This document shows positions 1 to 64,000 of a stretch of 64,000 nucleotides of DNA, one piece after another; position 1 is the first letter of the stretch, and each line of letters starts with the position of its first letter. The stretch covers positions 57,143 through 121,142 of the forward strand of contig NZ_BDCE01000017.1 in NCBI RefSeq assembly GCF_001613345.1, in the 5' to 3' direction. The position numbers and the translations under genes were made by a program. The notes under the pieces were generated by a model that saw only the letters and a program-made list of their open reading frames with translations, did no database searches and was not told the origin of the DNA. The stretch is from Nocardia uniformis NBRC 13702. GTDB lineage: Bacteria > Actinomycetota > Actinomycetes > Mycobacteriales > Mycobacteriaceae.

Positions 1-258
1 GTGAGCGCCAAGACCAAGATTGTCGCCAATGACGTGATGAGCGGCGCGGCCGTGGCCGATGTGCAGGCGAACAGCCCGGCCGCCAAGGCGGGCATTGTGG
101 AAGGCGACGTCATCGTGAAGGTCGGCGACCGTGAGGTCACCGGCCCCGAGGAACTGACGGTCGCCGTGCAGTCCCATGAGATCGGTCAGACGGTGAATGT
201 GCGATTGATCCGGGACGGCCGCGAGGTGGACGTACCGGTCACTCTCGAGTCGGATTAG
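1..258 (+). CDS. HtrA/PepD-like serine protease, C-terminal PDZ end (5' partial)
   Basis: The reading frame is open from the first base, so this is the 3' end of a longer gene. The 85 visible residues are a PDZ half-domain: VADVQANSPAAKAGIVEGDV is the hallmark strand-helix stretch, followed by KVGDREVTGPEELTVAVQSH and RLIRDGREVDVPVTL. In HtrA/DegP proteases such a domain follows the trypsin-like domain and binds C termini of misfolded envelope proteins. A tatB gene follows after 76 bp, as in mycobacteria where htrA (Rv1223) precedes tatB (Rv1224). That context supports the PepD/HtrA assignment. The catalytic triad lies outside the window. Confidence 0.85.
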   Translation: MSAKTKIVANDVMSGAAVADVQANSPAAKAGIVEGDVIVKVGDREVTGPEELTVAVQSHEIGQTVNVRLIRDGREVDVPVTLESD

Positions 259-269
259 CCGTAAGGATG

Positions 270-301
270 CCGGTGTGGGGTTTTTCGCGGCCCCACACCG
301 G
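270..301 (+). terminator. Hairpin terminator after the protease gene
   Basis: An 11-bp perfect stem (CCGGTGTGGGG, 270-280, pairing with 291-301) with a 10-nt loop containing TTTTT lies 12 bp after the stop codon. There is no T tract after the stem, which is usual for actinobacterial terminators. Confidence 0.6.
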
Positions 302-334
302 GCCGGGAGCGCCACACACCGGTAGATTGGATCC

Positions 335-736
335 GTGTTCAGCAATATCGGCTGGGGCGAGATGATGATCCTGCTCGTCGCGGCACTCGTCATTCTCGGC
401 CCGGAGCGACTACCCGAGGCCATGCGCTGGACCGGCCGCACCCTGAGGCAGGTGCGCGATTACGCGACCGGGGCGACGGCTCAGCTGAAACAGGAAATGG
501 GACCGGAGTTCGACGAACTCCGTAAACCACTGGAACAGCTGAACGAACTACGCGGTATGAATCCGCGCGCCATGGTGACCAAACACCTTCTCGACGGCGA
601 TGATTCATTTCTGACCGGAAAGTTCGATAAGCCGCTCACCGCCGGGAACAGCGCGAACAGTGGGTATTCCATGCCGGAACCGCAGAAACCACTGGAGCGC
701 AACGAACGTCCGCCCGTCGATCCCGACGCTACTTAG
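335..736 (+). CDS. tatB: Sec-independent protein translocase subunit TatB
   Basis: TatB forms the twin-arginine substrate receptor with TatC in the cytoplasmic membrane. The 133-residue product starts at a GTG and has the family layout: a short N-terminal membrane helix (about residues 7-21, [19 protein letters not shown], with the conserved GPERLP hinge), an amphipathic helix ([20 protein letters not shown]), then a long charged, Pro-rich tail ending in PPVDPDAT. Length matches mycobacterial TatB (about 131). Several Tat substrates are encoded in this window (cholesterol oxidase, DUF1906 protein, possibly the sugar-binding lipoprotein). Position behind an htrA-like gene matches conserved synteny. 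Confidence 0.93.
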
Positions 737-757
737 TTTCGGCCAAGGTTAACCGGT

Positions 758-796
758 CTAGACGCCAAGACCTGTTCAGGTATCTAGACTTCGGAC
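758..796 (+). promoter_or_regulatory. Probable leaderless promoter with inverted repeats
   Basis: TCTAGAC occurs at 758-764 and again at 783-789, with a perfect ACCTG-TT-CAGGT inverted repeat between them (770-781). TAGACT at 785-790 fits a TANNNT -10 element placed for transcription to start at the A of the ATG at 797, giving a leaderless mRNA. The paired repeats could be a regulator site. This is inferred from spacing only. Confidence 0.4.
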
Positions 797-1633
797 ATGT
801 CGGCCGATGAGGTGGCACGGGTGTTCGCGATAGAGGACAAGGTCGAACGCCTCAAGGCGGCCACCGAGGGTGTGGCGGCCGCCCAGCAGACCATCAACGA
901 ACTCACCCGAATTCGCCGCGCCGTGATCCGCGAACTCCACGCCGAGGGCTGGACTTTCGCGAGAATCGGTACAGCGGCAGGACTTTCACGCGCTCGCATC
1001 CATCAGGTGAGCACACAGGGACCGGTACCCGAGGGCCTGTTCTTCGGCCACGGCCCGCTCACCATCATCACTCCGGATGTGCGCAGTTCCACGCGCTCCA
1101 TCGCCCTGGTGGGTGCGCCGGATCCGGCTGCGCCGAACCGGCTGCTGGAGCTCATGCGCGAACTCGGCTTCACCGCCACCATCGAGCGCTTCCTGCCCGG
1201 CCGTCCCCTGAACCTCGACCGCGACGGCCTGATCGTGCTGGGCGGCCCGGAGCTCTCACCGAGCCTGCGCTACCTGGTGGCCGCCGATCCCCGCCTGCGC
1301 CGCACGGTGGCCCGGGCCGGGCGGGTCCGTCGCGGAATCGAGGACCGCGCCGCCCGGCGCGTCTACAGACCGGGAGGCACCGAACCGTATGACATCGCCT
1401 ATCTCGCAAGACTTCCGCGCCCGGACGCGCGCGGCACGGTGCTGGTGATCGACGGCCTGCATCCGCCCGCCTCCCTGGGCGCTATCCGACTGCTGGCGAC
1501 CCGGCTGGCGACATTGCACGAACGCGCGGGCACACATCCGTTCTCAGCGGTCGTGGGCGTGCGCTACGACCGATCCACCGGCGAACCCATCGAAGCGGAC
1601 CTGCTCACGCCGATCTACCGGCACGACCGTTGA
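797..1633 (+). CDS. HTH-containing hypothetical regulator
   Basis: The 278-residue protein has an N-terminal helical segment and a helix-turn-helix at about residues 35-70. There the stretch RRAVIRELHAEGWTFARIGT followed by AAGLSRARIHQVSTQG resembles a sigma-70 region 4-like HTH with the recognition helix SRARIHQ. The C-terminal 200 residues (from FFGHGPLTIITPD) look like an alpha/beta domain with repeated hydrophobic strands (IALVGAPD, DGLIVLGGPEL, GTVLVIDGLHPPAS) and may sense a ligand or partner. I do not recognise this part. No RBS is evident, consistent with a leaderless mRNA. It converges on gpgS across a repeat-rich gap. Confidence 0.75.
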   Translation: MSADEVARVFAIEDKVERLKAATEGVAAAQQTINELTRIRRAVIRELHAEGWTFARIGTAAGLSRARIHQVSTQGPVPEGLFFGHGPLTIITPDVRSSTRSIALVGAPDPAAPNRLLELMRELGFTATIERFLPGRPLNLDRDGLIVLGGPELSPSLRYLVAADPRLRRTVARAGRVRRGIEDRAARRVYRPGGTEPYDIAYLARLPRPDARGTVLVIDGLHPPASLGAIRLLATRLATLHERAGTHPFSAVVGVRYDRSTGEPIEADLLTPIYRHDR

Positions 1634-1654
1634 GCGCCGGCCCTGACCATCGCC

Positions 1655-1802
1655 ATAGCGAGCCGCCATGCGGCACGCGAGCCCGCGCATTCCGTAGCGA
1701 GGCCGCGCATCCCGTAGCGAGCCCGCCATGCCGCACGCGAGCCCGCGCAATCCGTAGCGAGGCCGCGCATCCAGTAGGGAGCCCGTCATTCCTCGGCGAG
1801 CC
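1655..1802. repeat. Degenerate 20-bp tandem repeat array
   Basis: About seven head-to-tail copies of a roughly 20-bp unit (CGCGCATYCCGTAGCGAGSC, with variant CGCCATGCSGCACGCGAGCC) fill the space between two convergent genes. A three-unit higher-order period of 60 bp is visible: 1663-1722 and 1723-1782 are almost identical. The last units drift into CGTCATTCCTCGGCGAGCC and then into the palindromic element that follows. It has no spacers and is not a CRISPR. Confidence 0.75.
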
Positions 1803-1876
1803 GTCATTCCGGCACGCTTTTAGCCGGAATCCACACTGCTGGAGTATGGATCCCGGCCAAAACACGCCAGGATGAC
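1803..1876. repeat. Dispersed palindromic element, copy A
   Basis: Two inverted arms, GTCATTCCGGCACGC plus TTTTAGCCGGAATCCA, and later TGGATCCCGGCCAAAA plus CACGCCAGGATGAC, enclose a short variable centre. The same architecture recurs at 28,961-29,042, with partial copies at 3,799 and 37,502. All lie between genes. It may act as a bidirectional terminator for the convergent pair here. Its nature (REP or MITE-like) is inferred. Confidence 0.7.
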
Positions 1877-1914
1877 GCGGGCGCGCTACCCCGCCGAGGT
1901 GACGAGGGCCGTTG

Positions 1915-2835
1915 TCAGGCCGCAGCCCAGGCGGGCCGCAGGTCCCGCATCGGCGGCCGGTCCGCCAGCGAGACCTCCGTGGTCAGAGCCGTGAATTCGC
2001 CTCCGATGAGCGGGAATTGGGTCAGCCCCGCACCGGAGTCGAGGATCCCGCTGCGCCCCAGCACCGTTCCGAGAATCTGGCGGCTCATTACGCCGAGATC
2101 CGACAGCGGCCGGTTACGGTGCGTGCGAACCCCGAGATTCACCTGTCCGATGGCGTCGATCCCGTATCGATCGAAAGTATCGAGCAGCAGCCCGATTTCG
2201 ACGCCGTAGCCCGGTGCGAACGGCACCGAGGTGAGCAGTTCCCGCGTTCCCGCGTACTCACCACCCAAGGGCTGCAACACCTTCGACAGTTCCGGCCGCA
2301 GTGCCGCCAGCAGCGGCCGCGCCACCAGTTCGGTGACCCGCCCGCCACCGTGCTCGTCGATACCGGTGTCATGGCGCAGCGGGCGTCGGTAGAAGGCCTT
2401 CACCAGCCGCATATCGTCCACCGTGAGCAGCGGTCCGAGCAGGTTCGGCACGAACATGGGATCCGGATCGATGAGATCGGAGTCCACAAACGCGATCAGG
2501 TCGCCGGTGGTGACCGCGAGGGATCGCCACAGCACCTCGCCCTTGCCCGGAACGGGTTCGAGTTCGGGTACGGCCTGTTCGCGGGTGCAGACCCGGGCTC
2601 CGGCGGCGCGAGCGCGTTCGACGGTGGCATCGGTGGAGCCGGAGTCCAGCACCACCAGTTCGTCCACCAGCGTGCCCAGCAGGGGGCGAATACTGGCGAC
2701 CACGTCGGCGACGGTGTCCTGTTCGTTCAGTGCGGGCAGGACCACGGAGACGGTGCGGTCCTTCTTCGCGGCAATGAGTTCTTCGACCGTCCACTCGGGG
2801 TGGTCGAAACTGTGGGTGTATTCCCAGTCCGTCAT
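1915..2835 (-). CDS. gpgS: Glucosyl-3-phosphoglycerate synthase
   Basis: A GT81-family glycosyltransferase (306 residues) that transfers glucose from an NDP-glucose to 3-phosphoglycerate, the first step towards polymethylated methylglucose lipopolysaccharides that bind fatty acyl chains. Visible features are the GT-A start SVVLPALNEQDTVADVV, a DSD metal-binding triad in LIAFVDSDLIDPDP, and acceptor-site stretches KAFYRRP, GGGRVTELVARPL and GEYAGTR. The start MTDWEYTHSFDHPEW overlaps the folP2 stop by 4 bp (ATGA), implying translational coupling. folP2-gpgS is the order in M. tuberculosis (Rv1207-Rv1208). Confidence 0.95.
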   Translation of the reverse strand: MTDWEYTHSFDHPEWTVEELIAAKKDRTVSVVLPALNEQDTVADVVASIRPLLGTLVDELVVLDSGSTDATVERARAAGARVCTREQAVPELEPVPGKGEVLWRSLAVTTGDLIAFVDSDLIDPDPMFVPNLLGPLLTVDDMRLVKAFYRRPLRHDTGIDEHGGGRVTELVARPLLAALRPELSKVLQPLGGEYAGTRELLTSVPFAPGYGVEIGLLLDTFDRYGIDAIGQVNLGVRTHRNRPLSDLGVMSRQILGTVLGRSGILDSGAGLTQFPLIGGEFTALTTEVSLADRPPMRDLRPAWAAA

Positions 2836-3704
2836 ACGAGACCTCGCAGGGTGCGGGCGGGCGGGCGGAGACCCTGGATGGCGGCGATCATATCGACGAC
2901 CTGTCGGGTCGCGCCGACCTCGTGCACCCGGAAAACACGGGCGCCCGCGGCGGCGGACCAAGCCGTTGCTGCCAATGTGCCCTCCAATCGTTCGGATAGG
3001 CCGACACCGAGAGTCTCTCCGATGAAATCCTTATTGCTCAGCGCCATCAAGACCGGCCAGCCGGTGTTTACGAGATCGTCCAATGCCCGCAACAATTCCA
3101 GCCCGTGATAGGTGTTTTTGCCGAAATCGTGCGTGGGATCGATGAGAATCGAATCTTTTCCCACTCCGGCGGCGGCGGCCGCCTCGGCGGCCCGCACCAC
3201 GGTTTCGGTGACCTCGGCCACCACATCGTCGTAGCGCACCCGATGCGGACGGGTACGCGGAATCGCGCCACCGGTGTGACTGCACACAATCCCCACACCC
3301 AGTTCGGCCGCGACCCCCACCAGATCCGGGTCGGCCCCCGCCCAGGTGTCATTGATCAGGTCCGCGCCCACGGCCACGGCCGCCCGCGCCACCCCGGCCC
3401 GCCAGGTATCCACACTGATCAACAGGTCCGGGTATCGCTCCCGAATGGCCGCCACAAACGGCACCACCCGACGCGCCTCCTCGGCGGCGTCCACCTCGAC
3501 CCCCGGCCCGGCCTTCACACCACCGATATCGACGAGATCGGCACCCTCGCGCACCGCCTGGGCAACCGCGGCCATGGCGGCCTCGTCGGTGAAGTGCGCA
3601 CCCTTGTCATAGAAGGAATCCGGCGTCCGGTTCACAATCGCCATCACCAGCGCCCGATCCGTCGCCACCGGCTTTCCGCACAATGTCGGCAACGGCGCAC
3701 ACAT
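2832..3704 (-). CDS. folP2: FolP2, dihydropteroate synthase homologue
   Basis: The 290-residue product has the pterin-binding TIM-barrel motifs of dihydropteroate synthases: VMAIVNRTPDSFYDKG near the N terminus, ADLVDIGGVKAGPG, ISVDTWRAGVA, DLINDTWAG and ILIDPTHDFGK. FolP2 in mycobacteria is a paralogue whose true DHPS activity has been questioned. Here DIGGVKAGPG replaces the usual DIGGESTRPG, so substrate binding probably differs, as in other FolP2 proteins. Start was set at the ATG giving MCAPLPTLCGK. An upstream in-frame extension runs into repeat-like sequence and is less likely. First gene of the folP2-gpgS pair. Confidence 0.92.
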   Translation of the reverse strand: MCAPLPTLCGKPVATDRALVMAIVNRTPDSFYDKGAHFTDEAAMAAVAQAVREGADLVDIGGVKAGPGVEVDAAEEARRVVPFVAAIRERYPDLLISVDTWRAGVARAAVAVGADLINDTWAGADPDLVGVAAELGVGIVCSHTGGAIPRTRPHRVRYDDVVAEVTETVVRAAEAAAAAGVGKDSILIDPTHDFGKNTYHGLELLRALDDLVNTGWPVLMALSNKDFIGETLGVGLSERLEGTLAATAWSAAAGARVFRVHEVGATRQVVDMIAAIQGLRPPARTLRGLV

Positions 3705-3798
3705 GACCTCGACTGTACCTAGCGCTGTGCTGGACTTGCTGGGCAGCCGACCGGTTCGGCGGTGGGCCGCCTCATCGCCTCGGCGCGCGGCAGCCCGC

Positions 3799-3820
3799 CA
3801 TGGTTTTGGCCGGAATCCAC
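3799..3820. repeat. Half copy of the dispersed palindromic element (copy D)
   Basis: CATGGTTTTGGCCGGAATCC followed by AC matches one arm of the elements at 1.8 and 29.0 kb, without a matching inverted arm. It sits in the 174-bp gap upstream of folP2 and downstream of the XRE gene and looks like a decayed remnant. Confidence 0.5.
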
Positions 3821-3878
3821 AAGTCGAAGACACCGCTCACCGAACCGACCGGGCGCTATATCGCTTTTCGGCGGGCTT

Positions 3879-4715
3879 CTATCGACGCCTGTCCAGCTCG
3901 GCCCTGATCAACCTGCGCGCTGCGTCACCGTAAGCAGCCTGCCCAGCCAGTTGGGCGAACAACCTACCGTACAGCGCGATTTCACCTGATTGGTTGATGG
4001 ACAGCTCAGCGCTCACGGTCTCTACCAGCACGAGCCGGTTGTCGTACATGACGAAACCGTTGATAGACGGACCGTCGAGAGCGGCCCGCTCCGGCACGAT
4101 CCCGAGCGCCACACGCGGCAGGGACATCACTGTTAGCAAATGTTCCAGCTGCCCCACCATCACCGAATCATCTCCGACCGTGGTCTGTAGAGCCTGCTCC
4201 GCGATGACGAACGAGAACTTGCGGCTACCTCGGTGAAGGATGTGCTGACGTTCGATCCGAGCGGCTACGCCTTCGTCCAGGTCATCTGGGATTCGGTAGA
4301 ACCGAATCATCCGACCTAGCACTTCCTCGACGTACGCGGGCGTTTGCAGCAGTCCGGGGATGACAACGGGTTGATACGAACGCAATTGGGACGCGGCGCG
4401 TTCGATCCGGCTCACCGCCTTCTGCTTGCGCCGGGTGCCGAGACCGAGCGCTCTGCGCCACTCCATGTACGCGGATTCGATATTCCTCAGCGTCGCAATC
4501 AGATCAGGCAGTCGATCATCGCTGTTCGTGTGATCACACCAGGATCGGAGATCGCCCTCAGTGGGTGTCTGCCTGCCGTACTCGAGCTTGCTGATCTTCG
4601 ATTCGGGCCAGTTCGCCAGTCTGGCCAGCGCCCGGCCGGTCAGACCGGCATCACGACGAAGCTCCCGGAGCCGTAGCCCGAGAGCCTGTCGCTGTTCGTG
4701 TACTGCGCTGGTCAC
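3879..4715 (-). CDS. XRE-family regulator with DUF5753
   Basis: The 278-residue protein has an N-terminal XRE helix-turn-helix (LGLRLRELRRDAGLTGRAL to ANWPESKISKLEYGRQTPTE, about residues 10-50). The C-terminal DUF5753 domain has the family landmarks LRSYQPVVIPGLLQTPAYVE, RQHILHR, FVIAEQAL, SLPRVALGIVPERA and FVMYDNRLVLVETVSAEL. The start is a GTG overlapping the upstream gene's stop by 4 bp. Genes of this type are very common in Nocardia and Streptomyces, usually beside DUF397 or DUF6879 proteins, and some act in development or secondary metabolism. Last gene of a three-gene leftward unit. The DNA target is unknown. Confidence 0.88.
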   Translation of the reverse strand: MTSAVHEQRQALGLRLRELRRDAGLTGRALARLANWPESKISKLEYGRQTPTEGDLRSWCDHTNSDDRLPDLIATLRNIESAYMEWRRALGLGTRRKQKAVSRIERAASQLRSYQPVVIPGLLQTPAYVEEVLGRMIRFYRIPDDLDEGVAARIERQHILHRGSRKFSFVIAEQALQTTVGDDSVMVGQLEHLLTVMSLPRVALGIVPERAALDGPSINGFVMYDNRLVLVETVSAELSINQSGEIALYGRLFAQLAGQAAYGDAARRLIRAELDRRR

Positions 4716-5242
4716 CGTGTCTGGAGAGCTACGTAGTCGGCATACGGCACGGCCGCCGACCACACGTAGTCTCGAACCTCCTGACAGTAGGCAACGATCC
4801 GTTGATCCGACGTGGCGACCGAGCCCGCGATCTGACCGGAAGGTTTGAACACTGTGACGGTGACCGTTTCGTCGTCGAGTAGCCACCAATCGAATGTGGT
4901 GAGTCGATTCGCGTCAACGAGATGTCGGGGCACGTATCCGATCTGCTCACCAGCCGCTGCGTTGAGCCGCGCTAGCTCCAGCTCCCACTGGATGTAATCG
5001 GTATGCGGAACCGTCACGACCCGGACGCGGCGCATTACCGCTCCACGCCCGGTCAGGCCCCGAACCGTGCTCAACCAGCCTTGGAACCAGCCGTAATTAT
5101 CCTCGGAGCCACCTTCGAGCCAGTTGCGGAAGGCTTCGTTCTCCCCGGGAGAGTCGTAGCTATCCCGCAATTCGAGATGGAACGCTTCACGCTTGCTGGC
5201 ACCGATCAGCCGTGTGTGTGCGCCGCTGTCAAGAAGCTGCAC
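4712..5242 (-). CDS. DUF6879 family protein
   Basis: The 176-residue protein has the DUF6879 signature: a start region with EAFHLELRDSYDSPGENEAF, an aromatic-rich middle (NYGWFQGWLSTVRGL), RRVRVVTVPHTDYIQWELEL, GEQIGYVPR and FDWWLLDDETV, ending in YCQEVRDYVWSAAVPY. No catalytic motif is recognisable. DUF6879 proteins nearly always neighbour XRE-DUF5753 regulators in actinomycetes and are presumed partners. Here the stop overlaps the regulator's GTG by 4 bp and the start overlaps the upstream small gene by 14 bp, so the three are probably cotranscribed and coupled. Confidence 0.85.
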   Translation of the reverse strand: MQLLDSGAHTRLIGASKREAFHLELRDSYDSPGENEAFRNWLEGGSEDNYGWFQGWLSTVRGLTGRGAVMRRVRVVTVPHTDYIQWELELARLNAAAGEQIGYVPRHLVDANRLTTFDWWLLDDETVTVTVFKPSGQIAGSVATSDQRIVAYCQEVRDYVWSAAVPYADYVALQTR

Positions 5243-5555
5243 CGTAGAACTCCCTTTCCCGCTTCGGTACCGTCACGGCCGCCTCGTTCGGTTCAATCTC
5301 CATCTGCGCCAGCACTTCTGGATCAGTAACAGGGTCGCCACTCACCAGGAAGGTACCCCGCCCGGTATCAGTGAGCGGTGAACCGATGAACGTATCGTGA
5401 TCGGCGAAACCCAGCAGTAGATGCGGGATTTCGACCGTTCCGAGTTTGTCTGTGCGCCAACCCTGCGTGACGAAATGATCTTCGGCGTCATAGAGCGACG
5501 GACACGTATCGCCGGGGGTGCCGCCCCTGCCCAGAAATCGCAACTTCTTGCTCAT
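5229..5555 (-). CDS. Small acidic protein of the DUF6879/XRE module
   Basis: The 108-residue protein starts MSKKLRFLGRGGTPGDTCPS and contains DAEDHFVTQGWRT, TVEIPHLLLGF, RGTFLVSGDPVTDPEVLAQM and the basic tail PKREREFYGAAS. The sequence looks beta-rich and acidic in the middle, without a known catalytic motif. A strong Shine-Dalgarno (GGGAGGAACGAG) just before the ATG fixes this start over an in-frame ATG 39 bp upstream. It is the first gene of the module with DUF6879 and XRE-DUF5753. I know of similar genes next to such regulators in other actinomycetes. Function unknown. Confidence 0.78.
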   Translation of the reverse strand: MSKKLRFLGRGGTPGDTCPSLYDAEDHFVTQGWRTDKLGTVEIPHLLLGFADHDTFIGSPLTDTGRGTFLVSGDPVTDPEVLAQMEIEPNEAAVTVPKREREFYGAAS

Positions 5556-5649
5556 TCTCGTTCCTCCCACTCGGCGCGTGATGGGTGTCGTCACGCCTCA
5601 CCAATCATCCCGCTCAGTTTCCGATTCCGGACCCGAACGAGGCTAACCT

Positions 5650-5667
5650 AGAAAACTCGAGAAAACT
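5650..5667. promoter_or_regulatory. Direct repeat in a divergent promoter region
   Basis: AGAAAACT occurs twice with a 2-bp spacer (AGAAAACTCGAGAAAACT), between the leftward three-gene module (first ATG at 5555) and the rightward winged-HTH gene (ATG at 5776). The sequence is AT-rich for this genome. A 10-bp period puts both copies on one face of the helix, as expected for an operator. Binding by the local XRE protein is a guess. Confidence 0.4.
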
Positions 5668-5775
5668 TCTGGAGCCGGTACCGACCGTGCACCTAGCGTC
5701 GAATCAGGCGTTCGGGACCGGTTCAGTCGGCGCGACCCGAACCTCTCGGCAACGACGCACGGCAAAGGGGATCAG

Positions 5776-6042
5776 ATGGCGTTCACCGAATCCGAAGCCA
5801 AGGTGCTCGGCGCGCTGGCTGGATCTACACGCATGGAGGGGCTGACCGTCCGGCAGTTGTGTGAGCGAACCGCGTTGTCGGCCGGGACGGTTCGTACCGC
5901 GCTGCACCAGATGACCTACAACGGATTGACGCTCGGCACCCGGCAGAGTCCGGTGCTGTGGCGGGCATCCGACCGTGGTCGGTCTATCGTCACCAGTCAC
6001 CCCGCACTGCGGGAATTCGTGCCGTCGAAGGCTTCGCCATGA
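5776..6042 (+). CDS. Small winged helix-turn-helix protein
   Basis: The 88-residue product is almost only a winged HTH: SEAKVLGALAGS, then GLTVRQLCERTALSAGTVRT (helices 2-3) and ALHQMTYNGLTLGTRQSP with a final strand VLWRASDRGRSIV. This resembles MarR/DprA-type winged domains. Its stop overlaps the next start by 4 bp (ATGA). With no ligand domain it could be an adaptor or antitoxin-like repressor, but no toxin is recognisable. It is transcribed divergently from the XRE/DUF6879 module. Confidence 0.72.
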   Translation: MAFTESEAKVLGALAGSTRMEGLTVRQLCERTALSAGTVRTALHQMTYNGLTLGTRQSPVLWRASDRGRSIVTSHPALREFVPSKASP

Positions 6043-6437
6043 GACCTCGACCGACCGCCGTAGGGTACATCTGCCGTGAGGTGTCCGGCATCCGCCTGGA
6101 ATGGGATGAATTCAGGATCCGAAGTCTCGCAGCGAGATTCGGATACGACTACGCCAAAACCATCGTGCTCGGCTCAGGAACCTCGGACCGGATCGCGCGG
6201 TTGATCGACAGCGTCCGGCGCACCGATGCCGAAGCCGTATTCGTGCCCAGCGAAACGCATTTCCTCGGTAGCCGTGCCCCGGCTGAGCTGATCCGGATAG
6301 CCGATGTGAACACCGTAGATACCGCGAACACCTATGCCCGGTGGATCGACACCGAAGAGGCCAATGCCGCGACGTGCGGCAACGCCGTGCATCTCCAGGA
6401 TAGAACCGAGCAGTGGAGGGAGGTGCAGAGTGGATGA
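6039..6437 (+). CDS. Resolvase-like (degenerate serine recombinase N-domain) protein
   Basis: The 132-residue protein starts MRPRPTAVGYICREVSGIRL and resembles the catalytic fold of serine recombinases. VGYICREVSG aligns with the GYARVS strand, LAARFGYDYAKTIV with the following helix-strand, and DRIARLIDSVRRTDAEAVFV with the segment that normally reads ALL..AR.GDVDVLVV. Arg-rich active-site motifs (LDRLGRS) and a DNA-binding C terminus are missing, so activity as a recombinase is unlikely. It overlaps the winged-HTH gene by 4 bp and both may work together. The assignment rests on fold-like pattern only. Confidence 0.6.
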   Translation: MRPRPTAVGYICREVSGIRLEWDEFRIRSLAARFGYDYAKTIVLGSGTSDRIARLIDSVRRTDAEAVFVPSETHFLGSRAPAELIRIADVNTVDTANTYARWIDTEEANAATCGNAVHLQDRTEQWREVQSG

Positions 6438-6546
6438 GGCGAGGAAGCCCGGCCCGCAGGGGCAGGCGCACGATAATTGGAACGTCGCGGTGAACGGCGA
6501 CGACGACGGCCAAGACGACAAGCCGCGCGGTACGCGGCGGCGATAG
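6430..6546 (+). CDS. Possible 38-residue hydrophilic protein
   Basis: A GTG overlapping the end of the resolvase-like gene by 8 bp opens a short frame encoding VDEARKPGPQGQAHDNWNVA, then an Asp-rich stretch and the basic end KPRGTRRR. Composition suggests a disordered peptide. The tight overlap is the only support for translation, so it may be spurious. Confidence 0.3.
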   Translation: MDEARKPGPQGQAHDNWNVAVNGDDDGQDDKPRGTRRR

Positions 6547-6714
6547 ACGCCCGGATTCACGCCCACCCTGATCGGGAGTCTTCTGCCAGTGCAGGCAAGG
6601 CAGCCGCCCGCCTGTGTCCTGTGGGCCTGCGACCACCGGACGGCAGGGCCGCGAACCTGCCGTCGCGGAGCGGCGGCCGAAGGCACAGCAGACACACCAG
6701 GCAGAATGCACAGT

Positions 6715-7815
6715 GTGACCATCGATCTGCGCGCCGACCCCATCAACCTCGCCGCCGCTCTGGTGGATATTCCCAGTGTGTCCAAGGACGAGGCCGTCAT
6801 CGCCGACACCGTGGCCTGGGCGCTGCGCGAGCAGACCGAAGGGTTCGAGATTCTGCGGCACGGCAATACCGTGCTGGCCCGCACCAATCGCGGCCTGCCG
6901 ACCCGGGTGATTCTCGCCGGACATCTCGACACCGTGCCGATTGCCGACAATGTGCCGGGACGCTTCGTCGCGGGCGAGAACGGGGAGCGGCTGCTGTTCG
7001 GCTGCGGCAGTGTGGATATGAAGGGGGGCGACGCGGTATTCCTGCACCTGGCCGCCACGGTCGCCGAACCCGTGCACGATATGACGCTGATCTTCTACGA
7101 CTGCGAGGAGATCGCCGCCGAGTTCAACGGCCTCGGCCGGATCGAGCGGGAACTGCCGGAGTGGCTCGACGGCGACCTCGCCATTCTCGGCGAACCCTCC
7201 GGCGGCTGGGTCGAAGCGGGCTGCCAGGGCACGCTGCGCGCCCGGATCACCACCTCCGGTACCCGCGCGCATTCCGCACGAGCCTGGTTGGGCGACAATG
7301 CCATTCACCGCCTCGCTCCCATTCTCGAACGGCTCGCGGCGTACCAGCCGCGCGAGGTCGATATCGACGGTTGCGTCTATCGCGAGGGACTGTCCGCGGT
7401 CCGGGTCTCCGGCGGGGTGGCGGGCAATGTGGTGCCGGATGCCGCCGAGGTGGATGTGAATTTCCGCTTCGCTCCCGATCGCACCCTCGACCAGGCCACC
7501 GACCATGTGCGAGAAGTCTTCTCCGGCTTGGAGATCGGCTTCGAACGCACCGACGGCGCCCCCGGCGCCCTCCCGGGCCTGTCCGCCCCCGCCGCCAAGG
7601 GCCTCATCGACATCGTGCACGCCCACGGCAGCGGCGGCGTCCGCGCCAAATACGGCTGGACCGATGTCTCCCGCTTCGCCGCCCGCGGCATCCCCGCCGT
7701 GAATTTCGGCCCCGGCGACCCCAACCTCGCCCACAAACGCGACGAACACCTCCCCGTCACCCAGATCACCCAGGTGACCTCGATGCTCCGTAGCTACCTC
7801 ATGGGCGACAAGTAG
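6715..7815 (+). CDS. dapE: Succinyl-diaminopimelate desuccinylase
   Basis: DapE hydrolyses N-succinyl-L,L-2,6-diaminopimelate to diaminopimelate and succinate in lysine and peptidoglycan precursor synthesis. The 366-residue M20 metallopeptidase shows the two-zinc site: GHLDTVPI (His, Asp), [12 protein letters not shown] (bridging Asp), the catalytic/metal pair in [21 protein letters not shown] and the late [10 protein letters not shown] histidine. The dimerisation domain begins near [15 protein letters not shown]. The start is the GTG giving [20 protein letters not shown], which matches family N termini. An in-frame ATG lies 9 bp upstream. dapD lies downstream and dapC at 22 kb. Confidence 0.93.
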
Positions 7816-7842
7816 TAACCACCACCTACTAGTGTTGGCTGC

Positions 7843-8643
7843 ATGTCTGCTGACGCCGAGTACGGTGCTCGCTCGCCGAAGACTCCCCGGTTCCGAGGAC
7901 CGATAATGCTGCGCCGGGACCGGAAAGAGGGGATAGGGACCACCGACGAACATTTGCTCGATGAGAGCGGTTCGGCGGATTGGGTGCACACCGATCCCTG
8001 GCGGGTACTGCGCATCCAGGCCGAATTCGTCGAGGGCTTCGGCACTCTGGCGGAGGTGCCGCGCGCGGTGGCGGTATTCGGCTCGGCGCGCACCGCTCCC
8101 GAGAGTGCGGAGTTCCAGGCGGGGCAGGCCATCGGCGCGGCCCTGGCGAATGCCGGCTTCGCGGTCATTACCGGCGGTGGGCCCGGGGCCATGGAGGCCG
8201 CCAACCAGGGCGCGTCGGAGGCGGGCGGCTATTCGATCGGGCTCGGCATCGAGCTCCCCTTCGAGCAGGGCCTAAACGAGTGGGTGGATCTGGGTATCAA
8301 TTTCCGGTACTTCTTCGTCCGCAAGACCATGTTCGTGAAGTACTCGCAGGCATTCGTCTGCCTGCCCGGCGGTTTCGGCACCCTGGACGAACTGTTCGAG
8401 GCGCTCACCCTGGTGCAGACCCGCAAGATCACCCGCTTCCCGATTATCCTGTTCGGCACCCGCTACTGGTCGGGACTCACCGACTGGCTGCGGGATTCGC
8501 TGCTCGGCTCGGCCAAGATCTCCCCCGGTGATCTGGGCCTGCTGCATGTCACCGACAGTGTGGAGGACGTGGTGAATATCGTGGTGCAGGCCGCCGCGGC
8601 CCGCGCCGAACTGGAGGCCGCGGGGACGGAGGAGACCTGGTGA
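7843..8643 (+). CDS. LOG family protein (Rossmann-fold nucleotide phosphoribohydrolase), first copy
   Basis: The 266-residue protein belongs to the LOG/TIGR00730 family that releases bases from nucleoside 5'-monophosphates (cytokinin activation in plants and some actinobacteria). It has AVAVFGSART, VITGGGPGAMEAANQGA and the hallmark CLPGGFGTLDELFEAL. A 60-residue N-terminal extension (RRDRKEGIGTTDEHLL, WRVLRIQAEFVEGF) places it with the longer Mycobacteriales subfamily. Its stop overlaps the second LOG gene's GTG by 4 bp, so both are made together. Whether the physiological substrate is a cytokinin-like nucleotide is unknown here. Confidence 0.88.
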   Translation: MSADAEYGARSPKTPRFRGPIMLRRDRKEGIGTTDEHLLDESGSADWVHTDPWRVLRIQAEFVEGFGTLAEVPRAVAVFGSARTAPESAEFQAGQAIGAALANAGFAVITGGGPGAMEAANQGASEAGGYSIGLGIELPFEQGLNEWVDLGINFRYFFVRKTMFVKYSQAFVCLPGGFGTLDELFEALTLVQTRKITRFPIILFGTRYWSGLTDWLRDSLLGSAKISPGDLGLLHVTDSVEDVVNIVVQAAAARAELEAAGTEETW

Positions 8644-9212
8644 GCGACAATGTCTCCGCCGCGGCCGAGCGGGCGTTCGCGGTCTGCGTGTACTGCTCGG
8701 CCAGTTCGCTCGACCCGGCGCAGCTGGAGCTGGCGGCCCAGGTGGGATCCGAAATCGGCCGTCGCGGTTGGCGATTGGTGTCCGGTGGCGGCAATGTGTC
8801 CATGATGGGCGCGGTGGCGCGGGCGGCCCGGGCGGCGGGTGCGCACACCATCGGGGTAATCCCGAAACACCTGGTGCACAAGGAAATGGCCGATGTCGAC
8901 GCCGATGAGCTGATCGTCACCGACACCATGCGCGAGCGCAAACAGATCATGGAGGACCGTGCCGACGCCTTCCTGACCCTGCCCGGCGGTATCGGCACTC
9001 TCGAAGAGTTCTTCGAGGCATGGACCGGTGGCTATCTGGGACAGCACGGTAAGCCGGTGGTGGTGCTGGATCTCGACGACCACTACCGCGGCCTGTTCGC
9101 CTGGATCGATGAGTTGTACGGACGCGGCTTCGTGGGCGATCAGGCCATGGACTGGATCACCGTGACCAAGGATTTCGCGGAGGCGTTCGACGCCCTCGAT
9201 CCCACCTTCTGA
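8640..9212 (+). CDS. LOG family protein (cytokinin riboside 5'-monophosphate phosphoribohydrolase type), second copy
   Basis: The 190-residue product is the compact LOG form, like M. tuberculosis Rv1205. It has FAVCVYCSASSLDP, LVSGGGNVSMMGAVARAA, the conserved RERKQIMEDRADAF (substrate Arg) and LPGGIGTLEEFFEAWTGGYL, the PGGxGTxxE motif of the active site. Rv1205 makes cytokinin bases whose aldehyde breakdown products matter when proteasome degradation fails. Coupled by a GTGA overlap to the first LOG gene and followed by fadD6, matching the Rv1205-Rv1206 order. Confidence 0.9.
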   Translation: MSDNVSAAAERAFAVCVYCSASSLDPAQLELAAQVGSEIGRRGWRLVSGGGNVSMMGAVARAARAAGAHTIGVIPKHLVHKEMADVDADELIVTDTMRERKQIMEDRADAFLTLPGGIGTLEEFFEAWTGGYLGQHGKPVVVLDLDDHYRGLFAWIDELYGRGFVGDQAMDWITVTKDFAEAFDALDPTF

Positions 9213-9288
9213 GACAGTTGCTCGTACCCGGGGCCGGGTTTCCCGGTTTCGCTCGACAACATCTGGTCCATCCGAAAAGGTGGACTCT

Positions 9289-11058
9289 GTGACGACCGAC
9301 GCCCGCTCGACTGTAAGCCTGCTGGATCTGGCTCGGGCCCTGCCCGATATGGTGCTGCGGGAACGCGGCATGCTGCGAAACGCCTTGAAGCTGCTCGTGA
9401 AACCGGGCGACCGGGTGTCGATCGGACTGTTCTTCCAGCGCGGCGCCGAGCACTATCCCGAGCGCCCCTTCCTGAAATTCGAAGGCCGCGTGTACACCTG
9501 GGGCGAGGCCAATGCCGAGGTGAACCGGTACGCCCATGTGCTGGCGGCACGCGGGGTGGAGCGCGGCGATGCGGTCGGCGTGCTCATGACCAACCGCCCC
9601 GAGACCCTGTTCACGGCACTGGCCACCGTGAAGCTCGGCGCGACCGTCGGTCTGCTCAACCACAACCAGCGAGATAACGTGCTACAGCACAGTTTCGGAC
9701 TGCTGAACAGTGTGGTGGAAGTGATCGGCGAGGAGTGCCGGGAGGCGCTGGACTCCCTCGCGGAAACCCCGCCGAATCTACTGTGGTCGCAAGAGTTGCA
9801 GGAGGCGGCCGGTACCGCCGACGCCTCGAATCCGCCCGTCTGCGAGGAGATCACGGCCCGCGAGCGCGCCTTCCTGATCTTCACCTCCGGCACCACCGGT
9901 ATGCCCAAGGCCAGCGTCATGACCCATCTGCGCTGGACCAAGAGTATGGCGGGCCTGGGTGGGCTCGGCGTACGACTGCGCGGCGACGACACCCTCTACA
10001 GCTGTCTGCCGCTATACCACAACAACGCGCTGACAGTGGCACTCGGCGCGGTGGTGACGGCGGGCGCGAGTCTGTCTCTGGGACGGCACTTCTCGGCGTC
10101 ACGCTTCTGGGACGAGGCCATCGCGTCGGACGCGACCGCCTTCATCTACATCGGCGAACTGTGCCGCTACCTGCTCAACCAACCGGCCAAGCCCACCGAT
10201 CGGGCGCACCGGGTGCGCATGGCGGTGGGCAATGGTCTGCGCCCGGAGATCTGGGACGAGTTCCGAGATCGGTTCGGTATCAAGCGGATTGTCGAGTTCT
10301 ACGGCGCGAGTGAGGGCAATGTCGCCTTCATCAATGCCTTCGGTGTGGACCGCACCGCCGGATTCACCCCGCTGCCCTTCGCCATTGTCGAGTACGACGA
10401 TGAGGAGGGGAAGGCCCGGCGCGGACCGGACGGGCGACTGCGGAAGGTGAAACCGGGCGGGGTCGGCCTGCTGCTGGCCAAGGTCACCGACCGGTCGCCC
10501 TTCGACGGCTACACCGATGAATCGGCCACCGAATCGAAACTCCTGCGCAACGGCTTCCAGGACGGCGACTGCTGGTTCGATACCGGCGATCTGGTGCGCG
10601 ATCAGGGCTACTGGCATATCGCCTTCGTCGACCGGCTCGGCGACACCTTCCGCTGGAAGGGGGAGAATGTGGCCACCACCCAGGTGGAGGGCGCCTTCGA
10701 CGGCCTCGACAGCATCTCCCAGGCCGTCGTCTACGGCGTCGACATTCCGGGCGCGGACGGCAAAGCGGGGATGGCCGCGATCACCGTCGAACCGGATGCG
10801 AAGTTCGACGGTCGGCAGACCGCCGCGCACCTCTACGACCGACTTCCCGGCTACGCGGTGCCGCTGTTCATCCGCGTAGTTCCCGAGCTCGAACAGACCT
10901 CGACCTTCAAGAGCCGCAAGGTCGAACTGCGCAAACAGGGCTACGAGCAGGACGAGAAGAGCGAACTGTACGTCCTCGCGGGCCGGTCGGACGGGTACGT
11001 CCCCGCATACGACGGTTATATCGACGATGTCGCGGGCGCTCGCGCTCCACGCGGCTGA
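9289..11058 (+). CDS. fadD6: Long-chain acyl-CoA synthetase, FadD6 type
   Basis: The 589-residue ANL-superfamily ligase activates very-long-chain fatty acids through an acyl-AMP. Visible motifs are the P-loop FIFTSGTTGMPKASVMTH, YSCLPLYHNNALTV, VEFYGASEGNVAFIN (A5 motif), WFDTGDLVRDQGYWH, FVDRLGDTFRWKGENVATTQ and the C-domain end STFKSRKVELRKQGY. This FATP-like pattern (YGASEGN, GDTFRWKGENV) separates FadD6 from short FadD enzymes. AAGGTGGA lies 5 nt before the GTG chosen. An in-frame GTG 9 bp upstream overlaps that RBS and is less likely. The gene follows the LOG pair as in mycobacteria. Confidence 0.92.
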   Translation: MTTDARSTVSLLDLARALPDMVLRERGMLRNALKLLVKPGDRVSIGLFFQRGAEHYPERPFLKFEGRVYTWGEANAEVNRYAHVLAARGVERGDAVGVLMTNRPETLFTALATVKLGATVGLLNHNQRDNVLQHSFGLLNSVVEVIGEECREALDSLAETPPNLLWSQELQEAAGTADASNPPVCEEITARERAFLIFTSGTTGMPKASVMTHLRWTKSMAGLGGLGVRLRGDDTLYSCLPLYHNNALTVALGAVVTAGASLSLGRHFSASRFWDEAIASDATAFIYIGELCRYLLNQPAKPTDRAHRVRMAVGNGLRPEIWDEFRDRFGIKRIVEFYGASEGNVAFINAFGVDRTAGFTPLPFAIVEYDDEEGKARRGPDGRLRKVKPGGVGLLLAKVTDRSPFDGYTDESATESKLLRNGFQDGDCWFDTGDLVRDQGYWHIAFVDRLGDTFRWKGENVATTQVEGAFDGLDSISQAVVYGVDIPGADGKAGMAAITVEPDAKFDGRQTAAHLYDRLPGYAVPLFIRVVPELEQTSTFKSRKVELRKQGYEQDEKSELYVLAGRSDGYVPAYDGYIDDVAGARAPRG

Positions 11059-11230
11059 GACCAACCCGCCGCGTTTCGGCCGGGCGGCGAACCTGGGGGT
11101 TTGGATGGAGCAGGGAGGTGTCGGTTGCGCCGGGGTGTTCCCCCACCCCAAGGGGCTGGCCGGGGGGGCCGAATAGCGCGGTTGATGCCACCTCGAGGCG
11201 TTTAGGCAGCGCCCGGTAATCTTTGCTGGC

Positions 11231-12187
11231 GTGAGCACTCAGGGAGCAGTAGCAGTCGGTCTGGCCACCATTACCGCCAACGGGACGGTCCTGGACACCT
11301 GGTATCCGTACCCCGCGCTGGGTGAGTTCTCCGAGACCGGGACCAAGCGCCTGGACCCCTCCGATATCGAGTACGACAAGTTCTCCCATGCCGTCGGTGA
11401 GGACAAGGCCCGCCGCGTCGAGGTGGTCGTGGTGCGCACCACCATTGCCGACCTGGCCGCCGCACCGGTCGACACCCATGACGCCTACCTGCGACTGCAC
11501 TTGCTCTCGCACCGCCTGGTCCGCCCGCACGGCGCGAACCTGGACGGCATCTTCGGCCACCTCCCCAATGTGGCGTGGACCAATTACGGCCCGTGCTCGC
11601 TCGAGGAGATCGAGCTGGTGCGCTTGAACCTGCGCGCCCGCGGCCCGGTCACCGTGTACGGGGTGGACAAGTTCCCGCGCATGGTCGACTACGTGGTTCC
11701 GTCCGGCGTGCGCATCGCCGACGCCGACCGGGTGCGCCTGGGCGCGCACCTGGCCTCGGGCACGACGGTCATGCACGAGGGCTTCGTGAACTTCAACGCC
11801 GGCACCCTGGGCAACTCCATGGTCGAGGGCCGCATCTCCGCCGGTGTGGTGGTCGGCAACGGCTCCGATATCGGCGGCGGCGCATCCATCATGGGCACCC
11901 TGTCCGGCGGCGGCAAGCAGATCATCTCCCTCGGCGAGCGCTGCCTCCTGGGCGCGAACGCGGGCGTGGGCATCTCCCTCGGCGACGACTGCGTGGTCGA
12001 GGCGGGCCTCTACGTCACCGCGGGCACCAAGGTCGCCCTCCCGGACGGCGCGGTCATCAAAGCCGCCGACCTCAACGGCAAATCCAACCTGCTGTTCCGC
12101 CGCAATTCGGTGACCGGCGCGGTCGAGGTGGTGCCGCGCAAGGGCACCGGCATCGAACTGAACGCGGCACTGCACGCCAACGACTAG
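11231..12187 (+). CDS. dapD: 2,3,4,5-tetrahydropyridine-2,6-dicarboxylate N-succinyltransferase
   Basis: DapD succinylates tetrahydrodipicolinate, the branch step of the succinylase lysine/DAP route completed by DapC and DapE, both in this window. The 318-residue protein has the actinobacterial N-terminal domain ([40 protein letters not shown]) and a left-handed beta-helix of hexapeptides ([40 protein letters not shown], then [20 protein letters not shown]). The trimer active-site Glu lies in MVEGRIS. It starts at a GTG. A strong hairpin follows the stop. Confidence 0.95.
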
Positions 12188-12205
12188 CCCCAACTCTGGG
12201 ATCTC

Positions 12206-12235
12206 GTGCCCCTTGCGGTAAACCGCAAGGGGCAC
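12206..12235 (+). terminator. Strong hairpin terminator after dapD
   Basis: A 14-bp perfect stem (GTGCCCCTTGCGGT, pairing with 12222-12235) with a 2-nt minimal loop begins 19 bp after the dapD stop. The stem is very stable and lacks a T tract, as is common for actinobacterial terminators. Confidence 0.75.
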
Positions 12236-12270
12236 AGTCGTATCGGAAGTGTCACGCCCTGATCGCCAAG

Positions 12271-12471
12271 GTGCGAGATGTCCACCGCCACTCGCCATGG
12301 GTACTCGAACGCGAACTGGATCTGAGCCCGAGCCTGGCCGCGCAGATCATCGGCGAGACGGACCGCCGCCGCAGGTTTCTCTCGGTCGACGATATCGCGG
12401 TGTTCTGTCCTGTCCCGCCGGGTTTGATGCCGCTGATACAGGACAGGCTCGTCGTCTCGCCGGTCGGCTGA
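12271..12471 (+). CDS. Possible small helix-hairpin-helix protein
   Basis: A 66-residue frame starting at GTG reads VRDVHRHSPWVLERELDLSP, then SLAAQIIGETDRRRRFLSVD and DIAVFCPVPPGLMPLIQDRL. The pattern (leucine-rich helix, Pro-Ser-x-Ala turn, xFLSVDDI, then Pro-x-x-hydrophobic) resembles the paired HhH motifs of small ComEA-like DNA-binding domains. No clear ribosome-binding site precedes it and it sits behind a terminator, so it may be a remnant or use another start. The opposite strand holds no better frame. Confidence 0.4.
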   Translation: MRDVHRHSPWVLERELDLSPSLAAQIIGETDRRRRFLSVDDIAVFCPVPPGLMPLIQDRLVVSPVG

Positions 12472-12482
12472 ACGACTGGGGT

Positions 12483-12854
12483 TCAGTCGATGCCGAAGGC
12501 GATGACGCGTTCGGGGGTGATGCGGATCAGTTCGCGGGACATGCCCGGGCCGTAGGGGTCGACGTCGCGCAGTGCGACCGCGGTGCCGCGGATTTCGAGG
12601 CAGCGGACCTCCCAGGGAGTCACCGATTTCACGTCGTCGACGACGAATGCCACCCGGTTGTCTTCGGCGAGATTGCGGAACTTCTGGCTGGCACCCATAT
12701 TGTGGCCGCCGATATCGATGACGCCCAGGATTTCGTCGAATTCGAAGCCCACCGGGTTGTTCTGCGGTGATCCATCCGGGCGGATGGTGGCGAGGCGGCC
12801 CAGGCGCTGGCTGCGGAGGTAGGCGATCTGGGCGGGCGACAGCGTTGCGATCAT
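12483..12854 (-). CDS. PPOX-class F420-dependent oxidoreductase-like protein
   Basis: The 123-residue single-domain split-barrel protein shows the PPOX/FDOR-B layout: YLRSQRLGRLATIRPDGSPQ at the N terminus, NPVGFEFDEILGVIDIGGHN, KFRNLAEDNRVAFVVDD and WEVRCLEIRGTAVAL. Family members use F420 or FMN to reduce varied substrates, with F420 most likely here since fbiC is present 11 kb away. It resembles Rv1155-type proteins. The substrate is unknown. The gene converges on the small HhH frame. Confidence 0.85.
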   Translation of the reverse strand: MIATLSPAQIAYLRSQRLGRLATIRPDGSPQNNPVGFEFDEILGVIDIGGHNMGASQKFRNLAEDNRVAFVVDDVKSVTPWEVRCLEIRGTAVALRDVDPYGPGMSRELIRITPERVIAFGID

Positions 12855-12922
12855 ATGTTGACGGTAGGACCTCGACCGCGCTCGAGGTCAACCCCTCGCC
12901 GGATTCGACTGCCGGATTCGAA

Positions 12923-14347
12923 CTAGAGCAGTAGCTTCTTCTGCACCTTGCCCATGGCATTACGCGGAAGCGCAGCCACCACGCGCACCTCGCGGGGCCG
13001 CTTGTGGATCGAGAGTTCGCTGGCCACATGGTCGATCAGGCGCTGTTCGGGGGCGTCGACGCCCTCTCGTAGCACCACGTACGCGACGATGCGCTGCCCC
13101 AGATCGTCATCGGGCACACCGATTACCGCCGTCTCGGCCACGGCCGGATGTCCCAGCAACGAGGTCTCGATCTCCCCGGCACCGATGCGGTAGCCCCCGG
13201 ATTTGATGAGGTCCACCGACTCCCGTCCGACAATCCGGTGGAATCCCTCGGCATCGATCACCGCCACATCACCGGTCTTGAACCAGCCGTCCGCGGTGAA
13301 GCTCTCCGCGGTCACCTCGGGACGATTCAGGTAGCCGTCGAACAGCATGGGCCCGCGAACCTGTAGCCCGCCAACACTTTCCCCGTCGTGCGGCACCGGA
13401 TTTCCGGCTTCGTCGCACAGCCGTGTCCGCACTCCGGCGACCGGCGTGCCCACCCATCCGGGGCGACGTTCCCCATCGGGCCGGGTGGAAATGGTGATCA
13501 TGGTTTCGCTCATGCCGTAGCGCTCGATCGGCGCGTGCCCGGTGAGCTCACGCAGCCGTTCGAAGACCGGCACCGGCAGCGGCGCGCTCCCCGAGATCAG
13601 CACCCGCGCCGATACCAATTCCTTTGCCGCCTCCGGTTCTTCGACAATGCGCGACCACACCGTCGGAACCCCGAAGTACATGGTTCCCCGAGCCTGCGCA
13701 TACGCCTGCGGCGTGGGCTTTCCGGTGTGGATGAGCGGGCTGCCCACCCGTAGCGGTCCCAGCAGCCCGAGAATCAGCCCGTGCACATGGAATAGCGGAA
13801 GCCCGTGCACCAGCACATCATTCGCCGTCCAGCCCCAAGCCTTCGCGAGCGCGTCGAGCCCGGCGGCCACGGCTCCCCGACTCAGCATCACCCCCTTCGG
13901 CGCACCCGTGGTCCCGGAGGTGTAGAGAATGAAAGCCGTTGCGGTGGGCGCAGGCTCGGCATATGTGTGCCAGGACCGTGCGTGCAGCCGCACCGGTATC
14001 ACCGGCAGCGCAGCCCCTTCCGGAGCTCGGCCCAGCCATGCCTGCGCCCCCGAGTCGGCCAGTATGTGTTCCAGTTCCGCATTCCCCGCGTCCGGCGGCA
14101 CCGGTACCACGGTGACGCCCGCGATCAGGCAGCCCACCACCGCCAGCACCGTGGTGGCCGTCGGTTCGGCCAGCACGGCCACCCGCTGCGCCCGCGCCAC
14201 CCGTTCGGCGACCGAGGTGGCCGCGCCCAGCAGATCGCTGCGCGACAGTGTCACCCCGTCGATGGTGACGGCATCCGGAATATCAATCCCGGCGGCGACG
14301 GCGGCCGGATTCAACGAACTCAACAGCAGCGGCGACCCATATGACAC
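12923..14347 (-). CDS. Acyl-CoA synthetase, FadD36-like
   Basis: The 474-residue ANL ligase is shorter than FadD6 and close in length to M. tuberculosis FadD36 (473). Motifs: P-loop AFILYTSGTTGAPKGVMLSR, HGLPLFHVHGLILGLLGPL, IERYGMSETMITISTRPDGE, DGWFKTGDVAVIDAEGF, RESVDLIKSGGYRIGAGEIE and the catalytic-Lys end LPRNAMGKVQKKLLL. The GMSETxI and YRIGAGEIE patterns are typical of malonyl-CoA and medium-chain synthetase relatives. Start was set at the GTG giving VSYGSPLLLSSLNP, because upstream sequence loses similarity. Transcribed divergently from the first DUF2236 oxygenase gene. Confidence 0.88.
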   Translation of the reverse strand: MSYGSPLLLSSLNPAAVAAGIDIPDAVTIDGVTLSRSDLLGAATSVAERVARAQRVAVLAEPTATTVLAVVGCLIAGVTVVPVPPDAGNAELEHILADSGAQAWLGRAPEGAALPVIPVRLHARSWHTYAEPAPTATAFILYTSGTTGAPKGVMLSRGAVAAGLDALAKAWGWTANDVLVHGLPLFHVHGLILGLLGPLRVGSPLIHTGKPTPQAYAQARGTMYFGVPTVWSRIVEEPEAAKELVSARVLISGSAPLPVPVFERLRELTGHAPIERYGMSETMITISTRPDGERRPGWVGTPVAGVRTRLCDEAGNPVPHDGESVGGLQVRGPMLFDGYLNRPEVTAESFTADGWFKTGDVAVIDAEGFHRIVGRESVDLIKSGGYRIGAGEIETSLLGHPAVAETAVIGVPDDDLGQRIVAYVVLREGVDAPEQRLIDHVASELSIHKRPREVRVVAALPRNAMGKVQKKLLL

Positions 14348-14480
14348 GGGCCAACGGTACTGCGCCGCCACCCGCACCGCCCGCGCGGGATTCCTCCGAC
14401 CGGGACCCGGTTGTGATGGTTGACACCCGCATGAACGGGTAAGAAACTTTATGTACAACCTTCTCACCGAGATGGGGTCA

Positions 14481-15335
14481 ATGATGACCAGCCCAGTGCG
14501 CATACCCACGCGCGACGCCGACCTACCGCCCATCGATATTCGCGAATTCATCGACGGGGCCACCGGCCTCCTCGGCGGCGCGGCCAATGTGATCATGCAG
14601 CTGTCCAACCCACCCGTCGGCTACGGCGTGATCGAGAGCCCGGTGGACAGCGGCAATGTGTTCAAACATCCGATCAAGCGCCTGCGCACCACCGTCACCT
14701 ACCTGTCCGTGGCCATGCTCGGTACCGATTCCGATCGCGAGAGCTATCGCGCGGCCGTCGACACCTCCCATCGCCAGGTCCGTTCCCGCCCGGACAGTCC
14801 GGTGAAGTACAACGCCTTCGATACGAGACTTCAGCTGTGGGTGGCGGCCTGCCTGTACTGGGGCGCCCAGGATCTCTACACACGCATGCACGGCCCGCTG
14901 GACGAGCCGACCGCCGACGCCTTCTACCAGTACTCGGCCCGCCTGGGCACCACCCTGCAGCTGCGCCCGGATCAGTGGCCGCCGAATCGGCAAGCGTTCG
15001 ACCGCTATTGGACCGAGAACCTGGCCCGCACCTCCATCGACCCACGGGTACGCGCCTACTTCGAGGATCTGATCGACCTGAAGATGATGCCGCGCCCGGT
15101 CCAGCTGGCCTTCGGCACGGTGCACCGCTTCTTCGTCACCGGCCTACTGCCGCAACATCTTCGCGACGAGATGGGGATGACCTGGTCGCCACGACAGGAT
15201 CGGGTGCTGGACCGGCTGCTGCGCACACTCGGCGCGGCGGAGAGTGTATTACCCCCGGCCGTCCGGGTTTTCCCGCTCAATGCCTACCTGGTGGATATGC
15301 GAATCCGGCGGCGGCTCGGCTTACCCCTGGTCTGA
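14481..15335 (+). CDS. DUF2236 (MpaB-like) oxygenase, copy 1
   Basis: The 284-residue protein belongs to DUF2236, the family of the latex-clearing and MpaB-type haem or Fe-dependent oxygenases. Landmarks include GLLGGAANVIMQLSNPPVGY, HPIKRLRTTVTYLSVAMLG, SHRQVRS, VKYNAFDTRLQLWVAACLYW and MPRPVQLAFGTVHRFFVTGL with conserved His residues. It shares most of these with the gene at 16,137, so the pair arose by duplication. A TetR gene lies between them. Two adjacent ATG codons (14481, 14484) follow a GAGATGGGG ribosome-binding site. An ATG 30 bp upstream is also in frame. The substrate is unknown. Confidence 0.82.
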   Translation: MMTSPVRIPTRDADLPPIDIREFIDGATGLLGGAANVIMQLSNPPVGYGVIESPVDSGNVFKHPIKRLRTTVTYLSVAMLGTDSDRESYRAAVDTSHRQVRSRPDSPVKYNAFDTRLQLWVAACLYWGAQDLYTRMHGPLDEPTADAFYQYSARLGTTLQLRPDQWPPNRQAFDRYWTENLARTSIDPRVRAYFEDLIDLKMMPRPVQLAFGTVHRFFVTGLLPQHLRDEMGMTWSPRQDRVLDRLLRTLGAAESVLPPAVRVFPLNAYLVDMRIRRRLGLPLV

Positions 15336-15357
15336 ATTCGGCGAGTCGGGATGCGCG

Positions 15358-15990
15358 TCAGCGAATCCGGAAGCTGGGCACGATGTGTTGGCGGGCGAAT
15401 TCCCGCAGCGTCGCCTCATCGTCGAGCGGGATGACCGTCTGCGGCGTGAGCGCCATGGACAGCGCGGTGCGGGCGATCATCTCGGCCAGTGGCAGCGGAT
15501 CGTAGTGCGGCAGTTTGCCTTCGTCCTGGAGCCGGACAATGAACTCGGCCAGGTAGTCGCGTCCGAGCTCGATTACCGGAGCGCCCTGCACGGTGAGATA
15601 GGGCAGCACGATTTCCGGTTCCGTCTTCAACAGTCGCAGCAGCAGTTCATTGCCGCGCAGTCCCGCGAGGAAGGTGATGAACAGTTCGACGATCTGATCC
15701 TCGGCGCTGGCGTCGAGTTCCGCCTGCCGCTGCACCACGGCGTCCACCTCTTCGATGAACTGCCGGGTCTGCCGCAGCCCCACCGCCTGAATGAGGTCGT
15801 TCTTGCCCGCGAACCGCCGGTACAGCGTGGCGAGCGAAAGCCCCCCGCGCCGCGCCACCTCCACCATGCTGGTGCGTTTGACGCCGAAGTCGAGGAATGC
15901 CAGCAGGGCGGCGTCGAGGACCTTGGCCTGATTGCGGTCCTCCGGTCCCGATCCGCGCACCAGCGGCAGCAGTTTGGCCAGCTTGGCCAT
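15358..15990 (-). CDS. TetR-family regulator between the oxygenase paralogues
   Basis: The 210-residue protein has an N-terminal TetR HTH (LDAALLAFLDFGVKRTSMVE then VARRGGLSLATLYRRFAGKN) and an all-helical ligand domain ending in DDEATLREFARQHIVPSFRI. Start MAKLAKLLPLVRG follows a GAGAGGGGG ribosome-binding site. A longer in-frame start exists 66 bp upstream. It is divergent from the second DUF2236 gene (146 bp apart) and convergent with the first, so it probably controls at least copy 2. Ligand unknown. Confidence 0.85.
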   Translation of the reverse strand: MAKLAKLLPLVRGSGPEDRNQAKVLDAALLAFLDFGVKRTSMVEVARRGGLSLATLYRRFAGKNDLIQAVGLRQTRQFIEEVDAVVQRQAELDASAEDQIVELFITFLAGLRGNELLLRLLKTEPEIVLPYLTVQGAPVIELGRDYLAEFIVRLQDEGKLPHYDPLPLAEMIARTALSMALTPQTVIPLDDEATLREFARQHIVPSFRIR

Positions 15991-16136
15991 GGACTCGACC
16001 CCCTCTCGACACGGCGATACGATGACACACAAATCATCGCACATTGACAGAACCATACTTGAGTGAGAAGGTGCGAGTAGATCTTTCTCACACTCTCCTC
16101 ACTGCCGAGGAGTAACGACGAGGAGTCGAGTCAACG

Positions 16137-17003
16137 ATGACTGCCGCGCTGCGCCATGATGAGTACCAACCGGTCGCCTTTGCTAGTCCGCTCACACCGG
16201 AATCCGTCCGCGAACACCTCGACGGCATTGCCGCCTTTCTCGGCGGTGCGGCCAATGTGATCATGCAGCTCTCACTCAAACCCGTCGCCTACGGCGTCAT
16301 GGAAAGTGATGTGGAGAGCGGCAGTGTCACGATCCACCCGATCAAACGGCTGCGCACCACTCTCACCTACCTGGCCGTCGCCTGGCTCGGCGACGAGGAG
16401 GACCGCAGGTCCTACCGGGAGGCGGTCAACCAGTCCCATCGCACCATCCGCACCAAGGCCACCAGCCCGGTGAAGTACAACGCCTTCGACCCGAAGCTCC
16501 AGCTCTGGGTGGCGGCCTGCCTGTACTGGGGTGTCGATGACCTGATGCGACGTATGCGCGGACCGCAGGATTCCGCGCAGGCCGAGTACTTCTACCAGTA
16601 CAGCGCCCGACTGGGCACCACACTGCAGATGCGCCCGGAGATGTGGCCCGCCACCCGCGAGGAGTTCTACGCGTACTGGGAGGAGAACCTCGTCCAGCAC
16701 GCCATCGACGAGCCGACCCGGCGCTACTTCAACGACCTCACCGATCTGAAGATGCTGCCGCGCCCGATTCAATTGGTGTTCGGGCGTTTTCACCGGTTCA
16801 CCGTCAGCGCGCTACTGCCGCAGCACCTGCGCGATGAGATGGGTATGACCTGGTCGGCACGCCACGAACGCGCATTCGGCCTGATTCTGCGTAGTATCTC
16901 CGCCGTGTGGACGCGAATGCCGACGGTTATCCGCCTGTTCCCGTTCAACTTCTATCTCGCCGATATGCGTATGCGTCGGCGTCTCGGTCGGCCACTGGTC
17001 TAG
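16137..17003 (+). CDS. DUF2236 (MpaB-like) oxygenase, copy 2
   Basis: The 288-residue paralogue of the gene at 14,481 keeps FLGGAANVIMQLSLKPVAYG, HPIKRLRTTLTYLAVAWLG, SHRTIRTKATSPVKYNAF, QLWVAACLYWGVDDLMRRM, RLGTTLQMRPEMWPATREEF and LPRPIQLVFGRFHRFTVSAL. The end RMRRRLGRPLV is nearly identical to RIRRRLGLPLV of copy 1. The conserved SHR and FHRF histidines are candidate metal or haem ligands, by analogy with characterised family members. It is divergent from the TetR gene, whose product is the likely regulator. Substrate unknown. Confidence 0.83.
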   Translation: MTAALRHDEYQPVAFASPLTPESVREHLDGIAAFLGGAANVIMQLSLKPVAYGVMESDVESGSVTIHPIKRLRTTLTYLAVAWLGDEEDRRSYREAVNQSHRTIRTKATSPVKYNAFDPKLQLWVAACLYWGVDDLMRRMRGPQDSAQAEYFYQYSARLGTTLQMRPEMWPATREEFYAYWEENLVQHAIDEPTRRYFNDLTDLKMLPRPIQLVFGRFHRFTVSALLPQHLRDEMGMTWSARHERAFGLILRSISAVWTRMPTVIRLFPFNFYLADMRMRRRLGRPLV

Positions 17004-17093
17004 GGAACGGCAATTCGCGGCGACCAGCGGCGTGCGGGCGGACAGGGGAACCGGACTCCTGGCCGCCCGCAATAGTTTTCGGCCGACCGGAGC

Positions 17094-18041
17094 TCAGGAC
17101 CGGTCGGCCAGGGCCCGCAGGAAGAAGCCCAGGTTCGCGGGCCGCTCGGCCAGCCGCCGCATGAGGTAGCCGTACCACTGGCCGCCGTAGGGCACATAGA
17201 CCCGCATGGCGTGGCCCTCCCCGGCCAGTCGGCGCTGTTCGGCGTCGCGGATCCCGAACAGCATCTGGAATTCGACATCCCCCCGACCGCGTCCGTTCTC
17301 GACCGCCATGGTGAGCGCGGCCTCGATCAGCGCCGGATCGTGCGAGGCGATCATGGGATAGCCCTGCCCGCGCATGAGCACATCCAGGCAGCGCAGGTAT
17401 GCGGCATCCACCTCCGCCCGGTGTTGATAGGCCACCGTCTCGGGCTCCTGATACGCACCCTTGCACAACCGGATTCGCGCACCATCGGCCGCCAACTCGC
17501 GCAGCCGACCCTCCGATGCCCGCAGATAGGTCTGCACCGCCACTGCCAGCCAGGGAAATTCGGCCCGCAACTGGCGCACGTTCTCCAGCGTCTCCTCGGT
17601 CGTGGTGTGGTCCTCGGCGTCCACGGTCACCCATACCCGCGACTCGACGGCCTTGGCGCACAGCTTGTGCAGATTCTCGGTGGCAATGGCCGGACCGTCC
17701 GGCCCGAGCGACTGCCCGAGTGCGGACAGCTTGACCGACACCTCCACGCGCGGAATGGGAGTATCGCGATCATTGAGCGCGGCCAGATCGTCGATGAGCG
17801 AAACGTATTCCGCCACCGCCGCATCCGCCATGGCACGTTCGGTGGTGTACTCGCCGAGGAAGTCGATACTGACGCTGCGGCCACTGTCGAGCAGCTGCCG
17901 CACCACCGGGCCCAGTTCCGCGCGGGTCTCCCCTGCCACGAACCGCCGCACCACGCCCGCCGTCACCGGCACCTTGGTCACGGCCTGCTTCATCCGTGGC
18001 GATCCGGCCGCCGCGAGTATTACCGGCCTCAGCGGATTCAT
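17094..18041 (-). CDS. putB: Proline dehydrogenase
   Basis: This FAD enzyme oxidises L-proline to pyrroline-5-carboxylate. The 315-residue TIM-barrel shows IDFLGEYTTERAMADAAVAE, VSVKLSALGQSLGPDG, VTVDAEDHTTTEETL, LAVAVQTYLRASEGRLREL, RIRLCKGAYQEPETVAY and the substrate-binding end VYVPYGGQWYGYLMRRLAER. Its ATG shares one base with the pruA stop (TAATG) and a GGAGGAG ribosome-binding site lies inside the pruA end, so both are coupled. This putA-less monofunctional pair is the actinobacterial arrangement (Rv1188-Rv1187 in M. tuberculosis). Confidence 0.95.
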   Translation of the reverse strand: MNPLRPVILAAAGSPRMKQAVTKVPVTAGVVRRFVAGETRAELGPVVRQLLDSGRSVSIDFLGEYTTERAMADAAVAEYVSLIDDLAALNDRDTPIPRVEVSVKLSALGQSLGPDGPAIATENLHKLCAKAVESRVWVTVDAEDHTTTEETLENVRQLRAEFPWLAVAVQTYLRASEGRLRELAADGARIRLCKGAYQEPETVAYQHRAEVDAAYLRCLDVLMRGQGYPMIASHDPALIEAALTMAVENGRGRGDVEFQMLFGIRDAEQRRLAGEGHAMRVYVPYGGQWYGYLMRRLAERPANLGFFLRALADRS

Positions 18042-19675
18042 TACTCCTCCATATGGGGATAGCGGTAATCCGTTGGCGGAACGAAGGTCTCCTTCAGGGT
18101 GCGCGGCGCGACCCATCGCAGCAGGTTGAGATAGGACCCGGCCTTATCGTCGGTACCGGAGGCTCGCGCGCCACCGAACGGCTGTTGGCCGACCACCGCG
18201 CCGGTGGGCTTGTCATTGACATAGAAGTTGCCCGCCGCGAATCGCAGTGCGTCCGAAGCCTGTTCGACGGCGTGGCGGTCACTGGCGAAGATCGCCCCCG
18301 TGAGGGCGTAGGGAGCGGCGGTGTCCACCTCGGCGAGCACATCGGCGTAGGCGTCCGGGTTGCCGTCGTCGTAGACGTAGACCGAGAGCAGCGGACCGAA
18401 ATACTCCGTCCCGAACGATTCGTCGGTGGGATCGTCGGCGAGCAGGACGGTCGGCCGCACGAACCAGCCCTCACTGTCGTCGTAGGTTCCACCGGCGGCA
18501 ATGGTCACGCCCTTGGCGCGGGCCCGTTCGATGGCGGTCACATTCTTGTCATACGCGCGTTGATCGATCACCGCCCCACCGAAATTCGTCAGATCCGCGA
18601 TATCACCGTAGGGCAGCTCCTCGACCTGGGCGAGGAACTCGTCGCCCATCCCGCGCCACACGGATTTGGCGATGTACGCCCGCGAAGCCGCCGAACACTT
18701 CTGCCCCTGATACTCGTATGCCCCACGAATCATCGCGGTGCGCAGCGCATCCGGATCGGCGGAGGGGTGGGCGACAATGAAGTCCTTCCCGCCGGTTTCC
18801 CCCACCAGCCGCGGATATCCGTGGTAGCGGCCGATATTCGCGCCGACCTCCTGCCACAGATGCTGGAAGGTGCGGGTGGAACCGGTGAAGTGAATCCCCG
18901 CCAGCCGGGGATCGGCGAGCGCGATCTCCGACAGCCGCACCCCGTCGCCGGTCACCATATTGATGACGCCCGGCGGCATACCGGCCGCTTCCAGCAGTTT
19001 CATCAGGTAGTACGCCGAAAGCGTCTGGGTGGGAGCGGGTTTCCACACCACGGTATTGCCCATGAGCGCGGGTGCGGTCGGCAGATTCCCGGCGATGGCG
19101 GTGAAGTTGAACGGGGTAATGGCGTACACGAACCCCTCCAGGGGCCGGTAGTCCATCCGATTCCACACCCCCGCCGAGGAGTTGGGCTGCTCCCGCAGAA
19201 TATTGCGCGCGAATGCCACATTGAACCGCCAGAAGTCGATCAGTTCGCAGGGGGCGTCGATCTCCGCCTGCTGAACCGTTTTCGACTGGCCCAGCATGGT
19301 GGCGGCGGCGATGGTCTCCCGCCACGGCCCGGCCAGTAGATCCGCCGCCCGCAGCAGTACGGCGGCGCGTTCGTCGAAAGGTAGTGCCCGCCAATGCGCG
19401 GCGGCCGCCGACGCGGCCTCGATGGCGGCTCGTGCTTCGTCATGTGTGGTGTTGGTATAGGTCCCCAGAACGTGCCGATGCCGGTGCGGCATGACGATTT
19501 CCAGTCGCTCCCCGTCGCCCGGTCGATGCTTGCCGCCGATCACCAACGGCACATCCACCGATTCGGCGGAGATCTCGGAAAGTCGGGCACTGAGCAGTTC
19601 ACGTTCGCGGCTACCCGGTGCGTAGGAGTGCACCGGCTCATTGCCGGGGTGGGGGACAACCGTGACAGCGTCCAT
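18041..19675 (-). CDS. pruA: L-glutamate gamma-semialdehyde (1-pyrroline-5-carboxylate) dehydrogenase
   Basis: PruA uses NAD+ to oxidise glutamate semialdehyde to glutamate, the second step of proline catabolism. The 544-residue aldehyde dehydrogenase contains FVYAITPFNFTAIAGNLPTA (NAD site), NTVVWKPAPTQTLSAYYLMK, IHFTGSTRTFQHLW, the general-base Glu in RLVGETGGKDFIVAHPSA and the nucleophile Cys in AYEYQGQKCSAASRAYIAK. DAVTVVPHPGNEPVHSYAPG is the family-like N terminus. The gene is divergent from a GNAT gene 60 bp away and is followed directly by putB. Confidence 0.96.
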   Translation of the reverse strand: MDAVTVVPHPGNEPVHSYAPGSRERELLSARLSEISAESVDVPLVIGGKHRPGDGERLEIVMPHRHRHVLGTYTNTTHDEARAAIEAASAAAAHWRALPFDERAAVLLRAADLLAGPWRETIAAATMLGQSKTVQQAEIDAPCELIDFWRFNVAFARNILREQPNSSAGVWNRMDYRPLEGFVYAITPFNFTAIAGNLPTAPALMGNTVVWKPAPTQTLSAYYLMKLLEAAGMPPGVINMVTGDGVRLSEIALADPRLAGIHFTGSTRTFQHLWQEVGANIGRYHGYPRLVGETGGKDFIVAHPSADPDALRTAMIRGAYEYQGQKCSAASRAYIAKSVWRGMGDEFLAQVEELPYGDIADLTNFGGAVIDQRAYDKNVTAIERARAKGVTIAAGGTYDDSEGWFVRPTVLLADDPTDESFGTEYFGPLLSVYVYDDGNPDAYADVLAEVDTAAPYALTGAIFASDRHAVEQASDALRFAAGNFYVNDKPTGAVVGQQPFGGARASGTDDKAGSYLNLLRWVAPRTLKETFVPPTDYRYPHMEE

Positions 19676-19735
19676 ATCCCAGGTTATCGCGAACCCTGCC
19701 ACCGCAGCCGGAACACGGCCGATAGCATCACCGGC

Positions 19736-20200
19736 GTGAGCGAGCGTCCGCGAATCCATCTGCGTCCCTGCCTCGGAGCCGAGGAGTTCCCGCACCTGGT
19801 GGCGGTATGGCGCAGCGCGGTCGCGGCCACGCACGACTTCCTCCCACCGGCCGATGTGGACCGCATCGCGACCCGCCTCGCTCCCGAGTACTTCCCCATG
19901 GTCGAGCTGACGGTGGCCGAGTTGGATGGGGAGATCGCCGGCTTCTCCGGGCTGTCGGCGGGCAAGCTGGACATGCTGTTCGTCGATGCCGCCTATCGCG
20001 GCAAGGGTGTGGGCGCGGCCCTGGTCGCTGCGGCGCTGGCGCGCTATCCGACCCTGACGGTGGACGTGAACGAGCAGAATCCGCAGGCGGTGGGCTTTTA
20101 CGAACGGCTCGGCTTCGTGAAGACGGGCCGCTCGGCAACCGATAACGACGGCCGCCCCTTCCCACTGCTGCATTTCGTCCACGCCCCCATCGAGGCCTGA
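19736..20200 (+). CDS. GNAT-family N-acetyltransferase
   Basis: The 154-residue protein has the acetyl-CoA-binding GNAT core: LDMLFVDAAYRGKGVGAALV (motif A with the R/Q-x-x-G-x-G/A loop) and TLTVDVNEQNPQAVGFYERL (motif B), then GFVKTGRSATDNDGRPFPLL. The N terminus HLVAVWRSAVAATHDFLPPA resembles YjaB/ElaA-type acetyltransferases. The GTG start gives MSERPRIHLRPCL. It is divergent from pruA and convergent with the cholesterol oxidase gene, separated by 3 bp. Acceptor unknown. Confidence 0.85.
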   Translation: MSERPRIHLRPCLGAEEFPHLVAVWRSAVAATHDFLPPADVDRIATRLAPEYFPMVELTVAELDGEIAGFSGLSAGKLDMLFVDAAYRGKGVGAALVAAALARYPTLTVDVNEQNPQAVGFYERLGFVKTGRSATDNDGRPFPLLHFVHAPIEA

Positions 20201-20203
20201 GGG

Positions 20204-21973
<1,770 letters not shown>

Positions 21974-22010
21974 TCAGCGGTACACACAAAGAATCAGCGG
22001 TACACACAAA
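21974..22010. promoter_or_regulatory. Direct repeats upstream of the cholesterol oxidase gene
   Basis: TCAGCGGTACACACAAA occurs exactly twice (21974-21990 and 21994-22010) with a 20-bp period, so both copies face the same side of the helix. A second imperfect pair, AAAATGGTGCACAC and AAAATGGCGTGCACC, follows within 30 bp. The block is 150 bp upstream of the oxidase start and is AT-richer than its surroundings, fitting an operator or promoter. Its regulator is unknown. Confidence 0.45.
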
Positions 22011-22083
22011 AAAATGGTGCACACCGAGAAAATGGCGTGCACCAAGGACGTTCGGACCACAACGGTCCATCGCAAAACCTATG

Positions 22084-22157
22084 CGACCCTGACGGGACTC
22101 GAACCCGCGACCTCCGCCGTGACAGGGCGGCGCGCTAACCAACTGCGCCACAGGGCC
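22084..22157 (-). tRNA. tRNA-Asp (GTC)
   Basis: The complement folds as a 74-nt cloverleaf: acceptor GGCCCTG with CAGGGTC (one G-U pair), a D-arm around GCGCAGTTGGTTAGCGC, anticodon stem CCGCC/GGCGG with loop CTGTCAC (anticodon GTC), and the T-arm GCGGGTTCGAGTCCCGT. CCA is not encoded at the 3' end. Discriminator is G, as required for tRNA-Asp. Confidence 0.95.
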
Positions 22158-22231
22158 TTACCGCGATCGACCCGGGGGGCGACTGCGGGAGAAACCTATC
22201 ATGCACCTGTACCACGGAAGAAATCCGCTGG

Positions 22232-23338
22232 TCAGGCGACCAAACGTGCTGCGGCGGCGGCAATGCGATCATCGCTCGCGGTGAGCGCGATACGCACATG
22301 CTCGGCACCCTGCGGCCCGTAGAACTCGCCCGGTGCGGCGAGAATGCCCCGCTCGGCCAACCAGTCCAGGGTGACCCGGCAGGGCTCCCCGCGGGTGGAC
22401 CACAGGTACAGCCCGGCCTCGGAGTGATCGATGCGGAACCCGGCCTGCTCCAAGGCTTTTCGCAGCACTTCCCGGCGCACCCGGTAGCGCTCACGCTGCC
22501 GGTCCTCGTGCGTGTCATCGCTGAGCGCGGCGGTCATGGCCGACTGGATCGGGAACGGCAGCATCATGCCGGAGTGCTTGCGCACCTCCAGCAGCTCGGC
22601 GACCAGCGCCGGATCGCCGGTGACGAAACCGGCCCGGTAACTCGCGAGATTGGAGGTCTTGGACAGCGAGTGAATGGCGAGCAGGCCGGTGTGGTCGCCG
22701 TCACTCACCTCGGGATCGAGAATGGAGACGGCGCGTCCCTCCCACGTCAGCCCGAGGTAGCACTCGTCGGACGCGACGATCACATTGCGCTCGCGCGCGA
22801 ATTCCACGACCTTGCGCAGGTGGTCGACACCGAGCACCTTGCCGGTCGGATTCGACGGCGAGTTCACGTAGATGAGCGCGGGGGTCTCCGGCCCGAGCCG
22901 AGTCAACCCGTCCGCGCGCAGGATTCGGGTCCCGGCCAGCAGCGCGCCCACCTCATAGGTCGGGTACGCCACCTCCGGAATCACCACGAGGTCTTGCGAA
23001 CCGAGCCCGAGTAGTCGCGGTAGCCCGGCGATCAGCTCCTTGGTGCCGATAACGGGCAGCACTGCGGCGGAGCTGATTCCGGTGATTCCGAACCGCCGCT
23101 TCAGCGCCTCGACGGCAGCGTCGCGCAGTTCGGGAGTTCCGTGCGTGGTCGGGTAGCCGGGGATCTCCGCCACCGCGGACAGTGCCGAACGGATGAGCGG
23201 ATCCACCGGGTCGACGGGTGTGCCCACCGACAGATCGACGATGCCGCCGGGATGCTCGGCTGCCCGAGCTTTGGCGGAAGCGATGGTGTCCCAGGGAAAT
23301 TCGGGCAGCAGCGAGCTGACCCGGCCACGCGCGGTCAA
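22232..23338 (-). CDS. dapC: Succinyldiaminopimelate transaminase
   Basis: A PLP fold-type I aminotransferase of 368 residues that makes N-succinyl-diaminopimelate, between DapD and DapE. Motifs: FPWDTIASAKARAAEHPGGI, VDLSVGTPVDPVDPLI, IPEVAYPTYEVGA, YVNSPSNPTGKVL, ASDECYLGLTW and the PLP lysine in IHSLSKTSNLASYRAGFV. The start is inferred as TTG (LTARGRVSSLLPEF) because no ATG or GTG fits. It lies 5 bp after the ferredoxin stop. fdxC-dapC is the order in M. tuberculosis (Rv1177-Rv1178). Confidence 0.92.
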   Translation of the reverse strand: MTARGRVSSLLPEFPWDTIASAKARAAEHPGGIVDLSVGTPVDPVDPLIRSALSAVAEIPGYPTTHGTPELRDAAVEALKRRFGITGISSAAVLPVIGTKELIAGLPRLLGLGSQDLVVIPEVAYPTYEVGALLAGTRILRADGLTRLGPETPALIYVNSPSNPTGKVLGVDHLRKVVEFARERNVIVASDECYLGLTWEGRAVSILDPEVSDGDHTGLLAIHSLSKTSNLASYRAGFVTGDPALVAELLEVRKHSGMMLPFPIQSAMTAALSDDTHEDRQRERYRVRREVLRKALEQAGFRIDHSEAGLYLWSTRGEPCRVTLDWLAERGILAAPGEFYGPQGAEHVRIALTASDDRIAAAAARLVA

Positions 23339-23343
23339 CTCAG

Positions 23344-23667
23344 CTACTCGCTGGCCATCGGCGGTAGCGCGGCGATGAACGGCGGGTCGTAGTCGACCTT
23401 GCCGACCTTGGTCGCCCCACCGGGCGAGCCGAGGTCGTCGAAGAATTCGACATTGGCGTTGACGTAGCCGCTCCACTGGTCCGGGGTGTCGTCTTCGTAG
23501 AAGATCGCCTCCACCGGACATACCGGTTCACATGCACCACAGTCCACGCACTCGTCCGGCTGGATGTACAGCATGCGACCGCCCTCGTAGATGCAGTCCA
23601 CGGGGCATTCCTCGATGCACGCCTTGTCCTTCACGTCAACGCACGGTTCAGCGATGATGTACGGCAC
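23344..23667 (-). CDS. fdxA: 7Fe/8Fe ferredoxin (FdxA/FdxC type)
   Basis: The 107-residue electron carrier has two cluster motifs. EPCVDVKDKACIEECPVDCI supplies the first set of cysteines (Cys-x7-Cys-x3-Cys-Pro), the pattern of a 3Fe-4S cluster of seven-iron ferredoxins. PDECVDCGACEPVCPVEAIF is a standard CxxCxxCxxxCP 4Fe-4S site. The acidic C-terminal tail is typical of actinobacterial FdxA/FdxC. Partners are likely cytochrome P450s or other reductases. Next to dapC, with only 5 bp between, so they may be cotranscribed. Confidence 0.93.
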   Translation of the reverse strand: MPYIIAEPCVDVKDKACIEECPVDCIYEGGRMLYIQPDECVDCGACEPVCPVEAIFYEDDTPDQWSGYVNANVEFFDDLGSPGGATKVGKVDYDPPFIAALPPMASE

Positions 23668-23772
23668 TGCCGCTCTCCTAGTCTGTCCTCTGCGGGATGC
23701 TCCGCCCGCGAAACAGTATCCCGACGCCCCACATTACTACTGGCCAGCCTGCCCTAACCGGGTCGGCGAATG

Positions 23773-26436
23773 CTACCCGACCGGGAGTGAAACCGGTGAC
23801 CTGTGCGGGGGTATGCCATAGGTCGTACTGCGTTGCCGGACCGGTCGGTCGATACCGGTGGCGATCTCGATCAGTTCGGCCACCGTTTTCGCCGATCCAT
23901 GCTCGGAACCGGCCATTCGGGAGATGGTCTCCTCCATCAGGGTGCCGCCAAGGTCGTTCGCGCCACCGTTGAGCATCATCTGAGTTCCCGTTATGCCCAA
24001 TTTCACCCAGCTGGTCTGGATATTCGCGATACGCCCGTGCAGCATGATGCGCGCCAGGGCGTGCGCCGCTCGATTATCGCGGATGGTCGGACCGGGCCGC
24101 GAAGCACCCGCCAGATACAGCGGTGCGCTCTGGTGTACGAACGGCAACAGTACGAATTCGGTGAATCCGCCTGTCTCGTCCTGGATTCCATTCAACACCC
24201 GCAGGTGGCCCACCCAGTGCTTGGGGTTGTCCACATGCCCGTACATCATGGTCGAGCTGGAGCGAATGCCCAGCTTGTGCGCGGTGGTGATGACCTCGAT
24301 CCACGCCGAGGTGGGCAGCTTGCCCTTGGTGAGGATCCAGCGCACCTCATCGTCGAGGATTTCGGCGGCGGTACCCGGAATGGTGTCGAGCCCGGCCTCC
24401 TTCAGCGCCGAGAGCCAGTCGTGGATGGACTGGCCGGAGCGGGACGCGCCATTGGAGATCTCCATCGGGCTGAACGCGTGTACATGCATTTCGGGTACAC
24501 GCTTCTTGACCGCGCGCACGATATCGGCGTAACCGGTGACCGGCAGGTCGGGGTCGATACCGCCCTGCATACAGACCTCGGACGCGCCCTCGACCCAGGC
24601 CTCCCAGGCGCGGTCGGCGACCTCGTCGGTGCTGAGGGTGAAGGCATCGGCGTCACCCTTGCGCTGCGCGAACGCGCAGAAGCGGCAGCCGGTGTAGCAG
24701 ATATTGGTGAAGTTGATATTCCGGTTGACGATGTAGGTGACGTCCTCGCCGACGGCGTCGCGACGCAGTTGATCGGCGAACGCGGTCACCGCCTCGAGAG
24801 CCGCGCCGTCGGCGGTGGCCAGCGCCAGGTACTGGTCGTCGGTCAGGCCCGCCGGATCCCGCTCGGCAGCGCGCAGGGCGGCCATGACGTCGGCATCGAA
24901 GCGTTCGGGTGCGGCGGCGGCGAGCTGGTGTACCTGTTCGCGAATGGTCTCCCAGTCACCGAACGCGCCCAGCGCCTCGTCGACGAGTCCGGAATCGCTG
25001 CGCGAGTCGGTATTTCGGCCCTCGCTGTCGATCGCGGTATTGAGGTCGATACGGCCGACGGATTCCCAGTCGTGATCGGGTTCCTGCCAGGGCAGCCCGG
25101 TCGGCAGTACATCGCGGGCGAGGCCGGTCTTCGGATCGGCCAGGGCCGCGACATGGTTCGATACCCGCGGGTCGATCCACGGGTGCCCGGACAGGATGTA
25201 TTTCGGGTGCGCCGTGAGTCGTTCGGTGAGCACGAATCCGGCATCGGCGGTGACCTGCGCGAGGACTTCCAGATTCGGCCAGGGCCGTTCGGGATTGACA
25301 TGGTCGGGGGTGAGCGGTGAGACGCCGCCCCAGTCGTCGATACCGGCGTCGAGCAGTGCCCTGCACTCGTCGAGCGAGACCAGGTTCGGCGGAGCCTGAA
25401 TGCGCATCTTCGGGCCGAGCAGCATGCGTGTCACCGCGATGGTGGCGCGGAATTCCTGCAGGTCGGCGTCGGGGGTATCGCGCATGGCGGTATCGGACTT
25501 GGCCAGGAAGTTCTGCACGATCACCTCCTGCACATGCCCGAATGCCTTGTGCACCTTGCGAATCGCCATAATCGATTCGGCACGCTCGGTGAGGTTCTCG
25601 CCGATGCCGACCAGAATGCCGGTGGTGAACGGCACCGACAGGCGGCCCGCGTCGGTGAGCGCGCGCAGCCGAACCGCCGGATCCTTGTCCGGACTGCCGT
25701 AGTGCGCCTCGCCCTTCTCGGTGAACAGCCGGGTGGAGGTGGTCTCCAGCATCATGCCCATGGACGGCGCGACCGGCTTGAGGCGCGACAGTTCCGCCCA
25801 GGTCATCACACCCGGATTCAGGTGCGGCAGCAGGCCGGTTTCCTCGAGCACCCGAATCGACATGGCGCGCACGTAGTCCAGGGTGGAGTCGTAGCCACGC
25901 TCGTCGAGCCACTGGCGGGCCTCGGGCCAGCGGTCCTCGGGGCGATCACCCAGGGTGAAAAGCGCTTCCTTACAGCCCAATTCGGCACCCTGGCGGGCGA
26001 TAGCCAGAACCTCATCGGGTTCCAGGTACATGCCGTGGGTGCCTTCGGTGCCGTTGTCCTTGCGGAGCTTGCCCGGCACGGTGACAAAGGTGCAGTAGTG
26101 ACACTTGTCCCGGCAGAGTCGGGTCAGCGGAATGAAGACCTTGCGCGAGTAGGTAATCGGCAGGGCGTCACCCGCCGCGTAGCCCGCTTCCAATAGTCCG
26201 GCGTCGCGCACCCGCGCCGCCGAGGTGCACAGATCCTCCAGATCGGCGTCGCGTGCGTGCAGCAGCACCACCGCCTCGTCGAGATTGAGCGTCGCCCCGT
26301 CCCGCGCGCGGCGCAGGGCTCGCCGCATGGCGGACGCACTCGGCACTACTGCGGAACCACTGGGCATCGAGGCTGGTGAGCCGCTTGATGCCGGGGGGAG
26401 CTTCGGGTTCGGTAGATCCGTCACGTCTTCGATCAT
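23773..26436 (-). CDS. fbiC: FO synthase (bifunctional CofG/CofH radical-SAM enzyme)
   Basis: FbiC makes the deazaflavin 7,8-didemethyl-8-hydroxy-5-deazariboflavin (FO), the chromophore of coenzyme F420. The 887-residue fusion carries two radical-SAM sites: the CofG half with [20 protein letters not shown] and [20 protein letters not shown], and the CofH half with [33 protein letters not shown] and [14 protein letters not shown]. It is about 30 residues longer than the mycobacterial enzyme owing to a longer Ser/Pro-rich N terminus. Divergent from the PH-domain genes. The PPOX protein at 12.5 kb is a plausible F420 user. Confidence 0.96.
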
Positions 26437-26630
26437 GCGCCATCCGTCCGACTGGTCCGACTCGGGTGTCTATGAGGTGGGACAACCTGGTGCCACGGCG
26501 CACTATTCCACCATCGGTCGCTCAGCGTGCGGTGTCCGAACTCGCCACGGCGAAACCCGAGATCGAGCCGCTGAAAATCCGCGCGGGCGATGTCACGCCC
26601 CCTGTCACGATCCATGGAAGCATGGCAGGC

Positions 26631-27137
26631 ATGTCTCAGCCCGTACGCTCCGGCGGAATCATGGCGGCCCCGGCGTGGCGTCCGAGCCCCCGCGCGAAAT
26701 TGCTATGGGCAGTCAGCGGAGCCGTGAGCTGGCTGTTTCCACTGATTGCCGTGTTCGTGTGGATGTTCATCGACGATAATCGCCGTGGCTGGCAGGCAAC
26801 GGCGCTGGTGATCATCGTGGTGGGTGCGGCAATCGGTGTCTTCGTGGTGCCGCTGTGGCGCTACGCGGTGCATCGGTGGGAGATCACCGATGAGGCCGTC
26901 TATACGCGGACCGGATGGTTCTCGCAGGAGAGCCGGGTCGCGCCGATTACTCGAATCCAGACGGTGGATACGCAGCGCGGGCCTTTCGAGCGACTGCTCG
27001 GTCTGGCAACGGTCACCGTCACCACCGCCTCCTCGGCGGGGGCGGTAACCATCGACGCGCTGGATCTGGCGGTCGCCGAGGAGACGGTCAGCAAGCTGAC
27101 CGAGATCACCGCCCGGCATCGCGGAGACGCCACATGA
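26631..27137 (+). CDS. Membrane-anchored bacterial PH-domain (bPH_2) protein
   Basis: The 168-residue protein has two adjacent membrane helices (LLWAVSGAVSWLFPLIAVFV and ATALVIIVVGAAIGVFVVPL), then a bPH_2 domain: RYAVHRWEITDEAVYTRTGW, QESRVAPITRIQTVDTQRGP and LGLATVTVTTASSAGAVTID. It pairs with the three-PH-domain protein encoded next, like YdbS-YdbT in Bacillus, where such proteins affect envelope stress resistance. Two in-frame ATGs (26622, 26631) are close. The second has better spacing to GGAAG. Its stop overlaps the following small frame by 4 bp. Confidence 0.85.
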   Translation: MSQPVRSGGIMAAPAWRPSPRAKLLWAVSGAVSWLFPLIAVFVWMFIDDNRRGWQATALVIIVVGAAIGVFVVPLWRYAVHRWEITDEAVYTRTGWFSQESRVAPITRIQTVDTQRGPFERLLGLATVTVTTASSAGAVTIDALDLAVAEETVSKLTEITARHRGDAT

Positions 27138-27247
27138 GCGAGCGCAGCGAGCGAGCGACCATTACAGCCGAGCGCAGCGAGCGACCAACCAATAAGGCCG
27201 AGTCCTCGCTCGTGTCGTCGCCGAGCGCTGGCGAGGTGATGGCATGA
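27134..27247 (+). CDS. Short SER-repeat leader frame between PH-domain genes
   Basis: A 37-residue frame reads MSERSERATITAERSERPTN and ends SAGEVMA. It starts on the upstream gene's stop (ATGA) and ends on the downstream start (ATGA), so ribosomes could pass from one PH gene to the next through it. Its DNA is built from repeats of GAGCGCAGCGAGCGA, and the downstream gene begins with the related MSERPTNTAE. It may be a translational-coupling spacer and not a functional peptide. Confidence 0.45.
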   Translation: MSERSERATITAERSERPTNKAESSLVSSPSAGEVMA

Positions 27248-28884
27248 GCGAGCGACCAACCAATACAGCCGAGACCCCCGATCCGATCGGGAGCACGACG
27301 GACGCCGATAGACCCGCTACACCCCCGGGGAATATCGAAACCCCTTGGCAGCGGCTGGATCGGCGGATGCTGCTGGTGCATCCCGTCACCGAGGTCGTGC
27401 GATACATTCCGGTGCTCATTGCCTCGGTGATCGGCAGTGCCCAGAGCGAGAACCCGCTGTGGGCACTGCTGGCCTTGACCGCCATCGTCGGCATTGCCGT
27501 GACCCGCTGGTTCACCACCACGTACCGCATCGGCCCCGACAATGTGGAATTGCGCACCGGACTGGTCCAGCGCAAGAAGCTGGCCGTACCGCGCTCACGC
27601 ATTCGCTCGGTGGATATCCAGGCCGATCTGCTGCACCGCGTACTCGGCCTGGCGATATTGGAGATCGGCACCGGTCAGCAGGCCAATCGCGGGGAGGAAT
27701 TCAAACTGGACGCACTCGATGCGCGACTGGTCCCCGGACTGCGTATCGAGCTGCTGGCACACACCGCCGGAGCCGCTGCGGCGCAACAGACTCCGCGATT
27801 GACCAAGGATTCCGACGCAACTGTTTCGACAGCGGGTTCGTCGGATGAGCCGGACGCGACGGCGAACCTCGAGCCGGTCGACACCGCACCGGAGGGTGTC
27901 GAAATCGCCCACTGGCAACCGAAATGGGTGCGCTACTCCCCGCTCTCCCTCACCGGTTTCGCGCTCATCGCCCCCATTGTCGGCCTCGCCTTCCAATACG
28001 GTTTCGCCCAGGTGGTTTTCGACTCGACCACCTTCGACGACTTCGGCGCACGCGGTGTCTGGTTCCTCGGCTTCCTTATCGTCGCCCTGGCCATCGCATT
28101 GATCGCCATAGTCAGTCTGGCCGCCTGCGCCCGTTACCTGGCGACATATTTCGGCCTGAAGGTGCTCGACAACGGCAAAACCCTGCACCTGCGCCACGGC
28201 CTGTTCACCACCCGCCAGATCACCCTCGACCTGGCCCGGCTGCGCGGAGCCACCGTCAATGAGCCACTGCTGCTGCGTATGGCGGGCGGTGCGGAACTCG
28301 AAGCCATCATGACCGGCACCGACCCCCGCCAGAAGATTCTCCCCCAGGCTCCTCGCGCGGCCGTCGACCGTACCCTCACCCATCTCCTCGGCGAATCGAC
28401 CCCGAGCACGGTCGCTCTCACCCCGCACGGCCCGGCCGCCCGCTACCGCCGCTATACCCGAGCTCTGGGGCCGGTCCTCACCGCGGCGGCGATCATGGCG
28501 GTGTTCGCCCTTGCGGTGGAACCACTTCCAGTGTGGTCGTGGTCCCTGCTCGCCCTGGTACTCCTGATCGCCACCGCCGTGGCCTGGGACCGCTACCGAG
28601 GTCTGGGCCACCTGGTCATACCGGCGGCCGACGGCAACCCCACCTGGCTTATCGCCCGTAGTGGCTCCCTCGACCGCGACCGCGACTGTCTCGAGGCTCC
28701 GGGCATTATCGGCTGGACCGTCGGGCAGTCCTGGTTCCAGCGGCGCGTCGGAGTGGCAACCCTGACCGCCGCTACCGCCGCCGGGAAGAAGCGCTACACC
28801 CTGATCGATATCCCCCTCGATGCCGCCTGGCCGCTGATCGACGCGGTCACGCCCGGACTGCTGGGGAGACGCAACCGAGGTTGA
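27244..28884 (+). CDS. Multi-PH-domain membrane protein (YdbT-like)
   Basis: The 546-residue protein alternates membrane helices with bPH_2 domains. A helix pair (VVRYIPVLIASVIGSA, PLWALLALTAIVGIAVTRWF) is followed by PH domain 1 (TTYRIGPDNVELRTGLVQRK, RSRIRSVDIQADLLHRVLGL). A second helix pair near residues 235-300 precedes PH domain 2 (GLKVLDNGKTLHLRHGLFTT). A third (VLTAAAIMAVFALAVE, SWSLLALVLLIATAVAWDRY) precedes PH domain 3 (IARSGSLDRDRDCLEAPGII). A low-complexity linker (residues 175-220) separates the first repeat. Cotranscribed with the single-PH gene. Probably an envelope-associated complex; partner unknown. Confidence 0.85.
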   Translation: MSERPTNTAETPDPIGSTTDADRPATPPGNIETPWQRLDRRMLLVHPVTEVVRYIPVLIASVIGSAQSENPLWALLALTAIVGIAVTRWFTTTYRIGPDNVELRTGLVQRKKLAVPRSRIRSVDIQADLLHRVLGLAILEIGTGQQANRGEEFKLDALDARLVPGLRIELLAHTAGAAAAQQTPRLTKDSDATVSTAGSSDEPDATANLEPVDTAPEGVEIAHWQPKWVRYSPLSLTGFALIAPIVGLAFQYGFAQVVFDSTTFDDFGARGVWFLGFLIVALAIALIAIVSLAACARYLATYFGLKVLDNGKTLHLRHGLFTTRQITLDLARLRGATVNEPLLLRMAGGAELEAIMTGTDPRQKILPQAPRAAVDRTLTHLLGESTPSTVALTPHGPAARYRRYTRALGPVLTAAAIMAVFALAVEPLPVWSWSLLALVLLIATAVAWDRYRGLGHLVIPAADGNPTWLIARSGSLDRDRDCLEAPGIIGWTVGQSWFQRRVGVATLTAATAAGKKRYTLIDIPLDAAWPLIDAVTPGLLGRRNRG

Positions 28885-28916
28885 CGGCGCGGTGTCTACA
28901 CGGCCCAGCCCCGTCG

Positions 28917-29088
28917 CCCTGGCACGTCCCACACCCGTCATCCCGGCACGCCCCACACCCGTCATCCCGGCATGCTTTTGGCCGGGATCCACCGTTCCCA
29001 GCGCAGCACAGTGGATTCCGGCCCAAAGCACGCCGGAATGACGAGAGGTAGGCACGCCGGCATGACGAGAAGTAGGAATGGCGAGAAC
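28917..29088. repeat. Dispersed palindromic element, copy B, with iterated ends
   Basis: The core at 28961-29042 has arms GTCATCCCGGCATGC plus TTTTGGCCGGGATCCA, and TGGATTCCGGCCCAAA plus GCACGCCGGAATGAC, around CCGTTCCCAGCGCAGCACAG. To the left CACACCCGTCATCCCGGCA is iterated, and to the right GCACGCCGGMATGACGAGA is iterated, so the element ends have multiplied outward. It lies between the convergent PH-domain and membrane-protein genes. Same family as copies at 1.8, 3.8 and 37.5 kb. Confidence 0.7.
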
Positions 29089-29107
29089 TACGAGTGACAG
29101 CGCATGT

Positions 29108-29614
29108 TCAGGCTCCGTACCGCGCGCCGACCGACCCGGCCGGGCTGAGGTTGGCGAGGTAGTACAGGTACAGACCGGCGGGGAGCAGGCCGCCGACGAG
29201 CAGGGCGAGGGTCGGCCAGTCGTTCATGAACAAGACGTCGCCACCCGGACCACCGAGGGTGCACAGCATGTAGGTGACGGTCCAGGCGGTCAGGGGTAGG
29301 GCCATCATGCCGATACGATCGGTAACGGTCGACATACCTTTGACCAGAAGGACATTCACCACCGCGGCGATCAGTACCGTAATCGGAAACGGGACAGCGC
29401 CCGCCGTGAGAGTGGCCGCGAGCGGCTGTGCCTGCGCCAGTAGGGCCGGTGATTCGGGAACGTCGGCCCGGCCGAGGTAGATCGGCAGGAACAGCGCCTC
29501 CAGCAGTAGCGTGACGACCCCGTCGAGTACCAGGACCGCCGCGATGACGCCGGTCGGCCACGAACGGCCGGCCGCCGCGACGAGGCGGGTGGGGGAACCG
29601 AGGGCCGCCGTCAC
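29108..29614 (-). CDS. Small membrane protein, Rv1171-like position
   Basis: The 168-residue protein has about four hydrophobic helices: TGVIAAVLVLDGVVTLLLEA, FPITVLIAAVVNVLLVKG, IGMMALPLTAWTVTYMLCTL and TLALLVGGLLPAGLYLYYLA. The GTG start overlaps the stop of the 52-residue frame by 4 bp. A longer in-frame start upstream would cover that frame and encodes unlikely Arg-rich sequence. It sits third in an lpqW-mshB-small-ORF unit, and mycobacterial mshB is likewise followed by a small membrane protein gene (Rv1171). Function unknown. Confidence 0.78.
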   Translation of the reverse strand: MTAALGSPTRLVAAAGRSWPTGVIAAVLVLDGVVTLLLEALFLPIYLGRADVPESPALLAQAQPLAATLTAGAVPFPITVLIAAVVNVLLVKGMSTVTDRIGMMALPLTAWTVTYMLCTLGGPGGDVLFMNDWPTLALLVGGLLPAGLYLYYLANLSPAGSVGARYGA

Positions 29615-29769
29615 GGCACCGGCGGGAAACCGAGCAGGGTCAAAAGGTGACTCTGCATATCGACAAAGGCGTACAGGCCGTGCAGATACAGCTCGTGTTG
29701 CGCCTCGAAGTGGGGCTTCTGGCTCTCCACGAAGGCGGCGATCATTTCCTGAACGTGCCAGTTGTACAT
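29611..29769 (-). CDS. 52-residue protein encoded between mshB and the membrane protein
   Basis: A short frame encodes MYNWHVQEMIAAFVESQKPH, then FEAQHELYLHGLYAFVDMQS and HLLTLLGFPPVP. It starts 5 bp after the mshB stop with GGGAG in the mshB end as ribosome-binding site, and its TGA overlaps the next gene's GTG. Third codon positions are GC-rich like real genes here, and the sequence (amphipathic helices, four His, several aromatics) looks folded. Its size makes it easy to miss. Cotranscription with mshB hints at a small accessory subunit. No homologue is known to me. Confidence 0.7.
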   Translation of the reverse strand: MYNWHVQEMIAAFVESQKPHFEAQHELYLHGLYAFVDMQSHLLTLLGFPPVP

Positions 29770-29774
29770 ATCGG

Positions 29775-30698
29775 TCAGTCTCCCACTCCACGCCGACGCG
29801 ACTCGATCATGTCGGACAATCCGGCGAATAGGTCGTGTTCGCGGCCGTCCGGGCCGACCTCGCCACGTTGACCTCGCACCAGGATGAAATGTTCCTCCGG
29901 CAGCACCGGCTGAGCAATATTGTTGGACAGCGCGAACTCTCGGCCCGACGGTGCCACGGTCACCTGGGTGGCGTGCGCGCGCAGGGCCGCCCGCTTGGCG
30001 GCCAGCACACCGGCCACATCGACGGTCGTGGTCACGGATTCACTGGGAACGCAGGCCAATTCGTTGTCGTACGGTAGCCGCCAGCCACTCGGCAGTGCGC
30101 CCGGGAGCCGGTCCACGGTGCGGCGCTTCAAGGCTTCGGTGTGCATGTGCAGCACTTCGGCATCGGTGACGGTCCAATACGTCTTGGGGATATCCCAGCC
30201 CAGGGGCACGGCCGCGTTCACGGCCGCCATGGTGATTTCGTGGGCGCGAATATGATCGGGATGGCCGTAGCCGCCACGCGGGTCGTAGCCGACCACCACG
30301 CGGGGGCGCAGCTCCAGGATTATCCGGACCAGGGCGTCCACGGCCTCATCGCCGGAGCGAACGAAGGCGCGGGGGTCGCGGGCGGGCGGGGTACCGGCCA
30401 TACCGGAGTCACGCCACCGGCCCGCACCACCGAGAAAGCGGGGCGGACCGGCATCCAATTCGGCCAGCGCACCGGCCAATTCGGAAATGCGGTAACCGCC
30501 GAGTTGGTCGGCCCGATCGGATACGAGCAGGGCGAGTTCGTCACCGATGACCTCACCCTCCTCGCCGAGGGTGCAGGTCACCACGGTGACGGGAATACCG
30601 AGCCGCCGGTAGTGCGCGATGGTCCCACCGGTAGTGATGGATTCGTCGTCCGGATGCGCGTGGACGAGAAGTAGTCCACCCGTGCCGTTTTCACTCAC
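29775..30698 (-). CDS. mshB: N-acetyl-1-D-myo-inositol-2-amino-2-deoxy-alpha-D-glucopyranoside deacetylase
   Basis: MshB is the zinc deacetylase that frees the amino group of GlcNAc-inositol in mycothiol synthesis. The 307-residue PIG-L/LmbE-fold protein has the metal and base motif LLVHAHPDDESITTGGTIAH (AHPDDE), TCTLGEEGEVIGDELA, and the second zinc-ligand motif GYGHPDHIRAHEITMAAV. The end EEHFILVRGQRGEVG is typical of MshB. The GTG start overlaps the lpqW stop by 4 bp, so lpqW and mshB are probably coupled. Mycothiol is the low-molecular-weight thiol of actinobacteria. Confidence 0.94.
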   Translation of the reverse strand: MSENGTGGLLLVHAHPDDESITTGGTIAHYRRLGIPVTVVTCTLGEEGEVIGDELALLVSDRADQLGGYRISELAGALAELDAGPPRFLGGAGRWRDSGMAGTPPARDPRAFVRSGDEAVDALVRIILELRPRVVVGYDPRGGYGHPDHIRAHEITMAAVNAAVPLGWDIPKTYWTVTDAEVLHMHTEALKRRTVDRLPGALPSGWRLPYDNELACVPSESVTTTVDVAGVLAAKRAALRAHATQVTVAPSGREFALSNNIAQPVLPEEHFILVRGQRGEVGPDGREHDLFAGLSDMIESRRRGVGD

Positions 30699-32467
30699 GG
30701 CAGGCGTCGCCAGTTCGCGGCGTCACCGAAGATTCCGGCCTGGATGGCTCCGCCCAGCGAGGCGCCGTCCACGCGCGGTCCGGCCGCCGCCACCTGGGTG
30801 TCCTGCACGATCGGCAGGACGGTGGACAGTTCCCACAGTCTCGGTTCGGCCTCGGCGATCACCTTCGGCGTATCGATGCCGCGCAGGGCCGCGTCGATAG
30901 CGGGCTGCAAGGTCGGGTCGCATATTCCGGAAAGGTTGGCCGGGGCCTCCTTGGCCGCCTCGACTTCAGCCGAATCCCCATCCGTCCCAGGCGTTTCCGC
31001 AGGAGGACACCCGTAGCGGGACGCAAGGACCGTGGCCGGATCGTCACCGGCACGCTCCCAGCCGACCAGCGCGTCGATACTGTTTCCGATCAGGTCCGTG
31101 CCGTACAGCCGTTCGGCCGACACACTGCTCACGGTGGCATCGATTCCGGCACTGCGCAATTGGTCCGCCGCCGTATTCGCGACCGCCAGGGTGGCGTCGT
31201 CGCCTTCGACCGCACCGATGCGAAGGCTCAGCGTCCTACCGTTCTTGGCGATCAGACGCGGTTGTGGTGCGGGCGACGTCGGCGAGGAGTCCAGCGGTAC
31301 CTCCGGCTCGCGGCCGTACCCCGCCTCGGCGAGCAGCGCGAATGTCTCCTCCACGCTGGGGCGCGGCGGCGCGGTCGGCGCGTAACCCGGATCCGACGGC
31401 GAAAGCACCTGCGCCCGTACCGGTTCCACCCAACTGCCGGTCTGCGCGCCGACGGTGGCCAGCAGCACCGGATCCAACAGCCCCAGCACGGCCTTACGCA
31501 CCCGGATATCGGCCAGATCGGGATTGCGCCCGTTGAGCACCAGTTCCATTTCCCGCGACTGCAGGTTCATGGCGGTCCGCACCGAGGGAATGGCCGCCAG
31601 CTGCGCCTGCAATGCCACCCCGCCGCGCACCAAGGCCATCTGCGCATCGCCGGTCCGCAACGACTCGGCCACCTGGGCGGGAGTTCCACCGCGCCGCATC
31701 AGAATCGAATCCGGCACCGCGGGTGTACCCCAGTAGCGGTCATTGCGTTCGAGCAAAATCTCCTCGCGACCGCGATCGGCCTGCTTGATCCGGAAGTGGC
31801 CGCCGGAGATCCGAATGGTGTCCGACAGCCCCTGCTCGAATCCGGAATCCTTGATCAGATGTGAGGGCACCAGATCCGAGAACAGCTGCCGCCACGCCGG
31901 ATACGGCTCCCGCATGGTGACATTCACGGTCTTGCCGCCCGCCGCGGAGCTGACATCGGAGATCAACCGGTAGCCCGCGGGATCGACCGCCCCGGGCTGC
32001 GTGATCATCTGCTGCCACAGGTAGCGGAAGTCCTCGGCCGCGATCGGCGCGCCATCGGACCACGACGCCTCATTGCGGATCTGATAGGTGATGGTGAACG
32101 GCTCCTGCGCCGACACATCGGCGGACACCATGAGCGTGCTGTCCAACACCCGGTCCGAAGCACCCGGCACGTCCGGCGCGGGCACCGTCCGGAACGGGCT
32201 CGGCAGCACCATCGACGCCACCGCCGCGGTCGCGGGCGACTGGTGCGCCCGCAAATGCGGATTGAAGCCGATTCCGATGTCGTCGACGGCCACGACCACC
32301 GAGGTCTTACCCGGCTTGGCCGGTGTGGTCTTGGGGCTGTCGGTGCTCTCGATGGGCGGCGGCGGATTCGCGGTGCAGCCGGTGGCGACCGCCACAGTGG
32401 TCGCCACCATCACGAATACCGCACGCCACGACGCGCGCCCTCGCGCCCCCGATCTCACGATCGGCAC
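30695..32467 (-). CDS. lpqW: LpqW-like lipoprotein of the substrate-binding protein family
   Basis: The 590-residue protein has a signal peptide with lipobox (VATTVAVATGC, Cys about residue 31) and an SBP_bac_5 (oligopeptide-binding) fold: NEASWSDGAPIAAEDFRYLW, REPYPAWRQLFSDLVPSHLI, GHFRIKQADRGREEILLERN and RVRKAVLGLLDPVLLA. No transporter genes accompany it. In mycobacteria LpqW is not a transporter part but directs intermediates between PIM and lipomannan synthesis, with genetic links to PimE. pimE is encoded 3 kb away here. Followed by mshB with a GTGA overlap. Confidence 0.86.
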   Translation of the reverse strand: MPIVRSGARGRASWRAVFVMVATTVAVATGCTANPPPPIESTDSPKTTPAKPGKTSVVVAVDDIGIGFNPHLRAHQSPATAAVASMVLPSPFRTVPAPDVPGASDRVLDSTLMVSADVSAQEPFTITYQIRNEASWSDGAPIAAEDFRYLWQQMITQPGAVDPAGYRLISDVSSAAGGKTVNVTMREPYPAWRQLFSDLVPSHLIKDSGFEQGLSDTIRISGGHFRIKQADRGREEILLERNDRYWGTPAVPDSILMRRGGTPAQVAESLRTGDAQMALVRGGVALQAQLAAIPSVRTAMNLQSREMELVLNGRNPDLADIRVRKAVLGLLDPVLLATVGAQTGSWVEPVRAQVLSPSDPGYAPTAPPRPSVEETFALLAEAGYGREPEVPLDSSPTSPAPQPRLIAKNGRTLSLRIGAVEGDDATLAVANTAADQLRSAGIDATVSSVSAERLYGTDLIGNSIDALVGWERAGDDPATVLASRYGCPPAETPGTDGDSAEVEAAKEAPANLSGICDPTLQPAIDAALRGIDTPKVIAEAEPRLWELSTVLPIVQDTQVAAAGPRVDGASLGGAIQAGIFGDAANWRRLP

Positions 32468-32479
32468 TCTACAGCTTGC

Positions 32480-34375
<1,896 letters not shown>

Positions 34376-34503
34376 GCTTGATCCTCCTGATAAGTGGGTG
34401 GTGCGGCCGAGCCCGTCATTGCGAGGGCGGAAAGAACTCCACCGGCTTACGGCCGCATAACAGACTACCGGCTGTCCCAACTCACACGTTTGACGACTGC
34501 CAC

Positions 34504-34522
34504 TTAGGTTAAGCTAACCAAC
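34504..34522 (+). promoter_or_regulatory. IdeR/DtxR iron box overlapping a leaderless promoter
   Basis: TTAGGTTAAGCTAACCAAC matches the IdeR/DtxR operator consensus TTAGGTTAGGCTAACCTAA at 16 of 19 positions, including both inner half-sites. It ends at the base before the ATG at 34523. TAAGCT inside it (34510-34515) is placed as a -10 element for initiation at the ATG itself. IdeR bound with Fe2+ would cover this promoter, so the downstream gene should be repressed in iron-rich cells. Matches are seen directly; the regulation is inferred. Confidence 0.75.
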
Positions 34523-34702
34523 ATGGGGAAGAAGGTGAAGGCCAAGCACGTCTCGGGTTTGAAACCCAAGAACAAGTGCTGTCGCAAGAAGACGCGATGC
34601 TTCAAATGCCCCGTGGTCATCATGCGGATGAAGAAGTGCGAAGCCGCGGGTGTCTGCGGCAAGGACCTGAAGAAGGCGCTGAAAGTGGCTCGCGCGCGCT
34701 GA
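34523..34702 (+). CDS. 59-residue Cys-rich basic protein, probably iron-regulated
   Basis: The product starts MGKKVKAKHVSGLKPKNKCC, continues RKKTRCFKCPVVIMRMKKCE and ends AAGVCGKDLKKALKVARAR. It has six cysteines, with the first four arranged CC-x5-C-x2-C, about a third Lys/Arg, and no signal peptide or membrane helix, so it could bind a metal or nucleic acid in the cytoplasm. An IdeR box abuts the start codon and the mRNA would be leaderless. Neighbours are typA (divergent) and the pterin dehydratase downstream. I recognise no named family. Confidence 0.8.
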   Translation: MGKKVKAKHVSGLKPKNKCCRKKTRCFKCPVVIMRMKKCEAAGVCGKDLKKALKVARAR

Positions 34703-34784
34703 CTTCCGGTGCGCGAACGCGTCCTTTTCACGACATTTCCCGCAAGTCCGCCCATCCGTCGGCCAGAAGGCGTAGACCGGGATC

Positions 34785-35078
34785 ATGAGTACCGAGCTGC
34801 TCTCCCGAGACGAAATCGCCAAGGCGCTGACCGATCTGCCCGACTGGATCCACACGGGCGCGAGCATTGCGCGCACCATCGAGGCCCCGTCGTTCCTGGC
34901 CGGAATCGAACTGGTCCGCCGGGTCGCCGTCGCCGCCGAGGCCGCCAATCACCATCCCGATATCGATATCCGTTGGCGGCGAGTCACTTTCACCCTCTCC
35001 ACCCATTCGGCGGGCGGACTCACCCAGCTGGATATGGCGCTCGCTCACGAGATCGATCTGCTGACGTCGCAGAGCTGA
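34785..35078 (+). CDS. Pterin-4-alpha-carbinolamine dehydratase-like protein
   Basis: The 97-residue protein matches the PCD/PhhB/DCoH fold: LLSRDEIAKALTDLPDWIHT, SFLAGIELVRRVAVAAEAAN and the active-site stretch HHPDIDIRWRRVTFTLSTHS with its paired histidines, then GLTQLDMALAHEIDLL. The enzyme dehydrates 4a-hydroxytetrahydrobiopterin in organisms with pterin hydroxylases. In actinobacteria such genes often lack a hydroxylase partner and the role is unclear. A homologue lies beside pimE in M. tuberculosis (Rv1159A), as here. Converges on pimE across 21 bp. Confidence 0.9.
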   Translation: MSTELLSRDEIAKALTDLPDWIHTGASIARTIEAPSFLAGIELVRRVAVAAEAANHHPDIDIRWRRVTFTLSTHSAGGLTQLDMALAHEIDLLTSQS

Positions 35079-35099
35079 GGCTGTGTCCTATTCGGCGTC

Positions 35100-36323
35100 T
35101 TATTCGGCGCGCGCGGGGCGCTGCGAGGTTACGCGGGCTGCCTCCTCCGGGCTCTGACGCTCGCGCCGACCCGTCCAGATGATCCAGGCGAAGAAGGCCA
35201 GCACACCGATCACATCGACCGCGCCCAGCCAGGCGAGGATGCCCGGCCGCGAGATGGTCCAGATATCCGGCTGCGCGAACGACAACACCCAGGGCACCCC
35301 GATCAGTGCGGTGACCAGCCAGTATCCGGCGAGGATCCGGGCGCTCACCGCTTCGCGCAACGGCCCGTAGATCAGCCACAGCACGGTCGGAATGAGCCAG
35401 ACGAAGTGGTGCGACCAGGAGATGGGCGACACCATCAGGCCGAAGAACTGCACGATAATGAGGGTGCCCAGGCGGTCGTCCGGGCCCAGCGCCCGCCAGG
35501 CGAAGTAGGCCAATACGGCCGTGAGCAGCACCGCGGCCATCCACCACGGCCCCGATTCCACGTCATGTCCGAGGATGCGGCTGATCGCGCCGCGCAGTGA
35601 CTGATTCCACACCGACCCGACCGGCCCGATCCGGTCCGCGTCGCCGAGCAGGGTGCCGAAGTACCGTTCGGCCTCGGCCTTGTTGATCAGGAAGCTGATG
35701 CCGACGGTGCCCGCGAATACCAGCGCCGACCACACCGCCGTCCACCACCGTCGCCGCGCCACGAAGTAGAGACCGGTAATCGCCGGGGTGAGTTTGATCC
35801 CGGCGATGACGCCGACCAGCGTTCCCGAGATCCACCAGCGGGCACTGCGCACCGCCAGCATGGCCCCCAGCACCAGGAATACATTGACCTGCCCGTAGTC
35901 GAGGGTGGTGCGCACCGGCTCCATCCACACGCCGACCGCTGTCCACCCGACCACCACTGCGCGCCAGCGTGGTTCCCGCACCCGTTCACCCAGGAGCAAC
36001 TCGAGCGCGATTCGCACGACCCAGTACAGCGCCGCCACCGTCAGCAGCAGCCAGCCGACCGCGACCACCGGGAACGGCAGGTAGTGCAGCGGGAAGAACA
36101 CCACCGCCGCGAACGGCGGATAGGTGAAGGGCAGCGGGAAGTCGGGCGTCACCTCCGAGTAGGTGAAGTCGTAGAGGTGGCCGGTGAGCAGTGCCGCCGA
36201 CCCGTCCACGTACACGTGCAGATCGACGAAGTTCATACCGTTCGGCGACAGCAGTACCCACAGCAACCGCGCCAGCACCGAGAGGGCCAATACCGCGACG
36301 GCGAGTCGGAGGTGTCGATGCAC
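35100..36323 (-). CDS. pimE: Polyprenol-phosphate-mannose-dependent alpha-1,2-mannosyltransferase PimE
   Basis: PimE adds an alpha-1,2 mannose to Ac1PIM4 to give Ac1PIM5, directing phosphatidylinositol mannosides away from lipomannan. The GT87 protein (407 residues from this GTG; another start could add up to 42) has about 10 membrane helices. The first extracytoplasmic loop holds the GT-C catalytic acid in NGMNFVDLHVYVDGSAALL. Other landmarks are FTYPPFAAVVFFPLHYLPF, TTLDYGQVNVFLVLGAML, GVIAGIKLTPAITGLYF and SPISWSHHFVWLIPTVLW. Neighbouring lpqW and the pterin dehydratase gene match the mycobacterial pimE locus. Confidence 0.87.
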   Translation of the reverse strand: MHRHLRLAVAVLALSVLARLLWVLLSPNGMNFVDLHVYVDGSAALLTGHLYDFTYSEVTPDFPLPFTYPPFAAVVFFPLHYLPFPVVAVGWLLLTVAALYWVVRIALELLLGERVREPRWRAVVVGWTAVGVWMEPVRTTLDYGQVNVFLVLGAMLAVRSARWWISGTLVGVIAGIKLTPAITGLYFVARRRWWTAVWSALVFAGTVGISFLINKAEAERYFGTLLGDADRIGPVGSVWNQSLRGAISRILGHDVESGPWWMAAVLLTAVLAYFAWRALGPDDRLGTLIIVQFFGLMVSPISWSHHFVWLIPTVLWLIYGPLREAVSARILAGYWLVTALIGVPWVLSFAQPDIWTISRPGILAWLGAVDVIGVLAFFAWIIWTGRRERQSPEEAARVTSQRPARAE

Positions 36324-36689
36324 GGCGCGGACTTTCCGGTCGGGTGATGCGGGATCACCGGCCCAGGATCGGCGACCGATGAGCGGGTTTGCGGCCCCGA
36401 CAAAGAGTAGCGGTGCCCGTCGGAGGCGGTGTCGCTCCCTCGCTGCCAATAATTTCTCCGCACATTTTCGTCGGTTCGTGTTGCCTCGGAAATACCAGGT
36501 CCAGGTGTAACATCTGCATCACTGACCACAGCAGTCACATGCAAAATGAACGCTCGTCCGATAGCTTGTTCCGAGCAGGGACAGCAAGATCACACCTTGG
36601 CTGTACAACAGGGCAGCCGGGTCCCTAGAGTGACCGCAGCGATGTCCCCGTCGCCGCAGTTGTACCCGAGTTAAGGACGGCCACACCAG
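36324..36689. other. Intergenic region between pimE and the secreted-protein gene
   Basis: The first 126 bases could encode a longer PimE N terminus (in-frame ATG at 36449). From 36,450 the sequence becomes AT-richer (AATAATTTCTCC, GTGTAACATCTGCATCAC) and must hold two divergent promoters. GTTAAGGACGG just before the ATG at 36690 serves as ribosome-binding site. I see no RNA gene or repeat here. Confidence 0.5.
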
Positions 36690-37472
36690 ATGCTTCGCAC
36701 CAGAGGATCGCGGTTCGCAATCACCGCGTTGGCCGTGGCAGCCTGCGCCACCATCGCCGTGCCGACAGCGTCCGCCCAGCCAGCACCCGCCGCGCAGAGC
36801 GTCGCCTCTGTGCCGGTTATCCCCGAGGGCGTGCCGGTCGAGGCGCTGGCCTCGCTGGTGCCCGCCATTATCGGTGCGGCCGCCGGTCCTGCCGACATCG
36901 CGGCGAGCCCGCAACAGGCACTCCTCGATCAGGCCCGACAGATCCTCTCCACGATCAATCTGCCCCCGCAGATCAAGTCGACCCTGGAGCGGATCATTAC
37001 GTTCCTCGACGGTAGCGGTGGCGGCGGCGTCGACGTTCCGGAGGACGGCCCGGTCATCGCCCAGTTCCTGTGGCCGACCATCGGTAAGGGCTGCATCTCC
37101 GAATCCGCCGACTCGATCGGTACCGCGCTGGCCGTCGCCGGACCCGCGCAGCTCCCCCCGCCCGGCCCGCAGGCCGGCCAGGCCGGTTTCGTGTTCACCG
37201 CGCTGGGCACCAAGAAGCCCACCGAGACGCAGAACCCGCCGATGACCGTGCAGTGGCTGAACCTCGACACGCGCCAGTCCGGCACCATGGCGCTGACCGA
37301 TGCCGCCAAGATCAACCCGGATGGCCCGGCCACCCTGTCGGCCATTGCCGATACCGGCAACGGCCGCGTGGTCGCGGTGGTCTCCGGTTCGCTGACCACC
37401 CAGGCCGACGCCGAATCCGCGCCGATCACCTGCTCGTTCCTGCCGACGATCGGATTCTTCACCGTCGCGTAG
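36690..37472 (+). CDS. Secreted Ala/Pro-rich protein
   Basis: The 260-residue precursor has a Sec signal peptide (FAITALAVAACATIAVPTAS with cleavage after ASA) and a mature part starting QPAPAAQSVAS. A helical segment (LLDQARQILSTINLPPQIKS) is followed by a Gly-rich hinge and a beta-rich domain (FLWPTIGKGCISESADSIGT, GFVFTALGTKKPTETQNPPM, NGRVVAVVSGSLTTQADAES). The two mature cysteines (GKGCIS and PITCSF) could form a disulfide. Its place near pimE recalls the Rv1157c/Rv1158c secreted proteins of mycobacteria, a contextual guess. Function unknown. Confidence 0.75.
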   Translation: MLRTRGSRFAITALAVAACATIAVPTASAQPAPAAQSVASVPVIPEGVPVEALASLVPAIIGAAAGPADIAASPQQALLDQARQILSTINLPPQIKSTLERIITFLDGSGGGGVDVPEDGPVIAQFLWPTIGKGCISESADSIGTALAVAGPAQLPPPGPQAGQAGFVFTALGTKKPTETQNPPMTVQWLNLDTRQSGTMALTDAAKINPDGPATLSAIADTGNGRVVAVVSGSLTTQADAESAPITCSFLPTIGFFTVA

Positions 37473-37501
37473 GCGCGGTGCGGCTACCCCATTACGGCTC
37501 T

Positions 37502-37539
37502 ACTTCGGCCGGGATCCAGCAATGGATCCCGGCCGAAGT
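37502..37539. terminator. Perfect 17-bp hairpin with GCAA tetraloop
   Basis: ACTTCGGCCGGGATCCA (37502-37518) pairs exactly with 37523-37539 around GCAA, a GNRA tetraloop. It lies 30 bp after the stop of the secreted-protein gene and is a likely terminator. The inner stem GGCCGGGATCCA is the same sequence as the arms of the dispersed palindromic elements (copy C), so it may be a compact derivative. Confidence 0.7.
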
Positions 37540-37575
37540 GTTTCGATGGGCACCCCACTGTGGTAAACCGGCTGT

Positions 37576-37959
37576 ATGGCGGCTGTGAAAGACACTGTGC
37601 AGGGGCTGCATTCGCGCCGGTCGATTCTGTCGATCCGCTCGGAGGGCTCGATTCTGTCGATCGGGTCGGCCTATTCGGTGCTGTCCATCGGCAGTGTCGG
37701 ATCGGTGCTGTCGATCGGGTCCGTGGGTTCATTCGGATCGATTATCTCGTCGGGCTCGTTCGCCAGCCTCGGGTCGGCGTTCTCGGCCATGTCACGCTGG
37801 TCGCTGTTCTCCTGGCACGGTGACCGCGTCGCGCTGAGCAATGGCGGGAAGGCGGTCGGCACCGCCGAACTGGTCGATATGGAGGGCCGCCCCGCGCTTC
37901 GGGTGGTGCCCGACGAACCGGGCCTGCGGCAGGACCCGACCTCGCATTGCCAGACGTAG
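37576..37959 (+). CDS. Ser-x-x triplet-repeat protein
   Basis: The 127-residue protein has a repetitive core (about residues 16-81) in which serine falls on every third position for about 22 consecutive triplets, organised as 9-residue units: SILSIRSEG, SILSIGSAY, SVLSIGSVG, SVLSIGSVG, SFGSIISSG, SFASLGSAF. Such strict periodicity with Ile/Val/Leu/Gly suggests a solenoid or stacked-turn structure. The C terminus (WHGDRVALSNGGKAVGTAEL then VDMEGRPALRVVPDEP) is ordinary. No signal peptide is visible. The 27-bp DNA unit is also repeated, so the core grew by slippage or unequal crossing over. Function unknown. Confidence 0.7.
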   Translation: MAAVKDTVQGLHSRRSILSIRSEGSILSIGSAYSVLSIGSVGSVLSIGSVGSFGSIISSGSFASLGSAFSAMSRWSLFSWHGDRVALSNGGKAVGTAELVDMEGRPALRVVPDEPGLRQDPTSHCQT

Positions 37960-37986
37960 AACTATCTGGCCGACAAGGGTTTTCGC

Positions 37987-38718
37987 CTACCACTGCCCAT
38001 AGTCGGGTGACAGCACGGCATTGACGTCCACGCCCACGCCACCGACGCTGCGCTTGTCGATCTCGAACTGGTGCAGGTGCGCGTCCGGATGTACGAATCC
38101 GGTCGGCGTACCCCAATTGTGTTGCCAGAACCAGGAACCCAGACCCGCGGCGCGGGCCCAGTCGATGGTCGGGCTATTGGCGTAGACGCCGGTGCGCTCG
38201 CTACCGATCACCGACTCCCAACCCTCCAGATAGGGCGCGATGAGATTCTCGAACTCCCAGTCGTCGGGGTTGTCGTCGATGGAGGCGTAGATGGGCGCGG
38301 TATCGGGCCCACCCGCCGCATTGTGCAGGGTGATGCCACGTTCGGCGTGTTGCTTGCCGGCCTCCAGTCCGCCGCGCCAATCCGCGGTCGGACCCTTGCC
38401 GAACTGGTAATTGGACACAATGGTCAGACCCAACGCGCGCAGCGCGTCGACCTCCCCGGCCAATAATGGCTTTCCCGCCATCCACTCCGCCCCCGGCCGC
38501 CGGTCGGAGACGTAGCGGATAACGCCGATATGTCCGGCATCGGCGATGGATTGGGCGTCGGGGACACCGCCCGCGTAGTCGAGCAGGGTGCCGAGTGACG
38601 ATCGGGCCGACGCGGTGGGCGCGAGGCTCGCTCCGGCCACGGTGAGGGCCGCCGCGCCCCCGGCGATCGCGGCTGCACGGGCAAGGAAGTCGCGGCGGTT
38701 GACGGCAGGGATATCCAA
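37987..38718 (-). CDS. Tat-secreted DUF1906 (glycoside hydrolase-like) protein
   Basis: The 243-residue precursor has a Tat signal (NRRDFLARAAAIAGGAAALT, cleavage near ASA) and a DUF1906/Rv2525c-like TIM barrel: LDYAGGVPDAQSIADAGHIG, VIRYVSDRRPG, GLTIVSNYQFGKGPTADW, HAERGITLHNAAGGPDTAPI, YASIDDNPDDWEFENLIAPY, GVYANSPTIDWARAAGLGSW and FWQHNWGTPTGFV. The acidic pair in IDDNP and the YLEGW region match the GH25-like fold. Rv2525c is a Tat substrate tied to cell-wall integrity, so a wall-glycan role is likely but unproven. The first Tat residues follow directly from the ATG. Confidence 0.88.
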   Translation of the reverse strand: MDIPAVNRRDFLARAAAIAGGAAALTVAGASLAPTASARSSLGTLLDYAGGVPDAQSIADAGHIGVIRYVSDRRPGAEWMAGKPLLAGEVDALRALGLTIVSNYQFGKGPTADWRGGLEAGKQHAERGITLHNAAGGPDTAPIYASIDDNPDDWEFENLIAPYLEGWESVIGSERTGVYANSPTIDWARAAGLGSWFWQHNWGTPTGFVHPDAHLHQFEIDKRSVGGVGVDVNAVLSPDYGQW

Positions 38719-39078
38719 CGCAGAACTCCTTCACACGGCGAGCAGAGAGCATGGAACCCAGAGCTTGAAACGCGGTGGAGCTTTTGAAGAGCGGTGGAAC
38801 GCAACGCGGTACTGACACCTGCGGATGCCCGGCGCACCTTCCCCGATGACAGAACGCGCCATCAGTGCGCCGGGGACTCCGAACGTGTCCTCATTTCACC
38901 ACATTCACATTGGAATCGCCAGGCTCATGGAGCACACGTGCCTCACGAGTCCCAGGGTGGGCGCAGTGGATCTAACGGACGTGCGGATCTACCGTACGGC
39001 GCACAGCGGGCCATTCCCCGCAGGCACGGCGGGGCGGTCAGACGTAGTGGCGTTTTGAACAGGTGTCGGACGGTGCCG
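38719..39078. other. Intergenic region with no recognised gene
   Basis: About 360 bp separate two leftward genes. It must hold the promoter of the DUF1906 gene and the 3' end of the upstream unit. Short frames here use Arg/Pro-rich codons and have no ribosome-binding sites. I see no repeat, RNA gene or strong hairpin. Confidence 0.5.
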
Positions 39079-40227
39079 TCAGGCACCGATGCTGTTCAGG
39101 CGGGCGGCCACATCGATGGTGCGGCGCGAGGTGTCGGCGACCTCGCCGCGAACCACGGCGGCGACCTGGGCCGCCACCTGCTCATTGATCTTGGCGAGCT
39201 TGCCCAGGGTGCGGGCCCGCCAGCCCTCGGCGATCACCTCCAGCTCGATATCCTCGACCGAAGGCGCCGCGGTATCGATGACGATCAGCAGCGGGTCGGC
39301 GGCGCGGGCGATCAGTTCGAGCGGCACCAGCACCTCGGCCCGGTACCTATTGGCCTTCAGTACATCGACGGTGATATCGAGACTCACCGGAATAGCCAGG
39401 TCGAAAGCCACCAAATCGGCTGTGCCAAAAGCCATTTCGGCCGTCTCGCCATTGCGCTCGGACACTCGCGGCACCCGGATACTGCCCTGCACCGTTACCT
39501 CGGCAGCGTTGCCCGGTCCGGTGCGCAGCGGTCCCACCTCGATGGGTTGGCCCGCCATGGATTCCACAACTTCCCGCACCCGATCGGCGGTCACGATGCG
39601 CTCGAAGAATCTGTGGCCGAATTCGTCGTAGCCGATCCACTCGAATTCCGTCTGCACGCGATGTCGCGACTGCCTGCCATCGATGATGGCCTCGACATCG
39701 AAAATCCGCCCGCTCCGCGAATCCGGGTCGGCGAGTATGACATTGAGCCGATTCGCGACCTCGCGCTGCACCATCCGGGCAATCGGATCGATGAGCAGTT
39801 CGAAGGCGTTGCCGATGGCCTGCGCACGCATGACGAAGCTGACGTCGCGACCGGTCACCGGTGGAATATCGATGACTATGAGTAGCGGTGCCGCGGTGCG
39901 CGCGTGCAGATCCAGATCGATTTCGACGAGCGCCTCCAGGCGCAGGCGCTGCCCGCCGAGCGTGATATCGACTCGCAAACTCACCGGCACCATGACTTCG
40001 AAGTGCACATGCGGCCCGCGGCGGGTGATACGGGGTTTGCCGACACTGCCCTTGGCTATGAAGCGCGCGAGTCCGGCCGGGCCGACCGAGAACGGTCCAA
40101 TGGTCATCCCTCGACCCGCCATCCCGGAGACCGCCGCCTCGATCCGAGATTCGGTGACCGCCGCCTCGACGAATCGTTCGCCGAATTCGGCGTACTCGAT
40201 CCAGGTCGGTTGGTCCGGTAAGGGCAT
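39079..40227 (-). CDS. Hypothetical protein with an internal domain duplication
   Basis: The 382-residue protein consists of two related halves of about 190 residues. WIEYAEFGERFVEAAVTESR with EAAVSGMAGRGMTIGPFSVG in the first half matches WIGYDEFGHRFFERIVTADR with EVVESMAGQPIEVGPLRTGP in the second. LLIVIDIPPVTGRDVSFVMR likewise matches LLIVIDTAAPSVEDIELEVI. Both halves look beta-rich and end in a long amphipathic helix (MVQREVANRLNVIL; INEQVAAQVAAVVRGEVADT). No signal peptide, membrane helix or catalytic motif is seen. The start is the ATG giving MPLPDQPTWIEYAEF. The shape recalls lipid-binding beta barrels, but this is speculation. Confidence 0.72.
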   Translation of the reverse strand: MPLPDQPTWIEYAEFGERFVEAAVTESRIEAAVSGMAGRGMTIGPFSVGPAGLARFIAKGSVGKPRITRRGPHVHFEVMVPVSLRVDITLGGQRLRLEALVEIDLDLHARTAAPLLIVIDIPPVTGRDVSFVMRAQAIGNAFELLIDPIARMVQREVANRLNVILADPDSRSGRIFDVEAIIDGRQSRHRVQTEFEWIGYDEFGHRFFERIVTADRVREVVESMAGQPIEVGPLRTGPGNAAEVTVQGSIRVPRVSERNGETAEMAFGTADLVAFDLAIPVSLDITVDVLKANRYRAEVLVPLELIARAADPLLIVIDTAAPSVEDIELEVIAEGWRARTLGKLAKINEQVAAQVAAVVRGEVADTSRRTIDVAARLNSIGA

Positions 40228-40393
40228 CCAGCTGCTTTCGTTGGGCGGGGACCCCTGTCCTGCCGATGAGGGGGCAGCAGGACAGGGATCAGTCGGCGAT
40301 GCTGCCGGGCACCGCCGCGCTCCATGGTAGGACGTAATTCCGCCGTTACCTAGGGCACACACGCATGATTTCCAGCATATGGAATGTCATTTT

Positions 40394-41002
40394 TCACAGT
40401 CGGCCATAGCCGACCAGGCCGAATACCTCGGCGGGCCGAAATCGGTGGATGGTGATGCGCCCGAACTCATTACCGCCCACGGTGGTGATGGCGTCGCCAT
40501 CGGCGGCCACGACGATATTGGTGTGCTGATTGAAGGCGCTGGCGTCGCTGTAGAGCACCACATCGCCGGTCTTGGCCAGGTATCCGGGTGCTTCGAATCG
40601 ATTGTTCCCCTGGTAGTACTCGGTCAGCGTGTACACCCCGGGAATCCGCCACGATCCCGAGTTCGGATTGGCCAGCGGCTGCCCGGCTTCGCGCATTACC
40701 CAGCTCACGAAATCAGCACACCACGGCTCATCGACGCCCTCGGCGTACACGGTGCCGTCATTCTGCTGCGCGAATTCGGTGCGCAGCACCTCGACAATTC
40801 GGATCTGGGTGTCGTCGAGCCCGGACCGGTCGACCGTGGGGAAACTGGTGAGCCGCTCCCCCGCCAGCGCGGGCGGGGAATCCTGCTGCCACCAGAGCAC
40901 ACCGACCACCCCGAGTATCGCGACCGTGGCCAGCACGGCAAATGCCGCCAACCAGCGGGAACCGCCGCTGCGCCGGGTCGGCGCCAACTCCTGTGTACTC
41001 AT
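40394..41002 (-). CDS. Membrane-anchored CHAP-domain amidase-like protein
   Basis: The 202-residue protein has one N-terminal membrane anchor (LAAFAVLATVAILGVVGVLW, residues 19-38) and an extracytoplasmic CHAP/NlpC-like domain. The nucleophile is in EPWCADFVSWVMREAG, the catalytic His in AFNQHTNIVVAADGDAITTV, and GYLAKTGDVVLYSDASA is the typical pre-His strand. CHAP enzymes cleave peptidoglycan peptides, so this may be a wall hydrolase. A good ribosome-binding site (GGGAG) precedes the ATG. The SARP/AAA regulator is immediately upstream on the same strand. Confidence 0.84.
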   Translation of the reverse strand: MSTQELAPTRRSGGSRWLAAFAVLATVAILGVVGVLWWQQDSPPALAGERLTSFPTVDRSGLDDTQIRIVEVLRTEFAQQNDGTVYAEGVDEPWCADFVSWVMREAGQPLANPNSGSWRIPGVYTLTEYYQGNNRFEAPGYLAKTGDVVLYSDASAFNQHTNIVVAADGDAITTVGGNEFGRITIHRFRPAEVFGLVGYGRL

Positions 41003-41072
41003 GCCACTCCCTGCCCCCGGCCGACTGTCGGCCGCACTGATATTGGACGAGTATCGCCCGTATTCGGTTCCC

Positions 41073-44000
41073 TTATCGTCCGGGCGGGATCGAGCGTGAA
41101 CGGTCAGCGCGTATTCGGGCAACATCGCGGCGCAGCCGCTGCGTCAATTCCTCGGCGGCGGCCCGGTGTGCGGCGGCTCGGTCGATATCGCCGAATGCGG
41201 CCGCGAGTTCGCCGAGGATCGCGTCCATCGGGCCCAGGTAGGCGGCGCCGGATTCGAGTCCGGCGACCGTGCCCGCATTGGGTAGCAATTCGTCGTACAG
41301 CTCCCGCGCGGTGGCGGTATCGGAGAGCAGAACCGCGATCCGGGCCTGGATCACCATGAAGGTGGCCCGGAACGGCGGACCGGCCGGTGGCGCTGTCGCC
41401 AGGACACGGTGCGCGTGCTCGAACTCGCCGGACTGCAGGAGCGCGAGCGCGTATCCGTGCGCGAACAGGTCGGGTGCGAGCGCCACGCGCTCCTCGAGGG
41501 CGCTGGTGAGGGCTGTGAAGTCACCGCCCCGCGCCCAGGCCAGGGCTATCAGCAGCCCGATATGCAGGGCCTGTGCATCGCGGGTGACATCGACGACCGC
41601 GGGTGGTCCGGCCCCGAGCACGCCGTCGCGCCGCCAGTTTTCCAGCATCCGTTCGGCGGATTCGGGGTCCCCGCGCAACAATTCGAGCAGGAACTCGAAG
41701 GGTTCGAGGGCGTCGAGCAAATGGCGCAGCTGGCCGTCGGTGGCGTATTCGCCTGCGCACCTGGCATGTTCGGCGGCCGCCGCGAGGTCCGCATCAGCGA
41801 GGGTGGCGCGAAAGAGCAGATAGTGTGCCAGCGCCTGAAACTCGGTGAACTCGGCTGCGGCGGCCACCCGAAGTAGTTGGGCGGCCATGCTTTTCAGATG
41901 ATGGGCTCGCAGGAATCCACCGCCGGTGAAGGTGACGAATGCCTGCGCGTTGATCGCGGTACACAGCAGTTCCGGATCGTCGAGCGGTGCGGCGAGCGCG
42001 GCGGCTTCATCGGCCGCGGCACGGGCGGCGGCCGGATCGGTCAGTGCGAAATCGAAAGCGGTGCTGACCAGCACTGGGATTCGGGTGCGCACCGGCAGAT
42101 CCGGATCCATCCGCGCACTGCGCAGCGGTTCCCGAATGCGGGGGTCGGGGGTGTGCCAATCACGCACCGACCAGATCAGCGGGGTGGGCCAGCAGGTCGC
42201 GGCCTGCGCCAGCAGTTCGATACCGCCGAGCTCCTCGGCGAGGTCGAGGGCCTGCTCGCGGACCGCACGGGCGGCGGGGTGCTGCCCGTCGTAGGCCAGT
42301 GCGGTGACCAGGGCGCAACGCGCCCGCAGCACGGCTGTGCGGTCGGCGCGTGCGGCCGCGGGACCGTCGTGACCGCACAGTTCATGCAGAACCAGTACCG
42401 AGCGCCAGCGTCGCACCGCATCGGCCCGCATCCGACGCTCATCGCAGCGGCGGGCGGCGGCGCGTACGAATTCGATGGCACAACCGGCGTTTTCGGCGGT
42501 GGCACCGAGAGCCGCGTGGTGGGCCAGCACCTCGAGGTCTCGACCCCGGGGTGCGGTACCGTTCGGCTCACACCGCTCGGCGCAGAGCAATTCGAATGCC
42601 GCCCAATGCATTCGGGAACGTCGCAGTACCGGGATGCCGTAGTACACGGTCTCCCGCACCAGCGCGTGGTCGAAGGTAATGCGGCCGGTGCGCTCGGTGC
42701 GCAGCAATCGCGCCTGTTCGGCGGTGGCCACCAGGTCGATGACGGTATCCGGCGCGAGTTCGGAAGCGGCGGTGAGGGTGCGCACATCGCTGTCCTCACC
42801 CCAGACCGACATCTGTTCGAGCAGATCGAGCACCGCAGCGGGTAGCTGGGCGATGCGGCGACCGAGCAGATCGCGCACCCCGTCCGGTACGGCATCGGTA
42901 ATACCCTGGCTGACAAAGAGTTTCGCCAACTCCCGGACAAACAGCGGGTTACCGCCGGTGCGGCGGCGCAGCAGTTCCACGGTGTGATCGTCGGGCTCGA
43001 CGAGTCCGGCGGCGGCCGCGGCCCGGCGGGTGCCGATCAGGTCGAGGCCGTCGAGTTCGATGCGGTCGGCGGTGAAAAGCGCCAGCGCGGCGGCGGTATC
43101 GCGAACGCTCGGTCCGGCCTCGGTGCCGCGCACGGTGGCGATAATGAGGACGGGCCGATCACGCAGCCAGTTCACCACCTGCCGTAGGACCTGCAGGGTC
43201 GCGGTATCCGCGCCGTGCATATCCTCGAGCACAATGGCCACCGGTCCGGCGGCGGCGCGGCAGTGCCGCACCACTCGCCGAGCGAGTGTGAAAGCGTCGG
43301 CGGCGGTGGAGGTTTCCGGATCAGCCTCATTGAGTTCGGTGAGTACCTCGGCCCACGCCCACGCCGGGGGCGCGTCCTCCACCTCGGGACAGCGCCCGAA
43401 AACGGTGGTCCAGGATCGTCCGGACAGCCCGGCGGTGACGGCGGTGGCGAGGGTCGTCTTGCCCGCACCCGCCTCACCCGAGAGCCACACCAGGCGCACC
43501 CGGCCGATGGCCGCCGCCTCCGCGGCGGCCAGGACGGCGGCACGCTGCCGGTTGTATCCGCTGTCCGCCGCGGGATCCGATACCCGGATCTCGATGGGGG
43601 CGGTCGGTGCGTCGGACCCCACCGAGTGGGTGAGGATGGACGTTTCCAGGTCGTTCAGGGCCGGTCCCGGATCCACACCGAATTCCACATTCAGGAATTC
43701 CCGGCAGCGCCGCACCGTGGTGAGCGCGTCCAGGGACTGGCCGAGCCGGTACTGGGCCAGTGCCAGTAGTCGCGCGCATTCCTCGCGCCCCGGGTGCTCC
43801 TCGAAGATGGGTCGCAGACCGAGCACCACCTCGGCGGGGCGGCTCATCTCCAGGGACGCCTGGGCGCGCAGTTCCAGGGCGGTCAGGCGCAGCGCGGTGA
43901 GGCGAGCGGCTTCCTGCGCCGCCCAGGGCATTCCGGGGAAGGATTCGAAGGCGCCGCCGTGCCAGCAGGCCAGGGCGGCATCGAGGACCTCGCACTGTTC

Positions 44001-44393
44001 GAGCGGGTCGGGACGTCGGGCCGGATCGCGCATGGCGGCCTCGTGTCCGCGCAGCAGCTGTTCGAACTGCCAGGAATCGACCTGGGCGGGTTCGAGATTC
44101 AGTGCGTACCCGTGGGATTCGGAGACGATGATGCGGGCGGGAGCGCGGCGCGGGCGATCCGGTTCGAAGACGCGGCGCAGGTTGTGGATATAGACCTGGA
44201 GCGCGGCAACGGCTTTGGTGGGCGGGTCGCCGTTCCACAGATCGTCGATGAGGCGGTCGGTGGGCACCACCCGGCCACCGGCCGCGACCAGCCTGCCCAG
44301 TACCGCGCACTGCATCGGCGCACCCGGAGGCACCCGTTCCCCGTCGATGGTGATGTGCAGTGAGCCCAGCACTCCGATCCCTGTGACCGCCAT
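41073..44393 (-). CDS. Large SARP (BTAD) regulator with AAA ATPase and helical repeats
   Basis: The 1,106-residue AfsR/DnrI-type activator contains an OmpR-like HTH (IGVLGSLHITIDGERVPPGA, AVAALQVYIHNLRRVFEPDR) and a bacterial transcriptional activation domain (residues about 95-250, LRLTALELRAQASLEMSRPA, RRCREFLNVEFGVDPGPALN). A STAND-type ATPase follows, with Walker A VWLSGEAGAGKTTLATAV and Walker B-like PVAIVLEDMHGADTATLQVL. A long C-terminal helical (TPR-like) region of about 450 residues completes it. Start MAVTGIGVLG avoids an upstream extension of improbable composition. It is divergent from the MmyB-like gene with repeated AACCGAAC boxes between. Targets unknown. Confidence 0.9.
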   Translation of the reverse strand: MAVTGIGVLGSLHITIDGERVPPGAPMQCAVLGRLVAAGGRVVPTDRLIDDLWNGDPPTKAVAALQVYIHNLRRVFEPDRPRRAPARIIVSESHGYALNLEPAQVDSWQFEQLLRGHEAAMRDPARRPDPLEQCEVLDAALACWHGGAFESFPGMPWAAQEAARLTALRLTALELRAQASLEMSRPAEVVLGLRPIFEEHPGREECARLLALAQYRLGQSLDALTTVRRCREFLNVEFGVDPGPALNDLETSILTHSVGSDAPTAPIEIRVSDPAADSGYNRQRAAVLAAAEAAAIGRVRLVWLSGEAGAGKTTLATAVTAGLSGRSWTTVFGRCPEVEDAPPAWAWAEVLTELNEADPETSTAADAFTLARRVVRHCRAAAGPVAIVLEDMHGADTATLQVLRQVVNWLRDRPVLIIATVRGTEAGPSVRDTAAALALFTADRIELDGLDLIGTRRAAAAAGLVEPDDHTVELLRRRTGGNPLFVRELAKLFVSQGITDAVPDGVRDLLGRRIAQLPAAVLDLLEQMSVWGEDSDVRTLTAASELAPDTVIDLVATAEQARLLRTERTGRITFDHALVRETVYYGIPVLRRSRMHWAAFELLCAERCEPNGTAPRGRDLEVLAHHAALGATAENAGCAIEFVRAAARRCDERRMRADAVRRWRSVLVLHELCGHDGPAAARADRTAVLRARCALVTALAYDGQHPAARAVREQALDLAEELGGIELLAQAATCWPTPLIWSVRDWHTPDPRIREPLRSARMDPDLPVRTRIPVLVSTAFDFALTDPAAARAAADEAAALAAPLDDPELLCTAINAQAFVTFTGGGFLRAHHLKSMAAQLLRVAAAAEFTEFQALAHYLLFRATLADADLAAAAEHARCAGEYATDGQLRHLLDALEPFEFLLELLRGDPESAERMLENWRRDGVLGAGPPAVVDVTRDAQALHIGLLIALAWARGGDFTALTSALEERVALAPDLFAHGYALALLQSGEFEHAHRVLATAPPAGPPFRATFMVIQARIAVLLSDTATARELYDELLPNAGTVAGLESGAAYLGPMDAILGELAAAFGDIDRAAAHRAAAEELTQRLRRDVARIRADRSRSIPPGR

Positions 44394-44433
44394 ACCCGCG
44401 CAGCGACCCCCGAACCCACACTGACTCACGCCA

Positions 44434-44509
44434 AACCGAACTAGTTGAACGATCAATATGACAGAAATTCTGCGACAAGTCTCATCGGTGTGATCTGACT
44501 TAACCGAAC
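44434..44509. promoter_or_regulatory. Direct repeat in the SARP/MmyB divergent promoter
   Basis: AACCGAAC occurs at 44434-44441 and 44502-44509, 68 bp apart, in the 134-bp gap between the large SARP gene and the MmyB-like gene. SARP proteins bind direct repeats near -35 regions, so these are candidate sites. The spacing is longer than typical SARP repeats, and chance occurrence is possible. Confidence 0.3.
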
Positions 44510-44527
44510 ACGAAGAGATCACGAAGA

Positions 44528-45064
44528 GTGATGCAGCACACTGCACGGGTGTCTGAGCCCGGGTTGTGCTTCTCTTCGTCGATATTGCCGGTCGCCGAGC
44601 AATTGCGGCCGGCCGATCTCGCGGTACTGCACGCATTTCCGTACCCAGCCGGTTTCCGCACCGCCGGGACCTGCGATGTGATCGCCGCCAATGCGGCGTC
44701 CGTGGCGATGTTCCCGGGTCTGGAGGCCGGGTCGAATCTGCTCACCTGGATGATGCTGGATCCGATGGCCCGCTGCGTCCTGGTCGACTGGGAGGACGAG
44801 GCGCGGCTGCTGGTGCAGCAGTTCCGACAGCTGGCGCGGGTGTCGGACTCGCACCGGGCGGCGGAGATTCTCACCCTGTGCCGTCGCGCGACGGACTGGG
44901 ATCGACTCTGGGACAGCGAGCTCACCGATACCGAGGCGGCGCAGCGGATAATGGTGGTACGGGAGCCGGATACCGGGCACGAAAGAGCCATGTACGCGCA
45001 GACATTCAGCTTCGAGGCACCACCGCGCCCGTGGCGGTTGTACACGCTGGTACCGGTGGACTGA
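44528..45064 (+). CDS. Stand-alone MmyB-like ligand-binding domain protein
   Basis: The 178-residue product matches the C-terminal PAS-like domain of MmyB/HTH regulators: LHAFPYPAGFRTAGTCDVIA, ANAASVAMFPGLEAGSNLLT, WMMLDPMARCVLVDWEDEAR, SDSHRAAEILTLCRRATDWD, RLWDSELTDTEAAQRIMVVR and the end WRLYTLVP. In MmyB this domain follows an XRE HTH and binds a fatty-acid-like ligand. Here no HTH precedes it and the short N terminus leaves no room for one. Start GTG, with an ATG one codon later. It might bind ligand and act on the divergent SARP protein. Confidence 0.75.
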   Translation: MMQHTARVSEPGLCFSSSILPVAEQLRPADLAVLHAFPYPAGFRTAGTCDVIAANAASVAMFPGLEAGSNLLTWMMLDPMARCVLVDWEDEARLLVQQFRQLARVSDSHRAAEILTLCRRATDWDRLWDSELTDTEAAQRIMVVREPDTGHERAMYAQTFSFEAPPRPWRLYTLVPVD

Positions 45065-45070
45065 CCGGAT

Positions 45071-45601
45071 TCAGGCCTGGGCGGCGGGACTTTCGAACCA
45101 GCCGTCGACCGGATCCGCGTAACCGTGATAGACGAGCGGTATCCGCCGGTCCACCTCGAAGTGCCGGTACACCGCCAGCATGGCCCGCCGGACGGCGTGG
45201 TCGTGGAAATCGTCGATGCGCCGGGGTCCGAGTCGATGCTCAGGCAGCATTTCCAGTCGGGTCAGTTCATTGGGATCGGCGGTATCGAGGCCCAGGGGTG
45301 TCGTATCGGCAATGAAGTGGTCCCGCAGGATGGCGTGCACCCGGGCGGCATCCGGTACGCCGGAGGCGTAGGCCAGGAAGCGGGTTCCGATGGCCCGGCG
45401 GCCCGGAGCCTCGTTCTCCAGCCACTCCAGGAGGGTCGTGGCGGGCCGGTGGACCGCTCGGCCGTACAGCGGGTCCTGCTCCAGCAGATGTAGCATGCTG
45501 GCGCCGGGCACCCGGGGTTCGGGAACGAGGAACAGGCTCACGATGGGTACGCCGGAAAGGCCATCGGCCAGACAGATTTTCGTATTCATGGGGTCGGGCA
45601 T
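45071..45601 (-). CDS. Hypothetical protein, convergent with the MmyB-like gene
   Basis: The 176-residue protein (MPDPMNTKICLADGLSGVPI, FLVPEPRVPGASMLHLLEQD, RRAIGTRFLAYASGVPDAAR, LRDHFIADTTPLGLDTADPN, ELTRLEMLPEHRLGPRRIDD, FHDHAVRRAMLAVYRHFEVD) looks like a soluble alpha/beta protein. An AAGGAG ribosome-binding site six bases upstream supports this start. Its 3' end is 6 bp from that of the MmyB-like gene. No family is recognised. The His-rich FHDH and HFEVD stretches could be catalytic or metal-binding. Confidence 0.6.
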   Translation of the reverse strand: MPDPMNTKICLADGLSGVPIVSLFLVPEPRVPGASMLHLLEQDPLYGRAVHRPATTLLEWLENEAPGRRAIGTRFLAYASGVPDAARVHAILRDHFIADTTPLGLDTADPNELTRLEMLPEHRLGPRRIDDFHDHAVRRAMLAVYRHFEVDRRIPLVYHGYADPVDGWFESPAAQA

Positions 45602-45743
45602 CCGCTTCTCCTTCGAGAATGGCCCGGATATGTCAGCTGCTATTCGATCGCGCGCCGCCCGCCGAGTCGGTGCTGTGCGCACCGAATGCTCGGCGGACGA
45701 CCGAAGCACACCAGCGAATTATAGTCGAGCCGACAAGCCCCGA

Positions 45744-46433
45744 TCAGGCGTCGATCAGTCCCCGGGCCTTGGCCGGACGGCGGCTGAGTTGGCGGGTCAG
45801 CTGCCCCTCGATGGTCGCGCTCACCGTGGGCCACTCCTCGTCCAGGATCGAGTAGAACGCGGTACTGCGCACCTGCCCGTCCAATCCGCGTGAATGTGCC
45901 CGCCGCACCCCGTCGCTGGTCGCGCCGAGGCGCTCGATGGCAATACGTGAGCGGATATTCCGGGTATCGGCGCGCATGGTGATACGCCGTACCCGCCACG
46001 CCTCGAAGGCATGCGCGAGCAGCAACTGCTTGGACTCCAGATTGATCCCCGCCCCGCGCGCCTCGCGCGCGAGCCACGTATTGCCGATTTCGGCCGCATC
46101 CGGCGTCGCCATCAGCGGATCCCCCGGCGGCAGCCCCGGTACGACCGGCCACACCACCGGACCCTGCCAGTAGTCGAACCGACTGAACCGGGTCGACCCC
46201 AGCACCCGCCCACTCGCGGCCGCGATGACCGCGAATGCCAGCGAGGTGCCCGCGGCATGTCCGGCCACGGCGTGGGCGATGTACTCGATGGCCTCATCCA
46301 CCCCGTGCGGCACCGGGGTGAACGCATAATCGTCGCGATGTCCCGCTGCCGCCTCCGCCAACCCCGGAGCGTGGTGCGGTGCAATAGGTTCCAGCCGCAC
46401 GAAGCGACCGGCAAGAGTCACGGGTACAGGCAC
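45744..46433 (-). CDS. RimJ/RimL-type GNAT acetyltransferase
   Basis: The 229-residue acetyltransferase has the N-terminal RimJ/L pattern VTLAGRFVRLEPIAPHHAPG, SLAFAVIAAASGRVLGSTRF, and the acetyl-CoA motif AEIGNTWLAREARGAGINLE with ESKQLLLAHAFEAWRVRRIT. The C terminus includes NIRSRIAIERLGATSDGVRR and FYSILDEEWPTV. Members acetylate amino groups of proteins, tRNA ligands or small amines. Starts at a GTG (MPVPVTLAGRFV). Its target is unknown. Confidence 0.86.
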   Translation of the reverse strand: MPVPVTLAGRFVRLEPIAPHHAPGLAEAAAGHRDDYAFTPVPHGVDEAIEYIAHAVAGHAAGTSLAFAVIAAASGRVLGSTRFSRFDYWQGPVVWPVVPGLPPGDPLMATPDAAEIGNTWLAREARGAGINLESKQLLLAHAFEAWRVRRITMRADTRNIRSRIAIERLGATSDGVRRAHSRGLDGQVRSTAFYSILDEEWPTVSATIEGQLTRQLSRRPAKARGLIDA

Positions 46434-46946
46434 GGTTCCCTCGATCTTTCGAAGCGGTCGGGGGTCGCGTCAGGGAGTGCCGCACCGGCCACGCGCTCCG
46501 GATAAGGACGAACCAGCCCTGGCGCGCCAGTAGCAGCATGAACAAGCGAGATGAACCATAAACCAACACCGGCACACAGCACCGCAGGCTGAGTACGAAT
46601 TTTCCCGGCCCGCCAGGCGTGTTGCGCCTGGCGTTTCGTGACGCGCCGCAGGTGGTCCGGGCAACCCCGCTCAGCCGGTGCGTGCTTGCCCGGTGCGCGG
46701 ACGACGAATACGTGAGTTAGTCGACATTCGTCCTGCTGCACAGCCCACTGGCCGGGCCAGCAGCATACGTCCAACTCAGCGACGCGTACCGCGCATACGC
46801 CGAGGCGGCCCGCAGCCTGGTCATCCCGGTCATCGAGCAGCCGGGCCGTCGTCCCGCGACGCTCACTTCCCCGAACATCGTTGCCACCGCATTGATTACC
46901 GCCGCGCGCCACGCGGATGGGTACTGATCGCGGCCGCGCGACCTGC
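46434..46946. other. Gene-poor region with a possible hydrolase remnant
   Basis: Roughly 510 bp lie between the GNAT gene start and the serine hydrolase stop. The rightmost part (46712-46927) may be a pseudogene. The remainder has only short frames of Arg-rich composition. A CACGCCTGGCGGGCCGGGA-like complementary pair near 46,605-46,640 can form a hairpin around GTGTTGCGCC, possibly a terminator or remnant. Confidence 0.4.
46712..46927 (+). pseudogene. Possible alpha/beta-hydrolase N-terminal remnant with early stop
   Basis: After GTG AGT the third codon is TAG, then the frame reads STFVLLHSPLAGPAAYVQLS, DAYRAYAEAARSLVIPVIEQ and on to TALITAARHADGY before a TGA. FVLLHSPLAGP is like the first strand and oxyanion turn of alpha/beta-hydrolases (FVLVHSPLVGP). 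Only about 68 codons remain, with no nucleophile. Support is weak and rests on this motif alone. Confidence 0.3.
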
Positions 46947-48131
46947 TCAGGTCGTGGCGCAGAGCGCGGCGTCGACGACCCTCATCACGTCGGCCATCCC
47001 TTCCGATGCCTCGGGGATCTGATTGACGCTCACGGTGACCGAGCGGCCGTCGCTGGTGACACCGCCGCGGGTTTCGAATCCGTCGATATCGCCGCCGTGG
47101 CCCCAGCTGCCCTTGCCGCAGGATAGCTCGCGGTATATGAGACCGAGGCCGTAACCGATCCGTGGTCCCGGAACCTCCAAGGGAATACTGTGTTTCATTT
47201 CCGTCAATTGCTCCGGCGGCAGCAGTTCGCCGTCCAGGAGTGCGGTGAAGAAGCGGTTGAGGTCCGCGCCGGTTCCCACCATCGCTCCCGCCGCACCGGC
47301 CCACGATACGTTCTGGCTCGTGTAGTCGATCAGTGTGCCGTCGATCTTGCTGTAGCCCACGGGATGTGGGCCGCGGATATCGGTTTCGTCGGGGTCGGGA
47401 TAGTAGGTGTCGCGCAGGCCGAGCGGTTCGAGAATGCGGTGGGCGATCTCCGCGCCGATCGAGGCTCCGGTGAGCTGCTCGATCACCATCGCGGCGAGGG
47501 CGTAGTTGGTGTTGGAGTACGCCCACTGCGCTCCGGGTTCGAAATCGGCGGGCGCGGTCAGCGCCGTGCGCACCACCTCGGCCATATCCGTGGCTACCCA
47601 ACGCATCTGATGGGAATCGAGCTGGCCCGGCTTTGGTGCGACCCCGGATTCCTCCGCCGCGTATTCGGGTATGCCGCTGGTGTGCTGCAACAGATTTCGA
47701 ATCGTAATCCGATTCCCGTCAATCCCCGGCCCGTGTACCACCCCCGGTAGATACCGCTCCACCGGCGCATCCAATTCCACCTTGCCCTCGGCCACCAGCT
47801 GCAACATGACCGTCGCCACGAAAGTCTTGGTATTGCTGCCGATCCGCACTCGGGCGTCATCGGGGAAGGGCGTGCCGTGTTCGAGGTTGCCCGCCCCGGC
47901 GCTGGCGGTCCAGTCCCGGCCGTTCTCGGTGACCACGACCTGCGCACCGGGCAGCTGATACCCCTCGACCAGCCACTCCAGGGCGGTGATTACCTCTGCC
48001 CGTCCGGCATCGATCGGGCCCGGCTCGGCCCGATCGGATGCCGTGGGACCACCAGCCGTCGCCATGACGGCCACTACCGCCCCGGCCACCAACGCGGTGG
48101 CCAATGATCGCTGACTTACTTTGGCGCGCAA
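46947..48131 (-). CDS. Secreted serine hydrolase, class C beta-lactamase/DD-peptidase fold
   Basis: The 394-residue precursor has a signal peptide (LATALVAGAVVAVMATAGGP) and the penicillin-recognising fold: ARVRIGSNTKTFVATVMLQL (catalytic Ser-x-x-Lys), AQWAYSNTNYALAAMVIEQL (Tyr-x-Asn) and GSWGHGGDIDGFETRGGVTS (His-x-Gly third motif). LLQHTSGIPEYAAEESG is the conserved loop after the first helix. Similar D-alanyl-D-alanine carboxypeptidase-like or esterase proteins are common in actinobacteria. Substrate cannot be told from sequence. The start is a TTG (MRAKVSQRSLA); no better start is near. Confidence 0.87.
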   Translation of the reverse strand: MRAKVSQRSLATALVAGAVVAVMATAGGPTASDRAEPGPIDAGRAEVITALEWLVEGYQLPGAQVVVTENGRDWTASAGAGNLEHGTPFPDDARVRIGSNTKTFVATVMLQLVAEGKVELDAPVERYLPGVVHGPGIDGNRITIRNLLQHTSGIPEYAAEESGVAPKPGQLDSHQMRWVATDMAEVVRTALTAPADFEPGAQWAYSNTNYALAAMVIEQLTGASIGAEIAHRILEPLGLRDTYYPDPDETDIRGPHPVGYSKIDGTLIDYTSQNVSWAGAAGAMVGTGADLNRFFTALLDGELLPPEQLTEMKHSIPLEVPGPRIGYGLGLIYRELSCGKGSWGHGGDIDGFETRGGVTSDGRSVTVSVNQIPEASEGMADVMRVVDAALCATT

Positions 48132-48295
48132 TGCGATTCCTCTCAGTAGCGGACTCGATCACGCTACGAGAAGCTCGGGTATCTCCCCCAGGTGGCGAGC
48201 CCCCCTCTTTGCGGTCGTGCAGGCACTACCGGCGACCGTCCGGACCGGCGCGTCGGCGGTTGAATCCGCCCGATGAGCGGTCGACCACTGCGCTC

Positions 48296-48880
48296 TCAGC
48301 GCCGAGGTGCGCGGGCACGGACGTGGATGCGTTCGCCGTGTTTTCCGAAGAGGCTGAGGACTTCGACACTGCCGCGTCCGGCGGCACCGAACCAGTGCGG
48401 GATCTGGCAGTCGAATTCGGCGGCCTCGCCGACACCCATGACGAAGTCCTGGTCACCGAGTCTGACTCGCAGTTGCCCCCGCAGGACGTACAGCCATTCG
48501 TAGCCGTCGTGGGTCCGCAGGAAGGGCTCTTCGTCGTGCGCGGGGATGGTCATCTTGTATGCGCGCGGGTCACCCTGATGGCGCGACAGCGGGATCAGCA
48601 CCCGACCACCCTTCGTGGTGGGCTGCTGCGGTACGCGCGGGTCCACGATTCTCGGCGCGACGACGATCTCCTCGAGTGGGACTCCGAGCGCCACGGTGAC
48701 CGGCAGGAGGAGTTCGAGACTGGGTTTGCGCTGGCCCGATTCCAGGCGGGACAGGGTGCTCGTCGACATGCCCGTAATCCGGGACAGGTCCGCCAGGCTG
48801 AAACCCTTCCGCTCGCGGGCCCGTCGCAGGCGCGGAGCGATCTGCTCGATCACGGCACCGACGCTCGGCTGATCATCCAT
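48296..48880 (-). CDS. XRE-cupin transcriptional regulator
   Basis: The 194-residue protein joins an XRE HTH (RLRRARERKGFSLADLSRIT, GMSTSTLSRLESGQRKPSLE, residues about 15-65) to a C-terminal cupin_2 domain (YKMTIPAHDEEPFLRTHDGY, EWLYVLRGQLRVRLGDQDFV, GEAAEFDCQIPHWFGAAGRG). The cupin likely senses a small molecule. It is divergent from the MFS pseudogene (51 bp between starts), the usual position of a repressor of an adjacent efflux gene. With its transporter ruined it may now control only itself. Confidence 0.88.
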   Translation of the reverse strand: MDDQPSVGAVIEQIAPRLRRARERKGFSLADLSRITGMSTSTLSRLESGQRKPSLELLLPVTVALGVPLEEIVVAPRIVDPRVPQQPTTKGGRVLIPLSRHQGDPRAYKMTIPAHDEEPFLRTHDGYEWLYVLRGQLRVRLGDQDFVMGVGEAAEFDCQIPHWFGAAGRGSVEVLSLFGKHGERIHVRARAPRR

Positions 48881-48931
48881 GGGTGCAGTCAACCAATCCG
48901 TCCCGAAGCTCGTGGGCGGAGGTGATCCGAT

Positions 48932-49640
48932 ATGAACCAAACAACGGATACAGCAACGGAATCGACGCACCGGGCGGCACGTGGAAAGGTGCGGGAGGGC
49001 AGCCTGCCCGCGGGGGTACCTGCTGGGATTCAGCCTGTTCGCGATGGGGAGCGCGGAGTTCCTGCTGGCCGGTGCACTCCCCGAGGTTGCCACCGACCTC
49101 GAGGTGACGCTCTCCTCGGCCGGAATCCTCATTACCGCGTTCGCGCTCGGCGTCGTCTGCGGCGGGCCGCCCTTCGCGGTCCTCAGTCTGCGTTGGCCGC
49201 GCCGCGCCGCGCTGGTGGCGACCCAGGCGGTATTCGCCGCCAGCATCGCCGTCGGACTCGTCGGCGACTACGAGGTGCTGCTGATCTCCCGGGTGGTTTC
49301 CGGCGTCGCCTACGCGGGCTTCTTCGCTATCGCGTCGGTGACCGCGATCAGCCTGGTCACCCCGGACCGCAAAGCCCGCGCGGCCGGGGTGGTGGTGAGC
49401 GGTCTCAGTGTGGCGATGGTCGCGGGCGGACCCGCGGGTACCCTGCTGAGCCACTTCACCGGGTGGCGCGGCGGATTCTGGGCTGTCGTGGCGCTGACAC
49501 TCACCGGGATGGTCGCCTGCGTAATCGGAATCCCCACTGCCGCAACGGCAACCACGCCGGGCACGGGGACGGGCGTAGCGCGCGAGCTTGCCACGATGCG
49601 CAGGCCCATGCGATCTGCCAGCATGTTTCGCCGGGAGTGA
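48932..49640 (+). pseudogene. MFS (DHA1-type) transporter, frameshifted and truncated
   Basis: A perfect ribosome-binding site (GGAGGTGAT) precedes the ATG at 48932, which encodes MNQTTDTATESTHRAARG. The MFS sequence then resumes in another frame as RGYLLGFSLFAMGSAEFLLA, so a frameshift lies near 48,985-49,015. Six helices remain (GALPEVATDL, GILITAFALGVVCGGPPFAV, LALRWPRR-like LSLRWPRRAALV, VVSGVAYAGFFAIASVTAIS, HFTGWRGGFWAVVALTLTGM). The frame ends after ARELATMRRP, roughly half the usual 400 residues. An alternative start at GTG 48981 would avoid the shift but lacks an RBS. It resembles chloramphenicol-efflux proteins. Confidence 0.75.
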
Positions 49641-49700
49641 GGATTTGCCGCTCGTCGCTCATGCGTAGTCAGTCCTCTCGTCCGGCCGGACACCCGGCGA

Positions 49701-50123
49701 TTAGGGGGATCGCTCGAGGAGTTCGGCCAGCGCGGCGGTATCGCGCAGGTAGCGTTCGTACGGGAAGTCGGCCGCGAGCAGGGCGTCGCGTAGCTCGTCG
49801 GCGAGCGGTTTCCCGGTGGCATGGAATGCGTTTCGGCCCGCTTCGGTGGTGCTGACCAGTCGACGTCGCTTGTGTTCAGGGTCGATGTGGACCTGCACGA
49901 GTCCGGCGTCTTCCAGCGGGCGTAGCGCCCGGCTGATCGCCGGGTCGGATACCGCCAGCGCTTGCGCCAGCCCATGCTGGGTGACCGGCTCGATGTCTTC
50001 CAGCGTGCCCAGCAGCCGTATCTGGCTGTAACTCAGCCCGCTGGAGTTGTCCACCCGCCGCCGTGTCGCCTCGCCGAGCAGGAACACCACGCGATGCAGC
50101 AGATCCCCGAGTCCATCGTCCAC
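49701..50123 (-). CDS. MarR-family regulator
   Basis: The 140-residue protein has the MarR dimer and winged HTH: DDGLGDLLHRVVFLLGEATR, SYSQIRLLGTLEDIEPVTQH, GLAQALAVSDPAISRALRPL, EDAGLVQVHIDPEHKRRRLV (wing) and STTEAGRNAFHATGKPLADE. The GTG start was chosen because an operator-like palindrome lies just upstream (50140-50159). An ATG at 50183, overlapping the stop of the upstream gene, is the alternative and would put that palindrome inside the gene. It likely represses the membrane protein gene upstream and itself, through two matching operators. Confidence 0.85.
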   Translation of the reverse strand: MDDGLGDLLHRVVFLLGEATRRRVDNSSGLSYSQIRLLGTLEDIEPVTQHGLAQALAVSDPAISRALRPLEDAGLVQVHIDPEHKRRRLVSTTEAGRNAFHATGKPLADELRDALLAADFPYERYLRDTAALAELLERSP

Positions 50124-50139
50124 TCGTCGAGCATACTCA

Positions 50140-50159
50140 AGTCTTACCTGGTTAAGACT
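50140..50159. promoter_or_regulatory. MarR operator candidate 1
   Basis: AGTCTTACCTGGTTAAGACT is an imperfect palindrome with perfect 7-bp outer arms. It sits 17 bp upstream of the MarR GTG and shares 14 of 16 positions with the left half of the 34-bp palindrome at 50759-50792. Two matching sites flanking the membrane gene suggest MarR autoregulation. Confidence 0.6.
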
Positions 50160-50179
50160 ACTGCGGCGGCCCGCCGTGT

Positions 50180-50752
50180 TCATACCCGCCCGCGCCCCGC
50201 TGCGTTCGACATGGCGCCCACACCACCGGCCAACGGGGCCGTGACCACGGGCGGCTCAGTGGTGGACAGTCGCTGCGCGCGGCGGGCGAGGATGATCATG
50301 ACCGCGGGGAAGAGCAGGTCGCAGACCAGGACCCCGCCGGTGTTCCCGGGAGCATGGTCGCCGTTGGCGAACCACTGGTAGATATGGCCGATCAGCGCGC
50401 CCCACAGGAACATTCCGGCGCCGAGGCCGATGGTGATGCGCTCGCGAGCGGTGGCCGAGACGGCACGAAAACCCATGACGGCGAGCCCGAGGTTGGCGAA
50501 AGCGATCTCGAACTGGAACGGGGTCCCAGCGAAGCCGATCGCGGTGGCCATTACATCCGGGACCGTGAGGAAAGCGATCGTCATCCACAGACTTCCACAG
50601 CCGAGGGCGACAACGGCCCACCACCGCTGCCAGGTTTCCAGCGCGGCCTGGCGGGAGGGACTGCGTCGCGTACGGATCAGTGCTCCGACTACCGCTATCA
50701 GCGGCCAGATCAAAGGAAAAGCGGACTGTGCGAGGTAGGAAGTTGTGCTCAT
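50180..50752 (-). CDS. Integral membrane protein (DUF6790-like)
   Basis: The 190-residue protein has about five membrane helices: FPLIWPLIAVVGALI, WWAVVALGCGSLWMTIAFLT, FEIAFANLGLAVMGFRAV, ITIGLGAGMFLWGALIGHIY and GVLVCDLLFPAVMIILARRA. Between helices 2 and 3 is PDVMATAIGFAGTPFQFE, with a conserved-looking HIYQW later. It resembles DUF6790 proteins, of unknown function. The start ATG lies 7 bp from a 34-bp perfect palindrome, and the MarR gene follows with a 4-bp overlap if the upstream ATG is used. A MarR-controlled permease or stress membrane protein is plausible. Confidence 0.75.
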   Translation of the reverse strand: MSTTSYLAQSAFPLIWPLIAVVGALIRTRRSPSRQAALETWQRWWAVVALGCGSLWMTIAFLTVPDVMATAIGFAGTPFQFEIAFANLGLAVMGFRAVSATARERITIGLGAGMFLWGALIGHIYQWFANGDHAPGNTGGVLVCDLLFPAVMIILARRAQRLSTTEPPVVTAPLAGGVGAMSNAAGRGRV

Positions 50753-50758
50753 ACCTCG

Positions 50759-50792
50759 AGTCTTGCATGGTTAATATTAACCATGCAAGACT
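50759..50792. promoter_or_regulatory. 34-bp perfect palindrome (MarR operator candidate 2)
   Basis: The left half AGTCTTGCATGGTTAAT is followed at once by its exact reverse complement, giving a 34-bp palindrome without spacer. It lies upstream of the membrane protein gene, and its right end overlaps the stop codon of the TetR gene. Its half matches the MarR-proximal operator, so it is most likely the MarR site controlling the membrane gene. It could also act as a TetR terminator. Confidence 0.65.
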
Positions 50793-51405
50793 AATTTCCG
50801 CCGTCGACTGGTCGACGCCGCAGACCTGGCGACCAGTCCGCCAGCAGCAGCGTCACGAGGTTGCGCGCACATTCGGGGGCGAGGGGTTCGTTGGTGAAGA
50901 CGGCCCGGTAGTAGAGGGGGGCGAGCACGGCGTCGGTAGTACGTTCCAGACTCGGAGGCCGACCACCCCGGACCCGCTCCCGTTCGAGGATGGCTTCGAG
51001 TTGCCGCTGATGTTCCCCACGGCATGCCGCGACACCGTGCCCTCCACCGATACCGACGGTGGCGCGCACCAGAGTGAGAGTGTCCGGGTCGGCGAGGTCC
51101 TTGGCGAGGTCACAGGCATAGCGCACCAGGTCCCCACGGAGTGTTCCGGTATCCGGCACCACGATATCGCCGGAGAAGCGACTGGTCGCGACGTCGGCGA
51201 GCAGCTCGCCGACATCACCCCAGCGACGGTAGACGGTGGTGGCATGGACGCCCGCACGGGCGGCCACGACCGGGATTGTCGGTAGCTCACCGGTCTCGTC
51301 GGTGAGCAGGTCCTGGACGGCCCGATGGACGGCCGCACGAACTCGAGCGGACCGGCCGCCGGGTCGGCTGCCGACATGGGGCGAGGGGGACGTCGCGGCA
51401 GACAC
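50791..51405 (-). CDS. TetR-family regulator, divergent from a hydrolase gene
   Basis: The 204-residue protein has a TetR HTH in which GELPTIPVVAARAGVHATTV and YRRWGDVGELLADVATSRF form the helices, and a C-terminal regulatory domain of the TetR_C type (TTDAVLAPLYYRAVFTNEPL). It starts at a GTG and is divergent from the alpha/beta-hydrolase gene (146 bp apart), whose control region contains two repeats of GCAWYGATCRCTGC. It likely represses the hydrolase and itself. The inducer is unknown. Confidence 0.85.
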   Translation of the reverse strand: MSAATSPSPHVGSRPGGRSARVRAAVHRAVQDLLTDETGELPTIPVVAARAGVHATTVYRRWGDVGELLADVATSRFSGDIVVPDTGTLRGDLVRYACDLAKDLADPDTLTLVRATVGIGGGHGVAACRGEHQRQLEAILERERVRGGRPPSLERTTDAVLAPLYYRAVFTNEPLAPECARNLVTLLLADWSPGLRRRPVDGGN

Positions 51406-51417
51406 CCGCCCATTATT

Positions 51418-51494
51418 GCATTGATCGCTGCTTTTTTAATGCAGCGACAAATGCGTTTATGCTACCTTCGGGTCGTTAACGCAACGATCACTGC
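51418..51494. promoter_or_regulatory. TetR operator candidates and hydrolase promoter
   Basis: GCATTGATCGCTGC (51418-51431) and GCAACGATCACTGC (51481-51494) are imperfect direct repeats in the TetR/hydrolase gap. TCGCTGC and GCAGCGA (51425-51447) also form an inverted repeat. TATGCT at 51458-51463 fits a -10 element for the hydrolase. The arrangement suits TetR repression of the divergent pair. Confidence 0.5.
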
Positions 51495-51551
51495 GAGAAT
51501 GCCTGCCTGAACCGGCATGGCCTCTCGGAATGCGGACCAAGGAGGACCCCC

Positions 51552-52379
51552 GTGACGACTGCAGGCAGGACCAGGAAAACCCGCGAGGTCCATCGAATGG
51601 ACCACACCACGATCCGATACACGGTCAGCGGTCCGCAACAGGGACCGACACTGGTCCTCATCCACGGCTGGGCGTGCGATCGCGGCGACTTCGATGCGGT
51701 GACCGACCAGCTGCCCGAGAACTACCGCGTCCTCGCCGTCGACCTCGCCGAGCACGGCGAGTCTCGGTCGGCGCGGGAGATCTGGACCATGGCGGAGTTC
51801 GCCCGCGACGTGGCCGCGGCACTGGAAGCCGAGTCGGTGAACACGGCGGTGGTAGCCGGGCACTCCCTCGGAGGGGCGGTCGCCGTCGAGGTCGGCCGCC
51901 TACTCCCCGACCTGGTCACACATGTGGTCGCACTCGACGCGCTGCACTACCTGTCCGTGTTCCCGGCAATGAGCGAAGAACAGGCCGAGGCGACAGCGGA
52001 CATCTTCCGTGCGGACTTCGCCGCCGGGGTGCGAGGGCTCGTCGAGGGGGGTACGCCGGCCGGGACCGACCCCGCTCTCGCCGACAAGTATTTCCAAAAG
52101 ATGGTCGCGGTGCGCCAGCCCGCCGGTCTGCGCGCCATCGAGGGTCTGATCCGCTGGGACATGGACGCCGCGCTGCGTGCGACAAAGCAGCCGATCACCG
52201 TATTCGCGATACGTGACCTGGTGACGCAGGAGGCGATCGACCGCTATCGGGACCTCCTCGACATCAGGCTCATCGACCTGGGCAGCCACCACTTCCCGGT
52301 CGAGTCCCCCGCGGGTACGGCGAAGCTCCTCGACGGTATCCGGACGTGGCCATCCGGTCATCGCGATCGACGCCACTGA
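51552..52379 (+). CDS. Alpha/beta-hydrolase
   Basis: The 275-residue protein has the fold's key features: VSGPQQGPTLVLIHGWACDR (oxyanion HGW), LPENYRVLAVDLAEHGESRS, the nucleophile elbow VAGHSLGGAVAVEVGRLLPD and the late catalytic His in LIDLGSHHFPVESPAGTAKL. It starts at a GTG preceded by AAGGAGG with ideal spacing, so a downstream ATG (MDHTTIRY) is not the start. Divergent from a TetR gene that probably controls it. The substrate is unknown; LDALHYLSVFPAMSEEQAEA replaces a typical lid. Confidence 0.88.
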   Translation: MTTAGRTRKTREVHRMDHTTIRYTVSGPQQGPTLVLIHGWACDRGDFDAVTDQLPENYRVLAVDLAEHGESRSAREIWTMAEFARDVAAALEAESVNTAVVAGHSLGGAVAVEVGRLLPDLVTHVVALDALHYLSVFPAMSEEQAEATADIFRADFAAGVRGLVEGGTPAGTDPALADKYFQKMVAVRQPAGLRAIEGLIRWDMDAALRATKQPITVFAIRDLVTQEAIDRYRDLLDIRLIDLGSHHFPVESPAGTAKLLDGIRTWPSGHRDRRH

Positions 52380-52519
52380 CTTGCCCGCTTCGCGAGAAAG
52401 GGCGCCGGGATCCAACTGCAGGCCGCAGGCCGGAAGGGATCCCACCGGCTGCCCTGGGTCCGCGCCGGCCAGAATGATTCCGTGCGCGTGGCCGACGACG
52501 GTTGGCACGGAATTTCCGG

Positions 52520-53300
52520 TCATGCGGCGAGGTCCAGCCATTCCCCGACGGCCAGCACGTGCGCGCGCCGACCGACGTGCGCACGGAACTCATGCTCCGG
52601 GTCGGAGACCTCGACATAGCCCGCGATCTTGTCCGGCTGCTCCGCCTCCTAGTGCATCGGCACCGCATACCGGGCGTCGAGGATCTCCGCGGCCGCGGCG
52701 GCCTGCCTCGGATCCATCGCGGCGGGCAGCGGGCTCGGCGGCCGCAGATGCGGCGCGTCGACCACCGCGCCGTTGGCGGGCAGGAACACCGCGTCGAACG
52801 GGCTGAACCGGCGCGCGATGAGCCACCAGTACCCGTGGAACATCGTGTCGCCGCCATGGAAGACCCGCTGCCCCTCGGCCTGCACCACCCAGTTCAGCTG
52901 CGGGTCACCCAGCCCGTCGACGGCGGGGACCGCGGTGACGCGGAACGGCCCGACCTCGTGGGTGGACCAGGCCGCCACGACCTCGACGGCCAGCCGGTGC
53001 AGCACCAGCTCGCGCTCGGCCTGCAGCGTCGTCGCATTGTCCACGTCGTCGCCGTAACCGGGCGCCGGTCGCAGCACCGGCGCCCCCGGAGTCAGGGTCT
53101 CCGCGAGCGCGGACGCGTCGGTGTGGTCCCGGTGCAGGTGGGTGACCAGTGCGGCATCGACCTTCGCGCTCGGCACCGCCAGCCCCTCGCCACGCTTCCA
53201 CCCCGTGAACAGCGGCGAGAGGTCCCGCACGTAGTCGATCACCAGTCGCTTGCCGCCTGCCTCGAGCTCCAGTCCGGCCCAGCCCAGTCGCGCGGTCGCC
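52520..53300 (-). pseudogene. MBL-fold metallohydrolase, N-terminally cut and with an in-frame stop
   Basis: The sequence ARLGWAGLELEAGGKRLVID starts near the usual second strand. It then has the metal motif VTHLHRDHTDASALAETL, the Asp/His region RVFHGGDTMFHGYWWLIARR, and reaches AVPMH, where a TAG (52649-52651) stops it. The same frame continues with EAEQPDKIAGYVEVSDPEHE and FRAHVGRRAHVLAVGEWLDL for 44 codons to a TGA, so the TAG is a nonsense mutation. The N terminus is fused to a TetR fragment on the other strand. Probably an UlaG-like lactonase relative, no longer functional. Confidence 0.8.
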
Positions 53301-53513
53301 GAGGTGTGGTCGCGCTGGCGAGAACAGTTGCGGGCGGACCTGACAACGGCGGCGCAGAACTGCGAACTACCCGCCGAGTTCGACATCGATCAGGCACTGT
53401 TCGAGATTGTCGCCGCCGGGCTGGCACTGAACGCGGCCATGCAACTCCAGCACGACCGGGCGGCCGCGGGCCGGGCCCGCCGCGCGATCGAACGAGCACT
53501 GGACCAGTCCTGA
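53298..53513 (+). pseudogene. C-terminal remnant of a TetR-family regulator
   Basis: From about 53298 the frame AEVWSRWREQLRADLTTAAQ, then NCELPAEFDIDQALFEIVAA, GLALNAAMQLQHDRAAAGRA and ARRAIERALDQS is a typical TetR C-terminal helix set. The HTH and about two thirds of the gene are missing. It abuts the start of the MBL pseudogene on the opposite strand, so one deletion probably removed the shared promoter region and the TetR N-domain. Confidence 0.7.
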
Positions 53514-53574
53514 CCGCACAGCGGACCGAGGCGATCGCGCAGGCCCCCAACCGATTTCGCCGGTAATTCCGCCG

Positions 53575-53608
53575 CCGAGCTCCACCCGGATCACCGGATG
53601 GAGCTCGG
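53575..53608. terminator. Hairpin terminator after the TetR remnant
   Basis: CCGAGCTCCACCCGG pairs with 53594-53608 around ATCA, a 15-bp stem with one C-A mismatch. It lies 62 bp downstream of the remnant's stop and upstream of the duplicated ychF end, and could terminate transcription from either side. Confidence 0.5.
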
Positions 53609-53624
53609 GTATCGCGCGAAAGTT

Positions 53625-53648
53625 ATACGTTGAAGCGGAATTCGACCG
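53625..53648 (-). repeat. Duplicated ychF 3' end
   Basis: On the minus strand GCGGTCGAATTCCGCTTCAA followed by CGTATAA encodes AVEFRFNV and a stop. The intact ychF ends with VVEFRFNV and a stop (54400-54425). The DNA matches at about 20 of 24 positions, in the same orientation. The vapBC module lies exactly between the two copies. The upstream copy has no ychF body, so it is a displaced gene tail. Confidence 0.6.
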
Positions 53649-53668
53649 CGTTCCGGCACCAAGCAACG

Positions 53669-54082
53669 TCATGGCGAAGGTGCGATGTACTCGCACTGCA
53701 GGTCGGACACCCTCGCGATGTGCTCGAAGTCGTGGTCGGCGGCAAGCACCGTCGCATCGTTCACGATGGCGTAGCCGGCGATGAGGATGTCGAGCGAGCC
53801 GGCCGCACGGACGAACCCCGCATTCCACAGTGCTGCCTGGATATCGAGCACTAGCGATTCGTCGGGCGCGTGTTCGAGCGGGAATCCGAGGGAGATCTGT
53901 TCTCGGTAGTGCGCGTACTCATCGGGCGTCCGGGCGCTGTGGCAGAACTCGAGCACCTGCGGCGGGCAGGTGACGAATAGGTCGGCCGGCGCTCGCTCGA
54001 TGCGCCGCAGCCGCGCACCGATGCCCGCGTCTCCAGTGGCCAGCCTTGCCCAGACCGAATTGTCGACCAGGTAGTCGGTCAC
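53669..54082 (-). CDS. vapC: VapC-type PIN-domain toxin, module 1
   Basis: The 137-residue PIN-domain RNase has the acidic metal-site residues of VapC toxins: YLVDNSVWARLATGDAGI (first Asp), QVLEFCHSARTPDEYAHY (Glu), the later AAGSLDILIAGYAIVNDATV (Asp pair) and LAADHDFEHIARVSDLQCEY. VapC proteins cleave tRNA or rRNA when freed from VapB. The start overlaps the antitoxin stop by 4 bp, the usual vapBC coupling. It is flanked by the duplicated ychF end on one side and ychF on the other. Confidence 0.9.
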   Translation of the reverse strand: MTDYLVDNSVWARLATGDAGIGARLRRIERAPADLFVTCPPQVLEFCHSARTPDEYAHYREQISLGFPLEHAPDESLVLDIQAALWNAGFVRAAGSLDILIAGYAIVNDATVLAADHDFEHIARVSDLQCEYIAPSP

Positions 54083-54300
54083 GCAGACTCGGACTCGCTC
54101 GGAGGGACCACCGGCGCGCCGAGCTCGCTCTCGAGGTCGGTCAGCCCTGCGATGCCATCAATCATCGCGCCCTTCTGCTTCGAGGCGATGAGCCTGCGCA
54201 ACGCAAGGTCGAGAACGGCTCGATTCGATCGCTCGCCCGTCAGCGCCCTGGCGCGCTCGATCAGCCGCGGATCCAGGTCGACGCTGGTAATTGCCATCAT
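54079..54300 (-). CDS. vapB: VapB-type antitoxin, module 1
   Basis: The 73-residue protein resembles ribbon-helix-helix antitoxins of the DUF2191/VapB11 class: AITSVDLDPRLIERARALTG forms the RHH strand and first helix and ERSNRAVLDLALRRLIASKQ the second, followed by a variable tail (DLESELGAPVVPPSESESA) expected to wrap the toxin. AAGGGGGAA precedes the ATG; a second ATG one codon later is possible. Upstream is a very AT-rich promoter. The antitoxin and toxin overlap by 4 bp. Confidence 0.88.
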   Translation of the reverse strand: MMAITSVDLDPRLIERARALTGERSNRAVLDLALRRLIASKQKGAMIDGIAGLTDLESELGAPVVPPSESESA

Positions 54301-54314
54301 TTCCCCCTTACCCT

Positions 54315-54338
54315 GACTATATATCTGATTATATAACC
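54315..54338 (-). promoter_or_regulatory. AT-rich vapBC promoter/operator
   Basis: GACTATATATCTGATTATAT followed by AACC is strikingly AT-rich in this genome and carries two near-mirrored TATAT/ATATA blocks. It lies 15 bp before the antitoxin ATG, where the VapBC complex would bind for autorepression. The -10 is probably in this block. The role is inferred. Confidence 0.5.
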
Positions 54339-54399
54339 AAGGGCGTCGGAAAACCACCCACCCGCGCTGGGGACTTCTACTCGCGGACGAACCGCTCTA

Positions 54400-55479
54400 T
54401 CAGACGTTGAACCGGAATTCGACTACGTCGCCGTCCACCATGACGTAGTCCTTACCCTCCATACGAACCTTGCCCGCGGCCTTGGCGGCAGCCATGGAGC
54501 CTGCGGCTACCAGGTCCTCGAAGGCGACGATTTCGGCCTTGATGAAGCCGCGTTCGAAGTCGGTGTGGATGACGCCTGCGGCCTTGGGGGCGGTGTCGCC
54601 CTGGTGGATGGTCCAGGCGCGGGATTCCTTGGGACCGGCGGTGAGGTAGGTCTGCAGGCCGAGGGTGTGGAAACCGGCGCGGGCCAGGGCGTGCAGGCCG
54701 GGCTCGGTCTGGCCGATGGATTCGAGGAGTTCGGCGGCGGATTCGTCGTCGAGTTCGATGAGTTCGGATTCGACCTTGGCGTCCAGGAAGACGGCGTCGG
54801 CGGGGGCGACGGCGGCGGTCAGTTCGGCCTTCTTGGCCTCGTCGGTGAGTACCGATTCGTCGGCATTGAAGACGTAGAGGAAGGGCTTGATGGTGAGCAG
54901 CGAAAGTTCCTTCAGCAGCTCGACATCCAGCTCTTTCTGGGCGGCGAACAGGGTGCGGCCGCTGTCGAGGATCGCCTGCGCCTGCTTGGCGGCGTCGGCG
55001 ACCGGCTTGCGATCCTTCTTGACCCGGGCTTCCTTTTCGAGGCGGACGATCGCCTTCTCCAGGGTCTGCATATCGGCCAGGATGAGCTCGGTTTCGATGA
55101 CCTCGATATCGGCCAGCGGGTCGACCTTGCCGTCGACGTGGATCACGTCGTCATCGGCGAAGACCCGAACCACCTGACAGATGGCGTCGGCCTCACGGAT
55201 ATTGGCGAGGAATTTATTGCCCAGGCCCGCACCCTCGGAGGCGCCCTTCACAATGCCCGCGATATCGACGAACGATACGACCGCGGGGAGTTGCCGCTCG
55301 GAGCCGAAGATCCCGGCGAGTACCGCCAACCTCGGATCGGGCAGCGGCACGACGCCGGTATTCGGCTCGATGGTGGCGAACGGGTAGTTCGCCGCGAGCA
55401 CGTCATTGCGGGTCAGCGCATTGAACAGCGTCGACTTTCCGACGTTGGGCAGGCCGACGATTCCGAGGGTGAGACTCAC
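54400..55479 (-). CDS. ychF: YchF/OLA1-type redox-regulated ATPase
   Basis: A universally conserved P-loop protein bound to ribosomes and translation factors that prefers ATP. The 359-residue protein shows [20 protein letters not shown] (G1), [20 protein letters not shown] (G2), [20 protein letters not shown] (G3) and the altered G4 [14 protein letters not shown] (NADE replacing NKxD), the family mark. The TGS domain carries [20 protein letters not shown], and the C-terminal [16 protein letters not shown] is the family end. A copy of this end recurs 775 bp downstream beyond a vapBC module. No nearby partner gene is evident. Confidence 0.96.
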
Positions 55480-55543
55480 GAGAAGAAGACTTTACCTGCG
55501 TACTTCCGGCCGAACGGCCCCGGGCTGTGCGGATCGGCGGCGG

Positions 55544-56797
55544 TCAGTCGAGTACCGCGGCCACGGCCGCCGCCATGGCCGCGTGCCCGGCATCGTTCGG
55601 GTGCAGATGGTCACCGCTGTCGAAGCCGGGCGCGAGCCGGTCCCGGTCGGCGGGATCGGCGAGCGCAGCAGCCAGATCCGCCACGGCGTCGTACTCCCCG
55701 GAGGTGCGGATCCAGTCGTTGACGGCCTTGCGGACGCCGTCGCGTTCGGCGAAGCGGACCCGGTCACCGTTGTCGAAACCGGAACCACCGACGGGCGGGA
55801 TGGTCGCGCCGATCACCCGCAGCCCCGCGGCCCGCGCCTGCCCGATGAGGGACCGATAACCCGCGATCAGTTCCCCGGCGGACACACCGTGCGGTGGACC
55901 GCCCAACGCCATATTTTCGCCCTGGAGCCAGATGCCGTTCCAAATATCGTTGATGCCCTCCTGGATCACCACGGTGCCGAGGCCCGGCTGGTCGAGGACA
56001 TCGCGGCGGAATCGGGTCAGCGCGCTATCGCCCAACCACTGCGAATCGACGGTCACGCAGTTGCCATTGATGCCGAGGTTGAGCACCGCGCGCGGCCGTC
56101 CTTGCGCGGCAAGCTGTTCGGCGAGCTCGTCCGGGAAGGTGCTGTTCCCGTTCGGCGTGGAGCCGACGCCCTCGGTGAAGGAGTCACCGAACACCGCCAC
56201 CGCCGACCGGCGCGGCAGCCAGTTCATGGTCTCCACAGCGGCCAGGTAGTACATGGATGAGGAGGTCACGTCGTAGACATCGCCCGCGGTATCGGACCGG
56301 TGGTCGTCCCACGCCAGGTACGAGGTGCGGTGCGACTGGTCGTGATAGGTCGCCGGGCCGGTGGGATCGGCGAAGTACAGCGTCATTGTCAGCGCCTCCA
56401 GAGGTACGACCGGCAGTACGACAAGATCGGTGACGGCCTCGGTGCCCGCCGCGATACGGAACGCGGTTTCACCCTCGATTGTCAACGGCCGCAGGGTGTC
56501 CGGATGCACCGCCGCGCCACCCGCACTGCGCGCGATGGTCGCTCCGCTTACCTGCAGCGGCTGTGTCCCGAACGTGTTCGACAGCCGCACCCGCAGTACC
56601 GATCCCTCGCCGCTGACCCGAACCACCTGGCGCACCGACTGATTCTCGAATCCGACCGTCGACCAGTTGAAGCCGTCGCCGGGCCGCTGCGTCGCAGTGG
56701 CCCACACGGCCTGCCATCCGGGTGTCGGGACCGGCGTGGCGGCACCGGCCGTCGCGAAGACGAGTAGCGCCCCGAAGAGTGCTGCGATAGAACGCAC
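55544..56797 (-). CDS. Secreted SGNH/GDSL hydrolase
   Basis: The 417-residue protein has a short signal peptide (MRSIAALFGALLVFATAGAA), an N-terminal beta-sandwich-like part (TVGFENQSVRQVVRVSGEGS, VLRVRLSNTFGTQPLQVSGA) and a C-terminal SGNH domain. Its blocks are visible: AVAVFGDSFTEGVGS (Ser), VLNLGINGN (Gly), TVVIQEGINDIWNGIW (Asn) and APGFDSGDHLHPNDAGHAAM (Asp-x-x-His). The layout matches actinobacterial extracellular esterases of the rhamnogalacturonan acetylesterase class. It starts at a GTG. Transcribed in the same direction as ychF, 64 bp upstream. Confidence 0.9.
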   Translation of the reverse strand: MRSIAALFGALLVFATAGAATPVPTPGWQAVWATATQRPGDGFNWSTVGFENQSVRQVVRVSGEGSVLRVRLSNTFGTQPLQVSGATIARSAGGAAVHPDTLRPLTIEGETAFRIAAGTEAVTDLVVLPVVPLEALTMTLYFADPTGPATYHDQSHRTSYLAWDDHRSDTAGDVYDVTSSSMYYLAAVETMNWLPRRSAVAVFGDSFTEGVGSTPNGNSTFPDELAEQLAAQGRPRAVLNLGINGNCVTVDSQWLGDSALTRFRRDVLDQPGLGTVVIQEGINDIWNGIWLQGENMALGGPPHGVSAGELIAGYRSLIGQARAAGLRVIGATIPPVGGSGFDNGDRVRFAERDGVRKAVNDWIRTSGEYDAVADLAAALADPADRDRLAPGFDSGDHLHPNDAGHAAMAAAVAAVLD

Positions 56798-56943
56798 GGC
56801 GGGAGGTCCCCTTCATCGGCCCCGTCCTGCCTGGGCCGCACCAGCAAGACCAACTCCTGGCCCGTACCTCAAAGCTACCGGCGAGTAGCCGGATTCTCGC
56901 GATGACTCAGGCCCTCGGGTCGCGCCCCAGGTATCCGAGCAGC

Positions 56944-57360
56944 TCAAGCGCGGATATCTCCCACGAAGGCGACCGGCTGAGCGGTAATACGGCTGACCGT
57001 GGCGAAATCCCGGTCATCGCACAGGATCGTCAGACGATGATGCTCGGCCGTGGCGGCGATGAGTAGGTCGACCGCTCCGGCCGAACGATGGGTTCCGCTC
57101 TCGGTCATCAGCTGCTGCACCTCGTCGGCGCGTTCGATACCGCGCTCGTACATCGGCACCCGGGTGAACAGTTCTCGCAGCAAATGGCGCTTCTCGAGTC
57201 GATCGGCGAGTGAACGAGCGGAGTACAGGAATTCGAGTTCGACGAGCGGGCAGGTGGCGATTACGCCAGCCGTCAGCTGGTCCATCCAGGCCTGCCGCAG
57301 CTTGTCCTGCAGGATTCGGAAAAGTCCGGAAGTGTCGATGAGATAGAGGGCGGACGTCAC
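56944..57360 (-). CDS. vapC: VapC-type PIN-domain toxin, module 2
   Basis: A 138-residue PIN protein unlike the first module in sequence: ALYLIDTSGLFRILQDKLRQ (first Asp), CPLVELEFLYSARSLADRLE (Glu), SAGAVDLLIAATAEHHRLTI (Asp) and LCDDRDFATVSRITAQPVAF (Asp pair). The GTG start overlaps the antitoxin stop by 4 bp. The two PIN sequences differ enough that cross-neutralisation is doubtful. Together they form one of two vapBC modules within 4 kb. Confidence 0.9.
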   Translation of the reverse strand: MTSALYLIDTSGLFRILQDKLRQAWMDQLTAGVIATCPLVELEFLYSARSLADRLEKRHLLRELFTRVPMYERGIERADEVQQLMTESGTHRSAGAVDLLIAATAEHHRLTILCDDRDFATVSRITAQPVAFVGDIRA

Positions 57361-57575
57361 TTTCGATACGCCGCCTTATTGTCGACGAACTCGTCGAAGT
57401 CGCCCTCGTCGGCCATCTCGCCGAGCCGACCGAGAGCCCGTATCCGGACTAGTCGCTGACCGACTTCACGGAGCGCGGCATTGACAGTGTCCTTTTTGGT
57501 CTTGGTCCCGAGCACCTCCGCCGCGATGGCGAGAGCCTCTTCATCGATCTCGATGGGGGTCTTCGATCCGGCCAC
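57357..57575 (-). CDS. vapB: VapB-type antitoxin, module 2
   Basis: The 72-residue antitoxin has an N-terminal RHH-like segment (SKTPIEIDEEALAIAAEVLG), the typical TKTKKDTVNAALREVGQRLV helix (VapB/DUF2191 class) and an acidic toxin-binding tail (GEMADEGDFDEFVDNKAAYR). Start is the GTG following CGGAGG. An ATG 24 bp upstream is also open but lacks an RBS. Two copies of GATATCCA (57591 and 57613) lie upstream as likely operator. Confidence 0.88.
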   Translation of the reverse strand: MAGSKTPIEIDEEALAIAAEVLGTKTKKDTVNAALREVGQRLVRIRALGRLGEMADEGDFDEFVDNKAAYRK

Positions 57576-57590
57576 GAGCCACCTCCGGTG

Positions 57591-57620
57591 GATATCCAAG
57601 GAATCTAACTCAGATATCCA
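57591..57620 (-). promoter_or_regulatory. Direct repeats upstream of vapB module 2
   Basis: GATATCCA occurs at 57591-57598 and 57613-57620, 22 bp apart (two helical turns), just upstream of the antitoxin GTG. GATATC is itself palindromic. The position suits autorepression by VapBC. Experimental support is lacking. Confidence 0.45.
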
Positions 57621-57683
57621 GGGTACATGGGATTGAACGCCGAGGCCAGATGATGCCCGACCGGCTCGATGCGTCCGCCCCGA

Positions 57684-58226
57684 TCAGGCCGACCGCACCC
57701 CCAGGAGAAAGTCTCGGGCCGCCTCGATGTGCTCCGGTTCCAATCCGGTGGTCGGGTCGACCGGGATGATGTGGGTGGGGGCGACGGTCTCGGTGCGTTC
57801 GAGGGCCCAGTCCTCGTCGTCGGGCTGGAAGTCGTCGTCGAACCAGCACAGTGGGCGCTGTCCGGCCCATTCGACTACGGCGGGGATCTTGCCGATATGG
57901 CCGTCGCGATGTTGTACACCCGAGCGGAAGGGGATGACCTCCAGTGGCGGTAGGCCCAGTACCGGTCCGATGAGGCGGTCGGCCTCGTACTCCCAGGAGG
58001 TCGCCCACACCAATTCCGCTTCGGTGTCCATCGCCAGCTTGCGCAGCCACACCCCGTGTTCCGGATTCAGCCACACCTTCACCGTGCTCGACGGCACTCC
58101 GGGAGGAACCTTGGGCCACAACAGATGTGGGCTGTATCCGGGCGGCCGTGCCCGCTCTCGATGTTGAAAGGGATTCAACGGCCCATCCACGTCCAAGAGA
58201 ATCGCCGCCCGCATCGTGTCGGTCAC
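57684..58226 (-). CDS. HAD-like domain protein
   Basis: The 180-residue protein starts with the HAD motif I (AILLDVDGPLNPFQHRERAR, DxD), continues with motif II-like ELVWATSWEYEADRLIGPVL (Ser) and ends with WFDDDFQPDDEDWALERTET (Asp cluster, motif IV) before THIIPVDPTTGLEPEHIEAA. HAD proteins are mostly phosphatases; the absence of a clear cap domain and the Trp-rich WLNPEHGVWLRKLAM point to a small soluble phosphatase of the actinobacterial secretion-unrelated kind. GGAGGTGAG precedes the GTG start. Substrate unknown. Confidence 0.8.
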   Translation of the reverse strand: MTDTMRAAILLDVDGPLNPFQHRERARPPGYSPHLLWPKVPPGVPSSTVKVWLNPEHGVWLRKLAMDTEAELVWATSWEYEADRLIGPVLGLPPLEVIPFRSGVQHRDGHIGKIPAVVEWAGQRPLCWFDDDFQPDDEDWALERTETVAPTHIIPVDPTTGLEPEHIEAARDFLLGVRSA

Positions 58227-58260
58227 ACCGACTCACCTCCCGACACCAAACCTATCCCGC

Positions 58261-59112
58261 TCAGCGGCCGCCCATGCCGGACATCGCGATACCGCGAACG
58301 AAAGCCCGTTGGGCCACGGCATAAATGGCGATCAGGGGCAGCAGGATCAGCATGGCGGCGGCCATCAGAATGGGCCAGCGGGTGTGGTACTGACCTTGTA
58401 GCCGAACGAGACCGAGGGTGGCGGTGGCGTAGTCATTGCGCTGGATCATGATCAGCGGCCAGAGGAAATCGTTCCAGACGGTGATCCAGGTGAGGACGGC
58501 CAGGACCATGAGCGCGGGGCGGGTGTGCGGGAGCAGGACACGCCAGTAGATCTGCCAGGGCGTGCAGCCGTCGAGAATGGCGGCTTCCTCCAGTTCCATT
58601 GGGAGCGTGGCGAAGAACTGGCGCATGAGATACGTGCCGAAGGCGCTGCCGAACAAACCCGGAACGATCATCGACCACGGGGTGTCGACCCAGCCGACCG
58701 CGCGCATGAGGATGAACTGCGGAATAACGGTGACGGTGAGCGGGACCATCAGGGTCGTCAGATAGCAGAGAAACAGGACCTCCCGGCCGGGGAATCGCAG
58801 GCGAGCGAAGGCATATCCGGCGAGCGAGCAGAAGAAGACCTGACCGGCGGTGACACAGGCCGCGTAGACGACGGTATTGAGGAGCATGCGCCCCAGGGGG
58901 ATGAGATCGAAAACCGCTGTGTAATTGGACCATTGCGGATGGGCGGGCAGCGGATTCGGATCGGTGACAGCTCCGTCGGATTTCAGCGACGCCGACAGAG
59001 CCCACAGAATGGGCGTCAACGCGCACCAGGCGACACCGACCAGGGCCAGGTAGATGAGCACTCCGCTCACCATCCGCCGCCGAATATTGCCGCGCACCCG
59101 CCGCCCGGTCAC
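58261..59112 (-). CDS. Sugar ABC transporter permease (MalG type)
   Basis: The 283-residue permease has six membrane helices, starting VSGVLIYLALVGVAWCALTP, and the MalG-type C-terminal EAA loop LEEAAILDGCTPWQIYWRVL that contacts the ATPase. Other landmarks are LAGYAFARLRFPGREVLFL, PQFILMRAVGWVDTPWSMIV and VLTWITVWNDFLWPLIMIQR. The GTG start overlaps the stop of the partner permease by 4 bp. Third gene of the SBP-permease-permease unit. No ATP-binding subunit gene follows, so a shared MsiK-like ATPase elsewhere is expected. Confidence 0.92.
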   Translation of the reverse strand: MTGRRVRGNIRRRMVSGVLIYLALVGVAWCALTPILWALSASLKSDGAVTDPNPLPAHPQWSNYTAVFDLIPLGRMLLNTVVYAACVTAGQVFFCSLAGYAFARLRFPGREVLFLCYLTTLMVPLTVTVIPQFILMRAVGWVDTPWSMIVPGLFGSAFGTYLMRQFFATLPMELEEAAILDGCTPWQIYWRVLLPHTRPALMVLAVLTWITVWNDFLWPLIMIQRNDYATATLGLVRLQGQYHTRWPILMAAAMLILLPLIAIYAVAQRAFVRGIAMSGMGGR

Positions 59113-60023
59113 AGCTCCACCTCCGCGCGCCGGGCAAGTCGCAGCTGTATCAGTGTGAGCACCAACAGGATTGCGAAGATCACCCAGGCCAGCGCGGCGG
59201 CGTAACCGATCTCGTAGAAGCGGAAGGCGTTCTGGAACAGCATGATTCCGAGGACATAGGTGCCCGTCTCGGGACCACCACTACCGCCGGTCAGCGCGTA
59301 CGCCTGATCGAATGCCTGCACGGTATTGATCACGGTGATGACGAAGACGAAGGACAGCGCACCGCGAATCAGGGGCAGGGTGATCGAACAGAACCGGCGC
59401 ACCGGACCCGCGCCATCGATTCGGGCTGCCTCATAGAGGTTTTCGGGTACGCCCTGCATGGCGGCCAGCAGGATGACAATGGCGAACGGGACGCTCTTCC
59501 ACACGGTCACAATGCTCAGCGACAGCAGCGCCCAATCCGGATCGGTCAGCCACGGCACCGGCCCGAGCCCCACCCAACCGAGCAGCAGATTCGCCAACCC
59601 GTCCTCGGTGGCGAAGAGGAACCGGAACACCACCGCCATGGCGACGGTGGAGGCCACCAGCGGCAGGAACGCTATGGTGCGAAATACCCCGATCCCCGCC
59701 AACTTCCGATTGAGCAGCCCGGCCACCGCCAGGCTGATCACCACGGTCGGCAGCAGGGTGAGCACGGTGAACACCGCCGTATTCCGCAAGGCTATATAGA
59801 ACAGCGGATCGGCGCCGAAGAGCCGCCGGTAGTTCCCCAGCCCGATAAACCGCGGCGGCGAGAACAGATCCCACGAGTGGAAACTCAGATACAGCGAAAA
59901 ACCCAATGGGAACAGCAGAAACACCGCCACCGCCGCCACATTCGGCGCGACGAACGCCACCCCGGACCGAGCCCGCCGCCGCGCCAGCGCAGCGCCCTGT
60001 GTCATAGCAGCGCCCGGTGTCAT
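59109..60023 (-). CDS. Sugar ABC transporter permease (MalF type)
   Basis: The 304-residue permease carries the N-terminal segment RRRARSGVAFVAPNVAAVAV, LSFHSWDLFSPPRFIGLGNY, and the EAA motif ENLYEAARIDGAGPVRRFCS. TVWKSVPFAIVILLAAMQGV and FDQAYALTGGSGGPETGTYV are typical of carbohydrate permeases. The ATG overlaps the stop of the binding-protein gene by 4 bp, and its own stop overlaps the next permease start, so all three are coupled. The substrate is set by the binding protein and is not identifiable here. Confidence 0.92.
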   Translation of the reverse strand: MTPGAAMTQGAALARRRARSGVAFVAPNVAAVAVFLLFPLGFSLYLSFHSWDLFSPPRFIGLGNYRRLFGADPLFYIALRNTAVFTVLTLLPTVVISLAVAGLLNRKLAGIGVFRTIAFLPLVASTVAMAVVFRFLFATEDGLANLLLGWVGLGPVPWLTDPDWALLSLSIVTVWKSVPFAIVILLAAMQGVPENLYEAARIDGAGPVRRFCSITLPLIRGALSFVFVITVINTVQAFDQAYALTGGSGGPETGTYVLGIMLFQNAFRFYEIGYAAALAWVIFAILLVLTLIQLRLARRAEVEL

Positions 60024-61315
60024 ACCGAGGCCCGCAGCAGCTCATCGATATCGGCGGCGGTCCGGCCACCGAGCGAATCGGCGTTCGCGGCCCCGCGCAG
60101 CACCCGGTTGCATCCGCGCTCGAGCAGGGATTCGACCTTCCCCCAGACCGGCGTCACGGCGAGGTGGCGAGAATGCGCCGGACCGTCGGTGAACACCTCG
60201 AGGTTGCCGATGCCGGGGTGGGCGGCGGCGAACCCCTCGGAGTGCATAGCGGATTTCAGCACCGGTACGAACAACCCGGAGCGGGCGATAATCTCCTGCC
60301 CCACCGGCCCGGTCGCGAATTTCACGAACTCCCAGGCCTGTTCGCGACGCGGGCTCCCGGCGGCAATGGCCAGTCCGGTGGTGCCCACATCGGTAATGGC
60401 GTCGGGCCCACCGTGCGGCCCGACCGGCAGCACGGTGACATCGAAGTCCAGCCCGTCACGCCCGGCGAATTCGGAGTACAGCCAGTGCCCGCCCATGAGC
60501 ATGCCCGCCTTGCCACGCGCGAAAAGGTCGGGGGCGGAGATGGACTGCTGATCGGCGGCGCGCGGCGCGACCCGATGCCGCACGGCCAGATCGGCATAGA
60601 ACCGCAGGCCCTCCGCGAAGCGCGGGTCACCGATATTGGTGCGCGTCGGCGCGATGGGCGGGCTGAACCATTCGGCACCATTGTTCATTCCGAAGACGGC
60701 CGCCGAATAGTAGGGCACCCAGGCGTCCACGAACCCCCACTGCCGTACCCGTCCATCGTCGCCAGCACGCGTCAAAGCCTGGGCGGCGGTGAGGAACTCG
60801 CTGAAACTCCAGGCCTCGGACCACCGGGCGGGCGGGTGCACCCCGGCCTCGGCGAGCAGCTTCCGATTGTAGTAGAGGAAGACCCCGGACCACTGCTCCG
60901 GGAGCGCGTACTGCCCACCGCGCCAAATGAATGTATCCCGCAGCGGCGCATACCCATCGGCTGATAGCTCAGCCGCATAACCGCGATCGCGGCCGAGGAA
61001 CTCCCCCAGGTCCGTCAGTACCCCGCGCTCGGCCAGTCCGGCGTACAACAACTCCCACGCCATCAGCACATCCGGACACTTCCCGCCCGCACAGTAGGTG
61101 AGCATCTGCTGTAGCGGATCCGGCCCGGACATAATGGTGCGGATCTTGATATCCGGTCGCCGCCTGCGGAATTCGTCGATGATGAGCAGCCGCGTGCGCG
61201 CCTCTTCGGGGCGGGCCTGGAAGAAGAAGGTGACCGCGTCGTCCGCGCTCCCACCACAGCCCGCAGACAGGAGCGGTAGCGCGAGCGCGGAACGGAGTAC
61301 GGTGCGCCGGGGCAC
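60020..61315 (-). CDS. Extracellular sugar-binding lipoprotein (SBP_bac_1)
   Basis: The 431-residue family-1 solute-binding protein begins with a twin-Arg-like signal and lipobox: MPRRTVLRSALALPLLSAGC, with Cys at position 20. The mature protein has TFFFQARPEEARTRLLIIDE, GKCPDVLMAWELLYAGLAER, GQYALPEQWSGVFLYYNRKL and GKAGMLMGGHWLYSEFAGRD, all standard in sugar-binding proteins. It starts at a GTG and heads the binding protein-permease-permease operon. No LacI-type regulator is adjacent, so control is unclear. Sugar specificity unknown. Confidence 0.91.
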   Translation of the reverse strand: MPRRTVLRSALALPLLSAGCGGSADDAVTFFFQARPEEARTRLLIIDEFRRRRPDIKIRTIMSGPDPLQQMLTYCAGGKCPDVLMAWELLYAGLAERGVLTDLGEFLGRDRGYAAELSADGYAPLRDTFIWRGGQYALPEQWSGVFLYYNRKLLAEAGVHPPARWSEAWSFSEFLTAAQALTRAGDDGRVRQWGFVDAWVPYYSAAVFGMNNGAEWFSPPIAPTRTNIGDPRFAEGLRFYADLAVRHRVAPRAADQQSISAPDLFARGKAGMLMGGHWLYSEFAGRDGLDFDVTVLPVGPHGGPDAITDVGTTGLAIAAGSPRREQAWEFVKFATGPVGQEIIARSGLFVPVLKSAMHSEGFAAAHPGIGNLEVFTDGPAHSRHLAVTPVWGKVESLLERGCNRVLRGAANADSLGGRTAADIDELLRASV

Positions 61316-61654
61316 AGCGGTGTCCGGGTAGCGCCCCTCGACTACGTCGCTCAGTATCGGCTCCTACCGTTGGTCGCAGATTTCGGACCGTTCGTCGATA
61401 ACGAGTGACACAGATCGCACTCGGCATGGCAGCATACGGTCGGCAAACACCACATGCGAGTGAACACGCGCACTCGTGGTGGGCCACGCCAGACCGCGAA
61501 ACTCCGGTCGGTGAACGCAGCGGCTTCCGGGCCACCCCTACCCGGAATGACACGTAGGTGAACGACTTGGCCGAGTCGTATTCATTGCCGTGTCTGTTTC
61601 GCTACGTTGTCCTTTCAGTTCGACGCAGCTGTACCGCACGGGAGAGTTTGTCGC
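61316..61654. other. Divergent intergenic region between the ABC operon and cstA
   Basis: About 340 bp hold promoters for the leftward ABC operon and rightward cstA. AGTGACACAGATCGCACT (near 61,405) shows AGTG-N10-CACT dyad symmetry, loosely like a CRP/GlxR site. ACCACATGCGAGTG and CGCACTCGTGGT near 61,450-61,480 form an imperfect inverted repeat. GGGAGAG before the ATG is the cstA ribosome-binding site. No gene is seen. Confidence 0.45.
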
Positions 61655-63988
61655 ATGGCGACCATCGAATACCTCCGGACGGATCCCGACCTACCCCCGG
61701 TAGGCGTTGTGAACCGTTCGCCCATGACCCCCGCGAAAAAGGGGATCTTCGTCGCCATCGCCGTATTCGGCGCGATCGCCTGGAGCATTCTCGCGTTCAT
61801 GCGCGGCGAGAACGTCAATGCCGTGTGGATCGTGGTCGCCGCGGTGTGCACCTACGTCCTGGCATACCAGTTCTACGCCCGGCTGATCCAATGGAAGATC
61901 ACCAAGCCGCGCGACGATGTCGCCACTCCGGCCGAGGCCATGGAGAACGGCACGGACTACATGCCCATGGATCGGCGGGTGCTGTTCGGTCACCACTTCG
62001 CCGCCATCGCCGGCGCGGGTCCGCTGGTCGGTCCGGTGCTGGCCGCGCAGATGGGATATCTGCCGGGCACGATCTGGATCATTGTCGGCGTGGTGTTCGC
62101 GGGCGCGGTACAGGACTACCTGGTGCTGTGGGCCTCGACCAAGCGACGCGGCCGCTCCCTCGGACAGATGGCGCGTGACGAGCTGGGCCCGGTCGGCGGT
62201 GTCGCCGCCATTGTGGCCGTCCTGGTCATCATGATGATCCTGCTCGCGGTACTCGGCATTGTGGTGGTGAACGCGCTGGCCGCCAAGCCCGACGCCACGA
62301 CCGGTGTACTGATCGGTGGCAGCCCGTGGGGCGTGTACTCCATCGCCCTGACCATTCCGATCGCCCTGTTCATGGGTATCTATCTGCGCTTCATTCGGCC
62401 CGGCAAGGTCGGCGAGGTGTCGATCATCGGTTTCGCGCTCTTGATGTTCGCCATTGTCTCCGGTAGCTGGGTGTCCGAATCCGGTTGGGGCCGTGACATG
62501 TTCACGCTGTCCGGCACCACCATCGCGTGGCTGCTCATCGGCTACGGCTTCCTGGCCTCGGTCCTGCCGGTGTGGTTGTTGCTCGCCCCGCGCGATTACC
62601 TGTCGACCTTCATGAAGATCGGCACCATCGTGCTGCTGGCGGTGGGCATCCTGATCACCATGCCGGTCTTGCAGGCTCCGGCGGTCTCACAGTTCGCGTT
62701 CAACAGCGACGGCCCCGCCTTCGCGGGCAGCCTGTTCCCGTTCCTGTTCATCACCATCGCGTGTGGTGCGCTGTCGGGTTTCCACGCCCTGGTGTCCTCC
62801 GGCACCACTCCGAAGCTGCTCGAGAAGCAGTCGCAGGCCCGCATGATCGGTTACGGCGGCATGCTCATGGAGTCGTTCGTGGCGGTCATGGCCATTGCCA
62901 CGGCCAGCATCATCGACCAGCACCTGTACTTCGCCATGAATGCCAGCGGCGCGCTCACCGGCAATACCGCCGAGGGTGCCGCCGCCTATGTGAACGGGCT
63001 CGGCCTGAAGGGCGAGGACATCACGGCCGCCCAATTGGACCAGGCCGCCGCCGATATCGGTGAGCGGAGCGTTGTCTCCCTGACCGGTGGCGCGCCCACC
63101 CTCGCGGTCGGCATATCGGAGGTGCTGCACCAGTTCCTGGGCGGCGCGAGTATGAAGGCGTTCTGGTACCACTTCGCGATCATGTTCGAGGCGCTGTTCA
63201 TCCTGACCACCATTGACGCCGGTACCCGCGTGGCGCGCTTCATGGTGTCGGATTCGCTCGGCAATCTGGGCGGCCCGTTCGCCAAGTTCAAGGACGCGTC
63301 GTGGCGGCCCGGCGCCTGGCTGTGCTCGGCCATCGTCGTGATGGCCTGGGGTTCGGTCCTGCTGATGGGCGTCACCGATCCGCTCGGCGGCATCTACACG
63401 CTGTATCCGCTGTTCGGTATCTCCAACCAGCTGCTGGCCGCTGTCGCATTGACCGTGGTGCTGGTGATCGTGGTGAAGAAGGGCCTGCTCAAATGGGCCT
63501 GGATTCCAGGCATTCCGCTGTTCTGGGATCTCATCGTGACCATGACCGCCTCCTGGCAGAAGATCTTCTCCGCCGACCCGAAGATCGGGTACTGGAAGGC
63601 ACACAGCAATGCCGTCGCCAAGCAGGACGCCTACCTGGCGGCCAAGGACGCCGGAACGCTGCCGACCGGTGTGACCGATACGGCCGCGCTCGATAAGCAG
63701 CTCGCGGATCTGGAGAAGATCGTTCGCAATACCTTCATCCAGGGCACGCTGTCCATTGTGTTCGCGGTGCTGGTGCTGGTTGTCGCGATCGTCGGCGCCA
63801 TGGTGTGTGTGCGGGCCATCCGCAAGGGCGGTAGCGAGACCACCGAATCACCGGAGGAGCCGTCGAAGATCTTCGGACCCACCAGCTTCCTCGCCACCAA
63901 GGAGGAGAAGGAAGTGCAGAAGGAATGGGATGAGCTGATCGCCTCCGGAAAGGTGCGTGCACCCGGCTCGAAGGTGACAGTGCACTAG
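61655..63988 (+). CDS. cstA: Carbon starvation protein CstA (pyruvate/peptide transporter family)
   Basis: The 777-residue polytopic membrane protein is the CstA family, linked to pyruvate and peptide uptake during carbon starvation. Landmarks: RRVLFGHHFAAIAGAGPLVG, PVLAAQMGYLPGTIWIIVGV, DYLVLWASTKRRGRSLGQMA, YLSTFMKIGTIVLLAVGILI, FITIACGALSGFHALVSSGT and TTIDAGTRVARFMVSDSLGN. About 17 helices and a charged cytoplasmic tail (KIFGPTSFLATKEEKEVQKE) are predicted by eye. The length is close to mycobacterial CstA. Its stop overlaps the next start (TAGTG), the conserved cstA-ybdD order. Confidence 0.95.
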   Translation: MATIEYLRTDPDLPPVGVVNRSPMTPAKKGIFVAIAVFGAIAWSILAFMRGENVNAVWIVVAAVCTYVLAYQFYARLIQWKITKPRDDVATPAEAMENGTDYMPMDRRVLFGHHFAAIAGAGPLVGPVLAAQMGYLPGTIWIIVGVVFAGAVQDYLVLWASTKRRGRSLGQMARDELGPVGGVAAIVAVLVIMMILLAVLGIVVVNALAAKPDATTGVLIGGSPWGVYSIALTIPIALFMGIYLRFIRPGKVGEVSIIGFALLMFAIVSGSWVSESGWGRDMFTLSGTTIAWLLIGYGFLASVLPVWLLLAPRDYLSTFMKIGTIVLLAVGILITMPVLQAPAVSQFAFNSDGPAFAGSLFPFLFITIACGALSGFHALVSSGTTPKLLEKQSQARMIGYGGMLMESFVAVMAIATASIIDQHLYFAMNASGALTGNTAEGAAAYVNGLGLKGEDITAAQLDQAAADIGERSVVSLTGGAPTLAVGISEVLHQFLGGASMKAFWYHFAIMFEALFILTTIDAGTRVARFMVSDSLGNLGGPFAKFKDASWRPGAWLCSAIVVMAWGSVLLMGVTDPLGGIYTLYPLFGISNQLLAAVALTVVLVIVVKKGLLKWAWIPGIPLFWDLIVTMTASWQKIFSADPKIGYWKAHSNAVAKQDAYLAAKDAGTLPTGVTDTAALDKQLADLEKIVRNTFIQGTLSIVFAVLVLVVAIVGAMVCVRAIRKGGSETTESPEEPSKIFGPTSFLATKEEKEVQKEWDELIASGKVRAPGSKVTVH

Positions 63989-64000
63989 TGAGCGATTCCA
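63988..64000 (+). CDS. Start of a YbdD/YjiX-like gene (3' partial)
   Basis: A GTG sharing one base with the cstA stop opens a frame reading MSDS before the window ends. A small YbdD/YjiX protein gene follows cstA in most bacteria and helps CstA. The assignment rests on position alone. Confidence 0.55.

What the first reader, a model, noticed from the sequence alone, without database searches (positions are those of the whole stretch)
34504..34702. Iron box directly in front of an uncharacterised 59-residue Cys-rich protein
The box TTAGGTTAAGCTAACCAAC matches the IdeR/DtxR consensus at 16 of 19 positions, contains a well-placed -10 element and ends at the base before the ATG. The gene encodes a very basic protein with six cysteines (CC-x5-C-x2-C start). 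An IdeR-controlled leaderless mRNA for a tiny metal-binding-like protein next to typA is not a described iron-regulon member that I know. It could be an iron-sparing or ribosome/RNA-associated factor.
Basis: partly seen in the sequence, partly recalled or inferred. Interest (0 to 1): 0.8.

Follow-up and report, generated by a model that had tools for sequence, protein, structure and literature searches.

The report
Candidate iron-release partner of ferritin
A tiny cysteine-rich protein found in several families of actinobacteria usually has a sequence matching the iron-control DNA box in front of its gene and, in one of these families, mostly lies next to the gene for the iron-storage protein ferritin, so it is likely a small metal-binding partner that would help empty ferritin when iron runs out.

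Summary
In detail: TTAGGTTAAGCTAACCAAC (34504-34522; 16 of 19 iron-box positions) ends at the ATG of a 59-aa, pI 10.5 protein with CC-x5-C-x2-C. Only those four of its six cysteines are conserved.

The box is not chance. All 51 named Nocardia loci score at least 13/19, 46 with a start codon 0-1 nt after the box. Boxes of at least 14/19 recur in distant families (25 of 29 f28, 11 of 16 f21 loci; shuffles 0.14-0.25%) at other distances from the start. Mycobacterial relatives lack it.

The main new point lies outside the window. In family f28 (probably Nocardioidaceae) the gene mostly sits beside a BfrB-type ferritin gene: 22 of 29 genomes and 35 of 40 loci in a second sample, divergent or in tandem. 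This copies the arrangement of bfd, the iron-release ferredoxin of bacterioferritin, but cysteine spacing and profile comparison show no relation to Bfd or FhuF, and no Pfam/NCBIfam family matches significantly.

Best reading: an IdeR-repressed, probably Fe-S-binding ferritin partner that drives iron release in starvation. Cofactor, ferritin binding and regulation are untested; rivals are an Fe(II) chaperone and an iron-sparing RNA-binding protein.

The parts
34504..34522 (+). iron box (IdeR/DtxR-type operator, predicted), TTAGGTTAAGCTAACCAAC
   Evidence: 16/19 to TWAGGTWAGSCTWACCTWA; directly before a start in 46 of 51 named Nocardia loci. Binding by IdeR is inferred.
34510..34515 (+). -10-like hexamer TAAGCT inside the box, 7 nt before the ATG (leaderless start inferred)
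   Evidence: TANNNT 6-8 nt before a start in 51 of 51 named Nocardia loci; no full sigma-70 promoter by scan
34523..34702 (+). gene of the 59-aa basic CC-x5-C-x2-C protein
   Evidence: 42 homologues, 607 with profile A1, 3027 with wider profile A2; the last two lists show the best 120 only
34577..34609 (+). codons of the conserved cysteine core C19-C29 (CCRKKTRCFKC)
   Evidence: C19 in 130, C20, C26, C29 in 131 of 131 aligned sequences

Best explanation
The gene at 34523-34702 encodes a 59-residue, strongly basic protein with a conserved CC-x5-C-x2-C motif behind a sequence matching the IdeR/DtxR iron box, and it is likely a ferritin partner, predicted to bind an iron-sulfur cluster and to be made when iron is scarce, that would pass electrons to BfrB-type ferritin so that stored iron is released, the job Bfd does for bacterioferritin. 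Proposed steps. (1) With iron, IdeR-Fe occupies the box over the -10 and the start, and the gene is silent (box shown; binding and repression inferred). (2) Without iron, IdeR leaves and a leaderless mRNA is made (inferred). (3) The four conserved cysteines hold a cluster, most likely [2Fe-2S] (inferred; FhuF shows that CC...CxxC can do this, recalled). (4) The basic protein docks on the acidic ferritin shell and reduces the ferric core (inferred from ferritin adjacency in f28 and opposite charge). In Nocardia the gene and ferritin are unlinked, so there the step rests on orthology.
For: Box: at least 14/19 in 60 of 80 named loci, 25 of 29 f28, 11 of 16 f21, 2 of 3 f35, 1 of 1 f41; dinucleotide shuffles 0-1.2%, random windows of the same loci 0.17% of 2938. 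Its distance to the start varies: 0-1 nt in 46 of 51 Nocardia loci, 34-56 nt in five Williamsia, 47-52 nt in seven Rhodococcus loci (scores 13-14), 10-24 nt to the first candidate start in the 22 ferritin-linked loci (20 of these 22 sites score at least 14). Ferritin adjacent in 22 of the 40 distant loci: 12 co-directional with gaps of -1 to 77 nt, 10 divergent with the ferritin ATG 9-26 nt from the best site. Second sample: 35 of 40 loci (14 co-directional, 21 divergent), box at least 14/19 in 34 of 40. One f28 ferritin and the own-genome ferritin match Mtb BfrB best among PDB sequences (3qd8). Charge, two proteins of each computed: ferritin -12 and -18 per subunit, small protein +19 and +21. 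Parallel: stand-alone Bfd-type genes beside bacterioferritin-like genes have 18/19 and 16/19 boxes in L225 and L226; PMC12161575 (passages) gives the S. coelicolor bfd beside bfr a putative DmdR1 site; PMC5218490 (passages) says M. tuberculosis bfd lies divergent to bfrA and is IdeR-regulated. The own genome has one PF00210 protein, and its only Fer2_BFD match lies in a 1048-aa frame. Outside f1, 4 of 53 genomes with the gene have a stand-alone Bfd against 77 of 305 without (p 0.004, not corrected for phylogeny).
Against: No cofactor, ferritin-binding or expression data. In the f1 (Nocardia included) and f21 loci held no ferritin was found. None of the 12 unnamed g2 (Mycobacterium-like) loci, nor L077 and L079, has a box of 13/19 or better; L007, L008, L067, L072, L076, L083 and L087-L089 lack one too. 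In f1, 13 of 36 genomes have both Bfd and this gene, so there they are not alternatives. Two f28 genomes have close ferritins without the gene (G311, G319). In the tandem type the box stands before both genes, so ferritin would be repressed together with the small gene when iron is plentiful unless it has a further promoter; that fits storage poorly. Profile comparison shows no homology to FhuF_C (probability 1.8%) or Bfd (0.3%). Adjacency could reflect shared regulation rather than contact. BfrB-type ferritin is haem-free (recalled), so the Bfd route through haem could not apply as such.
Confidence: 0.42

Rival explanations
1. It is an iron-sparing effector: a small basic, metal-dependent RNA- or DNA-binding protein made in iron starvation, like the FbpA/B/C proteins of Bacillus (recalled), that changes expression of iron-using genes, ferritin among them.
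For: Very basic (pI 10.0-11.4 over 131 sequences), tiny, iron box; two predicted helices after the Cys loop. Explains occurrence in genomes where ferritin is unlinked.
Against: Ferritin adjacency in two different orientations is not expected for a general regulator; no nucleic-acid-binding family matched significantly.
Confidence: 0.2
2. It is an Fe(II) acceptor or chaperone: its four thiols take ferrous iron as it leaves ferritin and hand it to client enzymes, without supplying electrons.
For: Same ferritin linkage and iron box; the 2016 review PMC4771812 (passages) states that no prokaryotic iron chaperone had been reported and that the acceptor complex drives release.
Against: Four closely spaced cysteines suit a cluster or Zn better than labile Fe(II) (general knowledge).
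Confidence: 0.15
3. It is a minimal siderophore reductase, a free-standing counterpart of the FhuF C-terminal [2Fe-2S] segment.
For: CC-x5-C-x2-CP resembles the CC-x10-C-x2-CP of FhuF_C seen in the own genome (L178); iron regulation fits.
Against: hhalign probability 1.8%; no PF11575 match; the neighbours identified were ferritin (f28) or typA (f1, f3), though not every flanking gene was named.
Confidence: 0.09
4. It is a structural Zn-binding protein of the ribosome or translation machinery, as the typA neighbour suggested.
For: Divergent typA in all 108 loci where typA was found, repeats of one genome included; basic composition.
Against: typA was not found within the fetched f21, f28, f35 or f41 loci although the box persists there; no match at E<=10 in the PDB sequences.
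Confidence: 0.07

Closest known systems
Bfd, bacterioferritin-associated ferredoxin (PF04324), with its bfr neighbour
   Same: Small Cys protein, gene beside the iron-storage gene, iron box in front, divergent or tandem order (PMC12161575 and PMC5218490, passages)
   Different: Cys spacing C-x-C-x(about 31)-C-x2-C against CC-x5-C-x2-C; one Bfd computed is near neutral, against +19 and +21; no profile similarity; partner would be a BfrB-type ferritin
FhuF C-terminal 2Fe-2S segment (PF11575)
   Same: CC...C-x2-CP order of cysteines, iron metabolism
   Different: Loop x10 against x5, part of a larger protein; hhalign probability 1.8%
FbpA/FbpB/FbpC small basic proteins of Bacillus (recalled)
   Same: Tiny, basic, induced by iron limitation
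   Different: No comparison was made; no Cys cluster or ferritin linkage known to me
IdeR/DmdR/DtxR regulon of Actinobacteria
   Same: 19-bp box over the promoter; own genome has two strong PF01325 proteins
   Different: This gene is not named as a member in the passages I read; supplementary regulon tables were not readable

Membership tests
IdeR/DtxR regulon | 19-bp palindromic iron box over or near the promoter, conserved in relatives | tested here: met
   16/19 in the window; conserved in most groups, absent in g2 and some others; a test for matched changes on both arms was negative
IdeR/DtxR regulon | An IdeR-type regulator in the genome | tested here: met
   two strong PF01325 matches in the own genome, 8.3e-21 and 5.8e-19; which is IdeR was not resolved
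IdeR/DtxR regulon | IdeR binding and iron-dependent expression | not testable with these tools
   needs gel shift and RNA measurement
Bfd (bacterioferritin-associated ferredoxin) | C-x-C-x(about 31)-C-x2-C ligands / Fer2_BFD domain | tested here: not met
   CC-x5-C-x2-C; no Pfam family at E<=1 for the window protein or any of 21 members of A1, no Fer2_BFD for 7 diverse relatives at E<=10; hhalign 0.3%
Bfd (bacterioferritin-associated ferredoxin) | gene next to an iron-storage gene | tested here: inconclusive
   true for most f28 members (22/29 genomes; 35/40 loci); not true in the window's genome
Bfd (bacterioferritin-associated ferredoxin) | [2Fe-2S] cluster and iron release from the storage protein | not testable with these tools
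   biochemistry needed
FhuF 2Fe-2S C-terminal domain | CC-x10-C-x2-C and PF11575 match | tested here: not met
   loop is x5; no PF11575 match; hhalign 1.8%
Known fold of a solved structure | structural match in the PDB | tested here: inconclusive

The most novel reading that the evidence does not exclude
An ancient actinobacterial family of tiny iron-box-controlled Fe-S proteins is the dedicated iron-release partner of haem-free (BfrB-type) ferritins: an independently evolved counterpart of Bfd, and a core, so far unnamed, member of the actinobacterial iron regulon.
Probability: 0.35. Interest if true: 0.88.

Novelty: new variant of a known kind. Interest (0 to 1): 0.78.

Why it matters
How haem-free ferritins give back their iron is poorly understood. 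The 2016 review PMC4771812 (passages) says that release is not as well understood as uptake, that bacterioferritin was the first ferritin with a known partner (Bfd), and that no prokaryotic iron chaperone had been reported. A small protein whose gene is tied by position and a predicted iron box to ferritin makes that question directly testable. It would also add an unnamed member to the iron regulon of bacteria that include pathogens and antibiotic producers.

Tried and rejected

A test whether departures from the consensus on the left arm of the box are matched on the right arm was negative at all nine pairs (104 distinct boxes, lowest p 0.09); I dropped my earlier idea of compensatory change.

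Homology to FhuF_C or Bfd: rejected. The first synteny run used TypA in a wrong frame; one search repeats it with the right frame and replaces its TypA rows.

Co-occurrence with ferritin over 394 genomes (43 both, 31 gene only, 39 ferritin only, 281 neither) is not corrected for kinship. For it and for I dropped 6 of the 80 hits by hand as weak (G040, G050, G061, G069, G296, G370) and kept the also weak G342 because its locus has the gene beside ferritin. All 16 f21 genomes count there as without ferritin at E<=1e-20, but PF00210 proteins were found in 9 of 9 f21 genomes tested. For one search stand-alone Bfd meant E<=1e-10 and an open frame under 330 aa, copied by hand; longer frames, such as G133 (578 aa), were left out.

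Papers: ten searches; in the listings (titles, starts of abstracts) I saw no such gene. Supplements, where regulon tables lie, could not be read. Passages seen: PMC12161575, PMC8464063, PMC5218490, PMC7762939, PMC4771812.

Full report
What is there. The window holds a gene of 59 residues at 34523-34702 (+) directly behind TTAGGTTAAGCTAACCAAC at 34504-34522. The box agrees with the consensus TWAGGTWAGSCTWACCTWA at 16 of 19 positions (the consensus itself is recalled). A TAAGCT hexamer inside it lies 7 nt before the ATG, the spacing of a leaderless start. The protein is very basic (pI 10.48) and has six cysteines, four of them in CC-x5-C-x2-C. In 131 aligned sequences three of these four are present in all and the first in 130; the other two cysteines of the window protein are not conserved. 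No Pfam, NCBIfam or PDB sequence matches significantly. AlphaFold2 gives a confident small fold (pLDDT 86.6, pTM 0.68) with two helices after the cysteine loop and no PDB match of weight.

Is the box real? In the own genome 22 places come within 3 mismatches of the consensus, against 4 for the backwards pattern, and two strong DtxR-family proteins are encoded. Of 302 related stretches found in named genomes, 80 loci were kept (they were found through the motifs KPKKKCC and CPVVIMRM, so the sample leans to close relatives). All 51 Nocardia loci have a box of at least 13/19, 46 of them with a start codon 0-1 nt after the box, and all 51 have TANNNT 6-8 nt before a start; of the 29 other named loci 22 reach 13/19. 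Part of the box score in Nocardia is owed to that -10. The stronger argument comes from relatives in which the box keeps its letters but changes its place: 34-56 nt upstream of the start in Williamsia, 47-52 nt in seven Rhodococcus loci, about 4-9 nt in f21/f41, with a different overlap with the -10 (read), 10-24 nt in the ferritin-linked f28/f35 loci. Counts at 14/19 or better within 150 nt: 60 of 80 named loci, 4 of 20 further unnamed f1 loci, 11 of 16 f21, 25 of 29 f28, 2 of 3 f35, 1 of 1 f41, 1 of 2 f3, 0 of 1 each in f14 and f38; shuffles 0-1.2%, random windows of the same loci 0.17% of 2938. The box is missing in the 12 unnamed g2 loci (Mycobacterium-like) and two named mycobacterial loci (L077, L079), in three g4 loci, in three of eleven named Rhodococcus/Rhodococcoides loci (L008, L067, L076), in Aldersonia (L072), in one Antrihabitans (L007) and in L083.

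What lies beside it. Wherever typA was found it is divergent from the gene: 108 of 175 loci, repeats of one genome included, all in f1 and f3. It was found in no f21, f28, f35 or f41 locus. Reading neighbours of distant loci showed a ferritin gene next door. A tblastn with that ferritin over the loci then held (L003-L192) found it in 22, all among the 40 loci: 21 in f28 and one in f35 (L164). One more f28 genome (L209, G342) shows the pair, so 22 of 29 f28 genomes. Twelve of the 22 loci have the order box - small gene - ferritin with gaps of -1 to 77 nt, ten are divergent with the ferritin ATG 9-26 nt from the best-scoring site (in two of the ten, L148 and L149, that site scores only 10). A second sample was drawn from the same family: 69 of 120 genomes have the gene, 29 of them already used. 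From the 40 others I read 40 loci of 39 genomes, leaving out G448 (weak hit). Ferritin is adjacent in 35 of 40 (21 divergent, 14 tandem) and a box of at least 14/19 is present in 34 of 40. Conversely, two f28 genomes with close ferritins (G311, G319) lack the gene. One f28 ferritin and the own-genome ferritin match M. tuberculosis BfrB best among PDB sequences.

How it most likely works. The arrangement copies that of bfd, the [2Fe-2S] ferredoxin that reduces bacterioferritin. Stand-alone Fer2_BFD genes next to bacterioferritin-like genes carry boxes of 18/19 and 16/19 in L225 and L226. The literature says the same for S. coelicolor (putative DmdR1 site at bfd beside bfr; PMC12161575, passages) and M. 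tuberculosis (bfd divergent from bfrA, IdeR-regulated; PMC5218490, passages). The window's genome has a single PF00210 protein, a BfrB-type ferritin, and I found no stand-alone Bfd in it: its only Fer2_BFD match lies in a 1048-aa frame. The two ferritins computed carry -12 and -18 per subunit, the two small proteins +19 and +21. I therefore commit to an IdeR-repressed, probable Fe-S electron donor that mobilises ferritin iron in starvation. Shown: box, conservation, cysteines, adjacency, charge. Inferred: IdeR control, cluster, docking, electron transfer. For Nocardia itself the ferritin link rests on orthology, since ferritin is on another contig. One point sits badly with the reading: in the tandem type ferritin follows the same box and would be silenced together with the small gene in high iron, unless it has a further promoter.

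What it is not. By defining features it is not a Bfd (wrong cysteine spacing, no Fer2_BFD match, hhalign 0.3%) and not a FhuF fragment (loop x5 instead of x10, hhalign 1.8%). Working like Bfd is a separate claim and stays open. Outside f1 the gene and stand-alone Bfd rarely share a genome (4 of 53 against 77 of 305; p 0.004 without phylogeny), but in f1 13 of 36 genomes have both.

Novelty. In ten full-text searches I saw no paper naming such a protein (listings only); regulon tables in supplements could not be read. It is best called a new variant of a known kind: a ferritin-linked small Cys protein that parallels bfd without detectable sequence relation.

Noticed in passing
L227:2024-2057 (own genome, G000 contig C7): Upstream of the own ferritin gene lie two overlapping degenerate iron-box-like sites (13/19 each; the first, TGAGGCAAGTATTGCCTCA, is nearly a perfect palindrome). 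G031 shows a pair of 14/19 sites before its ferritin (L230). This recalls the tandem boxes of mycobacterial bfrB (recalled).
   Followed up: partly
L234:about 5977-6132 (Nocardioides sp. JS614 plasmid pNOCA01): A copy of the family (CCTSKPKCRRCPIRMLKEG) without a listed gene in the plasmid table lies on a plasmid typed as conjugative, downstream of an alkene/methane monooxygenase cluster, with no site of 12/19 or better nearby.
   Followed up: partly
L323 (G481, second copy): A second family copy in one f28 genome has neither ferritin neighbour nor box, like the plasmid copy.
   Followed up: no
window:34785-35078 (+): The next gene downstream looks like a pterin-4a-carbinolamine dehydratase (from memory; no family search). 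A homologue lies downstream of the small gene in most Nocardia loci.
   Followed up: no
G000 contigs C92, C34, C116, C36, C33: Several of the other iron-box matches in the own genome cluster on a few contigs, possibly siderophore loci; not read.
   Followed up: no
L151:1435-1502 and other g31 loci: In the divergent type the best site lies 9-26 nt from the ferritin ATG, so one operator could serve both genes in opposite senses.
   Followed up: partly
L225:988-1747: A stand-alone Bfd gene followed by a bacterioferritin-like gene lies behind an 18/19 iron box in a genome (G158) that also has the small gene with its own 17/19 box (L104).
   Followed up: partly
L223 and L224 (two g2 genomes): A 15/19 site lies upstream of both a bacterioferritin-like gene and, on the other strand, a gene group that ends in a stand-alone Bfd.
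   Followed up: no
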